Both the position numbers and the translations under genes were made by a program. Source: Castellaniella denitrificans (GTDB lineage Bacteria > Pseudomonadota > Gammaproteobacteria > Burkholderiales > Burkholderiaceae_B). Taken from it: a DNA stretch of 64,000 bases. Under the pieces are notes generated by a model, which saw only the letters and a program-made list of their open reading frames with translations, ran no database searches and had not been told where the DNA came from. The stretch spans positions 1-64,000 of the forward strand of contig NZ_JAPWHE010000011.1 of the NCBI RefSeq assembly GCF_027214045.1. Reading direction: 5' to 3'. Shown piece by piece: positions 1 through 64,000 of this stretch (its first letter is position 1; each line of letters begins with the position of its first letter).

Positions 1-133
1 CGGCATCACCAAAATGAGCATCGGACAGGTCGTGCGCGCCGCGCTGCCCTGGCTGCTCCTGCTGCTGACCTATCTGGCCTTCATCACCTACGTCCCGGCC
101 GTCAGCCTCTGGCTGCCCAGGCTCCTCGGCTGA
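1..133 (+). CDS. TRAP transporter large permease DctM, C-terminal fragment
   Basis: This is the last 43 residues of a gene that starts outside the window; the reading frame begins at base 2 and stops at 131-133. The visible piece is a hydrophobic segment (PWLLLLLTYLAFITYVPAVS) followed by LWLPRLLG. That arrangement, a final membrane helix with a Tyr-Val-Pro-Ala motif and a Leu-Pro end, is typical of DctM/TRAP large permeases, which move organic acids across the inner membrane using an ion gradient and a periplasmic binding protein. The substrate cannot be inferred from this fragment. A chemoreceptor gene follows 94 bp downstream on the same strand. Confidence 0.7.
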   Translation, partial: GITKMSIGQVVRAALPWLLLLLTYLAFITYVPAVSLWLPRLLG

Positions 134-182
134 GCGGCCGACACACGGCTGTCATACGCAACCGCCATAATCCCAGCGCAAG

Positions 183-202
183 CCCGGACCGTCAGGTCCG
201 GG
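183..202 (+). terminator. GC-rich hairpin after the TRAP permease
   Basis: CCCGGACC and GGTCCGGG form a perfect 8-bp stem around a GTCA loop. No T-run follows, so this may be a weak terminator or only a structured leader for the chemoreceptor gene. Confidence 0.4.
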
Positions 203-227
203 CGCTTCAGACCAAGGGATTGCCCGC

Positions 228-1868
228 ATGCGGTTTGCATTCACACTCAAGATCCGTTTCATCCTGTTCATGACCGTGCTGGCGTTGTGCGCGGGTCTGG
301 TCATGGGCGCCGTCGCCCATTTGCGGCGGACGGCCGACACCCTGCGCGAAGCGGAAGCCGCACGCTACCGGACCAGCCAATTGGCCGGCTGGTATCAAGC
401 CCAGGCCGCCGCCTTGGCCAGGGACGCCGCCGCCTTCGTTGCCAGCGAGCAACCGGAATTCGAACAGCGCTACCAGGAACACCTGGCCGTCCTGGAAGGC
501 CGCGCGCCCGACGCCCGCGGCGTTCAGGCCGACGCCGGCACCCGCTTCAGACAAGCTGGTCTGGACGCGGACGAACTGGCCTTGTTCGAAGACGCCCATG
601 CGCGGCTCATGACACTGGCCGCCACTCAGCGCGAGGCCATGGGGACCGCCAAAGGCGAACTGGACGACGGCAAGGGCGGCGTGCGCATCGCACTGCCCAA
701 CGCGCTGCTCGCCAAGGCGCTGATCTTCAACCAGCAATACACACAGGCCGAGGCTGAAATCACCGCCCTGATCGATGCGTTCGACACCCACCAGGCGCTG
801 CGGATGGAAGCCCGCGTCGACCAGGTCGCCGCGGACGGCCGGACGGCCGGGCACATTGCCACCGGCGCGGTGCTGGCGTTGCTGCTCTGCGGCATGCTGG
901 CCCTGCGCGGTCTTTATCGCTCAGTCAAGCGGCCCCTGGATCTGGGCGTGGCGCTGGCAGGCCATCTGGCGGCCGGCGACCTGTCCACCCCGATCGAAGG
1001 CGCGGGCCGCGACGAGATGGGTCGCCTGATGCACGCCCTGGAAGGCATCCGCCAGGGCCTGAACCGTACGCTCAACCGGGTCACGGACCATTTCGCGCAC
1101 GTCAATGCCGGCGTGGATGTCCTGTCCTGCGGCCAGGAGGCGGTCCTCGGGGACAGCCACGACCAGTGCGCCATGGCCGGGCAGGTGTCCTCCGCCATGG
1201 ACAGCCTGGACGAAACAGTCCGGCTGAACCACAATCGGGCGGTCGAAGCGAGAGATCTGAGCGAACAAGGCGACCGCGAGGCCCGCACGGGCGCCGAAGC
1301 GGTCGCCCGGCTGGCGCTGGCCATGGACGGCATTTCACGCAGCGGCCAACGCGTCGAAGACGCCGCCCGGCAGATCGTCGAGATCGCATTCCAGACCAAC
1401 ATCCTGGCCCTCAATGCCGCCGTCGAAGCCGCCCATGCGGGCGCCCATGGGCGCGGTTTCGCCATCGTCGCAGCCGAAGTCCGGTCGCTGGCCCAGCGGT
1501 GCGACCAGGCCGCCGCGCTGATTCAGACCACGATCGAGGCCTCCATCCGCGACAGCCGCGAGGGCGCGACCCTGGCCACCGAGGCGCGCGAGGCCATGGA
1601 CCGTGTCGTCCAGGCCACCGGCCGCAGCCGCCAGATCATGGACGAGGTCGCCGCCGTCACCGAATCCCAGGCCCTGTCCATCCACGAAACGGCGCAGGCG
1701 GCGCGCCGCCTGGAGGCCATCGGCGCGCGCGGCGCGCGCCAGGCCCAGGCCGCGTCACAGGTGGTGGCCGAACAGCGCGCCCGCGTCACCGATCTGCGCC
1801 AGACGCTGACGCAATTCAGGCTGGAGGCCGCGACACCCCAGGAAACCCCGCCCCGGCTGGCCGCCTGA
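228..1868 (+). CDS. Methyl-accepting chemotaxis protein
   Basis: This 546-residue inner-membrane chemoreceptor should sense a periplasmic ligand and control CheA through CheW. A first membrane helix lies at about residues 8-28. A mostly helical periplasmic domain of about 175 residues follows. A second helix ([14 protein letters not shown]) lies near residue 210, then a HAMP domain and the cytoplasmic signalling coiled coil. The signature hairpin tip is visible as [15 protein letters not shown] followed by [17 protein letters not shown]. No C-terminal NWETF-like CheR/CheB tether is present. The start has AAGGGA upstream. The ligand is unknown; its position directly after a TRAP permease gene makes a shared organic-acid ligand possible, but this is only inference. 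Confidence 0.93.
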
Positions 1869-1890
1869 GCACCCTGCGCGCGCAGCGGCC

Positions 1891-3027
1891 TCAGGCGGGA
1901 CCGGCCCGCCCCGGCGCACGCACGATCCGCGCCACCCGACCCAGCATCCCGGCGAACGTCAGCACCCAGGCGAACAGCGCCACATACAGGAAGCCGCGGG
2001 GCAGCGCCGCTAGAAAGCCGAACCCCATGGCGTGGTCCATCTGCCAGGTGCAGGCCGCATACATCCCCAGCGGAAACACCGCGCCCCAATACAGGGGATC
2101 GTACTGGAATGGAAAACGCTGGAAGACATAGCGCCAGACGCCCAACAGCAGCAGCATCGGAATCCACCAGGTGCCGGTCGCCCAGTAGAACACCGTGAAC
2201 CCCTTCAGGAACGGCAGCAACGACACCAGATACGGCGCGTCGGGCGCGTTCAGGATCAGCAGCGAACCGGCCAGGGTGGAGATCGCCATCGCGCCCATGT
2301 TGATCCAATACGGCGGCGCCAGGTCGTCGGGCGAGAAACGGAAGAACACGTAACGATAGAAGATCAGCGACATCATCCAGATATAGAGCATTCCGCCCCA
2401 TAGCCACATCGACAGGGCCATCAAATTCAGCTCCAGCCGGAAAGGCTGTCCGATGCGCGCGGCCAACAGCGCGCTGGACACCGCCAGCGACTGGGTCGAC
2501 ACCACCGCCAGCAGCCAGGCGCCGCTGATGCCTCGGTCCAACGTGGGTTTTTCCGGCTTGACCGTGAAGGCGGTGAAGATGGTGTAGGTCAGCGCGAGCC
2601 ACAGCGCCACCGCCACGGCCCACAGGATGAAACCGACCCGGATGTTGTCGGTCTGCACGATGAACTGGCTCGCCAGGATCCCCGTGCCGGCCACCGTGGT
2701 GAAATAACCCGGCCCCTTGAGATGATCGACCATATCGCCGAAAAAACGGCGGGGGTGGTGAAACGCCCGCAACGCATACAACACGCACAATACGGCATAT
2801 TGCGCCACGTTCAGCAGGAACAACAACCGCGCCACCAGCGGCAGGCCCATCATGCCCGCGCCCAGCGAAACGATCCCGGTCGCCATCACCAGGCCGAAAT
2901 AGGCCGGCGACAGACCGGCCAGCGCGGCGCGCCAGCCTGCCGGCGGCTCCGCGCCGCCGGCCCGCAGCGCGGTGGTCGCGGCAGACGCCGGCACCCGGCG
3001 CCCGTCGTCCGAAGAAGTCCCGTCCAT
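1891..3027 (-). CDS. TDT-family (TehA/SLAC1-like) C4-dicarboxylate / tellurite-resistance transporter
   Basis: This is a 378-residue polytopic inner-membrane protein with about ten hydrophobic segments. The first segment carries LSPAYFGLVMATGIVSLGAG, which resembles the opening helix of TehA, Mae1 and SLAC1 relatives that transport dicarboxylates or act as anion channels. The open frame extends further upstream, but the ATG at 3027 is chosen because GGAGAG lies seven bases before it and the extra upstream sequence has no membrane or family character. It converges on the chemoreceptor gene with a 22-bp gap and is divergent from prfB. Substrate is not determinable from sequence; a tellurite-resistance role would be a name inherited from the family. 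Confidence 0.85.
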   Translation of the reverse strand: MDGTSSDDGRRVPASAATTALRAGGAEPPAGWRAALAGLSPAYFGLVMATGIVSLGAGMMGLPLVARLLFLLNVAQYAVLCVLYALRAFHHPRRFFGDMVDHLKGPGYFTTVAGTGILASQFIVQTDNIRVGFILWAVAVALWLALTYTIFTAFTVKPEKPTLDRGISGAWLLAVVSTQSLAVSSALLAARIGQPFRLELNLMALSMWLWGGMLYIWMMSLIFYRYVFFRFSPDDLAPPYWINMGAMAISTLAGSLLILNAPDAPYLVSLLPFLKGFTVFYWATGTWWIPMLLLLGVWRYVFQRFPFQYDPLYWGAVFPLGMYAACTWQMDHAMGFGFLAALPRGFLYVALFAWVLTFAGMLGRVARIVRAPGRAGPA

Positions 3028-3193
3028 GCCTGCCCTCTCCCATGCCGCCCCCGGGCCCATGCCCATTTGCGCGGTCGCGTTAAAATAATTGATTATCCCC
3101 GTAATTCGGCGCGCACGGACATCGGGGCGCTCCGCCGGATACGGTGGCGCGCGCCCCCGCCGCGCCGGCCAGACATCGACACAGGACATCTCC

Positions 3194-4298
3194 ATGGAAG
3201 CCGAACGCCAGAACCAGATCATCGCCCGCATCGACGATTACGCCGAGCGTCAGGGCCTGCTCCGGAGGTATCTTTGACTACGATGCCAAGGCCGAACGCC
3301 TGCATGTCGTCAACGCCGAACTGGAAAGCCCGGACGTCTGGAACGATCCGCAGCACGCCCAGGAACTGGGTCGCGAAAAAAAATCCCTGGAGACCGTGGT
3401 CGGCACCCTGTCCGACCTGGAGCGCGGCCTGAACGACGCGCGCGACCTGTTCGAACTGGCCAGCGCGGATGACGACGACGCCACGCTGCAAGCCATCGAG
3501 CAGGACTGCGCCGCCCTGGGCGAACGCCTGGAGGCGCTCGAATTCCGGCGCATGTTCAACAACCCGGCCGACCCCCTGAACTGCTTCGTCGACATCCAGG
3601 CCGGCGCCGGCGGCACCGAAGCCCAGGACTGGGCCTCCATGCTGCTGCGCCAGTACCTGCACTACGGCGAACGCAAGGATTTCAAAGCCGAAGTCCTGGA
3701 AGAATCCGAAGGCGAAGTCGCCGGCATCAAGTCGGCCACCATCAAATTCGAAGGTGAGTACGCCTATGGCCTGCTGCGTACGGAGACCGGCGTGCACCGT
3801 CTGGTGCGCAAAAGTCCCTTCGATTCGTCCAACGGCCGGCACACCTCCTTCGCCAGCGTCTTCGTCTACCCGGAAATCGACGACTCCTTCGAGATCGACA
3901 TCAATCCGGCGGACCTGCGCATCGACACCTACCGCGCCAGCGGCGCCGGCGGCCAGCACATCAACAAGACCGACTCGGCCGTGCGCATCACGCACCAGCC
4001 CACCGGGATCGTCGTGCAGTGCCAGAACGACCGCTCCCAGCACCGCAACCGCGCCGAAGCCATGCAGATGCTGAAATCGCGCCTCTACGAACTGGAAATG
4101 CGCAAGCGCATGGCCGAACAGCAGAAACTGGAAGACGCCAAGAGCGACGTAGGCTGGGGACACCAGATCCGGTCCTACGTCCTGGACCAGAGCCGCATCA
4201 AGGATCTGCGCACCGGCGTGGAAATTTCCAACACCCAGAAGGTCCTGGACGGCGATCTGGATCCCTTCATCACGGCCAGCCTCAAGCAAGGCGTCTGA
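3194..4298 (+). CDS. prfB: Peptide chain release factor 2, with programmed +1 frameshift
   Basis: RF2 recognises UGA and UAA stop codons and triggers peptide release. The gene is read in two frames. Codons 1-27 run from ATG 3194 to CTT 3272-3274 and meet an in-frame TGA at 3275-3277; ribosomes slip +1 at CTTTGAC and continue from base 3276 to the stop at 4298, giving about 367 residues. The upstream CGGAGG acts as the Shine-Dalgarno-like stimulator three bases before the slippery codon, as in the classical RF2 autoregulatory site. The SPF tripeptide ([10 protein letters not shown]) for stop-codon recognition and the GGQ motif ([15 protein letters not shown]) are both present. It is followed 15 bp later by lysS, the usual partner. 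Confidence 0.97.
3261..3278 (+). promoter_or_regulatory. RF2 programmed +1 frameshift signal
   Basis: TCCGGAGGTATCTTTGAC combines a Shine-Dalgarno-like CGGAGG, the slippery CTT codon, the in-frame TGA stop and the following C that weakens termination. When RF2 is scarce, termination at UGA is slow and the ribosome shifts +1. This is the well-known negative feedback loop of prfB, seen here directly in the bases; the two halves should not be annotated as a broken gene. Confidence 0.95.
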
Positions 4299-4313
4299 GC
4301 CCATTCTCACGAC

Positions 4314-5828
4314 ATGACTTCGATCGAAACCCAAGCCCCCGACGAGAACCGTCTGATCGCCGAGCGCCGCGCCAAGCTGGATGCGCTGCGCCAGGCAGGC
4401 CCCGCCTACCCCAACGACTTTCATCCCGACAGCCACGCCGCCGATCTGCACCGGGACTGCGGCGATCTGGACGAGGACACCCTGCAGGCCCAGGGCCGGC
4501 GCGCCCGCGTCGCCGGACGCATGATGCTCAAGCGCATCATGGGCAAGGCCAGCTTCGCCACGCTGCAGGACGCCACAGGGCGCCTGCAGCTGTACCTGGA
4601 CCGGGGCGTGCTCGGCGACGAAACCTATGCCGCCTTCAAGTCCTGGGATATCGGCGACATCGTCGGCGCAGAGGGCGAAGTCTTCAAGACGCGCAAGGGC
4701 GAACTGTCGCTGCGCGTGCAGTCGCTGCGCTTGCTGTCGAAATCCCTGCGCCCCCTGCCCGACAAGTTCCACGGCGTGGCCGACCAGGAACTGCGCTACC
4801 GTCAACGCTACGTGGACCTGATCATGACCGAGGGCACGCGCGAGACGTTCCTCGCCCGCAGCCGCATCGTCACCGCGATCCGCCAGATCATGTCGGAAGC
4901 CGACTTCCTCGAAGTCGAGACCCCGATGCTGCATCCCATACCCGGCGGCGCGGCGGCCAAGCCCTTCATCACCCACCACAACGCGCTGGACATGGAAATG
5001 TACCTGCGCATCGCCCCGGAACTCTACCTGAAGCGCCTGATCGTCGGGGGCTTCGAGCGGGTCTTCGAGATCAACCGCAATTTCCGCAACGAGGGCGTCA
5101 GCCCGCGCCACAATCCTGAATTCACCATGATGGAATTCTATGCGGCGTATACGGACTATCGCTGGCTGATGGACTACACCGAAGCCCTGATCCGCGAAAC
5201 CGCGCGGCGCGTGCGCGGCACCGCGAGCCTGAGTTACCAGGGCCATCCCCTGGATCTGGACCGGCCCTTCGACAGGCTGACCATCGTCGAGGCGATCCTG
5301 AAACACGCCCCCGCTTATGCGCCCGCCCAGCTTCAGGACGAATCGTATCTGCGCGGCGAGCTGAGCCGCCTGGGCGCGGACGTGGATGGCCCGGCCCTGG
5401 CCCATGCGGGCCTGGGCGCGCTTCAACTGGCGCTGTTCGAGGAAACCGCCGAATCGAAACTCTGGCACCCGACCTTCATCATCGACTACCCGGTGGAAGT
5501 CTCGCCACTGGCGCGGGCCTCCGACACGCAGGCCGGCATCACCGAACGTTTCGAGCTGTTCGCCTGCGGACGCGAAATCGCCAATGGGTTTTCCGAGCTG
5601 AACGACCCCGAGGACCAGGCCGCACGCTTCCAGGCCCAGGCAGCCGCCAAGGATGCGGGCGACGAGGAAGCCATGTACTATGACGCGGACTACGTGCGCG
5701 CCCTGGAATATGGCATGCCCCCCACGGGGGGCTGCGGCATTGGCATCGACCGGCTGGTCATGATGCTGACCGACAGTCCCAACATCCGCGACGTGATCCT
5801 GTTCCCACACCTGCGGCGCGAGGACTGA
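4314..5828 (+). CDS. lysS: Lysyl-tRNA synthetase, class II
   Basis: This 504-residue cytoplasmic enzyme charges tRNA-Lys. An N-terminal OB-fold anticodon-binding domain (about residues 55-155, including [19 protein letters not shown]) precedes the class II catalytic core. Motif 2 is visible as [15 protein letters not shown] and motif 3 as [19 protein letters not shown] near the C-terminus. The length matches the bacterial LysS family. It lies 15 bp after prfB, the conserved proteobacterial arrangement, and ends at a strong bidirectional terminator shared with the convergent isc cluster. Confidence 0.97.
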
Positions 5829-5842
5829 TTCGCGCTCGAACA

Positions 5843-5880
5843 ATGAAAAAGGCCAGTTCCGTTGGACTGGCCTTTTTCAT
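5843..5880. terminator. Bidirectional terminator between lysS and iscA
   Basis: A perfect 15-bp stem (ATGAAAAAGGCCAGT pairing with ACTGGCCTTTTTCAT) encloses an 8-base loop. The A-run and T-run on its two sides make it an intrinsic terminator in both directions, fitting the convergent genes on either side. Confidence 0.85.
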
Positions 5881-5936
5881 GCCGGACCGGCGGACGGGAG
5901 ACGCTCGTCCGGCCCCCTGTCACGCGCCGCGCATCA

Positions 5937-6260
5937 TCAGACAGTAAAGGATTCCCCGCAGCCGCAAGCGGCCTTTTCGTTGGGGTTGTTGAAACGGAAG
6001 CCCTCGTTCAAGCCTTCGCGGGCGTAGTCCAGTTCCGTACCCTGCAGATAGGGCAGGCTGTCTGACGTCACATACACGCGCGCACCGAACTGCTCGAAGA
6101 CCTGGTCTTCCGCGTCGGGGGCGTCCACGTATTCCAGGTGATAGGACATGCCCGAGCAGCCCGAGGGCTTGACCCCCAGGCGCAAGCCCAGGCCCTTGCC
6201 GCGTTTTTCCAGGTGGCGCTGGATGTGCTCAGCGGCCCGTTGTGTCAGGGTGATTCCCAT
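5937..6260 (-). CDS. iscA: Iron-sulfur cluster assembly protein IscA
   Basis: This 107-residue A-type carrier accepts or delivers Fe-S clusters to client proteins. The three expected ligands are present at the same positions as in E. coli IscA: Cys35 in [10 protein letters not shown], and Cys99 and Cys101 in [10 protein letters not shown]. The ATG at 6260 is supported by GAGG seven bases upstream; the longer frame is the overlapping iscU sequence. Its start lies inside the 3' end of the iscU-like gene (32-bp overlap), implying coupled translation. The operon ends here: hscB, hscA and fdx, which normally follow, are replaced by the convergent lysS. Confidence 0.95.
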
Positions 6261-6684
6261 GATGTGCCTCAGGAACGATGGTTGTCGGTGGAACCGGGTG
6301 TTTATCAGTGTAATCGGCCACGGCCGCGCGGATGGCGTCCTGCGCCAGCAAGGCGCAATGCAGCTTGTCGGGCGCCAGGTCCAGGGCCTGGACAATGTCC
6401 TGGCTGCCGATGGCCAGCGCCTGCTCCAGGTCGCATCCGCGCAGCCATTCGGTCGCAAGCGATCCGGCCGCGATGGCTTCACCGCTGCCGAACGCCCGGA
6501 AACAGGCAGATTCTATGGTAACGCCTTCCAGCCGGATCTGCAGTTTCAGGATCTGACCGAGCTCGGGCGAGCCCACCAACGCGGTGCCCACCCGGGGATC
6601 ATCCACGTCGAAAGAACCGACGTTGCGCGGATGCAGGTAGTGATCCAGGACCCGCGGCCCGTACGACAGCCCTGTCACCGGCAT
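6229..6684 (-). CDS. IscU-like protein lacking two of three cluster-ligand cysteines
   Basis: This 151-residue protein aligns along the whole IscU scaffold ([51 protein letters not shown]). However, the expected ligands are altered. The PACGD segment reads PELGQ (Leu42 in place of Cys37, Gln44 in place of Asp39). The YGCG segment reads FGSG (Ser67 in place of Cys63). Only His109-Cys110 of the final ligand pair is kept. The HscA-recognition motif LPPVK reads LAPDK. The C-terminus carries about 22 extra residues (from PVPPTT) read through the iscA start. ATG 6684 with GGAG just upstream overlaps the iscS end by 10 bp. It should not hold a [2Fe-2S] cluster as canonical IscU does; its role is unknown. 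Confidence 0.88.
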
Positions 6685-7889
6685 TGCTCCGCCCAGGCGC
6701 CCAAGGTGCCTTGCTGACGCATTTCCCACAGGGGAGACAGCTCACGCAAGCGCCCGATCTGGTCACGCAGCAACCGCACGGCCCTGTCCACCTCGTCCCG
6801 CGTGGTGTAGCGCCCCAGGGTCAGGCGCAGCGAACTGTGCGCCAGCGTGTCGCTGCGCCCCAGGGCGCGCAGTACGTGGGAAGGCTCCAGACTGGCCGAA
6901 GTACAGGCCGAGCCCGAGGACAGGGCCAGTTCCGGCACGGCCATCAGCAGGGCTTCGCCCTCCACATGGGCCACGCTGATGTTCAGGGTGTGCGCCACGC
7001 GCCGGTCCGGATCGCCGTTGAGATAGACATCCGGCAAGTCGCGCAGACCGTCCCACAGGCGGTCGCGCAACGCCCGGATGCGGGGAATTTCGGTGTCCAT
7101 CAATTCGCCCGCCAGCGTGAACGCCTCGCCCATGCCGACGATCTGGTGGGTGGGCAGCGTGCCTGAACGCAAGCCGCGTTCATGGCCGCCGCCGTGGATC
7201 TGGGCCTCCAGGCGCACGCGCGGTTTGCGGCGCACGTACAAGGCCCCCACCCCCTTGGGACCATAGGTCTTGTGCGCCGACAGGGACATCAGATCCACGC
7301 CCAGCGCCTGGACATCGATCGGCAGCTTGCCCGTGGCCTGGGCGGCGTCGGTATGGAACAGGATGCCGCGATCGCGACAGAGCGCCGCCAGTGCGGCGAC
7401 ATCCTGGATCACCCCGATCTCGTTGTTCACCAGCATCACCGACACCAGGATCGTGTCGGGGCGCAGGACGGCGGCCAAGGCATCGGGGCCCACCAGACCG
7501 TTGGCGTCCACATCCAGCCAGGTGACTTCGAAGCCTTGGCGTTCAAGTTCGAGACAAGGGTCCAGCACCGCCTTGTGTTCGGTTCGAACCGTGACCACAT
7601 GCCTGCCACGGCCGGCATGGAACCGCGCCGCGCCCTTGATCGCCAGATTGTCGGACTCGGTGGCGCCGGAAGTCCAGACGATTTCCCGCGGATCGGCATG
7701 GATCAGGGCCGCAACCTGCCCGCGCGCCCGTTCGACGGCTTCTTCGGCATCCCAGCCCCAGGCGTGGCTGCGCGAAGCGGGATTGCCGAAGCGTTCGCTC
7801 AGCCAGGGCAGCATGGCCTGGAGGACTCGCTCGTCGACGGGTGTGGTAGCGGAATAGTCCAGGTAGATCGGGGACGGATCCTGTGGCAT
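6675..7889 (-). CDS. iscS: Cysteine desulfurase IscS
   Basis: This 404-residue PLP enzyme takes sulfur from cysteine as a persulfide and passes it to scaffold proteins and tRNA thiolation enzymes. The PLP lysine is Lys207 ([12 protein letters not shown]), His105 lies in RTEHKAV, and the mobile-loop catalytic cysteine is Cys329 ([16 protein letters not shown]). Length equals E. coli IscS. The C-terminal tail after SPLWEM is [14 protein letters not shown], unlike the GVDLNSIEWAHH ending I recall for canonical IscS, a tail that contacts IscU. The gene starts 15 bp after iscR and overlaps iscU by 10 bp, so the cluster is one transcription unit. Confidence 0.97.
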
Positions 7890-7904
7890 TGAAACTCCGG
7901 TAAA

Positions 7905-8426
7905 TCAGGCCGATACGGGCTCCTGGACTGGTGAATCGGCCGCAACCGGCGTGATCGGGATCGTCGCGCGTCCGTTGCGCATGTGGCCGGATTCCTGCCA
8001 TTCGCGCAGCCGTTGCTGGTCGACCAGGTCCTGCAGCGAAACCGAGTCCAGGTATTCCAGCATTTTACGACTCAAAGTCGCCCACAGGTCGTGGGTCATG
8101 CATTTGCCGGTATGGCCGTTGCGACCGATGTCGCAGTTTTCCTTGCCCCCGCAACTGGTGGCGTCCAGCGGCTCGTCGACGGCGAAGATGATGTCCGCCA
8201 CAGAGATGTCGCGCGCATGCCGGGCCAGCGTGTAGCCGCCGCCCGGACCACGCACGCTGTCGACCAGCTCATGCCGCCGCAGCTTGCCGAACAACTGTTC
8301 CAGGTAGGACAGGGAAATATTCTGGCGCGCGCTGATGGCGGCCAGCGTCACTGGTCCGCTGTGATGGCGCAAGGCCAGATCGATCATTGCCGTGACGGCG
8401 AAACGTCCCTTGGTCGTCAAACGCAT
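7905..8426 (-). CDS. iscR: Fe-S cluster-sensing transcriptional regulator IscR (Rrf2 family)
   Basis: This 173-residue DNA-binding protein represses the isc operon when it carries a [2Fe-2S] cluster. The N-terminal winged helix starts MRLTTKGRFAVTAMIDLAL, with Glu43 in SYLEQLF, the residue that discriminates DNA half-sites in E. coli. The cluster ligands are Cys92, Cys98, Cys109 and His112 (CGGKENC, then KCMTHDLW). The loop between the second and third cysteines is five residues longer than in E. coli. It is the first gene of the iscRSUA unit, and two good type 1 IscR sites lie upstream. Confidence 0.97.
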   Translation of the reverse strand: MRLTTKGRFAVTAMIDLALRHHSGPVTLAAISARQNISLSYLEQLFGKLRRHELVDSVRGPGGGYTLARHARDISVADIIFAVDEPLDATSCGGKENCDIGRNGHTGKCMTHDLWATLSRKMLEYLDSVSLQDLVDQQRLREWQESGHMRNGRATIPITPVAADSPVQEPVSA

Positions 8427-8469
8427 GGTGAAGTCCTCTGTGGATGCGGAGAAAACGTGGGCATGGCAA

Positions 8470-8494
8470 ATACCCGACTATTCAAGTCAAGTGT
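8470..8494. promoter_or_regulatory. IscR type 1 operator, proximal
   Basis: The 25 bases begin ATACCCGACT and end AAGTCAAGTGT. They agree with the E. coli type 1 IscR consensus (halves of the form GACT and AGTC with flanking pyrimidine and purine runs) at 22 of 25 positions by my count. On the minus strand the site contains TTGACT, a plausible -35 element for iscR, so occupancy would block the promoter. Confidence 0.75.
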
Positions 8495-8500
8495 ACCTCC

Positions 8501-8525
8501 TTACCCGACTAAAACACTCGGTTTT
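8501..8525. promoter_or_regulatory. IscR type 1 operator, distal
   Basis: A second, weaker copy starts TTACCCGACTAAAACACTCG and lies 31 bp upstream of the first copy relative to iscR. It shares the CCCGACT half-site exactly. The spacing of nearly three helical turns puts both sites on the same DNA face. A further short dyad, TTGACCCTTGTCAA at 8547-8560, lies beyond it. Confidence 0.6.
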
Positions 8526-8616
8526 AAGCTCAAAAAAAACCGGAACTTGACCCTTGTCAATTCCGACCACGCATCAGGGGCATCCGCCCCTCCCTCATCA
8601 GCCTTATCCGGAAATG

Positions 8617-8645
8617 CCAGGGGGCGCTCCGAGAGCGCCCCCTGG
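8617..8645 (-). terminator. Hairpin downstream of the phosphatase gene
   Basis: CCAGGGGGCGCTC and its exact complement form a 13-bp perfect stem around a 3-base CGA loop, 17 bp past the phosphatase stop codon. No clear T-run follows on the minus strand, so it may be a terminator or an mRNA 3'-end stabiliser. It separates this gene from the iscR promoter region. Confidence 0.6.
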
Positions 8646-8662
8646 TGTGGAAAACGAGGAGA

Positions 8663-9151
8663 TCAGGCGGCCTGGTATTGCAGCGCGCGCTTGCGCACCA
8701 GTTCGAGGACGCCTTGGCAGGAGTCTTCGATGTAGTCCAGCACCTTGTTGAAGCCTTCGGGTCCGCCGTAGTAGGGGTCAGGGACCGTGGCTTCCTCGAA
8801 TTCATTCGAAAAGCGCATCAGCAGCATGAGTTTGTGCTGGTAGACTTTGGGGCACTGCTGCTGCAGCGCAGACAGGTTTTCCCAATCCATCGCCAGGATC
8901 AGGTCGGCCTCGCGGAAATCATCGGTGCGGATCTGTCGGGCGACCAGCGCCGACAGGTCGTAGCCACGCTTTCGCGCGGCTGCCTGGGCGCGGGCGTCCG
9001 GAGCCTCTCCCACATGAAAGTGATGCGTCGCGGCGGAATCGACGGCGATCGCGTCGGAAAGCCCGGCCTCGTCGACGAAGTGCTGGAAAACACCCTGGGC
9101 GGTGGGGGAACGGCAGATATTGCCCGTACAGACAAAAAGTACCTTATGCAT
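8663..9151 (-). CDS. Low-molecular-weight protein-tyrosine phosphatase
   Basis: This 162-residue cytoplasmic phosphatase carries the signature P-loop near its start: VCTGNICRSP, where Cys8 is the nucleophile and Arg14 binds phosphate. The general-acid aspartate lies in VPDPYYGG. ATG 9151 is chosen because the signature must begin at about residue 8; the open frame upstream has no family similarity. Substrates are unknown. Many members next to exopolysaccharide genes regulate tyrosine kinases, but no such genes are nearby here, so a housekeeping role is more likely. Confidence 0.93.
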   Translation of the reverse strand: MHKVLFVCTGNICRSPTAQGVFQHFVDEAGLSDAIAVDSAATHHFHVGEAPDARAQAAARKRGYDLSALVARQIRTDDFREADLILAMDWENLSALQQQCPKVYQHKLMLLMRFSNEFEEATVPDPYYGGPEGFNKVLDYIEDSCQGVLELVRKRALQYQAA

Positions 9152-9331
9152 GATAGGTAAAAGTGTGCGGGAAAACCCGGAAATTAGCAAGCATTTTCTG
9201 TGGAAAACTGCAAAAAAACCTGATGCTTGAAGCACTTCCGGAACGCTGCCGCAACGGGACGGATGCGGCCTGGCCGCAGTCTGGACCCGGCCGGAGGGCG
9301 ATGCGCCCCGAAGAGCAAACCCGCCCCGGTT

Positions 9332-11434
<2,103 letters not shown>

Positions 11435-11528
11435 GGGGCTCAACTGGACACTGTTCGGGTAAACCTCTTATTATCACACTGTTGGCCCACGTGACCAAGA
11501 CTTCTCCCACCTTGTCCTCCCGGTAACC

Positions 11529-12734
11529 ATGTCCTCCATTTTCGCATCCGTCGAACTCGCTCCGCGCGACCCCATCCTGGGCCTGAACGAACAATTCAAG
11601 GCCGATACCCGGTCCACCAAGGTCAATCTCGGCGTCGGCGTCTACTACGACGACGCGGGTCGCATTCCCCTGCTCAAGGCCGTCCGCCAGGCCGAGACCC
11701 GCGTGTTCGAACAGGCCGAACCGCGCAACTATCTGCCGATCGACGGAATCCCCGGCTACAACACCGGCGCCCGGGCCCTGCTGCTGGGCGCCGGCTCGCC
11801 GCTGATCGCCGAGCACCGCTCGCTGACTGTCCAGACCCTGGGCGGCACAGGCGCGCTCAAGGTCGGCGCCGACTTCCTGAAGCAGATCCTGCCCGACGCC
11901 AAGGTCGCCATCAGCAACCCGAGCTGGGCCAATCATCAGGCCCTGTTCGCCACCGCCGGCTTTCCGGTCGTCAGCTACGACTACTACGATGCCACCACGC
12001 ACGGGCTGGATTTCGACGGCCTGCTGGCCTCGCTGCGCGCCCTGCCCGCCGGCACCATCGTGGTGCTGCACGCCTGCTGCCACAACCCCACGGGTGTGGA
12101 TCCCACTCTGGACCAATGGCGGGAGATCGCCAGCACGCTGCAGGTCGGCCAACTGGTGCCCTTCCTGGATATCGCCTATCAGGGCTTCGGTGACGGCATC
12201 GAGGAAGACGCCGCCGTGGTGCGGCTGTTCGCAAGCATGGGCATGACCATGTTCATCAGTTCCTCGTTCTCCAAGTCCTTCTCGCTGTATGGCGAGCGTG
12301 TCGGCGCACTGACCCTGGTCACCAGCGGCGACGATGAAAGCACCCGCGTGCTCAGCCAGTTGAAGCGCGTCATCCGCACCAACTACTCCAACCCCCCCAC
12401 CCACGGTGGCTCGCTGGTCTCGACCGTGCTGAACACGCCCGAACTGTATGCGTTGTGGGCCGACGAACTGTCCGGCATGCGCGACCGCATCCGCTCCATG
12501 CGCCACCAACTGGTCGAAAAAATCCAGGCCCACGGCGTGGACCAGGACTTCAGCTTCGTCAAGGCTCAGCGCGGCATGTTCTCGTACTCCGGCCTGACCA
12601 AGCCCCAGGTGGAACGCCTGCGCGAAGACTTCGGCATCTATGCCGTCGGCAGCGGCCGCATCTGCGTGGCCGCGCTGAACAGCGGCAACATCGATTACGT
12701 CGCCCGCGCGGTGGCCGAAGTCATCAAACACTGA
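11529..12734 (+). CDS. Aspartate/aromatic amino acid aminotransferase (class I, PLP)
   Basis: This 401-residue enzyme of the AspC/TyrB subgroup transfers an amino group between aspartate, tyrosine or phenylalanine and 2-oxoglutarate. The PLP lysine is in SSSFSKSFSLYGERVG, the substrate-binding loop is HACCHNPTGVDP, and N-terminal features FKADTRSTKVNLGVGVYYDD match the family. Sequence alone does not separate AspC from TyrB specificity, so no symbol is given. It is transcribed away from uvrB, and a UUCG-loop terminator follows. Confidence 0.93.
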   Translation: MSSIFASVELAPRDPILGLNEQFKADTRSTKVNLGVGVYYDDAGRIPLLKAVRQAETRVFEQAEPRNYLPIDGIPGYNTGARALLLGAGSPLIAEHRSLTVQTLGGTGALKVGADFLKQILPDAKVAISNPSWANHQALFATAGFPVVSYDYYDATTHGLDFDGLLASLRALPAGTIVVLHACCHNPTGVDPTLDQWREIASTLQVGQLVPFLDIAYQGFGDGIEEDAAVVRLFASMGMTMFISSSFSKSFSLYGERVGALTLVTSGDDESTRVLSQLKRVIRTNYSNPPTHGGSLVSTVLNTPELYALWADELSGMRDRIRSMRHQLVEKIQAHGVDQDFSFVKAQRGMFSYSGLTKPQVERLREDFGIYAVGSGRICVAALNSGNIDYVARAVAEVIKH

Positions 12735-12755
12735 TCCGGGGCATATGCCTCGACC

Positions 12756-12790
12756 ACAACGGGGCCCTTCGGGGCCCCGTTGTCGTTTCG
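12756..12790 (+). terminator. UUCG-tetraloop terminator after the aminotransferase
   Basis: ACAACGGGGCCC pairs perfectly with GGGCCCCGTTGT across a TTCG loop (12768-12771), followed by CGTTTCG. The 12-bp stem with the especially stable UUCG loop makes intrinsic termination likely although the T-run is short. Confidence 0.75.
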
Positions 12791-12808
12791 TGCGCACCGA
12801 CCTGGCGC

Positions 12809-12858
12809 TTGCGCCGCCCGCCTCCTTCCGTCACAATATGGGCTGTGTTTCCATCCAG
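12809..12858 (+). promoter_or_regulatory. lexA promoter and LexA box
   Basis: A possible -35 TTGCGC (12809-12814) and -10 CACAAT (12832-12837) are 17 bp apart. CTGTGTTTCCATCCAG at 12843-12858 fits the CTG-N10-CAG LexA box, imperfect in the last half (CCAG instead of ACAG), and would cover the expected transcription start. This fits autorepression of lexA. Confidence 0.55.
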
Positions 12859-12867
12859 TAGCGCGAC

Positions 12868-13587
12868 ATGGCCCTGAAACTCACCGCCCGACAGTCCCAG
12901 ATCCTGGACATCATCCGGCTGGCCATCCAGCAGACGGGCCGTCCCCCAACCCGGGCAGAAATCGCCCGCCAGCTGGGATTCCGTTCCGCCAACGCAGCCG
13001 AAGACCACCTCCGCGCCCTGGAACGCAAGGGCTACATCCACCTGTCAGCTGCCACCTCGCGCGGCATCCAGCTCACCGGGCAGGCCCTGGCGGCCGCCGC
13101 CGATGCCGACCCCGCAGTCCCCGAAGGCGCAACCGCTCACGCCGGGGGTCGGCCGACCGCTCCGCCCGGCGCCCCGACCTGGATCGCGTCATCCGACAGC
13201 CGCCTGGTGCCGCTGGTGGGCCGCGTCGCGGCCGGCAGCCCGGTTCTGGCGGCTGAACACGTCGAACGCGAAATCCCGCTGGCCCCGCACCTGTTCGACG
13301 CCGCGCCCGACTATCTGCTGCGCGTCCGCGGCAGCAGCATGCGCGACGCCGGAATCCTGGATGGCGACCTGCTGGCCGTGCGCAGCACGCCCCAGGCCCG
13401 CCACGGCCAGATCGTGGTCGCCCGCCTGGGCGACGACGTCACCGTCAAGCGTCTGGAACACCAGGGCCGCCGCATCCGCCTGCTCCCCGAGAATCCCGAT
13501 TTCCAGCCCATCGACGTGGGGCCGGGCGACGACTTCGCCATTGAGGGCATCGCCGTCGGCCTGATCCGCACCACCCCGCTACACTGA
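12868..13587 (+). CDS. lexA: SOS-response repressor LexA
   Basis: LexA represses DNA-damage genes and cleaves itself when RecA filaments form. The 239-residue protein has an N-terminal winged helix ([20 protein letters not shown]) and a C-terminal S24 protease domain. The cleavage bond is Ala122-Gly123 in [11 protein letters not shown]; the catalytic dyad is Ser157 (RGSSMRDAG) and Lys194 (DVTVKRL). It is about 37 residues longer than E. coli LexA because the linker (about residues 72-110) is expanded with alanine, proline and glycine. The start is ten bases after a putative LexA box. Confidence 0.97.
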
Positions 13588-13660
13588 GCGGCGGGCCACC
13601 GCCCTTCTGCCCGCGCGATTCACAGACGGCCACATCGCCCGCCGCGCGGAACCGGAAACA

Positions 13661-13689
13661 ACAAGGGCTCCCTGTCAGGGAGCCCTTGT
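13661..13689. terminator. Bidirectional terminator between lexA and lon
   Basis: ACAAGGGCTCCCT pairs with AGGGAGCCCTTGT, a perfect 13-bp stem with a 3-base GTC loop, in the gap between two convergent genes. Confidence 0.75.
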
Positions 13690-13708
13690 CACATTCCCAA
13701 GGAACGGC

Positions 13709-16162
<2,454 letters not shown>

Positions 16163-16192
16163 GGTTGATTCCTCAAGCTATTGAATCTGAAA

Positions 16193-16220
16193 GAAAAAGG
16201 AAGCGCGGGCTTCCTTTTTC
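16193..16220 (-). terminator. Terminator-like hairpin between clpX and lon
   Basis: GAAAAAGGAAGC pairs exactly with GCTTCCTTTTTC around a 4-base loop; on the minus strand it ends in a U-rich tail (CCTTTTTCTTTC). It can end clpX transcripts, but it also lies downstream of the putative heat-shock promoter of lon, so it sits inside the lon leader 31 bases before the start codon. Confidence 0.65.
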
Positions 16221-16239
16221 GTATGGTGCCTGCTGATGA

Positions 16240-16267
16240 ATATGGTGCCGTACAGGCGCTTTTCAAG
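16240..16267 (-). promoter_or_regulatory. Sigma-32-type heat-shock promoter of lon
   Basis: Read on the minus strand, CTTGAAA (16267-16261) is followed after 13 bp by CACCATAT (16247-16240). The known sigma-32 pattern is CTTGAAA, 12-14 bp, CCCCATNT, so there is one mismatch. It lies about 80 bases before the lon start codon. Confidence 0.7.
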
Positions 16268-16353
16268 AGCCGGGGACACACTGCCAGTATACGGGAACCG
16301 ACCGCTGCGCAGCCGCCCCGCCCGCCGGGTCGAGGTCGACGCCGGGCGCGCGA

Positions 16354-17646
16354 TCAGGCGGCGGCCGAGCGCAGGGACTTTTCCTCGGCCTGGCGGTCGG
16401 GCCGTGGCCCCTTGACCAGCGTCGGCGTCCCCTGGCCTTCGACCGCTTCTTTTTCCAGGATCACGCGATTGATGTCCCGGCGCGAAGGCAGTTCGTACAT
16501 CGTGCCCAACAAGGACTGTTCCATGATGGAGCGCAGCCCCCGCGCACCGGTGCGGCGCTTGATGGCCCGACGAGCGATCGCCGTCAGCGCCTCGGGCGTC
16601 ACGTCCAGCTCGACGTCCTCCATCTCGAACAGCTTCTGGAACTGCTTGACCACGGCATTGCGGGGCTCGGTGAGGATGCGCACCAGCGTGTCCTCGGTCA
16701 GTTCTTCCAGAGTGGCGACCACCGGCAGGCGGCCGACCAGTTCGGGAATCAGGCCGAACTTGATCAGGTCTTCGGGCTCGACCTCGGCGAACAGTTCGCC
16801 CACGCCACGCTCGGAACGCGCGCGCACCGTGGCGGCGAAGCCGATGCCGGAGCGCTCGCTACGGTCGCGGATGATCTTTTCCAGACCGTCGAAGGCACCG
16901 CCCACGATGAACAGGATATTGGTGGTGTCGACCTGGACGAAGTCCTGGTTCGGGTGCTTGCGCCCTCCCTGTGGCGGCACCGAGGCCACCGTGCCCTCGA
17001 TGAGCTTCAGCAAGGCCTGCTGCACGCCCTCGCCCGAGACGTCGCGAGTGATGGAAGGGTTGTCGGACTTGCGCGAGATCTTGTCGATTTCGTCGATGTA
17101 GACGATGGCCCGTTGGGCTTTCTCGACTTCGTAATTGCAGTTCTGGAGCAATTTCTGGATGATGTTCTCGACGTCCTCGCCAACATAACCGGCTTCCGTC
17201 AGCGTGGTGGCGTCGGCCATCACGAAGGGCACGTCCAGCATGCGAGCCAGCGTCTGGGCCAGCAAGGTCTTGCCCGATCCCGTCGGTCCGATCAGCAGGA
17301 TGTTGCTCTTGGACAGCTCGACGTCACCGTCCTTGGCGTCCTGGTAGCGGATGCGCTTGTAGTGGTTGTAGACCGCCACCGCCAGATTGCGCTTGGGCGT
17401 TTCCTGGCCGATGACGTAGCCGTCCAGGAAGGACTTGATTTCCTCCGGCGTGGGCAGTTCCTTGCGCACGGCGGCACGCGCCTCGTCCTGGGACTCTTCG
17501 CGGATGATGTCGTTGCACAGGCTGATGCATTCATCACAGATGAAGACGGAAGGCCCCGCGATCAGCTTGTGGACTTCGTGCTGGCTTTTGTTGCAGAAGG
17601 AACAATGCAACGCCTTGTCCTCGCTGGAACCTTTTTTTTCGGTCAT
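16354..17646 (-). CDS. clpX: ATP-dependent Clp protease ATP-binding subunit ClpX
   Basis: ClpX is the unfoldase that feeds substrates to ClpP. The 430-residue protein has the N-terminal zinc-binding domain with Cys15, Cys18, Cys37 and Cys40 ([18 protein letters not shown]), a AAA+ module with Walker A at residues 120-127 (GPTGSGKT) and Walker B ([10 protein letters not shown]), and the IGF loop (SGIGFAATV) that docks in ClpP pockets. Ten bases separate it from clpP, as in other Proteobacteria. Confidence 0.98.
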
Positions 17647-17656
17647 GGCTATCCAA

Positions 17657-18316
17657 TCACTTGGCTTCGTCGATGCGCGAAACCAGTACCTTGTCGATCA
17701 GTCCGTATTCCCGCGCGTCGTCGGCGGACATGAAATTGTCACGTTCGGTATCCACGGCGATGCGCTCGATATCCTGGCCGGTGCGTTCGGCCAGGATGTT
17801 GTTCAGGCGCTCGCGCAGACTGAGGATTTCCTTGGCCTGGATCTGGATGTCCGAGGCCTGGCCCTGGGCGCCGCCCGAGGGCTGGTGAATCATGATCCGC
17901 GAATTGGGCAGCGCATAGCGCTTGCCCTTGGCACCCGCGGCCAGCAGGAACGCGCCCATGCTGGCGGCCAGCCCCGTGCACAGGGTGGAGACATCGGGCT
18001 TGACGAACTGCATGGTGTCGAAGATCGCCATGCCGGCATAGACCGAGCCGCCCGGGGAATTGATGTACAGCGAGATGTCCTTGTCAGGGTTCTCCGATTC
18101 CAGGAACAGCAGTTGCGCGACGACCAGGTTGGCCGACTGGTCGTTGACCGGCCCCACGAAAAAGATCACCCGTTCGCGCAGTAGACGCGAGTAGATGTCG
18201 TAGGATCGCTCGCCCCGACCGGACTGCTCGATCACGATGGGCACGTAGCCCAGAGCGGTGGGGACGACCGAGTCCCCGCCGTACATCGACGCGTAGAAAT
18301 CGGTGAACCGGTTCAT
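17657..18316 (-). CDS. clpP: ATP-dependent Clp protease proteolytic subunit ClpP
   Basis: This 219-residue serine protease forms the double-heptamer chamber served by ClpX and ClpA. The catalytic triad is Ser119 (GLAASMGAF), His144 (IMIHQPSGG) and Asp193 (TERDNFMS). ATG 18316 ([10 protein letters not shown]) is preferred because it matches the start of relatives; an in-frame GTG four codons earlier would overlap the tig stop. It follows tig directly, so tig-clpP-clpX is probably one transcript. A ClpA gene is also in this window. Confidence 0.97.
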
Positions 18317-18317
18317 G

Positions 18318-19628
18318 TCAGCGGGCACCCATCAAAGTGTCGAAATCGACGGCCTCGTCGGTGACCTGGGCGGACGCCAGGACATGTTCGACAAGGTTGT
18401 CTTCCAGGACCAGCGATTCGATTTCCGCGCGGCGCTGGCGATCGGACAGGTAGTAGGCCACGACCTGGGCGGGCTGCTCGTAGCTCTTGGCGAATTCCTC
18501 GATGCGGGCACGGACCTGCTCCGGCTTGGCCTTGAGGTCGGCGGACTTGATCAGTTCGCCCACCAGCAGGCCCAGGCGCACGCGGCGCTCGGCTTCCGGA
18601 CGGAACGTGTCCTCCGGAATGGGGATGCTGTCGGCGTTGGGCAGGCCACGCTGTTTCAGTTCCTCGCGCGCGGCGGCGGTGCGGCTGGCGACCTCGTTGT
18701 CGACCAGGGCCTTGGGCAGATCGAAATCGCAGGCACCCGCCAGAGCGTCCATGACGCTGGCCTTGGTGCGGTTCTTGGCGCGGGCCTGGGCTTCGCGTTC
18801 GACGTTGGCGCGCACATCGGCCAGCAGGGCGTCGACATCGCCTTCGGCCTGACCCAGGGCGCGGGCGAAATCGGCATCGACCTCGGGCAGTTCAGGCTCG
18901 GCGACTTCTTTCACGGTGATGGTGAATTCGGCCTGCTTGCCGGCCACGGCGGGGCTGCCGTAGTCTTCGGGGAAGGCCAGCGGGAAGACCTTGGTCTCGC
19001 CCGCCTTCAGGCCGGTGGCGGCGGCTTCGAATTCGGGCAGCATGCGGCCCTGACCCAGCACAAAGGGAAAGTCCTGGGCGGTGCCACCCTCGAAGGCCAC
19101 ACCGTCGATGGTGCCCGTGAAGTCCAGCGTGACGCGGTCGCCGCTCTGGGCGGCGCGATCGGCGGCCGGCTTGAAGATCGTGCGCTGGCGGCGCAGGATG
19201 TCGAGGGTTTGCTGCACCTCGGCGTCGCCCACCTCGACAGTGTTGCGGGTGATCTTCAGGGACGACAGGTCCGGCAACTGGATCTCGGGATAGACCTCGA
19301 AGGTGGCGGAAAACGCCATCACGCCGTCCTCGGCGCCTTCGACCTTGGGTTCCAGGCTGGGGGTGCCGGCCACGCGCAGGTTCGCGTCCTCGATCACCTT
19401 GTCCAGGGATTTGCCGATCTGGGTGTTGATCACGTCATAGCGGACCGACGGGCCATGGCTGCGCTCGATGACCGACAGAGGCGCCTTGCCGGGACGGAAG
19501 CCCTGCACCTTCGCCGTCCTGGCGACGCGCTTGAGCTGGGCCTGGACTTCCTTTTCGATGTCGGCGACCGAAACGGTCAGATCAACGCGGCGCTCCAGGC
19601 CGGACAATTTTTCAACCACGGGCTGCAT
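18318..19628 (-). CDS. tig: Trigger factor, ribosome-associated chaperone
   Basis: Trigger factor binds nascent chains at the ribosome exit and has prolyl isomerase activity. The 436-residue protein has the ribosome-binding signature [13 protein letters not shown] in the N-terminal domain, an FKBP-type isomerase domain in the middle ([17 protein letters not shown]), and a helical C-terminal chaperone domain. ATG 19628 ([15 protein letters not shown]) is the family start; the longer open frame runs into the divergent tRNA gene and is spurious. Confidence 0.97.
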
Positions 19629-19720
19629 TCGGAACCTATTGAATGATGAACAATAAACGGGGTATTTTAGCGGAAAGTGGAGCGCCCCGTAGACGACCGG
19701 GAAACCGCGCCGAATCACGC

Positions 19721-19726
19721 TATAAT
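19721..19726 (+). promoter_or_regulatory. -10 element of the tRNA-Leu promoter
   Basis: A perfect TATAAT lies 14 bases before the first base of the mature tRNA. No convincing -35 hexamer is seen at 16-18 bp. Confidence 0.5.
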
Positions 19727-19740
19727 GATCAGCTTGCCTG

Positions 19741-19825
19741 GCGAACGTGGCGGAATTGGTAGACGCACCAGATTTAGGTTCTGGCGCCGTAAGGCATGAG
19801 AGTTCAAGTCTCTCCGTTCGCACCA
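19741..19825 (+). tRNA. tRNA-Leu (anticodon UAG)
   Basis: The 85-base sequence folds as a class II tRNA. The acceptor stem is GCGAACG/CGTTCGC, the D-arm contains GGAATTGGTAGACGC, and the anticodon stem CCAGA/TCTGG encloses TTTAGGT with anticodon TAG. A long variable arm follows, then the T-arm with GTTCAAGTC and an encoded CCA end. It reads CUN leucine codons. It is divergent from tig. Confidence 0.96.
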
Positions 19826-19886
19826 CGCGGCTTCCACTTCATCCTGCGCCCCCTCCCCCCCACTTCCGTCGACCAAAAAGTCCGGT

Positions 19887-20906
19887 CTAGTACGCGCTTT
19901 CCAGCAGATTCTGCCGCTCCATGATCTCCTGCAGCCCATTGGGCATCGCCCGCTCGCCCGCGAACCGGCAATCCTGATCCAGGGGGTAGTTGCCCCTGCA
20001 CTTGTCCATCAGCACGCAGCCGCTGAAGACCTCGGTGATCCAGTCGACGAACACGTGGACCTTGGAAGAAAGATGCCGACTTTGCTGATAGACAACGGAA
20101 ATCGGCATCGGCGGCGGCGACCAGGTCTCCAGGACTTCGACGAGCTCACCGCGATCCAGATGCTGCGCAACCATATAGCGCGGCGGCTGGATCATGCCGA
20201 ACCCCGTCAGCCCGGCGTTGACGTAGGCGTCGGCATCGTTGACGGCCAATGAGCCCTTGACCGGAACGGTCACGACCTCGTTGCCGACCTTGAAACTCCA
20301 GTCGATGGTGCGCCCGGTCCGGGTCACGAAATAGTTGACGGCCCGATGACGCGGCAGGTCGTCGATCGTCTCCGGCTTCCCGTAGCGTTCCAGATAGGCC
20401 GGCGCCGCGCAGGTCACGCTCTTGAAGACGCCGATGCGCTTGGCGATCAGCGAAGAATCCCGCAATTCACCGATCCGCAGTACGCAGTCGACGGCATCCT
20501 GCACCATGTCGACCGGCCGGTCGCTCAGGCCGACCACCAGTTCGATGTCCGGATAGCGGTGATGGAAATCGCACAGCCGCGGTATCAGGACCAGCCGGCC
20601 CAGGGAGGGCGGCGCGTCGATGCGCAGACGGCCGCGCGGGCCGCGCGCGCGGTCGCGGAAAGACGATTCGGCCTCTTCGACGTCAGCCAGAATGCCGACG
20701 CAGCGTTCATAGTAGGACGCGCCATCGGGGGTCAGACTCAGGCGGCGGGTGCTGCGATTCAGCAGCCGCGTGCCCAGGTGCCGTTCGAGTTTGCGAATGA
20801 TCGTGCTCACCGTGGCTCTGGGCATGCTCAGGCTGTCGGCGGCCAGAGTGAAGCTATTGGCGTCGACGACCCGAGTGAAAACGCGCATGGCTTGAAGATG
20901 ATCCAT
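19887..20906 (-). CDS. LysR-family regulator, divergent from the RND efflux operon
   Basis: This 339-residue protein has an N-terminal helix-turn-helix (MDHLQAMRVFTRVVDANSFT; LERHLGTRLLNRSTRR) and a LysR substrate-binding domain that starts near residue 90 (RGRLRIDAPPSLGRLVLIP). GGAG lies eight bases before ATG 20906. It is about 35 residues longer than usual, with a charged C-terminal tail containing two Cys-containing segments (GCVLMDKCRGN). The divergent position beside a MexEF-OprN-like pump suggests it is the local regulator, as MexT is in Pseudomonas. The effector is unknown. Confidence 0.9.
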   Translation of the reverse strand: MDHLQAMRVFTRVVDANSFTLAADSLSMPRATVSTIIRKLERHLGTRLLNRSTRRLSLTPDGASYYERCVGILADVEEAESSFRDRARGPRGRLRIDAPPSLGRLVLIPRLCDFHHRYPDIELVVGLSDRPVDMVQDAVDCVLRIGELRDSSLIAKRIGVFKSVTCAAPAYLERYGKPETIDDLPRHRAVNYFVTRTGRTIDWSFKVGNEVVTVPVKGSLAVNDADAYVNAGLTGFGMIQPPRYMVAQHLDRGELVEVLETWSPPPMPISVVYQQSRHLSSKVHVFVDWITEVFSGCVLMDKCRGNYPLDQDCRFAGERAMPNGLQEIMERQNLLESAY

Positions 20907-20957
20907 ATCCGTGCTCCTGACGCGGGACGGCACCTGCCGTGCGCCATTGTTATTTTA

Positions 20958-21031
20958 TTTTGAACAGTGATGGAAAAAATTGGATATTTATCCAAATTCG
21001 CGAAAAACAAATAATAGCGCACTGTTCAAAA
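20958..21031. promoter_or_regulatory. Divergent operator region with nested palindromes (LysR / RND operon)
   Basis: Two perfect 12-base arms, TTTTGAACAGTG at 20958-20969 and CACTGTTCAAAA at 21020-21031, flank the AT-rich centre of the 136-bp intergenic region. Between them lies a perfect 16-bp palindrome, TTGGATATTTATCCAA, at 20980-20995. The inner dyad is the size of a LysR-type recognition site. The right outer arm ends 11 bases before the ATG of the first efflux gene, so protein bound there would obstruct its ribosome-binding area in DNA or a hairpin could form in the RNA. Confidence 0.6.
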
Positions 21032-21042
21032 GGAATCCCGTC

Positions 21043-22260
21043 ATGTTTTCTTTCCATGTACGACACGCCGCACTCGCACTGGCCGGCCTGCTGCTCGCCG
21101 GCGGCCTGCTGCTGATGCGCGAGAGCGCCGGCACACTGGCCGATGCCGGCCATTCGTCTCCGTCACCCGCGATCCCGGTGGACGTCGCCACGATCCAGTA
21201 TCAGACGATCACGGACTGGCACGAATATTCCGGACGCCTGGAGGCCGTGGAACGGGTCGAGATCCGGCCCCTGGTGTCCGGCACCCTGACCCAGGTCCGC
21301 TTTCAGGACGGCACGCTGGTCCGGCGCGGCGATCCGCTCTTCGCCATCGATCCGCGCCCCTATCAGGCCGCCGTCGACGAGGCGCAAGCACAGCTGACGG
21401 CGGCCACGGCACAGGCCGCCTACACCGGCACGGACCTGGCCCGGGCCCGACGGCTGCTCGCCAGCAACGCCATCGCCCGGCGGGACTTTGAGGAAAAGCG
21501 CAATGCGGCCCGCGAGGCTTCCGCCCGCGTGCAGGCCGCCCAGGCCACCCTGCGATCGGCACAACTCGATCTGGAGCACACCCGCATCGCCGCCCCCATC
21601 GACGGGCGCGTCTCGAAAGCGGCGGTGACCGAAGGCAACGTCGTCGGCGCCAGCGACGCGCGCCCGCTGACCACCATGGTCTCCGTCTCGCAGCTCTACG
21701 CCTCGTTCGAGATGGACGAACAGGCCTTCCTGGAGATGAGCGGCACGGCCGCTTCAGGCGTCCGGACGGCCGTCCCCGTGTCCATGGGCCTGGCCAACGA
21801 GCCGGGATACCCCCGCCAGGGCCGGCTGGCGTTTCTGGACAACAGTCTCGACCCTTTGACTGGCACGATCCGCGTGCGGGCGCTGTTCGACAACCCGGAC
21901 GGCCGGCTGAGGCCCGGCCTCTATGCGCGGATCCGCATGAGCGCGGGCACCCCCCACGATGCCGTGCTCTTGCGCGAGCAGGCGATCGGCACCGATCAGG
22001 CCAAGCGTTTCGTCATGATCGTGGATGACGAGAACAAAGCAGCCTACCGGGAAGTGACCCTGGGCGCCAACCGGGAGGGCTGGCGCGTCATCCAGACCGG
22101 CCTGACGGCGGGAGACCGGGTCGTGGTGAACGGCATGCAGCGCATCCGCCCGGGCGACACCGTGGCGCCGACACCAGTCCACGCCGACGGCGGTGCGCTT
22201 GCGACAGGCGCCGCCGCCCCCCTGCCCGGCCAGTCGCCGGACGAACAGCACCGATCCTGA
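21043..22260 (+). CDS. RND efflux pump, periplasmic adaptor subunit (MexE/AcrA-like)
   Basis: This 405-residue adaptor links the inner-membrane RND pump to the outer-membrane channel. It has an N-terminal membrane or signal segment (AALALAGLLLAGGLLL), a lipoyl half-motif (VEIRPLVSGTLTQVRFQDG), an alpha-helical hairpin rich in alanine and arginine (about residues 110-185), then the second lipoyl half (IAAPIDGRVSKAAVTEGNVV) and the beta-barrel. AAAGGA precedes ATG 21043. It is the first gene of a three-gene operon (adaptor, pump, channel) and is controlled from the palindromic region upstream. Confidence 0.94.
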   Translation: MFSFHVRHAALALAGLLLAGGLLLMRESAGTLADAGHSSPSPAIPVDVATIQYQTITDWHEYSGRLEAVERVEIRPLVSGTLTQVRFQDGTLVRRGDPLFAIDPRPYQAAVDEAQAQLTAATAQAAYTGTDLARARRLLASNAIARRDFEEKRNAAREASARVQAAQATLRSAQLDLEHTRIAAPIDGRVSKAAVTEGNVVGASDARPLTTMVSVSQLYASFEMDEQAFLEMSGTAASGVRTAVPVSMGLANEPGYPRQGRLAFLDNSLDPLTGTIRVRALFDNPDGRLRPGLYARIRMSAGTPHDAVLLREQAIGTDQAKRFVMIVDDENKAAYREVTLGANREGWRVIQTGLTAGDRVVVNGMQRIRPGDTVAPTPVHADGGALATGAAAPLPGQSPDEQHRS

Positions 22261-22270
22261 GCGCCTCTCC

Positions 22271-25200
22271 ATGAACATTTCCAGATTCTTCATCGACCGG
22301 CCGATCTTCGCGGCGGTCCTGTCGGTCCTGATCCTGCTGGCCGGCCTGCTGGCCGTCTTCCGCCTGCCTATTTCGGAATACCCGGCGGTCGTGCCGCCCT
22401 CGGTCGTCGTGCGCGCGCAGTTTCCCGGCGCCAACCCCAAGGTGATCGCGGAAACGGTGGCGGCACCGCTTGAGGAAGCCATCAACGGGGTCGAAAACAT
22501 GCTGTACATGCAGTCGCAGGCCAACAGCGATGGCAACCTGGTGGTGACGGTCAATTTCCACCTGGGCATGGACCCCGACAAGGCCCAGCAACTGGTGCAG
22601 AACCGGGTCGCGCAGGCCCTGCCGCGCCTGCCCGAGGACGTTCAGCGCCTGGGCGTGACGACGACCAAGGCGACTCCCACCCTGACGATGGTCGTGCATC
22701 TGGTCTCGCCCGACCAACGCTACGATCTGACCTATCTGCGCAACTACGCCGTCCTGAACGTCAAGGACAGGCTGGCGCGCATCCCGGGCGTGGGCGAGGT
22801 GCAATTGTGGGGCGCCGGCAACTACTCGATGCGCGTCTGGCTGAACCCGGAGAAAATCGCCGAGCGTGGCCTGACGGCCAGCGATATCGTCGCCGCCATC
22901 CGGGAACAGAACGTGCAGGTGGCCGCAGGCGTCATCGGCGCGGCGCCCAGCGGGCCCGGCGTCGCCATGCAATTCTCGGTCAACGCGCAGGGCCGCCTGC
23001 GAACGGAGGAGGAATTCGGCGACATCGTCCTGAAGTCCTCCGCGGACGGCGGCATCATCCGGCTGCGCGACGTGGCCCGCATCGAACTGGCAGCCTCGGA
23101 CTACGCCTTGCGATCCCTGCTGGACAACAAGCCGGCGGTCGCCATGGCGATCATGGAGGCCCCGGGCGCCAACGCCCTGGCCATTTCCGACGCCGTGCGC
23201 CAGACCATGAAGGCATTGTCGGCCGATTTTCCGGCCTCTCTCGAAAGCCGCATCGTCTACGACCCCACACAGTTCGTCCGGTCCAGCATCAAGGCGGTGG
23301 TGTCGACGCTGCTCGAGGCCATCGCCCTGGTCGTGCTCGTCGTCATCGTCTTCCTGCAGACCTGGCGCGCCTCCATCATTCCGCTGCTGGCAGTGCCCGT
23401 CTCGATCATCGGCACGTTTTCCCTGATGCTGACGTTCGGCTACACCATCAACGCACTGTCCCTGTTCGGCCTGGTGCTGGCGATCGGCATCGTCGTGGAC
23501 GACGCCATCGTGGTCGTCGAGAACGTCGAGCGCAACATCGAGACCGGCCTCAGCCCCCGCGACGCCACCTATCGCGCCATGAGGGAAGTCAGCGGGCCGA
23601 TCATCGCCATCGCCCTGACGCTGGTCGCCGTGTTCGTACCGCTGGCCTTCATGACGGGGCTGAGCGGGCAGTTCTTCAAGCAGTTCGCCATGACGATCGC
23701 CATTTCGACGGTCATCTCGGCATTCAATTCGCTGACGCTGTCGCCAGCGCTCGCGGCCCTGCTGCTGAAACCCCACGATGCCAGGCCGGACGCACTCACC
23801 CGGGGCATGGATCGCGTCCTGGGCGGTTTCTTCCGCGTCTTCAATCACATGTTCGGGCGCGCCTCGGACGGCTACGCGCGGGGCGTGGGCGCAGTCGTGC
23901 GACGCAAGGGCGCGACCCTGGGCGTCTATCTGATCCTGCTCGCGCTGACGGCGGGGATCGCCTACCTCGTCCCGGGCGGTTTCGTACCCGGCCAGGACAA
24001 GCAGTACCTCGTCAGTTTCGCGCAACTGCCAAGCGGCGCCTCGCTCGAACGCACGGATGCCGTGGTCCGGCGCATGAGCGAGATCGCCCTGGCCCAGCCG
24101 GGCGTGAAGAGCGTCGTCGCATTCCCGGGCCTGTCGATCAACGGCTTCACCAACAGCTCGAGCGCGGCCGTCGTCTTCATGACGCTCGACGATTTCGACA
24201 AACGCCGGGACGGTGCGACATCCGCGCAGGCCATCACGGCCGCGCTGAGCCGGCAATTCGCCAGCATTCAGGAAGCCTTCACCGCAGTCTTCCCGCCCCC
24301 GCCGGTGATGGGTCTCGGAACGGTCGGCGGCTTCAAGCTGCAGATCGAGGACACGGCCGGCCTGGGCTACGACCGCCTGAACGACGCGGTCCAGGCCTTC
24401 CTGGACAAGGCGGCACACGCGCCGGAACTGGGTCCCGCGTTTTCCAGCTACCAGATCAATGTGCCCCAGCTGGACGTGGATCTCGACCGGGTCAAGGCCA
24501 AGCAGTTGGGCGTGCCTGTCACAAACGTGTTCGACACCATGCAGATTTACCTGGGTTCGCTCTACATCAACGACTTCAACCGCTTCGGACGCGTCTACCA
24601 GGTCAAGGCCCAGGCCGACGCGCCCTTCCGGTCCAGCCCGGAGGACATTCTCCGGCTGAAGACACGCGGCGATTCGGGCGCCATGGTGCCGCTGGGCTCT
24701 CTAGTGTCCCTGACGCCGACGTACGGTCCGGAGATGGTGGTGCGCTACAACGGCTACACGGCCGCCGACATCAACAGCGGCCCCGCGCCCGGCTACTCGT
24801 CCGGCGAGGCCCAGGCGGCGGCCGAACGCATCGCAGCGGACACCTTGCCCAAAGGCATCAAGTTCGAATGGACGGACCTGACCTACCAGCAGATTCTGGC
24901 CGGCAACGCCGGGATCTGGGTGTTCCCCATCAGCGTCCTGCTGGTCTTCCTGGTGCTCGCCGCGCTCTACGAAAGCCTGACATTGCCATTGGCGGTCATC
25001 CTGATCGTCCCCATGAGCGCGCTCGCCGCCCTGGCCGGCGTCTGGCTGACCCGGGGCGACAACAATATTTTCACCCAGATCGGACTCATGGTGCTGGTCG
25101 GCCTGGCCTGCAAGAACGCCATCCTGATCGTCGAATTCGCCCTCGAACTGGAAGCGCAGGGGATGTCCGCAGCACAGGCCGCCCGGGAAGCCAGCCGTCT

Positions 25201-25480
25201 GCGCCTGCGTCCCATCCTGATGACATCCATCGCCTTCATCATGGGAATCGTACCTCTGGTCCTTTCCACAGGCGCTGGTGCGGAAATGCGTCATGCGATG
25301 GGGATCGCCGTCTTCTTCGGCATGCTGGGCGTCACCGCGTTCGGCCTGTACCTGACCCCGGTGTTCTACGTGCTGCTGCGCCGGCTCTCCGGCCGATCCT
25401 CCCCGGCCCGGCATGCCGAACCGGCAACCCCCGGCGCCCTCGTCCCCGCCACCAAACCCACAGTGGAAATCCGCTCATGA
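22271..25480 (+). CDS. RND multidrug efflux transporter (MexF/AcrB-like)
   Basis: This 1069-residue proton-drug antiporter has the 12-helix, two-repeat RND organisation. It opens MNISRFFIDRPIFAAVLSVL. The proton-relay residues are visible: Asp410-Asp411 in helix 4 (GIVVDDAIVVVENVERN) and Lys948 in helix 10 (GLACKNAILIVEFALE). It most resembles the HAE1 family, MexF branch, by overall character and by its LysR context. It is 10 bp after the adaptor, and its stop overlaps the start of the outer-membrane factor (ATGA). Likely substrates are antibiotics and phenolic or aromatic compounds, but this is inferred from the family only. Confidence 0.96.
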   Translation: MNISRFFIDRPIFAAVLSVLILLAGLLAVFRLPISEYPAVVPPSVVVRAQFPGANPKVIAETVAAPLEEAINGVENMLYMQSQANSDGNLVVTVNFHLGMDPDKAQQLVQNRVAQALPRLPEDVQRLGVTTTKATPTLTMVVHLVSPDQRYDLTYLRNYAVLNVKDRLARIPGVGEVQLWGAGNYSMRVWLNPEKIAERGLTASDIVAAIREQNVQVAAGVIGAAPSGPGVAMQFSVNAQGRLRTEEEFGDIVLKSSADGGIIRLRDVARIELAASDYALRSLLDNKPAVAMAIMEAPGANALAISDAVRQTMKALSADFPASLESRIVYDPTQFVRSSIKAVVSTLLEAIALVVLVVIVFLQTWRASIIPLLAVPVSIIGTFSLMLTFGYTINALSLFGLVLAIGIVVDDAIVVVENVERNIETGLSPRDATYRAMREVSGPIIAIALTLVAVFVPLAFMTGLSGQFFKQFAMTIAISTVISAFNSLTLSPALAALLLKPHDARPDALTRGMDRVLGGFFRVFNHMFGRASDGYARGVGAVVRRKGATLGVYLILLALTAGIAYLVPGGFVPGQDKQYLVSFAQLPSGASLERTDAVVRRMSEIALAQPGVKSVVAFPGLSINGFTNSSSAAVVFMTLDDFDKRRDGATSAQAITAALSRQFASIQEAFTAVFPPPPVMGLGTVGGFKLQIEDTAGLGYDRLNDAVQAFLDKAAHAPELGPAFSSYQINVPQLDVDLDRVKAKQLGVPVTNVFDTMQIYLGSLYINDFNRFGRVYQVKAQADAPFRSSPEDILRLKTRGDSGAMVPLGSLVSLTPTYGPEMVVRYNGYTAADINSGPAPGYSSGEAQAAAERIAADTLPKGIKFEWTDLTYQQILAGNAGIWVFPISVLLVFLVLAALYESLTLPLAVILIVPMSALAALAGVWLTRGDNNIFTQIGLMVLVGLACKNAILIVEFALELEAQGMSAAQAAREASRLRLRPILMTSIAFIMGIVPLVLSTGAGAEMRHAMGIAVFFGMLGVTAFGLYLTPVFYVLLRRLSGRSSPARHAEPATPGALVPATKPTVEIRS

Positions 25481-26922
25481 TCGAACGACTTTCTCTCGCC
25501 GCCGTGTCGGGCCTGCTGGCCGCTCTGCTCGCCGGATGCGCCATCGTCCCCAAATACGAACGGCCCACCGTCGAAGTGCCCGGCGTCTTCAAGGAAGCCC
25601 GTCTGAGCGCCGCCGAACGGCAGCGCTGGAAGCAGGCCCAGCCGGCCGACGACCTGGCACGGGGCCGCTGGTGGGCCATTTTCAGGGATCAGGCACTGGA
25701 TGCCCTGCAGGAGCAAGCCATGCGGGCGAATCAGGATCTGAAGGCGGCCGCCGCGCGCGTGAAGCAGGCGCGCGCGATGCAGCGGAACGCGCGCGCCGAC
25801 CGCTTTCCGGAGCTGACGGCCGGCCTGAGCGCCAACCGCCAGCGCACCGCCAACGCGGCCGGAGACTCGGTCGACACGGGCGTCACCACCACGCTCTGGC
25901 GCGCACAGACCGGCCTGTCCTACGAAGTCGATCTGTTCGGCCGCGTAGCCTCGGAAATCGACGCGGCTGGCGCCGACACTCAACGGGTCCAGGCGCTGTA
26001 CCATTCTGTGCGGCTGGCGCTGCAGGCCGACGTCGCGCAGACCTATTTCCTGATCCGGCGACTGGACGGTGAAACCCAGCTCTACGACAACACGATCTCC
26101 CTGCGTCAAATAAGCCTGGAGCTGGTCGAGACCCGTTTTCACGAAGGCGACATCAGCGAGCTCGACGTCGCACGGGCCCGGTCCGAACTCGCCTCGGCAC
26201 GCGCCGAGGCGCTCGGCGTCGAGCGGCAACGCGCCGCCGCCGAGCACGGACTGGCGCTGCTGCTGGGACAGCCACCTGCGAATTTTTCCCTGCCGCGGCA
26301 GCCACTGGCCAGGATTTCGGTGGCCATCCCGGCCGGACTGCCCTCCTCCCTGCTTGAAAGGCGCCCCGACATCGCCGCCGCCGAAAGAGCGCTGGCGGCC
26401 GCCAATGCACGGATCGGCGCCGCACGGGCCGCCCTGTTCCCGCAACTGGTCCTGACCGGCACCTTCGGCTTCGAATCGTCCGAACTGGACGAACTGCTGC
26501 GCTGGTCGAGCCGCAGCTTTCTGCTCGGCCCGCTGATCGGTACGGCGCTGACGTTGCCGATCTTCGACGGCGGACGGCGCCAGGCCGGCGTGGACCGCGC
26601 CCGCGCCCGCTACGAGGAAGACGTGGCCCTCTATCGGCAGAGCGTGCTCAAAGCCTTCGACGAAGTCGAGGATGGCCTGTCCGCGCTGCGCCTGCTGGGC
26701 GAACAGACCGAAGCGCAGGATACCGCCGTGGCCGCCGCAACCCACGCGGCGGAACTCTCGAAAAACCAATATGAAGCCGGGTCGGTCAGCTATCTGGAAG
26801 TCATCGACGCCGACCGCGACGTGCTGCGGCACCGGCGCACCCTCGTGCAGCTGGACGGCCTGCGCGCGCAGGCGGCCGTCCAGCTCATCCGGGCGATCGG
26901 CGGTGGCTGGGACGCGTCCTGA
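25477..26922 (+). CDS. Outer-membrane efflux channel lipoprotein (OprN/NodT family)
   Basis: This 481-residue TolC-type factor provides the outer-membrane duct of the tripartite pump. The signal peptide ends in a lipobox LLAGC, with lipidated Cys21. Two repeated outer-membrane-efflux domains follow, with the characteristic [20 protein letters not shown] in the middle and [16 protein letters not shown] near the end. The ATG overlaps the pump's TGA, so its translation is coupled. It closes the adaptor-pump-channel operon; dapD starts 74 bp later. Confidence 0.95.
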
Positions 26923-26996
26923 TTGTCGCAAGAGGGCGCCACGCTGCTAAAATTTCTGGTTCACTTCTTACAAGACACCGACCAGACTCCGCCATC

Positions 26997-28995
<1,999 letters not shown>

Positions 28996-29048
28996 CCCCA
29001 TCCGGTCCGCGCCGGACGGCGCGGGCGACCCCGTTCCCCACGCACACC

Positions 29049-29945
29049 ATGTCCTCTCCACATACCGAACTCCTGACCCTGCGCGATCTGCTGCGCTGGT
29101 CCATCAGCCGCTTTCACGCCGCCGGCCTGGTCTTCGGCCACGGCAGCGACAACGCCTGGGACGAGGCCGCCTATCTGCTGCTGCACGGTTTGCACCTGCC
29201 GCCCGACACGCTCGACCCCTTTCTGGACGCGCGCCTGCTGGAGCGCGAACGGCAGCGCTGCGTGGACCTGATCCACGAGCGCATCAACACGCGCAAGCCC
29301 GCCGCCTATCTGACGGGCGAGGCCTGGCTGCAGGGCGAGCGCTTCCTGGTGGACGAGCGCGTGATCGTCCCTCGATCGCCCATTGCAGAATTGCTGGCCG
29401 AAGGCCTGGCGCCCTGGATCGAAGACCCGGACGCGGTCGGACAGGCGCTGGACCTGTGCACCGGCTCGGGCTGCCTGGCGATCCTGGCGGCCCACGCCTT
29501 CGGCCACGCCACCGTGGACGCGGTGGATGTGTCCACCGACGCCCTGGCGGTTGCGCAATCGAACATCGAATTGCACGGCCTGCGGGACCGTGTCCAGGCG
29601 CTGCGCAGCGATCTGCTCTCCCAGGTGCCGGCGGACCGCCGCTACGACCTGATCGTCTGCAACCCGCCCTACGTCAACGAGCAATCTATGAAAGGGCTGC
29701 CGCCCGAATACCGGCACGAGCCCCGGCTGGCGCTGGCCGGCGGCGCCGACGGCATGGATCTGGTGCGCCGCATCCTGGCCGACGCGCCCCGCTTCATGGC
29801 CCCTGAAGGCCTGCTGGTACTGGAGATCGGCCACGAGCGGGCGCACTTCGAAGCCGCATTCCCCGAGCTGGAACCCGTCTGGCTGGACACGGCCGCCACC
29901 ACCGACCAGATCCTATTGCTGCGCCGCGCGCAGCTGGCCTCGTGA
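29049..29945 (+). CDS. prmB: Ribosomal protein uL3 glutamine N5-methyltransferase
   Basis: PrmB methylates a glutamine of ribosomal protein L3 during 50S assembly, using S-adenosylmethionine. The 298-residue protein has a helical N-terminal domain, the SAM-binding ALDLCTGSGCLAILAA, and the diagnostic catalytic NPPY (LIVCNPPYVNEQSM) that binds the glutamine side chain. The extended N-terminal HemK-type domain and the LRDLLRWSISRF start favour PrmB over PrmC. Its stop overlaps the GTG start of the ABC-F gene by three bases. Confidence 0.93.
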   Translation: MSSPHTELLTLRDLLRWSISRFHAAGLVFGHGSDNAWDEAAYLLLHGLHLPPDTLDPFLDARLLERERQRCVDLIHERINTRKPAAYLTGEAWLQGERFLVDERVIVPRSPIAELLAEGLAPWIEDPDAVGQALDLCTGSGCLAILAAHAFGHATVDAVDVSTDALAVAQSNIELHGLRDRVQALRSDLLSQVPADRRYDLIVCNPPYVNEQSMKGLPPEYRHEPRLALAGGADGMDLVRRILADAPRFMAPEGLLVLEIGHERAHFEAAFPELEPVWLDTAATTDQILLLRRAQLAS

Positions 29946-31864
29946 TCCGCGCCGCCGGCCTGACCCTGCGGCGCGGTGTCAAGGTCCTGCTGGAAAACGC
30001 CGAATTCGTCGTCCACCCGGGCGAACGCGTCGGCATCGTCGGCAAGAACGGCGCGGGAAAGTCCTCGCTTTTCGCCCTGCTGCAAGGCCTGATCGACCCG
30101 GATGCGGGCACGCTGGACATCCCCGCATCCTGGCGACTGGCCAGCGTCGAACAGATCCTGCACGATACTGATCGTCCGGCACGCGAATTCGTCATCGACG
30201 GCGATCACCATCTGCGCGATCTGCAGGCGCGCCGCGCCGCCCTGGACCCGGATCAGGGTCATGCGATCGCCGAACTGGAGGCCGCCCTGGTCGAGGCCGA
30301 GGCCTGGAGCGCACCTTCGCGCGCCGAACAGTTGCTGGCCGGCCTGGGTTTCGCCCCGGACGAATGGACCCGGCCGGTCGCCAGTTTTTCAGGCGGCTGG
30401 CAGATGCGCATTGCCCTGGCGCGCGCGCTGATGGCACCCTCCGACCTGCTGCTGCTCGACGAGCCCACCAATCACCTGGATCTGGACGCCATGTTGTGGC
30501 TGGAACGCTGGCTGGCCGGCTATCCGGGCACGGTGCTGCTGATTTCCCACGACACCGAATTTCTGGACGCGGTGGCGCGAGTCATCCTGCACTTCGAGCA
30601 GGACAAGCTGGTGCGCTACAAAGGCGGCTACGAATCCTTCCTGGAACAGCGCGCCGAGCGGCTGCGCCAGAACCGCCTGGCGATCCAGCGCCAGACGCGC
30701 GAGGCGGCCCACCTGCAATCCTTCATCGACCGCTTCAAGGCCAAGGCCACCAAGGCCAAGCAGGCGCAAAGCCGGGTCAAGGCCCTGGCGCGCATGCAGA
30801 CCCTGGCGCCGCTGGCCGTGGAGTCGGGCATCGACATCCGTCTGCCCGAACCCGCGCAGACGCCCGACGTGTTGCTGACGCTGGAGGACGCCACCCTGGG
30901 CTATCCGGCGAGCGGCGCCGGCGCGGCGCGCGCCATCCTGGAAGACGTAGGCCTGATGGTGCGCGGCGGCAGCCGCATCGGCATCCTGGGCGTCAATGGC
31001 GCCGGCAAGAGCACCCTGGTCAAGACCCTGGCCCGCGAACTGCGGCCCCTGGCGGGCGGCTACCGGCCGGCCAAGGGCCTGGAGATCGGCTATTTCGCCC
31101 AGCAGCAACTGGACGTGCTCGATCCGGAACTGAGTCCTCTGCAGCACTTCGTGCGCATCGCGCCGGACACACGCGAACAGGAACTGCGCAACATGCTGGG
31201 CGGCTTCGGTTTCGGCGGCGACATGGTGAGCCAGCCGGTGGCGCCTTTTTCCGGCGGCGAGAAGGCGCGCCTGGCACTGGCCCTGATCGTCTGGCGCAAG
31301 CCCAACCTGCTGCTGCTCGACGAGCCCAGCAACCACCTGGATGTGGACACCCGCGAGGCCCTGGCGCGCGCGCTGGCGGAGTTCCCCGGCAGCGTGCTGC
31401 TGGTATCCCACGACCGGCACTTGCTGCGCACCACCGTGGACAGTTTCTGGATCGTCGCCGACGGCCGGGTCCAGCCCTTCGACGGCGACCTGGAAGACTA
31501 CCGAGACTGGCTGCAGCAGCGCCAGGCGCAGCGCAACCAGGTCGCGCGCGCGGCAGCGCCGGCCCCGAACCAGGACCGCAAGGCGCAGCGCCGTGAACAG
31601 GCACAGGCCCGGCAGGAACTATCCACCCGCCGCAAGCCGCTGGAGGCCCGCTTGAAGCGGGTGGAAGACGCGATGTCCAGGGCGCAAGCCCGGCTGGCGG
31701 AACTGGACGCGCTGATGGCCGATCCGGATTTCTATACGGATGCCCACAAGGACACCCGTCCGGGCCTGATGGCCGAACACGGCGAACTGGGCAAGGCCCT
31801 CCAGCGCCAGGAAGAGGAATGGCTGGATCTGCAGACTGAGCTCGAGGCACTGGAAAAAACCTGA
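29942..31864 (+). CDS. ABC-F family ATPase (YheS-like)
   Basis: This 640-residue soluble protein has two ABC ATPase domains and no membrane segments, as in ribosome-acting ABC-F factors. Domain 1 shows Walker A GKNGAGKSS near residue 37, signature SFSGGWQMRIALARAL and Walker B DLLLLDEPTNHLDLD. The inter-domain linker is a charged helical stretch (QSFIDRFKAKATKAKQAQSR). Domain 2 shows GVNGAGKSTLVK and FSGGEKARLALALIV. A C-terminal coiled coil (about residues 545-640) follows. The start codon is GTG inside the prmB stop. Length and layout match E. coli YheS rather than EttA; function is probably translation-related. Confidence 0.92.
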   Translation: MIRAAGLTLRRGVKVLLENAEFVVHPGERVGIVGKNGAGKSSLFALLQGLIDPDAGTLDIPASWRLASVEQILHDTDRPAREFVIDGDHHLRDLQARRAALDPDQGHAIAELEAALVEAEAWSAPSRAEQLLAGLGFAPDEWTRPVASFSGGWQMRIALARALMAPSDLLLLDEPTNHLDLDAMLWLERWLAGYPGTVLLISHDTEFLDAVARVILHFEQDKLVRYKGGYESFLEQRAERLRQNRLAIQRQTREAAHLQSFIDRFKAKATKAKQAQSRVKALARMQTLAPLAVESGIDIRLPEPAQTPDVLLTLEDATLGYPASGAGAARAILEDVGLMVRGGSRIGILGVNGAGKSTLVKTLARELRPLAGGYRPAKGLEIGYFAQQQLDVLDPELSPLQHFVRIAPDTREQELRNMLGGFGFGGDMVSQPVAPFSGGEKARLALALIVWRKPNLLLLDEPSNHLDVDTREALARALAEFPGSVLLVSHDRHLLRTTVDSFWIVADGRVQPFDGDLEDYRDWLQQRQAQRNQVARAAAPAPNQDRKAQRREQAQARQELSTRRKPLEARLKRVEDAMSRAQARLAELDALMADPDFYTDAHKDTRPGLMAEHGELGKALQRQEEEWLDLQTELEALEKT

Positions 31865-32000
31865 GCCTCCCCGGCAGCACGCTGATTTTCCTGCATATTC
31901 CAAGGCTGAATAATTTAATACTCTTATATTCGTTCGGCATGAGGATGACGATCCTTAGAATGGACTGGTCTTATAACCGTCCCTTCAAAAGATCCGCGCC
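31865..32000 (+). promoter_or_regulatory. AT-rich upstream region of the AhpD/ACAD/ABC operon
   Basis: This 136-bp gap is distinctly AT-rich (for example AATAATTTAATACTCTTATATT) between GC-rich genes and must hold the operon promoter. It contains ATATTCCAAGGC (31895-31906), also found upstream of livK. No confident -35/-10 pair or known regulator site was identified. Confidence 0.5.
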
Positions 32001-32543
32001 ATGAGCCGCCTCCCCATCCAATCCGTCGAATCCGCTCCAACCGAAGCCCAGGACCGCCTGCGCGCCGCAGCCCAGGCCAACGGCTTCCTGCCCAACCTGC
32101 TGGGCGTCCTGGCGAACGCGCCCACCGCCCTGGAAACCTACCAGGTCGTCGGCGCGATCAACGGCCGCAACAGCCTCACCCCCACCGAACGCGAAGTCGT
32201 GCAGATCACGGCCGCCACCTACAACGGTTGCGGCTTCTGCGTGGCCGGCCACACCAAACTCGCCTACAAGAAGCTGCAACTCCCCCAGGAACTGGTCGAG
32301 GCCCTGCGCGGCACCCAGGCCCTGTCCGATCCCAAGCTGAACGCACTGGCGCAATTCACCCTGCAAGTTCTGGAGCACCGCGGCCAAGTGTCCGACGAAG
32401 CACTGGCCGCACTGCGCGCGGCAGGCTACGACGACGCCCAGGCCCTGGACGTGGTGCTGGGCGTAAGCCTGGCGACACTGTGCAACTACGCCAACAATCT
32501 GGCCCGCACCCCCATCAACCCGGAACTGCAGGCCTACGCCTGA
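32001..32543 (+). CDS. AhpD-fold carboxymuconolactone decarboxylase family protein
   Basis: This 180-residue, all-helical protein carries the redox CxxC and nearby histidine of the AhpD family (YNGCGFCVAGHTKLA). Members reduce peroxides or act on lactones; the specific reaction here is unknown. A pre-motif TEREVVQITAATYN matches the CMD domain core. It is the first gene of a five-gene unit with an acyl-CoA-dehydrogenase-like flavoprotein 14 bp downstream and an ABC importer. I infer that it protects against or processes a reactive product of the flavoprotein step. Confidence 0.9.
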   Translation: MSRLPIQSVESAPTEAQDRLRAAAQANGFLPNLLGVLANAPTALETYQVVGAINGRNSLTPTEREVVQITAATYNGCGFCVAGHTKLAYKKLQLPQELVEALRGTQALSDPKLNALAQFTLQVLEHRGQVSDEALAALRAAGYDDAQALDVVLGVSLATLCNYANNLARTPINPELQAYA

Positions 32544-32557
32544 TCCTGGAGGCCCGC

Positions 32558-33658
32558 ATGTCCACCGACCTGTTGCCCGCCGTCCATGGCGACGGCATCG
32601 ACGCCCTGATCCGGGAAAGCCTGGCGCCCCAGGCGGAAGCCATCGATCAGGGCCGGTATCCGGGCGACTTCATGCGAGCGCTGGGCCGCCTGGGCGGCTT
32701 CGGCGCCGCGCTGCCCGTCGAATCGGGCGGCCTGGGCCTGGACCTCGCGGCCCAGATCGAGATCATCGCCCGCGTCGGCCGCGTCTGCGGCTCCACGGCT
32801 TTCCTGGCCTGGTGCCAGTCGGCCTGCGCCTGGTATTTCCATCAGACGGACAACGCCGCCGCGCGCGAACGCTATCTGTCACCCATCGCCCGGGGTGAGA
32901 TCCTGGCCGGCACCGGCATGTCCAACTGCGTCAAGCATCTCGCGGGCATCGAACGCATCAACCTGCGCGCGCGGCGCGACGGCGAAGGTTACCGCGTGAA
33001 CGGCGCCTTGCCCTGGGTCTCGAACCTGGGGCCCGATCACCTGGTCATCGCCGCCGCGGCTGTCGAGGAAGGCGGCTACATCATGTTCGCCGTGCCGCCG
33101 GGCGCGACCGCGCTGACGTTGCGCCCCTGCCCCGCCTTCGCCGGCATGGAAGGCACCGGCACCTACGGCGTGCACCTGAAGAACGCGCTGATTCCTGCGA
33201 CGGACGTGCTGGCCGAGCCCGCGGGCTTCGAGGACTACATCGGCCGGATCAAGCCCGGCTTCCTGCTGATGCAGATCGGCATGGGGCAGGGGCTGGTCCG
33301 GGCCAGCCTGGAAACCATCCATGCAACCAACCAGCGGCTGAGCCACGTCAACACGTTCCTGGACGACCAAGAGGACACGCTCGGCCAGGATGCCGGGGCC
33401 CTGCTGACGGAAACCGTGCGGCTCGCGCGCCTGGACCGGGACGCGCTGCTCCTGGACATCCTGCGCGCCCGCGCCCGGGCCTCGGAACTCAGCCTGCGGG
33501 CCACGCAATCGGCCGCCCTGCACGCGGGAGCCGCCGGCTACCTGATGAGCCACCCCGCCCAGCGCCGCCTGCGCGAAGCCTTGTTCGTCGCCATCGTGAC
33601 ACCGGCCCTGAAGCACCTGCGCAAGGAAATCCATGCGCTCGAACGAGAGGCGGCCTGA
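32558..33658 (+). CDS. Acyl-CoA dehydrogenase-like flavoprotein
   Basis: This 366-residue protein follows the acyl-CoA dehydrogenase fold: a helical N-terminal domain (PVESGGLGLDLAAQIEIIAR), a beta domain with a flavin-adjacent segment (YRVNGALPWVSNLGPDH), and a C-terminal four-helix domain. I could not place a catalytic glutamate. It may be a monooxygenase or desulfurase relative (DszC/SfnB type) rather than a beta-oxidation enzyme; association with a NitT/TauT importer fits that better. TGGAGG lies just before ATG 32558. The next gene starts after three bases. Confidence 0.85.
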   Translation: MSTDLLPAVHGDGIDALIRESLAPQAEAIDQGRYPGDFMRALGRLGGFGAALPVESGGLGLDLAAQIEIIARVGRVCGSTAFLAWCQSACAWYFHQTDNAAARERYLSPIARGEILAGTGMSNCVKHLAGIERINLRARRDGEGYRVNGALPWVSNLGPDHLVIAAAAVEEGGYIMFAVPPGATALTLRPCPAFAGMEGTGTYGVHLKNALIPATDVLAEPAGFEDYIGRIKPGFLLMQIGMGQGLVRASLETIHATNQRLSHVNTFLDDQEDTLGQDAGALLTETVRLARLDRDALLLDILRARARASELSLRATQSAALHAGAAGYLMSHPAQRRLREALFVAIVTPALKHLRKEIHALEREAA

Positions 33659-33661
33659 CGC

Positions 33662-34501
33662 ATGAGTCTCGCCACCGAGCTTGCCGCCCCGATCGCCGGG
33701 ACCTCCGCCATCGAAACCGGTGTGCTCAGCGCCACGGACGTGGCACTGGACTATGCGCGGCCGGGGGATGGCCCCCACCGCATCCTGCAGGATTTTTCCC
33801 TGGAGCTGCAGGCAGGGGAAATCGTCGCGCTGCTGGGTCCCAGCGGCGTCGGCAAGTCCTCGCTGCTGCGGGTGCTGGCGGGTCTGCAGCAACCGCAAGC
33901 CGGTCAGGTCCGCCTGCGCGGCCGTCAACTGACCGGTCCCGCCCCTGACGTAGGCTTCGTCTTCCAGGACCCCTGCCTGCTACCCTGGCTGACCCTGGAG
34001 GAGAACGTCGCCTTCGGTCTGGATTTTCGCCATCAGCCCAGGCTGGACGAGGCACTGCGCCGCACGCGCGTTCAACAAGCCATCGCGGAAGTCGGCCTGA
34101 CGCACGCCCGGACACGCTACCCCGACGAATTGTCGGGCGGCATGGCCCAGCGGGCCGCTCTGGCCCGCAGCCTGGCGCGCGCGCCCGAAATCCTGCTGCT
34201 GGACGAGCCCTTCAGCGCCCTGGATGAAGTGACCCGCGGCGAAATGCAGACCCTGCTGCTGGAAATCAGCGCGCGCCACTGCGCCGCCGCGATCCTGGTG
34301 ACCCACGACATCGACGAGGCGCTGCTGCTCGCCGACCGCATTCTGCTGCTGGGCGGCCAGCCGGGCAGCCTGATTGGCCAGTGGCGGCCCGGCCGCCCCC
34401 ACCCACGGGACGAGACCGATCCCCACCTCACCTCACTGCGCGTCCAGATCCTGCAAGCCCTGCGCGCCGCCCGCCCACCCAAATCCAATCCGGCATCATG
34501 A
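33662..34501 (+). CDS. ABC importer ATPase, NitT/TauT (SsuB/NrtD-like) family
   Basis: This 279-residue cytoplasmic ATPase powers the importer encoded by the next two genes. Walker A is GPSGVGKSS, the Q-loop lies in VGFVFQDPCLLPWLTLEENV (the LLPW feature typical of nitrate/taurine/sulfonate ATPases), the signature is LSGGMAQRAALARSLA, and Walker B is ILLLDEPFSALDEVT. Its stop overlaps the start of the binding-protein gene by four bases. Confidence 0.93.
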   Translation: MSLATELAAPIAGTSAIETGVLSATDVALDYARPGDGPHRILQDFSLELQAGEIVALLGPSGVGKSSLLRVLAGLQQPQAGQVRLRGRQLTGPAPDVGFVFQDPCLLPWLTLEENVAFGLDFRHQPRLDEALRRTRVQQAIAEVGLTHARTRYPDELSGGMAQRAALARSLARAPEILLLDEPFSALDEVTRGEMQTLLLEISARHCAAAILVTHDIDEALLLADRILLLGGQPGSLIGQWRPGRPHPRDETDPHLTSLRVQILQALRAARPPKSNPAS

Positions 34502-35718
34502 CCCTGAAACTGATCGATCCCTGCTGCGGCGCCGCCGCCAGCGCCCTGGCCGGCCGCCGACAATTCCTGAAACTGTCTTCGCTGTTCACGATGGCCGGCG
34601 CCCTGCCGCTGCTGCAGGCGGGCCAGGCGGCTCGCGCTGCCGAACCGGATGCGCCGGTGCGCATCGGTTATCTGCCGATCACCGACGCCACGCCGCTGCT
34701 GGTGGCGCATCACAACGGCCTGTTCGAAAAGCGCGGACTGCGGGTGGAAAAGCCGAGGCGCTTCCGTAGCTGGTCGCAGATCGTCGAGGCTTTCCTGAGC
34801 GGTCAGGTGAATGTGGTCCATCTGCTCATGCCCATGACCGTCTGGTCACGCTACGGCAGCAAGTCCCCGGCCAAGGTGGTGGCCTGGAATCATATGGAAG
34901 GCTCCTGCCTGACCGTGCGGCCCGACATCGCCAGCCTCGCCGACCTGGGCGGTACCACGGTCGCCATCCCCTTCTGGTATTCGGTACACAACATCGTCCT
35001 GCAAGCCATGCTGCGCGAGGCCGGGCTGGAATTCATCAGTGACGGAGAACCGACCAAACAACAGGTCAAGCTGGTGGTCATGTCGCCCGGCGACATGCTC
35101 CCCGCTCTTGGCACGAAGCGGATTTCCGGCTACATCGTGGCCGAGCCGTTCAACGCCAAGGCCGAGGAACTGGGCGTGGGCAAAGTCTGGCGCTTCACCG
35201 GCGACGTCTGGCGCAACCACGCCTGCTGCGTGGTCACGATGCACGAGCGCGACTTGCAGGAGCGCCCCGAATGGTCCCAGAAGGTCGTCGACGCCATCGT
35301 CGAAGCACAGGCCTGGACCCGGGGCCACCGCGAGGAAACCGTGAAGATCCTTGAGCGTGGCAACCCCGCCGACTATACACCCCACGAGCATTCGACCTTG
35401 GCGCGAGTGCTGCTGCCCTCGCCCGAGCGCGACGCGGAATACGTCCGCAGCGGCGCGATCCGCCACGCCGACTGGAAGGAACAACGCATCGACTTTCAGC
35501 CCTACCCCTTTCCCAGCTACACGGAAAAACTGGTGGAAATGTTGAAATCCACTTATGTGCTGGGCGAGAACGCCTTCTTGAAGGATCTCGACCCCGCCGA
35601 AGTCGCCCGCGACCTGGTGGACGACCGCTATGTGCGCAAGGCCATCGAGGCCCAGGGCGGGCCGGCCGCCTTCGGCATCGAGGGCTACACGCGCACGGAA
35701 ACCTTCTCGGTCGCCTAG
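34498..35718 (+). CDS. ABC importer periplasmic binding protein, NrtA/CmpA-like, Tat signal
   Basis: This 406-residue binding protein has a twin-arginine signal (AGRRQFLKLSSLFTMAGALP) followed by a cleavage-type region (AARAAEPDAPVRIGYLPITD). The mature part resembles the NrtA/SsuA class of NMT1-type binding proteins (LLVAHHNGLFEKRGLRVE). Tat export implies folding, perhaps with a cofactor, before translocation. The ligand cannot be read from sequence: nitrate, sulfonates, aromatic sulfur compounds or thiamine-precursor-like molecules are all possible for the superfamily. Confidence 0.88.
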   Translation: MTLKLIDPCCGAAASALAGRRQFLKLSSLFTMAGALPLLQAGQAARAAEPDAPVRIGYLPITDATPLLVAHHNGLFEKRGLRVEKPRRFRSWSQIVEAFLSGQVNVVHLLMPMTVWSRYGSKSPAKVVAWNHMEGSCLTVRPDIASLADLGGTTVAIPFWYSVHNIVLQAMLREAGLEFISDGEPTKQQVKLVVMSPGDMLPALGTKRISGYIVAEPFNAKAEELGVGKVWRFTGDVWRNHACCVVTMHERDLQERPEWSQKVVDAIVEAQAWTRGHREETVKILERGNPADYTPHEHSTLARVLLPSPERDAEYVRSGAIRHADWKEQRIDFQPYPFPSYTEKLVEMLKSTYVLGENAFLKDLDPAEVARDLVDDRYVRKAIEAQGGPAAFGIEGYTRTETFSVA

Positions 35719-35745
35719 GCTCGCGAGCGGACGGACCTGAAACCC

Positions 35746-36519
35746 ATGAAAATGCAAACCACCCCGCTGCCCGCCCACAGACGCCTGGCCCTGAGCCTGG
35801 GCGGACTGCTGGTTCTGCTGCTGCTCTGGGCCGCCGGCATCGGCATGGCCGGCGAGGAAACGACCATGGCCGGCCTGTTCTCGCCGCTGAAGGCCCTGCC
35901 CAGCCTGGCCCACCTGGTCCTGGACAATCAATTGACGGTGCACACCCTGGTCAGCCTCCGGCGCGTGGCCGTGGGGCTGTTCTGGGCACTGGTGTTCGGC
36001 ATCCCCCTGGGGCTGGCGATCGGCGCTTCGCAGAAACTGGAGCTGGCCACCAGCGGCGCCTTCCAGTTCCTGCGCATGGTCTCGCCCCTGTCCTGGATGC
36101 CGGTCGCCGTGATGCTGTTCGGCATCGGCGATGCGCCCATCTATTTCCTGCTCAGTTTCGCCGCCGTCTGGCCCATCATCCTGAACACCAGCGCGGGCGT
36201 GCGACAACTGGACCCGCGCTGGCTGATGCTGGCGCGCAGCCTGAGCGCCACGCGCCGGGAAATCCTCTGGAGGATCGTGATCCCCGGCTCCCTGGGCCAC
36301 ATGCTGACCGGTCTGCGCCTGGCCATCGGCATCGTCTGGATCATCCTGGTGCCCTGCGAAATGCTGGGCGTCAGTTCCGGCCTGGGCTATTTCATCCTGG
36401 ATACCCGCGACCGCCTGGCCTATTCCGAGCTGATGGCCGTGATCGTGCTGATCGGTGCGCTGGGCTTCCTGCTGGACGCCACCGCACAGCGGCTGCACCG
36501 GCGCTGGGCGCGACGCTGA
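35746..36519 (+). CDS. ABC importer permease, NitT/TauT family
   Basis: This 257-residue permease has about six membrane helices. The cytoplasmic coupling loop shows an EAA-like motif (ARSLSATRREILWRIVIPGS). The first helix is LALSLGGLLVLLLLWAAGIG. It is the last gene of the AhpD/ACAD/ABC unit and converges with the hydroxylase gene after 20 bp. Only one permease gene is present, so a homodimer is expected. Confidence 0.93.
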   Translation: MKMQTTPLPAHRRLALSLGGLLVLLLLWAAGIGMAGEETTMAGLFSPLKALPSLAHLVLDNQLTVHTLVSLRRVAVGLFWALVFGIPLGLAIGASQKLELATSGAFQFLRMVSPLSWMPVAVMLFGIGDAPIYFLLSFAAVWPIILNTSAGVRQLDPRWLMLARSLSATRREILWRIVIPGSLGHMLTGLRLAIGIVWIILVPCEMLGVSSGLGYFILDTRDRLAYSELMAVIVLIGALGFLLDATAQRLHRRWARR

Positions 36520-36539
36520 TCGGCGTCAGGATAAGACGA

Positions 36540-37097
36540 TCAAGGCTCGCCGCCGGAATCGTCGGTCCCGAAAACACGATCCCAGAACGATGTGGTGACG
36601 CCGTACCAGCCCGAAGCGCCCGGCCGATGATGCAGGGCATGACAGCGCTTGCGAACCCACATCCAGGAGCCAGGCCGGGCCCTCCAGTGATGCGCGGCGT
36701 GATGAACCACCACATACAGCAGGTAGCCGGCGGTCATGCCCAGGGTCGCCGCCAGGGCGATCCATGGGCCTGCGGCGGCGGACACCGGCCAAAGCACCAG
36801 CACCGCGAACGCCGTCATGCTGACCGGCGTTGAAGAGCCGATCAACGCAAAAGGACGCTCATGGTGTGTCTCGTGCCAGCTTTTGAAAGGCCACAGTCCG
36901 TGCAGGATGAATCGATGCAGGGCATACTCGACAAAGCTCCAGGTCAGGAACCCCAGCACTGCGGCCGCCAGCAACACCCGGGCCGAACCGCCCGCATGCA
37001 CGGCCAGCACGGCCGCCCCACCCAAGATCACCAGCGGATAGAACACAAAATCCGCGAAATACATGACAGGATGCTGCTCGAACTTGAAAGGCCCCAT
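36540..37097 (-). CDS. Sterol desaturase/fatty acid hydroxylase superfamily protein
   Basis: This 185-residue membrane protein carries the histidine clusters of the di-iron hydroxylase superfamily: HRFILH, HETHH, HHAAHH and CHALHH. About four hydrophobic helices surround them. Its short length resembles bacterial beta-carotene or lipid hydroxylases more than sterol enzymes. ATG 37097 (MGPFKFEQHP) is chosen; the frame upstream is antisense to uvrD-side sequence and lacks membrane character. Substrate is unknown. Confidence 0.87.
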   Translation of the reverse strand: MGPFKFEQHPVMYFADFVFYPLVILGGAAVLAVHAGGSARVLLAAAVLGFLTWSFVEYALHRFILHGLWPFKSWHETHHERPFALIGSSTPVSMTAFAVLVLWPVSAAAGPWIALAATLGMTAGYLLYVVVHHAAHHWRARPGSWMWVRKRCHALHHRPGASGWYGVTTSFWDRVFGTDDSGGEP

Positions 37098-37218
37098 GGC
37101 GAACCCGCGGTCGAATATCCGAGGCCAGTATAGCGCCCACCCTGGGGATTTCCCTGATTTTTGATGGTCATCCGCCGGAAAGGCCGTCAGCCCGGCGGTG
37201 GCGACCGGTCCCCGGACA

Positions 37219-39531
37219 TCAATCCAGAACGTCCAGCTTCGCCACCCCCAGGGCCAGGGTCTTGGTGCCGGCGTCGCGGAATTCGATGCGCGCCTGGGCG
37301 TCGGCACCACTGCCGCTCAACGCCACCACGGTGCCTTCGCCGAACCGGCCATGGCGCACCCCCGTGCCGATGTGGAAGCATTGTTCGCCCACCGTCACTC
37401 CGGATGACTGCGCGCGGGGGGTGCGCGGTGCGAAAGTACTGCCCGCCTCGCCCTGCCAGCCCCCCAGGCCCCGCCGGAATGCGCCGCTCCAGGGCGCCTG
37501 GGCCGATTCCGGACGCTGGCGCGGCGTGATCCATTTCAGGTGTTCCTCCGGAATTTCGTCCAGGAAGCGCGAGCGCATGCCGTAGCGGGTCTGGCCGTGC
37601 AGCATGCGGCTTTGCGCCAGGGTCAGCGTCAGACGCTCGCGCGCCCGCGTGATGGCCACGTACATCAGGCGGCGCTCTTCTTCCAGGCCCCCGGGATCCA
37701 GCAGGCTGTTTTCGTGAGGGAACAGGCCTTCCTCGAGCCCGGTGATGAACACCGCATCGAATTCCAGGCCCTTGGCCGCGTGAACGGTCATGAGCTGCAC
37801 GGCGTCTTCGCCGGCCTGCGCCTGGTTGTCGCCGGCTTCCAGCGAGGCGTGGCTGAGAAAGGCGCCCAGAGGCGACATGACGGCGGGCGACGGCTGCACG
37901 TCGGCATCGAAGGCCCGATCCGGATCGGACGCCGCATCGGTGGCGATGGTCGCGGCCTCGGGAATACGGCCGGCGGGCAGGCCCTGGAATCCTTCCTCGG
38001 CCACGAAGGCGGCGGCGGCGTTGACCAGTTCCTGGAGATTTTCCAGCCGATCCTGGCCCTCGCGATCAGCCCGGTAATGGGCTTCGAGGCCGCTGTGGTG
38101 CACCACATGGCCGATCAGTTCCGGCAGGTCCAGTGTCCGGGATTCCTCGGCCAGTTCGCGGATCAGCGTGGCGAAACGAGCCAGGCTGGAGCCGGCCTTG
38201 CCCGGCACGAACGCGACCGCGCCAGCCAGGCTGGTGCCCTGCAGCGCCGCCATGTCGGCCTGTTGTTCCAGGGTGCGCGCGCCAATCCCTCGCGTGGGAA
38301 AGTTCACCACCCGCATCCAGGAAGTATCGTCGTCCGGATTGTCGATCAGTCGCAGGTAGGCCAGGACATGCTTGACTTCCTGGCGTTCGAAGAATCGCTG
38401 TCCACCGTAGACCCGATACGGGACACGGGCGGAAAACAAGGCGTGCTCGATCGGGCGCGACTGGGCGTTGCTGCGGTACAGGATAGCGATTTCATGAGCA
38501 GGCCGGCCGTCGCGGATCAGGGCGCGGACCTCGTCCACCAGCCACTGGGCCTCCAGCGTGTCCGAGGCCTGCTCGACCACGCGCAGGGGCTCGCCCTCGC
38601 CCGCATCGGTCCACAGGTTCTTGCCCAGACGATTGTTGTTGTGAGTGATCAGGGCGTTGGCCGAGTCCAGGATGTGGCCGTGCGAACGGTAGTTCTGTTC
38701 CAGGCGGATGACGCGTCCCTGGGCGTGACGCTGTTCGAAGTCGGCCATATTGCCCACGTTCGCCCCGCGAAAAGCGTAGATGGACTGGTCATCGTCGCCC
38801 ACCGCGAACACGGGCGTGCTCGCGCCCGCCAGCAGCATCAGCCAGCGATACTGCAGGACGTTGGTGTCCTGGAATTCGTCGACCAGAATCTGCTGGAAGC
38901 GGCGCTGGTAGTGTTCGCGGATCGGCGCCTCGCGCCGCAACAGTTCGTAGGCGCGCAGCAGCAGTTCGCCGAAATCGACCACGCCCTCGCGCTCGCACTG
39001 ATCCTGGTAGCGCTGGTACAGGTCGGCCAGCCGCCGCGCATGGGCGTCGCGGGTGTCCAGATCATCCGGACGCAGGCCGTCTTCCTTGGCGCCATTGATC
39101 ATGCGCTGCACATCGCGCGGCGGGAAGCGTTCGTCGTCGATGCCCGCCGTCTTCAGCATGCGCTTGATGGCCGAAAGCTGGTCGGCGCTGTCCAGGATCT
39201 GGAAAGCTTGGGGCAGACCCGCCTCGCGATGATGCGCGCGCAACAGCCGGTTGCACAGGCCGTGGAAGGTCCCGACCCACATGCCCCGGGTGTTGATGGG
39301 CAGCAGCGCCGACAGACGCGTCAGCATTTCCCGCGCGGCCTTGTTGGTGAACGTGACCGCCAGCAGGCCGTGCGGACCGACCTGGCCGGTCTGGATCAGC
39401 CAGGCCATGCGGGTGGTCAGGACGCGGGTCTTGCCGCTGCCCGCGCCGGCCAGCACCAGGGCGTGTTCGGCCGGCAGGGTGACGGCGGCCCGCTGCTGCG
39501 GATTCAGCCCTTCGAGCATTCCATCCATCAT
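37219..39531 (-). CDS. uvrD: DNA helicase II (UvrD)
   Basis: This 770-residue 3'-5' helicase acts in excision and mismatch repair. It has Walker A at about residues 28-35 (AGAGSGKTRVL), motif II (ILVDEFQDTN), motif III (VGDDDQSIYAFRG), motif IV (RLEQNYRS) and motif VI (VAITRARERLTL). A region at about residues 535-560 (ATIATDAASDPDRAFDADVQ) looks like a less conserved insert. The C-terminal segment ends with a UvrD-type Tudor-like domain. ATG 39531 overlaps the desaturase TGA by four bases; ATG 39528 is an alternative. Confidence 0.95.
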   Translation of the reverse strand: MMDGMLEGLNPQQRAAVTLPAEHALVLAGAGSGKTRVLTTRMAWLIQTGQVGPHGLLAVTFTNKAAREMLTRLSALLPINTRGMWVGTFHGLCNRLLRAHHREAGLPQAFQILDSADQLSAIKRMLKTAGIDDERFPPRDVQRMINGAKEDGLRPDDLDTRDAHARRLADLYQRYQDQCEREGVVDFGELLLRAYELLRREAPIREHYQRRFQQILVDEFQDTNVLQYRWLMLLAGASTPVFAVGDDDQSIYAFRGANVGNMADFEQRHAQGRVIRLEQNYRSHGHILDSANALITHNNNRLGKNLWTDAGEGEPLRVVEQASDTLEAQWLVDEVRALIRDGRPAHEIAILYRSNAQSRPIEHALFSARVPYRVYGGQRFFERQEVKHVLAYLRLIDNPDDDTSWMRVVNFPTRGIGARTLEQQADMAALQGTSLAGAVAFVPGKAGSSLARFATLIRELAEESRTLDLPELIGHVVHHSGLEAHYRADREGQDRLENLQELVNAAAAFVAEEGFQGLPAGRIPEAATIATDAASDPDRAFDADVQPSPAVMSPLGAFLSHASLEAGDNQAQAGEDAVQLMTVHAAKGLEFDAVFITGLEEGLFPHENSLLDPGGLEEERRLMYVAITRARERLTLTLAQSRMLHGQTRYGMRSRFLDEIPEEHLKWITPRQRPESAQAPWSGAFRRGLGGWQGEAGSTFAPRTPRAQSSGVTVGEQCFHIGTGVRHGRFGEGTVVALSGSGADAQARIEFRDAGTKTLALGVAKLDVLD

Positions 39532-40730
39532 GCCGCGTAGCGACCCAGCCGGAGGGCGAACTGTTCCAGGCCGTCGATGCCGCTGGCCTGGGCGCGCTGG
39601 CACCAGGCGCGCAGGTCGGCCAGCAGTTGCTCACTGCTGGCGCTGGAGGATTCCCACAAGGCGGTCAATTCGCGGCGCATCTGCACCAGGGTTGCGAGCG
39701 CGGGCGCGAGCGACAGGGCGCGGTCCACCTGGGCCCGCTCCTGGGGCGCCAGCGCGGCGGCGTCACGCACCAGCCATTTTCGGCAGCGCCTGAGCAGCAG
39801 GCGCTCGCCACGCCGCTGGCGCAGTTGGAGCGCCTTGATCTCGTGGGCCACGGCCGCCTTGACGACCCCCGAATAGCGCGCCAGGACTTCGTAGCGGTGG
39901 GCGATGATTCCCTGGAGCTGATCCTGTCCCAGCGTATCGGCGGATTCCGGCGCCCGCAGCCGCAGCCGGGGCGCGACCCGGCGCACCCGGGCCAGGCCCA
40001 GGGCCTGCAGAATGCGGATGTAGGCCCAGCCCAGATCGAACTCGTACCAGCGCGAGGAGAATTTCGCCGAGGTCCCGTAGGCATGGTGGTTGTTGTGCAG
40101 TTCTTCCCCGCCGATCAGCAGGCCCCAAGGCACGACGTTGGTACTGGCGTCGGGGCAGGCGAAATTGCGATAGCCCCAGGCATGGCCCAGGCCGTTGATC
40201 ACGCCGGCGGCCCAGAACGGAATCCAGGCCATCTGCACCGCCCAGACCGTGAGGCCCAGGACACCGAACAGGGTCACGTCCAGGATCAGCATCAGGCCCA
40301 CGCCCAGCAGATTGTGGCGGCCGTACAGGTGGCGTTCGATCCAGTCGTCGGGTGTGCCGTGGCCGTAGCGCGCGAGGGTCTCGGCATTGCGGGCCTCGTC
40401 ACGATAGAGTTCCGCCCCGCGGAAGAAGACCTGGGCCAGGCCGAACACGGCGGGCGAATGGGGATCGCCTTCGCGTTCGCACTTGGCGTGATGCTTGCGG
40501 TGGATGGCGACCCATTCACGGGTGATCATGCCGGTGGTCATCCACAACCAGAAGCGGAAGAAATGCGCCACGACGGGGTGCAGGTCCAGTCCCCGGTGCG
40601 CCTGACTTCGATGCAGGTACAGGGTCACCGCCGCGATGGTGACATGAGTCAGCGCCAGCGTCACGCCGACCAGGCCCCAGGGGCCCAGGTCCAGCATGCC
40701 GCCCTTAAGAAAGGAAAGCCAAGTGTTCAT
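39528..40730 (-). CDS. Membrane fatty-acid (acyl-CoA/acyl-lipid) desaturase
   Basis: This 400-residue integral membrane di-iron desaturase shows the three histidine boxes HRSQAHRG, HRKHHAKCE and HNNHHAYGTSAKF with hydrophobic helices between them (LVGVTLALTHVTIAAVTLYL at the start). It introduces a cis double bond into fatty acyl chains and so sets membrane fluidity. The last 120 or so residues after the catalytic region are soluble and arginine/glutamine rich, longer than in plain delta-9 enzymes. Its stop overlaps the uvrD start. Confidence 0.93.
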   Translation of the reverse strand: MNTWLSFLKGGMLDLGPWGLVGVTLALTHVTIAAVTLYLHRSQAHRGLDLHPVVAHFFRFWLWMTTGMITREWVAIHRKHHAKCEREGDPHSPAVFGLAQVFFRGAELYRDEARNAETLARYGHGTPDDWIERHLYGRHNLLGVGLMLILDVTLFGVLGLTVWAVQMAWIPFWAAGVINGLGHAWGYRNFACPDASTNVVPWGLLIGGEELHNNHHAYGTSAKFSSRWYEFDLGWAYIRILQALGLARVRRVAPRLRLRAPESADTLGQDQLQGIIAHRYEVLARYSGVVKAAVAHEIKALQLRQRRGERLLLRRCRKWLVRDAAALAPQERAQVDRALSLAPALATLVQMRRELTALWESSSASSEQLLADLRAWCQRAQASGIDGLEQFALRLGRYAA

Positions 40731-40817
40731 CGTCTCCGGGTCTAGCCCGCGTGGTACTGAAAGATATTTTCAGTTTAGCCCAGGCGGTTTTGCCGCGTCA
40801 GCCGTTTTCCGCCCGAC

Positions 40818-42275
40818 TTATTCGGGGGTTCCCTTCGCGCGCTCCATGACGGCGGCGAAAAAACCGTCGGTGCCGTGAACGTCGGGACGCAGCCGCAGAT
40901 ACGGACCGTCCAGCGACACACGGATGTCACGATCCGCCAGGATGGCGCCGGCATCCAGCAGGGAAAATTCCGGATGCCCGGCCAGGAAGGCTTCGACCTG
41001 CAGTTCATTTTCCTCCGGAAGGATGCTGCAACTGGCGTAGACCAGCCGCCCGCCCGGCATCACGCAAGCGGCCGCATCGCGCAGGATCGCCGCCTGGGTC
41101 TGGCGCAGTTGGGCCAGGGATTCGGGATGCTGGCGCCATTTCAGGTCGGGATTGCGGCGCAGCGTGCCCAGGCCGCTGCATGGCGCGTCCACCAGTACGC
41201 GGTGCGCCTTGCCTCGCAGCCGTTTGACGCGCTGGTCGTTGCGTTCCGCGATGGCCACCGGCACGATGTTGGACAGCCCGCTGCGCGCGAAGCGCGGCTT
41301 GGCCCGGGCCAGGCGGGCGGCCGACACGTCAAAGGCGTAGAGGCGGCCTGTGGAGCGCATCAGCGCGCCCAGCAGCAGGGTCTTGCCCCCCGCTCCGGCG
41401 CAATAGTCGATGACCATCTCGCCGCGCCGGGGCGCCACCAGCGCCGCCAGCAACTGGCTGCCTTCGTCCTGGACTTCGATTTCGCCGCGCTCGAAGGCGC
41501 CCCAACGGTTGACGGGCGGGCGTCCCTGGATGCGGATGCCCCAGGGGGAATACGGCGTCGGCCGCGCCGCCCAGCGCGCCTCGGGGCCATCGGCCCAGGC
41601 GGCCAGCAGGGCGTCGCGCTCGGCCTTGAGCGGATTGATCCGCAGATCCAGGGGCGCGGGGGTGTTCAGGGCCTGGAGCAGGGATTCGGCATCCGGCAGG
41701 GCCGCCAGGCGCTCGTCCAGCCAATCCGGCACGCTGTGGCGCACCGCCCTGGGCAGGCCGGCGGCGGACAGGGACAGGACATGGTCCAGCCAGGCGCGCT
41801 CGTGCTCGTCCAGGCCGGTGTCCAGGGTTTCACGCGGCCAGACGGAGGCCAGACCCAGGACCGCCAGGCGCCGCGTGCCCGAACCCGCGCCGATTTCCGC
41901 GAACTGCCGATAGCGCCGCAGATGACGCAGCACATCGAAGACCGCCTCGGCGATTTCTCCCCGGTCGCGCATCCCGGCGTTGGCGTGGGCGCGGAACCAG
42001 TGCGACAGGACGGCGTCGGCCGGGTATTTCCATTGCAGAGCCTCGCCCAGCACCTGGCGCACCTGCTCGATACGCGCCGCCGCCATCACGTAGGGCCGCG
42101 CGGTGGTCTGGCCGCGCGCGGCATCCTTGCCCCGGGACGCCCGGACGTCCCGGCCTTCTTCGCCGCGCGCGGCGCGGGGGCGGTCCGGCGACCCGGAACG
42201 GCGTCCGCCGTCGGCGGCGTCCATGCGGGCGCGCGGCCGGGAGCGGGATCCATCCCGCGTGTCATTCCTGCTCAT
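40818..42275 (-). CDS. RsmB/NOP-family rRNA (cytosine-C5) methyltransferase
   Basis: This 485-residue SAM-dependent enzyme resembles RsmB, which methylates C967 of 16S rRNA. The SAM motif is VIDYCAGAGGKTLLLGALM. The catalytic cysteines are in VDAPCSGLGTLRRNPDLKW and LVYASCSILPEEN. The first 60 residues are an arginine-, glycine- and aspartate-rich disordered tail not seen in E. coli RsmB. AGGAGA lies before ATG 42275, which overlaps the 3' end of purN by 14 bp. It could be another NOP-family member, as the N-terminal NusB-like domain is only partly evident. Confidence 0.88.
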   Translation of the reverse strand: MSRNDTRDGSRSRPRARMDAADGGRRSGSPDRPRAARGEEGRDVRASRGKDAARGQTTARPYVMAAARIEQVRQVLGEALQWKYPADAVLSHWFRAHANAGMRDRGEIAEAVFDVLRHLRRYRQFAEIGAGSGTRRLAVLGLASVWPRETLDTGLDEHERAWLDHVLSLSAAGLPRAVRHSVPDWLDERLAALPDAESLLQALNTPAPLDLRINPLKAERDALLAAWADGPEARWAARPTPYSPWGIRIQGRPPVNRWGAFERGEIEVQDEGSQLLAALVAPRRGEMVIDYCAGAGGKTLLLGALMRSTGRLYAFDVSAARLARAKPRFARSGLSNIVPVAIAERNDQRVKRLRGKAHRVLVDAPCSGLGTLRRNPDLKWRQHPESLAQLRQTQAAILRDAAACVMPGGRLVYASCSILPEENELQVEAFLAGHPEFSLLDAGAILADRDIRVSLDGPYLRLRPDVHGTDGFFAAVMERAKGTPE

Positions 42276-42951
42276 GATGATTCTCCTGGAAAAGGGCCGG
42301 ACCGGCCCAGGCGCGGTGCGACGCGCCCTCGACCGAGACGCGGCCATCCGTCCCCAGCCGCACGCGGCCCTGCGCCAGCCAGCGCAACGTCTGGGCGTAG
42401 ACCCGATGTTCGACCGGCAGCAGCCGGGCCGCCAGCGATTCGGGCGTGTCGTCGGCACACACCGGGATGGCGGCCTGGGCGATGATCGGCCCATGATCCA
42501 GCACCGGCGTGACGAAATGCACGGTGCAGCCATGCCATTGCACGCCCTGGGCCAGGGCCTGTTCATGAGTATGCAGGCCGGGAAATGCCGGCAACAGCGA
42601 GGGGTGGATGTTGACGATGCGGCCATCGAAATGGCGCACGAAATCGGCGCCCAGCACCCGCATGAAGCCCGCCAGCAGGATATAGTCGGGCGCCAGGGCG
42701 TCCAGCCGCGTCCGCAAGGCGGCGTCGAAGGCCTCGCGGCTGTCGAAGTCGCGGTGTGCCAGGACTTCGGCGGGCAGGCCGCGCGCGCGCGCCCAGTCCA
42801 GCCCCGCCGCATCCGCGCGGTTGGACAGGACGGCACAGATGTCGACGGGCAGGCCTTCGGTGGCGACGGTCTCGGCCAGCGCCTGCATGTTCGAGCCGCG
42901 GCCCGAAATCAGGATGGCCACCCGGATCGGCCGGTCGGGGGGGTGCGGCAT
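42262..42951 (-). CDS. purN: Phosphoribosylglycinamide formyltransferase
   Basis: PurN transfers a formyl group from 10-formyltetrahydrofolate to GAR in purine synthesis. The 229-residue protein has the N-terminal RVAILISGRGSNMQAL, the catalytic region GRIVNIHPSLLPAFPGLHTH with its conserved Asn and His, and HFVTPVLDHGPIIAQ with the catalytic Asp. It is divergent from ribF and coupled to rsmB by overlap. Confidence 0.95.
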   Translation of the reverse strand: MPHPPDRPIRVAILISGRGSNMQALAETVATEGLPVDICAVLSNRADAAGLDWARARGLPAEVLAHRDFDSREAFDAALRTRLDALAPDYILLAGFMRVLGADFVRHFDGRIVNIHPSLLPAFPGLHTHEQALAQGVQWHGCTVHFVTPVLDHGPIIAQAAIPVCADDTPESLAARLLPVEHRVYAQTLRWLAQGRVRLGTDGRVSVEGASHRAWAGPALFQENHHEQE

Positions 42952-43033
42952 GCGCAGGGTCTCCAGCAGGAAAGAAGAGGATGCTGCCCGGCGGGAATCC
43001 TGGGCATAAACGCAAAATTGTAAACTCTCGCCT

Positions 43034-43999
43034 GTGAATACCGAATTCCGCCTCTACCGCCACCTGCCCCGGCACGACTCCACGGCCCCCAGCGCCGTGA
43101 CCATCGGCAATTTCGATGGCGTGCACCGGGGCCATCAGGCCATCCTCGCCCAGGTCCGGGAACAGGCCGCCGCGCTCGGGCTCGTGCCCACCGTGATGAC
43201 CTTCGCGCCCCACCCGCGCGCTTTCTTCGCACGCAAGGGGCAACGCCCGGAACTGATCCCCACGCAGATCAGTTCCCTGCGCGACAAGACCGTCCTGCTC
43301 ACCGAACACGGCATGCGCCAGATCGTGATCCAGCGCTTCGACCAGCGCCTGGCCGACATGGGCGCCGAGGACTTCATCCGCGAATTGCTGGTGCGCGGCC
43401 TGAACACGCGCTGGCTGCTGGTCGGCGAAGACTTCCGGTACGGCCACAAACGCAGCGGCGACATCGACCTGCTGCGCCGCATGGGGCGGGAGCACGGCTT
43501 CGAGGTACGGACCCTGGCCGATGTCGGGGACGACCAGGGCCAGCGCATTTCCAGTTCCGCGCTGCGCACCGCGCTGGCGGTGGGCAATCTGGAACGCAGC
43601 GGCGAATTGCTGGGCGCCCCCTACCGCATCGGCGGGCACGTCATCCACGGCCGCAAGCTGGGCCGCGACCTGGGCTTTCCGACGCTGAACCTGCGCGTGC
43701 CCGCCCCCTGCGCGGCCCGTTCCGGCATCTACGTGGTGCGCGTCCACGGACTGGACGAACGGCCGCTGCCGGGCGTCGCCAGCCTGGGCGTGCGGCCCAC
43801 GGTCACCCGCGACGGCGCGCTGTTGCTGGAGACGCACATCCTCGATCGGCGGGTGGACGCCTACGGTAAACTGGTGTGCGTCGAATTCCTCGAATTCCTG
43901 CGCGACGAGGAATACTTTCCCGACCTGACCTCCCTGACCGCCGCCATCCGCCAGGATGCGCAAGGCGCTCGCGACTATTTTGCCTCCCATGGACTATAG
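43034..43999 (+). CDS. ribF: Bifunctional riboflavin kinase/FAD synthetase
   Basis: RibF makes FMN and then FAD from riboflavin and ATP. The 321-residue protein has the N-terminal adenylyltransferase domain ([28 protein letters not shown]) and the C-terminal kinase domain ([18 protein letters not shown]). The start codon is GTG at 43034. Its last 11 bases overlap ileS, the gene order typical of Proteobacteria (ribF-ileS-lspA). Confidence 0.96.
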
Positions 44000-46814
44000 A
44001 GACACCCTGAACCTGCCCGAATCCCCCTTCCCCATGCGCGGCGATCTGCCCAAGCGCGAGCCGGGCTGGATCAAGGAATGGGAGGAAAAAGGCTTGTACA
44101 AGCGGCTGCGCGACGCCCGCCGGGGCGAGCCCCTGTTCATCCTGCACGACGGCCCGCCCTACGCCAACGGCAAGATCCACATCGGCCACGCGGTCAACAA
44201 GATCCTCAAGGACATGATCGTCAAGAGCCGCCAGCTCGAAGGCTTCGACGCGGTATACGTGCCGGGCTGGGACTGCCACGGCCTGCCGATCGAGAACGCC
44301 ATCGAAAAACTGCATGGCCGCAATCTGCCGCGCGACGAGATGCAGGCAAAGAGCCGCGCCTTCGCCACCGAGCAGATCGCGCAGCAGATGGTGGATTTCA
44401 AGCGCCTGGGCGTACTGGGCGACTGGGATCACCCCTACAAGACCATGAACCATGCGAACGAGGCGCTGGAACTGCGCGCCTTGAAAAAAGTCATGGAACG
44501 CGGTTTCGTCTATCGCGGCCTCAAACCCGTGTACTGGTGTTTCGACTGCGCCTCGTCGCTGGCCGAGTTCGAAATCGAATACGCCGACAAGAAAAGCCAG
44601 ACGCTGGACGTGATGTTTCCGGCCGCCGACCCCGGGAAACTGGCCGCCGCGTTCAACCTGGACCGGCTCGACAAGGACGCGTTCATCGTCATCTGGACGA
44701 CCACGGCCTGGACCATCCCCGCCAACCAGGCGCTCAACGTCAATCCGGCGCTCGAATACAGCCTGGTCGATACGGAACTCGGCCTGCTCATCGTCGCCTC
44801 GGCGCTGGTCGAGAAATGTCTCGAACGCTGGAAACTGCAAGGCCGGGTCGTCGCCACGACCAGGGGCGAAAAGCTCGACCACATGCCCTTCAGGCATCCG
44901 CTGGCGCACGTGCACAAGGGTTATGACCGCCTCTCTCCCGTGTATCTGGCCGACTACGCCACGGCCGAGGACGGCACGGGGATCGTGCACTCGTCGCCCG
45001 CCTACGGCGTGGACGACTTCAATTCCTGCATGTCCAACGGCCTGGCGTACGAAGGCATCCTCAACCCCGTGCAGGGCCACGGCGTGTACGCGGACGATCT
45101 GCCGCTGTTCGGCGGGCAGCACATCTGGAAAGCCGTGCCCGCCATCCTCGACGCGTTGAAATCCGCGGGCCGCCTGATTGACACCACCACCATCACCCAC
45201 AGCTACCCGCATTGCTGGCGCCACAAGACGCCGGTGATCTACCGCGCCGCCGCGCAGTGGTTCATCCGCATGGACGAGGGCGAGGGCGTGTTCACCGACC
45301 CGGCCCAGAAGCCCGCCAAGACCTTGCGCCAGATCGCCCTCGAAGCCATCGAGCAGACCCGCTTCTACCCAGAGAACGGCAGGGTCCGCCTGCGCGACAT
45401 GATCGCGGGACGCCCCGACTGGTGCATCTCGCGCCAGCGCAGCTGGGGCGTGCCCATTCCCTTCTTCCTGCATGTGGACACGGGCGAACTGCACCCGCGC
45501 ACCATGGAGATCATCGACCAGGCGGCCGACATGATCGAACAGGGCGGCGTGGAGGCCTGGAGCCGCGTGACGGCCGAGGACATCCTGGGCGCCGAAGACG
45601 CCAGGCACTACACCAAGAGCACCGACATCCTGGAAGTCTGGTTCGACTCGGGCTCCACCTTCTGGCACGTGATGCGCGGCTCGCATCCCGCCATGCATCA
45701 CGACAGCGGCCCCGAGGCCGACCTGTACCTCGAAGGCCACGATCAGCACCGGGGCTGGTTCCACAGCTCCCTGCTGCTGGCCTCGGCCATCTTCGGCCGC
45801 GCGCCCTACCGCGGGCTGCTCACCCACGGCTTCACCGTGGACGGCCAGGGCAAAAAGATGAGCAAGTCGCTGGGCAACACGGTGGCGCCGCAGGACGTGA
45901 GCGGCAAGATGGGCGCCGAGATCATCCGCCTGTGGGTGGCATCGACCGACTATTCGGGCGACCTGGGCATCGACGACAAGATCCTGGCGCGCGTGGTGGA
46001 CGGCTACCGCCGCATCCGCAACACGCTGCGCTTCCTGCTGGCCAACACCAGCGATTTCGACGCGGCGACCGACGCCGTGGCCTACGAGGATCTGCTGGAG
46101 ATCGACCGCTACGCCCTGGCGCGCGCGGCCCAGCTCCAAAAAGAGATCCTCGGCCACTACCAGGTCTATGAATTCCACCCCGTGGTCGCCAAGCTGCAAC
46201 TGTTCTGCTCCGAAGATCTGGGCGGCTTTTACCTCGACGTGCTGAAGGACCGCCTCTACACCACGGCCCCCAAGAGCCTGGCGCGCCGCAGCGCCCAGAC
46301 CGCGCTGCACCAGATCACCCACGCGCTGCTGCGCTGGATGGCCCCGTTCCTGTCGTTCACGGCCGAGGAAGCCTGGAAAGTCTTCGGCTCCGGCGACAGC
46401 ATCTTCCTGGAAACCTTCACCACCCTGCCCGAGGGCGACGAGGCGCTGCGAGCCAAATGGACGCGCATCCGCGAAATCCGCGACCAGGTCAACAAGGACA
46501 TCGAGGCCGTGCGCGCCGAAGGCAAGGTCGGCGCCTCGCTGCAGGCCGAAGTGACCGTCTCGGCCCAGGCCGAAGACCTGGCCTTGCTGCAATCGCTGGA
46601 AGACGACCTGAAGTTCGTCTTCATCACTTCGGCGGCCCGTGCCGTAGCGGGCGATGGCGACCTGGGGGTCGAGGTGCGGGCCACGACACACGAAAAATGC
46701 GGCCGCTGCTGGCATCACCGCGCCGATGTGGGCCGGGATCCGGCGCATCCGGAACTGTGCGGCCGCTGCGTGGACAACCTGTACGGCGATGGCGAAGCCC
46801 GAGCCCATGCCTGA
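43989..46814 (+). CDS. ileS: Isoleucyl-tRNA synthetase
   Basis: This 941-residue class I synthetase charges tRNA-Ile and edits valine. The HIGH motif is [22 protein letters not shown] is [13 protein letters not shown], and the editing domain lies between them ([15 protein letters not shown]). A C-terminal zinc knuckle is visible as [12 protein letters not shown] and [13 protein letters not shown] 43989 begins [20 protein letters not shown], the conserved family start. It overlaps ribF upstream and lspA downstream. Confidence 0.98.
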
Positions 46815-47334
46815 TCCGGCCGCACATCCGCCGGACGGGCGGCGACCGGCCCGCCTGCGACCACTCGCCGGCTGGCTGGCCTGGGCGGCGGTACTGGTCC
46901 TGCTGGACCAGCTCACCAAGGCATGGATCTCGGGCACGCTGGACTATGCGCGACGCATTCCCGTGCTGCCCTTCTTCGACCTGACGCTGCTGCACAACAC
47001 CGGCGCGGCATTCAGCTTCCTGGCCGATGGGGGCGGTGCCCAGCGCTGGCTGTTCACCGGCATCGCCGCGGCGGCGGCCGTTCTGATCCTGCGCTGGCTG
47101 TACACTCACCCAACCGAGCGCCTGCTGTGCGCGGCCCTGGCGAGCATTCTGGGCGGCGCCCTGGGCAACGCCATCGACCGCCTGCTGCACGGACACGTCG
47201 TGGACTTCCTGCTGTTCTACTGGCGCGACTGGTACTTCCCTGCCTTCAACCTGGCCGACGTGGCCATCACCTGCGGGGCCGCGCTGCTGATCCTGGACGA
47301 AATCCTGCGCGCCCGCCGCGCGCGCCCATCCTGA
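46807..47334 (+). CDS. lspA: Lipoprotein signal peptidase
   Basis: LspA cleaves prolipoprotein signal peptides before the lipidated cysteine in the inner membrane. The 175-residue protein has four helices and the aspartate-protease signatures [28 protein letters not shown] and [11 protein letters not shown], the last two holding the catalytic aspartates. Its ATG lies within the last eight bases of ileS. Lipoprotein substrates such as PqiC and the efflux channel are encoded in this window. Confidence 0.96.
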
Positions 47335-47344
47335 AGGAGGCCCC

Positions 47345-48538
47345 ATGGACCTGTCTGGCAAACGCATCATCCTGGGGCTCACGGGCGGCATCGCCTGCTA
47401 CAAATCGGCCGAACTGCTGCGCCGCATGCAGGACGAGGGCGCCACCGCGGACGTGGTGATGACCGAGGCCGCCACCCGCTTCATCACGCCGGCCACGATG
47501 CAGGCCCTGTCCGGCCGCCCCGTCTGGGTGGACGCCTGGGACGCCCGCATGGACAACCGCATGGCGCACATCAATCTGACGCGCGGCGCTGACGCAGTCC
47601 TGGTGGCGCCCGCCAGCACCGATTTCCTGGCCCGCGCCGCGCATGGCCTGGCCGACGATCTGCTGACCACCCTGTGCGTGGCGCGCGGCACGGTCCCGCT
47701 GCTGGTCGCGCCGGCCATGAACCACGAAATGTGGACCCATCCCGCCACCCAACGAAACGCAGCGCAGTTGCGCGACGATGGCGTGACGCTGATCGGTCCG
47801 GGCGCCGGTCCCCAGGCCTGCGGCGAGACCGGCTCGGGCCGCATGATGGAACCCGACCAGATCCTGCGCGCCCTGATCGCCTTCTTCCAGCCCAAGTCGC
47901 TGGCAGGCCGCCGCGTGCTGCTGACGGCCGGCCCCACCAGCGAGACCATCGATCCGGTACGGGTGCTGACGAACCGCTCATCCGGCCGCATGGGCTATGC
48001 CCTGGCCCGGGCGGCGGCGGAAGCCGGAGCCCACGTGACCCTGGTGTCCGGCCCGACCGCACTGCCCTGCCCGGACGGTGTCGAACGCATCGCCGTGCGC
48101 GGTGCCGCCGACATGCACGCCGCCGTGATGGCGCGGGCTGGCAAGGCCGACCTGTTCATCGCCGTCGCGGCCGTGGCCGATTGGGGCATCGCCAATCCTT
48201 CGGACGTCAAGCTCAAGAAACAGCCCGGCGGCCAGCCGCCACGGCTGGACTTCGTTCAGAACCCCGACATCCTGGCCGAAGTCGCCGCCCTGCCCGACGG
48301 CCCCTGGTGCGTGGGCTTCGCCGCCGAGACCGACCACCTGGCCGAACACGCCCAGGCCAAGCGCGCCCGCAAGGGCGTCCCCGTCATTGTCGGCAATCTG
48401 GCCCAGGACGCCATGGACACGGAAGACACCGAACTGGTGATCTTCGACGAGGCCGGCGCCCATCCTCTGGCCCGTCAGTCCAAGCTGCTGGCCGCCCGGC
48501 AACTGATCGCCTGGATCGCCGGGCATCTGCCCCGCTGA
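47345..48538 (+). CDS. coaBC: Bifunctional phosphopantothenoylcysteine decarboxylase/synthase
   Basis: CoaBC catalyses two steps of coenzyme A synthesis: CTP-dependent joining of cysteine to phosphopantothenate and FMN-dependent decarboxylation. The N-terminal flavoprotein domain of this 397-residue protein shows GLTGGIACYKSAELLRRMQD, MAHINLTRGADAVLVAPAS and VAPAMNHEMW. The C-terminal synthase shows LLTAGPTSETIDPVRVLTN. GAAGGAGG precedes the ATG, and it follows lspA by 10 bp. Confidence 0.97.
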   Translation: MDLSGKRIILGLTGGIACYKSAELLRRMQDEGATADVVMTEAATRFITPATMQALSGRPVWVDAWDARMDNRMAHINLTRGADAVLVAPASTDFLARAAHGLADDLLTTLCVARGTVPLLVAPAMNHEMWTHPATQRNAAQLRDDGVTLIGPGAGPQACGETGSGRMMEPDQILRALIAFFQPKSLAGRRVLLTAGPTSETIDPVRVLTNRSSGRMGYALARAAAEAGAHVTLVSGPTALPCPDGVERIAVRGAADMHAAVMARAGKADLFIAVAAVADWGIANPSDVKLKKQPGGQPPRLDFVQNPDILAEVAALPDGPWCVGFAAETDHLAEHAQAKRARKGVPVIVGNLAQDAMDTEDTELVIFDEAGAHPLARQSKLLAARQLIAWIAGHLPR

Positions 48539-48610
48539 CTCCCCGACCCACCGCAAACGCGCGCCGCCGGGGCCGCGCGACATCTCTTTTCACCACGGAT
48601 CCTCATCATC

Positions 48611-49078
48611 ATGCAACGACGACTCATCCAGGCCCGTATCGTCAACCCCCTGCTGGGCACGGACGCGATCCCCCTGCCCGACTACGCCACAGGCGGCTCC
48701 GCCGCCCTGGATCTGCGCGCCTGCCTTGAAGCACCGCAGGCACTGGCTCCCGGCGCGCGCCTGCCTGTGCCGACCGGCCTGGCCTTGAATATGATGGATC
48801 CCGGCCTGGTGGCGATCGTGGCCTCGCGCTCGGGCCTGTCACTCAAGCATGGGATCCGCGTCGCCCAGGGCATTGGCGTCATCGACGCCGACTATCATGG
48901 CGAAATCAAGGTTCTGCTGACAAACGACAGCGACACGCCCTACGACATCCAGCCGGGCGAACGCATCGCCCAACTGCTGTTCCAGCCGGTCGTGCAGGTC
49001 GGGCTGCACGTGGTCGAAGCCTTTGCCACGGCCACCGAACGCGGCGAAGGCGGCTTCGGCAGTACCGGCCGCCATTGA
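48611..49078 (+). CDS. dut: dUTP diphosphatase
   Basis: Dut hydrolyses dUTP to dUMP, keeping uracil out of DNA and supplying the thymidylate precursor. The 155-residue trimer-type protein shows the five motifs: [48 protein letters not shown], and the glycine-rich C-terminus [13 protein letters not shown]. The coaBC-dut pairing is common in Proteobacteria. A long gene-free region follows. Confidence 0.97.
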
Positions 49079-49707
49079 ATCCCATGACGCGCATCCGGAT
49101 ATTCCCCGTTGAATGCCCGACTGCCCATCCTGAGCGGACTTTTATATCGGGGTTTATACCAATATTCCATAGGGCAAGCCATGTTTCGATTCGACTTTGG
49201 CACCCGGTAAAAAATCGGACCGGCGGATCCGGCATTCAGCCAAAAACCATTCGAAAATTTCCCCAATAAGAAATAATCTCTTTTTTTCAATGCGTTGAAA
49301 TCACTTTCCTGACAGTGCCTCATCGCTTTGCAGTCAGGGTTTATCCCAGTTTTTACAAAAAATATTATCAATATATTATGTAATCAGTCCAGAATGGCTG
49401 AATCCGATTGAATATTCCAAGGCGTTCATCTAGGCAATATCCCTGGTTGCACTCGCGGATTTCAGATGGTTATACTTCGCCCGTCTTTCAGGTTGCTCCT
49501 TTTCTCCCCAGCGAAGGTTTACCTGATTGACGGGGTTAATCAGAACACCTCGCGCGATTCCGCCGATTTCATCGACGGCAGGATCCGGGAGGACCAGGCC
49601 CTCTTTCCATCGAGACAAGGGAATCCCCCGGAAAGAGGCCATTTGCATCGTACGCGCTCTACCCGACCCATCACGCGATTGGATCCGTCACAAAGGAGAA
49701 TCCAGAC
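49079..49707 (+). promoter_or_regulatory. 629-bp gene-free region and leader of the liv operon
   Basis: This is the largest gap in the window and is visibly AT-rich in its first half (TTTTTACAAAAAATATTATC near 49350). No ORF with plausible coding character was found on either strand. Noted inside it: the 12-mer ATATTCCAAGGC (49412-49423), a short inverted repeat CTGATT/AATCAG (49523-49543) and a longer stem-loop (49597-49640). The last 200 bases are GC-rich and probably transcribed leader. A regulatory RNA or an unrecognised small gene cannot be excluded. Confidence 0.5.
49597..49640 (+). other. Stem-loop in the livK leader
   Basis: GGCCCTCTTTCC pairs with GGAAAGAGGCC (one bulged C) over a 21-base loop, ending 67 bases before the livK start codon. 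There is no T-run after it, so it is not an ordinary terminator; it may affect mRNA stability or expression. Confidence 0.4.
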
Positions 49708-50850
49708 ATGAGCAGGCTGACCAAACTTTCCACCCTCACCGCAGCGATCCTGCTGGCGACCGGCGCCGGGACGGCGATGGCCGCCGACGGCCCGATCAAG
49801 ATCGGCGTGCAAGCCCCCATCACCGGCGAATACGCCGCCGAGGGCCAGGGCATCGAGAACGGTGTGCAACTGCTGGTCAAACAGCAGAATGCGGCGGGCG
49901 GCCTGCTGGGCCGTCAGATCCAGGTGATCGTGTGCGACGACGAAGGCAAGGCCTCGCAGGCCGCCATCTGCGGTCGCAAACTGGTGAACGAAGGCGTGAC
50001 CGCGGTGATCGGCACCTACACCAGTGGCGCCGCCCTGGCCGCCGCTCCGATCTATTCCGCCGCCAACGTCATCCAGACCTCCGACGGCACCAGCGACGAG
50101 CTGACCCAGCGCGGCTGGAAGACCTTCTTCCGCAACGCGCCGCCCAACAGCGACGAAGCCATCTTCGCCGCCAACTACATGGTCAACGTCAAGAAGTATC
50201 AGCGCATCGCGGTGCTGAGCGACCACTCCAGTTACGCCACCGGTCTGGCCCAGAGCGTCAAAAAAGCGGTCCAGGACCAGAAAGGCAACCTCGTGGCCGA
50301 CGACTTCATCAACGCCGGCACGCAAGACTACAGCGCCGTGCTGACCAAGCTGAAATCCAAGAACCCGGACGCCCTGTTCTTCTCGGGCTACTACACCGAC
50401 GGCGGCCTGATCCGCGCGCAGATGAAACAGCTCGGCATGAACGCGGCCTTCATCGGCGGCGACGCCAACCAGAACGCGGCCTTCGCCAAGATCGCCGGCA
50501 ATGCGGCCCAGGGCGCCATCATCGTCAACGTCCCCGCCCCGGAAAACCTGCCCTACCCGGAAGCCAAAAAATTCCTGGCCGACTACACCCAGGCATTCGG
50601 CTCGGCGCCTCCCAGCATCTACACCTTCACCAACGCCGACGGCCTGCGCGCGGTCTTCGCCGCCATCGAGGCCACCAAGAGCGTGGACACCTCCAAGCTC
50701 ATCCCCTGGCTGCATGGCATGAAGCAACCCTTCCCCGGCCTGACCGGCCCCTTCAACTGGGATGACAAGGGCGAACGCATCGGCAGCCCGATGTCCGCCT
50801 TCGAAGTCCAGGCCGACGGCAGCTACAAGACCGTCTATCCGACGAACTGA
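49708..50850 (+). CDS. livK: Branched-chain amino acid ABC importer, binding protein
   Basis: This 380-residue periplasmic protein captures leucine, isoleucine, valine or related compounds. A Sec signal peptide (LTAAILLATGAGTAMAADGP) is followed by the type I binding-protein fold (IKIGVQAPITGEYAAEGQGI; QVIVCDDEGKASQAAICGRK). AAAGGAG is well placed before ATG 49708. It heads livKHMGF; a GC-rich hairpin separates it from livH. The exact ligand could be another amino acid or a short amide. Confidence 0.93.
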   Translation: MSRLTKLSTLTAAILLATGAGTAMAADGPIKIGVQAPITGEYAAEGQGIENGVQLLVKQQNAAGGLLGRQIQVIVCDDEGKASQAAICGRKLVNEGVTAVIGTYTSGAALAAAPIYSAANVIQTSDGTSDELTQRGWKTFFRNAPPNSDEAIFAANYMVNVKKYQRIAVLSDHSSYATGLAQSVKKAVQDQKGNLVADDFINAGTQDYSAVLTKLKSKNPDALFFSGYYTDGGLIRAQMKQLGMNAAFIGGDANQNAAFAKIAGNAAQGAIIVNVPAPENLPYPEAKKFLADYTQAFGSAPPSIYTFTNADGLRAVFAAIEATKSVDTSKLIPWLHGMKQPFPGLTGPFNWDDKGERIGSPMSAFEVQADGSYKTVYPTN

Positions 50851-50867
50851 GCCCGCCGTCCCTGACA

Positions 50868-50891
50868 GCGCCCGCGCCTCCGGCCGGGCGC
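50868..50891 (+). other. Intercistronic hairpin between livK and livH
   Basis: GCGCCCG (50868-50874) and CGGGCGC (50885-50891) form a 7-bp stem with a 10-base loop in the 111-bp gap after livK. Such structures often protect the binding-protein part of an ABC operon mRNA and lower expression of the membrane genes; that role is inferred. Confidence 0.4.
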
Positions 50892-50961
50892 CGTCCTTTA
50901 CGCAGCGCCCGGCTTCGAACGGCGCGCCCGCCGCGAAGCGGCTCTCTCTGGAAACCGATCG

Positions 50962-51864
<903 letters not shown>

Positions 51865-51867
51865 CCC

Positions 51868-52836
51868 ATGGACAAAAACATGAACCAAGCCTCCAGGGCC
51901 ACTTCCACAGGCACGACCCGCGCATTGCGCCTGGCCGGCCCCGCGCTGTGGATCCTGGGCCTGCTGATCCCGCAGTTGCTGTCGCCCGCATGGATCACCA
52001 TCGGCGGCATCTTCGCCATCTACGCCATCGTCGCCCTGTCCCAGGACATCGTCCTTGGCCGGGCTGGAATGTACGACATGGGCCACGCGGTCTTCTTCGG
52101 CATCGGTGCCTATACCTGCGCGATCCTGTCGCTGTCCTTCAACTGGCCCGTCCTCTGGACCATCCCGGTGGCGATCGTGCTGGCCGCGGCTCTGGGCGCC
52201 ATTCTGTCGGCGCCCATCGTCAAGCTGCGCGGCGACTACCTGCTGGTGGTCACGATCGGTTTCAACGCTATTTTCGTGCTGGCCATGCAGAACAATCTGT
52301 TCGGCCTGACCGGCGGCGCCGACGGGCTGTTCGGCGTCGGCGGTCCGACGCTCTTCGGGCAGATGTTCGGCACCCAGAGCGACCTGTTCTATCTGAACTG
52401 GGTCGTCCTGGCCGTGGTGCTGTGGCTGATGGGCAACCTGGACCGCTCTTCCCTGGGACGCACGTTCCGCTACATCAAGCACGATGAACTGGCGGCCACC
52501 ACCCTGGGGGTCAACGCCCGCAACTACAAGGTCGCCGCCTTCGCCCTGGCGGCCGGCATCGCCGGGCTGGCCGGCACGCTGTTCGCCATGCAGCTATCGG
52601 CCGTCAGCCCGGGCTCATTCCGCTTCACCGATTCGGTGGTGCTCTTCGCCATCGTGCTGGTTGGCGGCCAGGCCTCCGTGCCCGGCGTGCTGCTGGGTAC
52701 CGCCATGATGTTCGTGGTGCCGCAGATCTTCACCGAATTCGCCCAATACCGCTATCTGGCCTTCGGCGTGGCGATGATCCTCGTCATGATCCTGCGTCCG
52801 CAAGGCATCTGGCCGGCTCGCAAGGGGATCATATGA
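51868..52836 (+). CDS. livM: Branched-chain amino acid ABC permease LivM
   Basis: This 322-residue permease shows LivM features: [20 protein letters not shown] and [16 protein letters not shown], and a cytoplasmic coupling loop [20 protein letters not shown]. It partners LivH. Its stop overlaps the livG start by four bases (ATGA), so translation is coupled. Confidence 0.95.
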
Positions 52837-53687
52837 ACACAGCCGTTTCCAGCCCGCCGTCCGCCGACGCCGGGTCCGACATCCTTCTCGAACTCGACGG
52901 CATCGGCATCAGCTTCGGCGGCCTGCGCGCGGTCGACAACCTCAGCTTCAAGGTCCGGCGAGGCGAAATCGTCGGCCTGATCGGCCCCAACGGCGCCGGC
53001 AAGACCACGGTGTTCAACATGATCACCGGGGTCTACCGGCCCACCGACGGCCATATCCGCTGGCATGGCCGCGAGATCACCGGTCTCGCGCCGCATCGCA
53101 TCGCCGAAGCCGGCATCCGCCGCACCTTCCAGACCATCCGCCTGTTCCAGGACATGACGGTGCTGGAAAACGTGATCGCCGGCCAGCACCTGCGAATGCG
53201 CCAGTCCTGGTGGCAAGGCCTGTTGAATACGCCCGCCCAACGCCGCGAAGAACGCGAGCTGGTCGAACGCGCCATGACGGTGCTGGGCCAGCTTGACCTG
53301 ACCGACGTGGCCCACGAGATCGCCACGTCACTGCCCTACGGCGCCCAGCGCCGCGTCGAGATGGCCCGCACGCTGGTCGCCGATCCCGAGCTCATCATTC
53401 TGGACGAACCGGCCGCCGGCTTGAACGAACAGGAGTCGGCCGGCCTGAACGAGACCATCCGGGCCATCCGCGACGCCGGCGTCACCGTGATCCTGGTCGA
53501 ACACGACATGAGCGTGGTGATGAACGTCACCGACAATATCGTCGTGATCAACTTCGGCAAGAAGATCGCCGAGGGCAAGCCCGCCGAAATCCGCAGCAAT
53601 CCGCTCGTCATCGAGGCCTATCTGGGTCAGGACGACGATGAGGACGATCCGCTGATGAACGCCGCACAAGACCAGGTGAACGCATGA
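52833..53687 (+). CDS. livG: Branched-chain amino acid ABC ATPase LivG
   Basis: This 284-residue ATPase has Walker [17 protein letters not shown], the LivG-type insert around [20 protein letters not shown], signature [16 protein letters not shown] and Walker [16 protein letters not shown]. The final 25 or so residues are acidic ([16 protein letters not shown]). It forms a heterodimer with LivF. Starts and stops overlap livM and livF. Confidence 0.96.
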
Positions 53688-54397
53688 CCGCTCCTCTGCT
53701 CCAGATCGAAGACCTGCGCGTCAGCTACGGTCACATCCAGGCCCTCAAGGGCATTTCCCTGCATGTTCAGGAAAAAGAGGTCGTGGCCATCCTGGGAGCC
53801 AACGGCGCCGGCAAGACCACGCTGATGCGCACGCTCAGCGGCCTGATCACGCCGCAATCGGGCAAGATCACTTTCGCCGGGCACGATACCACCCGCATGG
53901 GAGCCGATCGCATCGTGCGCCTGGGTATCGGCCAATCCCCCGAAGGCCGCCGCGTATTCGGCACTCTGTCCGTAGCGGAAAACCTGCGCATGGGCGGCTT
54001 CACGCGCCCGACCGCCGAGATCGATGAAAGCTGTGAACACGTCTACAGGATCTTTCCGCGCCTGCACGAACGCCGCGACCAGCTCGCCGGTACGCTGTCG
54101 GGCGGCGAACAGCAGATGCTGGCCATCGGCCGCGCCCTGGTGACCAAACCGCGCCTGCTGCTGCTGGACGAGCCCAGCCTGGGTCTGGCCCCGATCATCG
54201 TGCGCAATATCTTCCAGGTGCTGCGCGAAGTGCGTGATACCGGCGTCACGATCCTGATCGTGGAACAGAACGCCCGCATGGCGCTGAAACTGGCCGACCG
54301 CGGCTACGTGCTGGAGGTCGGCAAGCTGTCGCATGAGGGCTCCTCGCGCGAGCTGCTGTCCTCGCCGGAGATCCAGGCCGCGTATCTGGGGCATTGA
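53684..54397 (+). CDS. livF: Branched-chain amino acid ABC ATPase LivF
   Basis: This 237-residue ATPase has Walker A GANGAGKTTLMRTLSG, signature GTLSGGEQQMLAIGRALV and Walker B RLLLLDEPSLGLAPI, all standard for LivF. It ends the liv operon; a strong terminator lies 52 bp beyond the stop. Confidence 0.96.
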   Translation: MTAPLLQIEDLRVSYGHIQALKGISLHVQEKEVVAILGANGAGKTTLMRTLSGLITPQSGKITFAGHDTTRMGADRIVRLGIGQSPEGRRVFGTLSVAENLRMGGFTRPTAEIDESCEHVYRIFPRLHERRDQLAGTLSGGEQQMLAIGRALVTKPRLLLLDEPSLGLAPIIVRNIFQVLREVRDTGVTILIVEQNARMALKLADRGYVLEVGKLSHEGSSRELLSSPEIQAAYLGH

Positions 54398-54448
54398 GCC
54401 CGAGGGACGGGGCCTGGCGACAGGCCTTGTCCGCCCCGCAATGCCACC

Positions 54449-54476
54449 GGACGGCCCAGCGGGGCCGTCCTTTTTT
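54449..54476 (+). terminator. Terminator of the liv operon
   Basis: GGACGGCCC pairs with GGGCCGTCC around an AGCG loop and is followed at once by six T residues: a textbook intrinsic terminator. Confidence 0.92.
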
Positions 54477-54546
54477 CCGCGGTGTTCGGGTTAAGCTATG
54501 GGCTTGACGTTCGAATCCCACCGCTCAATCACATAGGAAAACCCTC

Positions 54547-54828
54547 ATGACCCAAGCATCCGCCCGCCACATCCTGGTCGACAACGAAGCACAATGCCTG
54601 AAGCTGAAGGCCGACATCGAAAGCGGCGCCGACTTCGCGGCCATCGCCCGCGAACATTCCAGTTGCCCGTCCAGCCGCGACGGCGGCAACCTGGGCACCT
54701 TCGGTCGCGGCCAGATGGTGCGCGAATTCGACGAGGTCGTCTTCAGCGCACCAGTGGGCGTGGTCCAGGGCCCCGTCCGCACCCAGTTCGGCTACCACCT
54801 GGTGGAAGTAACCGACCGTCAGGACTGA
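54547..54828 (+). CDS. ppiC: Small parvulin-type peptidyl-prolyl isomerase
   Basis: This 93-residue protein is a stand-alone parvulin domain without a signal peptide, like cytoplasmic PpiC of E. coli. It shows ASARHILVDNEAQCLKLKAD at the start, the catalytic-core SSCPSSRDGGNLGTFGRGQM, and the end TQFGYHLVEVTDR. AGGA precedes the ATG. It lies alone between two terminators; substrates are unknown. Confidence 0.93.
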   Translation: MTQASARHILVDNEAQCLKLKADIESGADFAAIAREHSSCPSSRDGGNLGTFGRGQMVREFDEVVFSAPVGVVQGPVRTQFGYHLVEVTDRQD

Positions 54829-54841
54829 GCGGCATCGGTCT

Positions 54842-54885
54842 CCCCACGACAAAAAGGGCTCCTCGGAGCCCTTTTTGTCGTGGGG
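54842..54885. terminator. Long bidirectional terminator downstream of ppiC
   Basis: A 21-bp perfect inverted repeat (CCCCACGACAAAAAGGGCTC plus C and its complement) with only two central bases, containing internal A5 and T5 tracts. It can stop transcription from ppiC. Confidence 0.85.
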
Positions 54886-54899
54886 GACTCGACCAGAGC

Positions 54900-55012
54900 C
54901 CCTCCACCTCGCCGCTTGCAAGCGGCTCGGATTCGACAGGCGAGGAAGCCCAAAGCCGGGGCATCCCTCCACCTCGCCGCTTGCAAGCGGCTCGGATTCG
55001 ACAGGCGAGGAA
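54900..55012. repeat. Two direct copies of a 48-bp palindromic element
   Basis: Bases 54900-54947 and 54965-55012 are identical by inspection (period 65 bp). Each copy starts CCCTCCACCTC, contains the perfect 16-bp palindrome GCCGCTTGCAAGCGGC and ends GACAGGCGAGGAA. The layout of short palindromic units repeated between convergent genes is like REP/BIME elements. The second copy's end forms the left arm of the hairpin at 55000-55041. Confidence 0.85.
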
Positions 55013-55041
55013 CAGTCCGCAGGGACTGTTCCTCGCCTGTC
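55000..55041 (-). terminator. Hairpin directly abutting the putA stop codon
   Basis: GACAGGCGAGGAACAGTCC pairs with its exact complement (19 bp, 4-base loop GCAG). It ends one base before the putA TGA at 55042. No T-run follows on the minus strand. It is built from the end of the repeated element, and probably ends or protects the putA mRNA. Confidence 0.7.
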
Positions 55042-58000
55042 TCATCCAACCATCATCAGGCTGGCGTTTCCGCCGGCGGCGGCGGTGTTGACGCACACCG
55101 AGACCTCGCGGACCAGCATTTCCAGCGGATAGGCCTTGCCAGCGGCCAGTTCGTCGGCGCGACGCGCCAGGATCGGCACGATCGGTCCTGGACGGCCGAC
55201 AAGCGCTCGGGACAAGGCCTGCAGATCGTCGCTGTCGCCCTCGTAGAGCACCGCCTGGAAATCGGCCGTGACGGCGGCGTCCGCCGCCACCCAGCGCACG
55301 GCGGCGTCCGCCGCCACCCAGCGCACGGCGGCGCCCGCCGGCCGCGCCGCGTGGAAAGCGCGCGCCTCGGGATGGTCCACCCACAGCGTATCGTTACCCG
55401 TGCGGTGACAGGCTTCCATCTGCGCCTGGGCGCCGGCCACACTGGCGGCATGGCACAGCACCGTGCCGCGTGGCTTCAGGTGATACTGGTTGGTCTCGCC
55501 GGTGGGACCGGGCAGCGTCAGCGGCCGGGCGCCCTTGCCCACGACACCCTCGACCGGCAGGGAACTGGGGAGGTCGGCCAGCAGGCGATGCAGATACAGG
55601 GGCCCGCCGGCCTTCGGACCGGTACCCGACAGGCCCTCGCCGCCGAAGGGTTGGACACCCACAGTCGCACCGACGATATTGCGGTTGACGTAGATATTGC
55701 CCGCATGAATGCGTTCGGTGACGTGGCGGACGGTCTCGTCCAGACGGGTATGGACGCCGAAGGTCAGGCCATAGCCACGCTCGTTGATGGCGTCGATCAC
55801 CGCGTCGAGATCCTGGCGGCGATAGCGCAGCACGTGCAGGACGGGGCCGAAAACTTCACGCTCCAGTTCGGCGATGTCGGAGATTTCAATCAGGGTCGGC
55901 GCGACAAAGGTGCCGAAGCGCGTCTGCTCCGCGTCGAGCGGGTACCGGTCGACCGCATGGCCGGCCGCCCGCATGGCCTGAACGTGGCGTTCGATCACCG
56001 CCTGGGCCTCCGCATCGATCACCGGACCGATGTCGGTCGACAACAGTTCGGGACGCCCCACGCGCAGTTCTTTCATGGCGCCGCGCAGCATCTCCAGCGT
56101 ACGGTCGGCGCAGTCTTCCTGCACGCACAATATGCGCAGCGCCGAACAGCGTTGGCCCGCCGAATCGAAGGCCGAACTGAGCACGTCGTACACGACCTGC
56201 TCGGTCAGGGCCGAAGAATCCACGATCAGGGCATTCTGCCCACCGGTTTCGGCGATCAGGGGAACAGGATGGCCGGCCCCGTCCAGGCGGTCCGCCAGTG
56301 TGGCGGCGATCAGCCGCGCAACCTCGGTCGAACCAGTGAACATGACGCCGCGCACCGCCGGGCTGGCGACCAGGGCCGCGCCGACGGTCTCGCCCCGGCC
56401 CGGCAGCAACTGGACCGCGTCGGCGGAAATACCGGCGCGATGCAGCACCGACACGCCGTAGGCGGCGATCAGCGCGGTCTGCTCGGCCGGCTTGGCCAGC
56501 ACGACATTGCCCGCAGCCAGGGCCGCCGCCACCTGGCCGGTGAAGATCGCCAGCGGGAAGTTCCAGGGGCTGATGCACAGCACGGGTCCGAGGGGCCGGT
56601 GGCTGTCGCTGGAGAAGGATTCTTCGATGCGCACCGCGTAATAACGCAGGAAATCGACGGCCTCGCGGACCTCGGCGACGGCGTTGGGGAAGGACTTGCC
56701 CGCTTCGCGCACGATCAGTCCGATGGCCGACTGCATTTCGTCTTCCATCAACTGCGCGGCATGCCGCAGGCACTGCGCCCGCTCCGCGGCCGGCGTGGCC
56801 TGCCAGATCGGCGCCGCGTATTCGGCCCGACGCAAGGCGGCCTGGACATCGTCCGCGTCGGCCTCGACCACCTGGCCGACCACATCGCGGCGGTCCGCCG
56901 GATTGAGGACGGTCAGGGCGCGCTCGTCACGCCATTCACCGGCAGGCCCGGCGCGCCACATCTGCGTCGCGCTGCCCAGCAGGGCTGCCGCCAGCGAACC
57001 CAGGCGGTGTTCATTGCTGAGATCCAGGCCGGCCGAGTTGGCGCGGTCCTCGTGCGCCCGGTACAGGTCGCGCGGCAGTGGAATGCGATCGTGCGGCGCA
57101 CCCAGCGGCTGGACGGCGCGGGCCTTGCGGACCGGGTCGGCCACCAGCGCGTCGATGGGCAGGTCGCGATCGCCGATCTGGTTGACGAAGGAGGTGTTGG
57201 CGCCATTTTCCAGCAATCGACGCACCAGATACGCCAGCAGGGTCTCGTGCGTGCCGACGGGGGCGTAGACGCGACAAGGCCGGCTCAGACGGCCCTTGGC
57301 GACCGGCCCGACGACTTCTTCGTACAGGGGTTCTCCCATGCCGTGCAGACACTGGAATTCATACTGGCCGGGATAGTAGTTCTCGCCGGCCATGTGGTAG
57401 ATCGAGGCCAGCGTCTGGGCGTTGTGCGTGGCGAACTGGGGAAAGACGGCTTCCGGAGCGGACAGCAGCTTGCGCGCACAGGCCAGGTACGACACGTCGG
57501 TATGGATCTTGCGCGTGTAGACCGGGTAGCCTTCCAGGCCGTCGACCTGCGCGCGCTTGATCTCGGAATCCCAATAGGCCCCTTTGACCAGGCGGACCAT
57601 CAGGCGATGCTTGCTGCGACGCGCCAGGTCGATCACGAAGTCGATCACGAAAGGCGCGCGCTTCTGGTAGGCCTGGATCACGAAGCCGATGCCGTTCCAG
57701 CCCCTCAGGCGCTCGTCGAAACACAAGGCCTCCAGCAGATCCAGCGACAGTTCCAGGCGGTCTGCCTCTTCCGCGTCGATATTCAGACCGATGTCGTAAC
57801 GGCGCGCCAGCGCGGCCAGCTCGACCATGCGCGGCAGCAGTTCGTCCATTACCCGGTCGCGCTGAGCGCGGGAATAGCGCGGATGCAAGGCCGAGAGCTT
57901 GATGGAGATGCCGGGGCCTTCGTAGATCCCACGTCCCTGCGAGGCCTTGCCGATGGCGTGGATGGCCTGCTGATAGGACTGAAAATAGCGTTCGGCGTCC

Positions 58001-58857
58001 TGCGCCGTCGTGGCGGCCTCGCCCAGCATGTCGTAGGAATAGCGGAAGCCGATGTCCTCGAACTTGCGGCTGTTGGCCAGAGCGGATGAAATCGTCTGGC
58101 CCGTGACGAACTGCTCGCCCATCAGGCGCATGGCCATGTTCACGCCGCGCCGGATCAGGGGCTCGCCGCCTTTGGCGATGAGGCGCGTCAAGGCTTGGGA
58201 CAAGTTCTGTTCGCTGTTGACGCTGACCAGCTTGCCGGTCACCAGCAGCCCCCAGGTGGCGGCGTTGACGAACAGCGAGCGGGATTCGCCCACGTGCGCG
58301 CGCCAGTCGCCATGGCTGATCTTGTCGCGGATCAGCGCGTCGCGCGTGGCCTGGTCGGGAATGCGCAGCAAGGCCTCGGCCAGACACATCAGGGCGACGC
58401 CTTCCTGGCTGGACAGGGAGAATTCCTGGATCAGGCCCTCCACCCCCCCGCCCTTGCGCTTGTCACGCAGGGTCTGGACCAGCCGGCGGGCCAGCGCTTC
58501 GACCTGATCGGGCTGCGACGACTCGGCCAGGTCCACCAGCATGGCCACGCATTCCGGCTCCGGACGACGATAAGCGGCGGTGATGGCGGCACGCAGCACG
58601 GACTGCGGCAGGACTTCCTGTGCGAACTCATGAAACGGCGCCAATGGTTCGGGTTCTACCGGATGTTCCACTGCGGGCTCGCCTTCCGGACGGCGGTCGA
58701 TTTCCGCAGGCAACTGACCGCGCTCGATGGCCTCGATGTAGCTCAGCAGGGCCTGCTTGTGCAGCCAGTGCGGCGTGCAACCCAGTGAATCCGCCAGAGC
58801 CCGCAAGCGCTCACGCAGCGCCTCATCGACCTTCACACCCAGGGTTACAGTAGCCAT
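55042..58857 (-). CDS. putA: Trifunctional PutA: proline dehydrogenase, P5C dehydrogenase and repressor
   Basis: PutA oxidises proline to glutamate in two steps at the membrane and represses its own gene when proline is low. The 1271-residue protein starts with a ribbon-helix-helix DNA-binding domain ([40 protein letters not shown]). The FAD-dependent PRODH barrel follows (residues about 200-520; [20 protein letters not shown]), then the aldehyde dehydrogenase domain with Glu870 ([11 protein letters not shown]) and catalytic Cys904 ([10 protein letters not shown]). Near residue 1180 a 9-residue unit AVRWVAADA occurs twice. GTTGCA operators lie upstream. No putP is in the window. Confidence 0.97.
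55271..55324 (-). repeat. Perfect 27-bp tandem duplication inside putA
   Basis: Two adjacent identical 27-bp units (55271-55297 and 55298-55324) encode AVRWVAADA twice without breaking the frame. A further partial unit (ACGGCGGCG) follows. Perfect identity suggests a recent slippage duplication in the C-terminal region of PutA. Confidence 0.9.
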
Positions 58858-58924
58858 GTTCGAGGTATTCCACGTTGGTAGCGTCGACTGGGGAAACCAG
58901 TCCGGATCAGGCGCCATGCTAGAG

Positions 58925-58977
58925 GGTTGCACCTGAATCCGCCATTATGGTTAACCCGAAAACAGTCAGGTGCAACC
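58925..58977. promoter_or_regulatory. putA operator: paired GTTGCA sites around the promoter
   Basis: GGTTGCACCTGA (58925-58936) and TCAGGTGCAACC (58966-58977) are perfect 12-base inverted copies. Each contains GTTGCA, the published core recognised by the E. coli PutA ribbon-helix-helix domain. Between them, on the minus strand, lies CATAAT (58949-58944), a good -10. The right arm overlaps the last codons and stop of pqiC. Confidence 0.75.
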
Positions 58978-59604
58978 AAATTCTGACACGGTTGTTTTTC
59001 CTTGTAAATCTACAGGTTGCCCCAAAGCCACGGCCGAGATCAGCGTCGCCAGGTCATCCAGCGCCCGGCGCTGGGTCTCCACCAGTGCCGCCACGCCTTC
59101 GCCGGCGGGCAGTCGCACCGAGGCCCGGCAGAACCGGGGACGATCGGCGCCCGGCGCACGGTCCGTCCAGTCCGCGTCCAGCGCCACGAAACGTCCCCAG
59201 ACCATGTCGAAGCGGTCGATCCGCACCTCGACACGCCGGGCCGGCAGGGTCGCCGCGCCCGGGAGACGGCGCAAGTCCACGGCGCCCAGGCGGCGGCCGA
59301 CATCAAAAGCCAGCGCATCGCGGATCTGATCCACCAACGGCGCCGCCCAGAGCGAATCGTTCAGCACCTGCACCGCGGGATCCCGTGCGGGATCGCGCAC
59401 CACCAGCTGGGGCCGTTCGACCTCGGCCGGAATCCCCGCCACCGAAAGCAACAGGCCTGTGCCCACCGCCTGGTTGACGTCTCCGGACGCCGCCCGGTCC
59501 GTCGCGGAAGCGGCGAGACTGTAGTGACGGGGTGGCGGCGCCGCGCAGCCCGCCAGCAGGACCGCGAGACTCAAGCGGCATCCCCATGCAAGGATCTTTT
59601 TCAT
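58966..59604 (-). CDS. pqiC: PqiC, outer-membrane lipoprotein of the Pqi lipid-transport system
   Basis: This 212-residue lipoprotein has a signal peptide with lipobox LLAGC (Cys20) and the ABC-type transport auxiliary domain (HYSLAAS; LLLSVAGIPAEVERPQLVVR). PqiC forms an outer-membrane platform for the PqiB tunnel, which moves lipids between membranes. GAGGA precedes ATG 59604. It is the last gene of pqiABC, and its stop codon lies inside the putA operator. Confidence 0.92.
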   Translation of the reverse strand: MKKILAWGCRLSLAVLLAGCAAPPPRHYSLAASATDRAASGDVNQAVGTGLLLSVAGIPAEVERPQLVVRDPARDPAVQVLNDSLWAAPLVDQIRDALAFDVGRRLGAVDLRRLPGAATLPARRVEVRIDRFDMVWGRFVALDADWTDRAPGADRPRFCRASVRLPAGEGVAALVETQRRALDDLATLISAVALGQPVDLQGKTTVSEFGCT

Positions 59605-59625
59605 GATGCGGTCCTCATCGGTGTC

Positions 59626-61323
59626 TCAACGCAGCGCATCGGGTGCCCGCCCACGGATCAGCGTGTCGGGACGGGCCTGCAGCGTATCGGACAGCAGGCG
59701 CAGCGCGCGCGCCGCCCGATCCAGTTCGCCCAGGGTGTCTCGCAGCCCGCCCAGCAGAGGTGCGTCGGGGGCCAGCACCTCGCCGATCCGGTCCAGCGAG
59801 GCGCTGGCGGAGGTCAGCGCCCGGGTCGCCTGGGGCGCCACCTGAGTGTCCAGTCGCCGCAGCAGGCGGTTCAAGGACTCCAGGGTGCCGCGCAGGTCGC
59901 GGCCGATCGCCTCGATCGGCACCTTGTCCAGCTTGGTGACGATATTGCCGATCTGCCCCTGGAGGCGATCGAAATCCCCCTGTACCGTGGGCACCAGGAA
60001 CCCCTTGGGATTGGAAGAGTCGCCGGGGATGTCAGGCGCCGCATGGGCCTGGCCGGGGAAGAAATCCAGGGCCACATACTGCTGGCCGGTCAGGAGGCTG
60101 GCGGTGCGCAGCTGGGCCCGCAGGCCGCGCTCGATCAGCGGCCGCAGCAAGGCCTCGCCCAGGCGGCCGTCCGACGCATCGGCCAGATCACGATAGGCTT
60201 CGCTGAACCGCATCGGATAGAGCTGGGCCCGAACCCGGGAATAGAAACGGCGACGCGCGCGGTCGAACTCGAGATCGATGTCGATCACCTTGCCGATCGA
60301 CATCCCGCGGAAATCGACGTCCGCCCCGACACGCAGCCCTCGGACCGATTGGTCGAAACGCAGCTCGATCGGCACTGGATCGCCATCCGGATCGGCCAGG
60401 GCTGCGTCACGCGTACCGAACAGCCGATACACGCTGCCGGCGGCGGCCGGCGCGTTGTCGACGACGCCGTCATAGGAACTGGATTCGTCCGCCTGGGCGA
60501 AGGCGATGCCGCCATTCAGGATCGCCGACAGACCGCTGGTGCGTATCTGGACGCCATCGGGCGACACCGACATGTCCACGCCGCTGTCGTTCCAGAAGCG
60601 CGTGTCCGGCGTCACGTAGCGGTCGTAGGGGGCTTCGACGAAGATATGCAACTTGATCGAGCGGCCATCGGGCGCCATGTCGTAGCTGACGACGCGGCCA
60701 ACCTCGATGCGGCGGTAGTGGATGCGAGACCCGACCCGCAATGAGCCGAGCGAATCCGCGTGCAACACGAACCGTGTGCCGACCTGGCCACTCAGCACCT
60801 CCGGCGGATTGACCAGCCCCTTGAAATCGCGGACCGTCGCACCCTTGGATCGCGTCGTGGGCGCATCCACGTTGATGTAGACCCCGGACAGCAGCGTGTC
60901 CAGGCCCGAAACCCCCGCAAGGCTGACCTGAGGGCGGACGATCCAGAACTTGGAATCCTTCTGCGTGATGTATTCCGACCCCTGGCGCCTGAGCTGCACA
61001 TCCACCAGCACATGCTGGCGGTCCCCCGCCACGCGTACGTCCGACACATCCCCCACCACCACATCGCGATAGCGCAGCTTGGTCTGACCGGTCTCGATGC
61101 CTGCCGCCGACAGGAAGCTGATCGTGATCACCGGACCGTTGCGGACCCAGACCGACGCCAGCAGGGACAACCCGACCGCCACCGCCAGCAGCGGCACCAG
61201 CCAGACCCAGGACCAGCGCAGCGAACGGCCTGGCCGGATGACGGGCGCCTGGACATCAGCGGCGGGCCGCGAGGCGTCCGCCGGATCGTCCGGCTTCTGG
61301 GTGGGCTGGTCCTCAGTGTCCAT
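59626..61323 (-). CDS. pqiB: PqiB, MCE-domain intermembrane lipid-transport protein
   Basis: This 565-residue protein has a cytoplasmic N-terminal tail, one membrane helix (SWVWLVPLLAVAVGLSLLAS) and three tandem MCE domains (GIETGQTKLRYRDVVVGDVS; LGSLRVGSRIHYRRIEVGRV; LRVGADVDFRGMSIGKVIDI), followed by a long C-terminal helical region with heptad-like leucines that forms the periplasm-spanning tube. It contacts PqiA and PqiC. AAGGAG precedes ATG 61323, which overlaps pqiA by 11 bp. Confidence 0.94.
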   Translation of the reverse strand: MDTEDQPTQKPDDPADASRPAADVQAPVIRPGRSLRWSWVWLVPLLAVAVGLSLLASVWVRNGPVITISFLSAAGIETGQTKLRYRDVVVGDVSDVRVAGDRQHVLVDVQLRRQGSEYITQKDSKFWIVRPQVSLAGVSGLDTLLSGVYINVDAPTTRSKGATVRDFKGLVNPPEVLSGQVGTRFVLHADSLGSLRVGSRIHYRRIEVGRVVSYDMAPDGRSIKLHIFVEAPYDRYVTPDTRFWNDSGVDMSVSPDGVQIRTSGLSAILNGGIAFAQADESSSYDGVVDNAPAAAGSVYRLFGTRDAALADPDGDPVPIELRFDQSVRGLRVGADVDFRGMSIGKVIDIDLEFDRARRRFYSRVRAQLYPMRFSEAYRDLADASDGRLGEALLRPLIERGLRAQLRTASLLTGQQYVALDFFPGQAHAAPDIPGDSSNPKGFLVPTVQGDFDRLQGQIGNIVTKLDKVPIEAIGRDLRGTLESLNRLLRRLDTQVAPQATRALTSASASLDRIGEVLAPDAPLLGGLRDTLGELDRAARALRLLSDTLQARPDTLIRGRAPDALR

Positions 61324-62544
61324 GGGTCTCCTTGACTGGCCGGGCATCCCGCAGGGCATCCCAGCCTCGACGCGGATCATAGCGCATGGCCGCCGCCATC
61401 GTAAGCACGACCACGGCGCCGAAGTTCAGGGCCGCAGGCCCGACGCTGATCCGGGACAGGCCCGGAAAGTTGGCCATGGCCGCCATCAGGACGACCACGA
61501 AAACGTCCAGCATGGACCACTGTCCGACGAATTCGACCGCGGCATACAGCCGCGTGCGCTGCCGCTGAATCCTCGCGTCCAGAGGGCGATCGCGCAGCAA
61601 CAGAAAAGCCAGGGCCAGCAGCTTGGTCACCGGCACCAGCACACTGGCGACGAAAACGATGATGGCCAGGTCCCAGGAGCCATAGCGCCAGAGCTCGATC
61701 ACGCCGCCCAGGATGGTGTGCTCGCTGCGGCTCATCACCGTCCGGACCTCCATGATCGGCAGGACATTGGCCGGAATGTAGAACACGGCCGCCGCCAGCA
61801 GCAGTGCCCAGACCTGCGTTGCGCTGCCATGACGCGCATGGCCCATCGCCGCCCCGCAGCGCAGGCAAAGGCCGGACACCTGCGCCGCCTGGACGCAGCC
61901 GCAGGCGTCGCACACCCTGCCCCGACCCTGAGCGCCGGACACAGGCACCAGGCCGGCGTCCTCGGCCTGGCGCCACAAGGCGCGCGCGTCCCATCGCCCC
62001 AACCCGGTCAGCAGGAAGCAAAGCGCAAGAAACCCCAGCATTCCGGGTTCCACCTGCAGGCGCGCCAGGCCGGCGATCTTGACGACGGACACCAGAATGG
62101 CCAGGATCAGCACCGTCGCCATGGACCACGGGGCCAGACGCCCCAGCAGACGCAGCGTCGGCCCCAGGTCGGGCGGCAGACGTCGCGACGCGATCGCCTG
62201 CATCACCCATAGCGTCAACGCAATCTGCAACAGAGGAAGCCAGAACCCGGCCAGCCCTGTCATGATCGAGACGCCGTAATAACCGCGGTCCCAGCACAGA
62301 CGCAGCGCCTGCCAATACGTCAGACTGAGCTCCAGGCCCTGGACCGACAGACGGACGATGGGAAACCACTGGGCGATGGCGAACACGGCCAGGCAGGTCC
62401 AGCCCAGCGCCACCCATTGATCCAGGGAAAGCCAGCCGCGCCGGTATAACACCGCGCCACAGCAGCTGCAATCGGCCCGGCCGCGCACGCCCGGTTCCAG
62501 CCGGACATGCAGCGTGTCGCAATGCGGGCAGGCGATCAGGGGCC

Positions 62545-62548
<4 letters not shown>
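61313..62548 (-). CDS. pqiA: PqiA, inner-membrane protein of the Pqi system
   Basis: This 411-residue polytopic protein is a duplication: each half has a cysteine-rich zinc-ribbon (ACPHCDTLHV with ADCSCCGAVLY; CDACGCVQ with CLRCGAAM) followed by four membrane helices. That is the PqiA signature. The start is a TTG at 62548 inside the clpA stop (TTGA); no ATG precedes the first zinc ribbon, so this rare start with coupling to clpA is the best choice. It likely hands lipids to PqiB. Confidence 0.92.

Positions 62549-64000
<1,452 letters not shown>

Follow-up and report, generated by a model that had tools for sequence, protein, structure and literature searches.

An IscU-like protein without Cys37 persists in the shortened isc operons of SUF-carrying relatives of Castellaniella

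IscU shows very high conservation, and its definition is taken to include its three cysteines. In the window, by which we mean the whole stretch of 64,000 nucleotides of a Castellaniella denitrificans contig that was analysed, an iscU-like gene occupies its customary place between iscS and iscA and encodes a protein with two of these cysteines replaced. The locus raises the question of whether such a protein can still act as a scaffold and, if not, why its gene is still there. The strongest statement that comparison of related loci allows is that genomes with SUF and without HscBA still have IscU at its usual position in the operon, but lacking C37 in every genome read (residue numbers are those of E. 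coli unless noted).

Results

The window protein and its operon

The iscU-like gene is read from the minus strand, with its ATG start at 6684, its stop codon at 6231-6229 and no frameshift; a plus-strand reading of 6229-6684 is unrelated to IscU. Pfam NifU_N matches the product over the whole domain (E=2.4e-33), and the best NCBIfam model is iscU (TIGR01999), at 135.2 bits and under its cut-off of 192.4. A misnamed SufU was considered and rejected, as the SufU model (SUF_scaf_2) gives 27.9 bits against a cut-off of 92.5 and the true SufU of this genome sits in the suf operon elsewhere. Among PDB sequences the nearest is that of E. coli IscU (3lvl_A), with ~50% identity across the aligned domain, and the predicted model of the window protein has the IscU fold (mean pLDDT 83), its nearest solved structures being ISCU in Nfs1-ISCU and E. 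coli IscU in IscS-IscU.

In the window protein's own numbering, L42, Q44, S67, LAPDK 103-107 and H109-C110 correspond to E. coli positions 37, 39, 63, 99-103 and 105-106. Alignment to E. coli IscU bears out every one of these residues as given in the original prediction: C106 is left of the three ligand cysteines C37, C63 and C106, Gln stands in place of Asp39, and LPPVK, the site for HscA in IscU, is altered. A Cys is present at position 57. The C-terminal tail (6229-6260) reaches 32 nt into iscA and is longer than in most relatives, ending in a low-confidence model segment with HHGNH; a long tail is also found in G001 and G008, and the remaining seven of ten Castellaniella IscU proteins have 127-129 aa.

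Table 1. Features of the isc locus in the window, with residues in E. coli numbering
Feature	Position	Strand	Remarks
iscU-like gene, 151 aa	6229..6684	minus	C37 to L, D39 to Q, C63 to S, LPPVK to LAPDK; H105-C106 kept
iscS, cysteine desulfurase, 404 aa	6675..7889	minus	K206 and C328 intact
iscA, A-type carrier, 107 aa	5937..6260	minus	three cysteines intact
iscR, Rrf2-type regulator	7905..8426	minus	C92, C98, C104 and H107 equivalents intact
lysS	4314..5828	plus	convergent, just downstream of iscA
IscR type-1-like site, upstream of iscR	8470..8494	minus	22 of 25 consensus positions; best of 50 shuffles 19

The genes are tightly packed (Table 1), with overlaps of 10 nt between iscS and iscU and of 32 nt between the 3' end of iscU and the start of iscA. 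In relatives that retain hscBA-fdx, these genes are placed between iscA and lysS; the window isc locus itself has no fdx. The genome as a whole (G000; 3.1 Mb, completeness 100) has an isc locus of iscR-iscS-iscU-iscA only, and genome-wide searches found neither HscB nor CyaY, nor any HscA that passes the family cut-off. The second, canonical iscU that the original prediction had suggested looking for is not there either: SufU, within sufB-C-D-S-U-T, accounts for the sole further NifU_N match of this genome. With two of the ligand cysteines, Asp39 and LPPVK altered and HscA/HscB not found, the window protein is unlikely to be a normal scaffold, as had been proposed from the gene itself; the suggestion that it partners IscA in a reduced pathway, however, overlooks the complete SUF operon, the likely cluster builder. 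TusA is present, as in 60 of the 61 genomes searched for it; the one without a match belongs to a different family and is 68% complete.

Named relatives at 97% (UBA6218), 83% (C. defragrans DSM 12141) and 66% (FW021_bin.21) put the genome in Castellaniella. UBA6218 (G008, locus L033) shows the same L/Q/S at 37/39/63 and the isolate DSM 12141 (L034) shows L/Q/C, so that sequencing or assembly error is unlikely to have produced these residues. The C63S change is present in two assemblies (G000 and G008), and the C37 change is found in the isolate, in single-contig genomes (G002, G010, G011, G027) and in MAGs alike, leaving error with a negligible chance of being the explanation.

Distribution across the family

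We surveyed 229 genomes of the same family (f1; Castellaniella is placed in the Alcaligenaceae in NCBI taxonomy), each at least 90% complete. SufB/D was found in 64 and HscB in 173. HscB occurs in all 165 genomes without SUF, and the 64 SUF-carrying genomes divide into 8 with and 56 without HscB, a partition derived from complete lists of matching genomes and then recounted. CyaY, present in 172 of the 229, follows the same division, being found in 8/8 of the SUF-carrying genomes with HscB and in 1/56 of those without (G237). All 229 genomes match the IscU model; because SufU can match it too, the isc loci of all 56 were read directly. Together with G008 and G009, which are less than 90% complete and lie outside the 229, these give 58 derived loci, for comparison with 28 hscBA-containing loci, 8 of them with SUF, that were read residue by residue from among the 173 HscB-containing genomes. 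In these 86 isc loci, G060 is represented once (its contig L036 was counted once), and G020, which has hscBA, is not included, since its iscU reads as two pieces. The latter gene (L112, about 5703-6073) gives two tblastn pieces, owing to a frameshift or an assembly error.

All 58 derived loci contain iscR, iscS, iscU and iscA, and none contains hscA, hscB or fdx in the DNA downstream of iscA (at least 870 nt, median 4.5 kb). Fdx and IscX were sought at the locus only, and the genome-wide searches covered HscA and HscB. Beyond the 58, no IscU match was found in G030, a 75% complete SUF-carrying genome of the same family, nor was any match to the window IscU found in eight of eight SUF-carrying Burkholderiales of other families that have no HscA above cut-off. 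Complete loss of iscU therefore seems a possible outcome. The sole NifU_N protein in four of those eight is SufU beside suf; the other four (G064, G065, G075 and G082) have, in addition to the SufU near suf, a second NifU_N match (35-81 bits) of ambiguous type.

Which residues are lost

C37 is kept in 0/58 loci without hscBA and in 28/28 loci with hscBA, and the latter all keep D39, C63, H105 and C106 as well. In place of C37 the derived proteins have L (13), T (13), Q (12), E (9), S (4), N (2), D (2) or, once each, V, I and G. Retention at the other positions is 10 for D39 (lost in 48/58), 48 for C63, 56 for H105 and 50 for C106, with C63 and C106 both kept in 45. Of the 77 positions that do not vary among the 28 canonical proteins, C37 has the lowest retention in the derived set and D39 the next lowest, against a mean of 0.68. 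The ten proteins without C63 include that of the window genome, its near twin in G008 and that of G006, of the same genus, which has no cysteine at all; cysteine is likewise entirely absent from IscU of G188, G251 and G252. The original prediction had envisaged a Leu/Ser clade tied to iscRSA without hscBA. The tie to an iscRSUA operon without hscBA holds, whereas the Leu/Ser pair does not, and because Ser63 occurs in only 4/58 (window genome, G008, G041 and G189) the group is defined by loss of Cys37 instead. The one genome of the 56 with a CyaY match, G237 (locus L133), keeps D39 and C63 with Leu already at position 37 and looks like an early stage.

New cysteines are frequent near C63. At least one is found at position 57, 65 or 66 in 38/58 proteins, 32 of which also keep C63 and C106. 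Position 57, mostly Arg in canonical proteins, is Arg in 31, Cys in 26 and Gln in 1 of the derived set; Cys57 is found in 9/10 Castellaniella and in 1/28 canonical proteins, and Cys65 and Cys66 in 16/58 and 5/58 derived ones. On the tree described below, position 57 changes between Cys and non-Cys 12 times. As Arg (CGY) becomes Cys (TGY) by a single transition, mutational bias may contribute, and the spread of Cys57 may reflect either selection or this mutational path.

Repeated loss

A tree of the 86 genomes was obtained by a quick search from IscR and IscS, plus LysS where in range (49/86 rows); because IscR and IscS come from the same operon, it does not amount to an independent species phylogeny. 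On it, hscBA loss requires five changes, at least three of them forced by starred branches, and the same numbers apply to C37 loss; the two losses coincide in all 86 rows. Position 37 switched residue at least 23 times, and Cys is found there in no hscBA-less row read. Contrasts occur within genera, between G025 and G189 in g17 and between G235 and G037 on one side and G236, G237 and G238 on the other in g29. An independent-pair test on starred branches found three pairs, all concordant (p 0.25), which are too few for significance.

Maintenance and selection

The iscU frame is open, with a proper start and stop, in 58/58 derived loci from 18 genera. One of 30 derived pairs gave no finite dS; in the other 29, dN/dS of iscU ranges over 0.05-0.35 with a median of 0.10, and nine hscBA-containing pairs have 0.01-0.12. 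The pairs (30 derived, 9 hscBA-containing and 3 mixed) were chosen by hand and lack independence, and dS is saturated in many of them. Measured against those of iscS, the distances of iscU have a median ratio of 1.37 in derived genomes (82 pairs) versus 0.76 in those with hscBA (230 pairs), that is, iscU evolves ~1.8 times faster. These values indicate purifying selection on iscU in the derived genomes that is relaxed but real. The gene is accordingly no simple pseudogene, in line with the original prediction that it is maintained rather than decayed; slow decay is considered below.

The rest of the operon is preserved: K206 and C328 of IscS, the three IscA cysteines and C92, C98, C104 and H107 of IscR are intact in 58/58. 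A type-1-like IscR site precedes iscR in 57/57 derived loci with enough upstream DNA, matching 19-24 of 25 positions of what we take to be the consensus and in each case exceeding the best of its own 50 shuffles. In the window, a second, weaker IscR-like palindrome, read by eye, lies beside the first (8501-8525, minus strand).

The IscS-facing surface

In E. coli, the residues of IscU reported to contact IscS are Y3, Y11, G38, V40, K42, K59-G64 and K103, and K103E is reported to abolish binding (PMC2854127). Most of these contacts are kept in the 58 derived proteins: Y3 in 56, G38 in 58, V40 in 43, K59 in 44, Y61 in 47, G62 in 58, G64 in 49 and K103 in 54, with Y or F at position 11 in 58/58. 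Less well kept are K42 (21/58, with Arg in 27) and T60 (23/58). On the IscS side, retention is 0.73 for the residues that face IscU (18 positions) compared with 0.88 for the protein overall (233 positions), which speaks against an unchanged interface. The TusA face is kept best, at 0.94 (11 positions), and the CyaY patch at 0.72 (7 positions), both sets of positions being in part what we presume them to be; the low value for the CyaY patch is as expected, since CyaY has been lost. With the contacts mostly kept and the IscS face partly eroded, an IscU-IscS interaction is likely, not certain, in most derived lineages. The g38 lineage (four genomes) may have lost it. In g38, K103 and C63 are gone in 4/4 and C106 in 3/4, and dN/dS reaches 0.35. 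Separately, IscS of G046, G251 and G013 has a shortened or divergent C-terminus, whose last residues in E. coli belong to the end that binds IscU.

Discussion

The explanation that we favour, with about even confidence, is that a retired scaffold has been retained to partner IscS in a cell that depends on SUF, where it would tune sulfur flow by docking on IscS without a cluster. In the ancestors of these bacteria, the de novo building of iron-sulfur clusters would have passed to a SufU-type SUF system (sufBCDSUT), after which HscBA, the adjacent fdx, CyaY and the IscU scaffold cycle would have been lost several times. The shortened iscR-iscS-iscU-iscA operon stayed, probably still under IscR feedback, and IscU lost C37 and usually D39 while retaining its fold and most of the residues that touch IscS. 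The sequences themselves show these losses and how they go together, as well as the retention of iscU and the selection on it, whereas reliance on SUF, lack of a bound cluster, binding to IscS and the partition of sulfur are inferred. Given these losses, IscU should not build a [2Fe-2S] cluster. It may now dock on IscS, tune or cap the desulfurase and thereby help to apportion sulfur to TusA-type acceptors and to other destinations; where C63/C106 are kept, the protein may carry persulfide too. IscU and TusA are reported to compete for IscS and to alter its activity in E. coli (PMC11302665), and a role in tuning the sulfur flux of IscS would fit both this competition and the kept contacts. The role of regulatory partner of IscS, which the original prediction had also named, is a possible one. 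A more elaborate proposal, which we regard as doubtful though conceivable, is that, with SUF building the clusters and HscBA gone, Cys37 was selected against (it is found in 0/58, although ten other residues occur at the site), allowing IscU to dock on IscS without forming a dead-end cluster; the protein would then be a dedicated sulfur valve, with partly relocated thiols (Arg57 to Cys, S65C), that arose several times.

The main rival to retention as an IscS partner is that iscU, jobless after the SUF takeover, is a slowly decaying relic whose residual constraint is left over from folding. On this account the frame stays open mainly because iscS, iscU and iscA overlap or abut, such that a broken frame would harm iscA translation. 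The relaxed rate of iscU, the partly eroded face of IscS and the advanced state of g38, with C63, C106 and K103 mostly gone, all fit such decay, as does the lack of an IscU match in G030 and in the eight genomes of other families. Against it stand intact frames throughout 18 genera, a median dN/dS far below 1, and losses that are not evenly spread: C37 and D39 are hit, and Y3, G38, G62, K103 and H105 are almost untouched. Decay hence accounts for the rate and the eroded IscS face, and less well for the aimed loss and the open frames; we consider it a tentative alternative, on the unlikely side. A different job, that of a sulfur relay in which persulfide passes from IscS onto C63/C106, often with the help of a new Cys at 57, 65 or 66, and is handed on as by SufE/SufU, would make sense of the joint retention of C63 and C106 and of the new cysteines. 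As a job shared by the whole group, however, the sulfur relay named in the original prediction is weakened by the four relatives without any cysteine. C63 is missing from the window protein; the residue always lost, C37, is the one for which a role as first acceptor has been proposed in E. coli (PMC2854127, PMC9769115); and mutational bias may contribute to Cys57, which one transition can produce from Arg. Sulfur carriage thus appears possible in many lineages, not all, and as the general explanation we hold it to be improbable. Still less probable, to the point that we give it little weight, is that a cluster or metal is bound through other ligands. His105 is nearly always kept, often alongside both C63 and C106, and new cysteines near C63 are common, but there is no trio of thiols that every member shares, four genomes have none, and hscBA and fdx are missing at all 58 loci, with HscB missing from the 56 genomes searched whole.

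The derived proteins resemble several known systems and differ from each. They share with E. coli IscU (TIGR01999) the fold, the place between iscS and iscA and most IscS contacts, and the window protein shares H105-C106 and about half of its residues; they differ in the loss of C37 throughout and of D39 in most, and the window protein additionally in the loss of C63 and LPPVK in a genome without HscBA or CyaY. SufU, a zinc-dependent sulfur transferase with an IscU-like fold, is a possible model for a desulfurase partner that is not a scaffold, although the window protein scores far lower on the SufU model than on that of IscU (28 versus 135 bits) and has neither the Asp nor more than one of the three Cys. 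The persulfide carriers SufE and TusA would be alike in work, and are likened here by role only, if the work of the window IscU is confined to docking on a desulfurase and carrying sulfur, yet the members without cysteine cannot carry sulfur on a thiol; such carriers are, according to a review, so far described only with SUF (PMC8593673). The same source describes a carrier domain kept after loss of its ligand Cys, the degenerate A-type domain of NfuA (PMC8593673), which is a fused domain, whereas derived IscU is a free protein in its original operon. A similar published locus is that of Alcaligenes faecalis, where iscRSUA is reported next to suf genes (SufR, B, C, D, S, U, T) and isc expression was unchanged between conditions in the transcriptome; the portion of that account available to us makes no remark on IscU cysteines or on hscBA (PMC8629993).

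We found no description of C37-less IscU in the open-licence literature. To be counted as IscU in one census, a protein needed, among other criteria, three Cys together with the sequence recognised by HscA (PMC4440780), a requirement that would have hidden the C37-less group. The derived loci amount to a natural series in which, across all genomes read, C37 and the release chaperones are lost together, and they raise the question of what IscU does for IscS besides cluster building, a contribution that would be masked by its scaffold work in E. coli and mitochondria. In many SUF-carrying bacteria of this one family, C37-less IscU probably does some other job. A gene called iscU need not imply a working ISC pathway: the proteins of 8 of 31 C37-less genomes still exceed the NCBIfam iscU cut-off.
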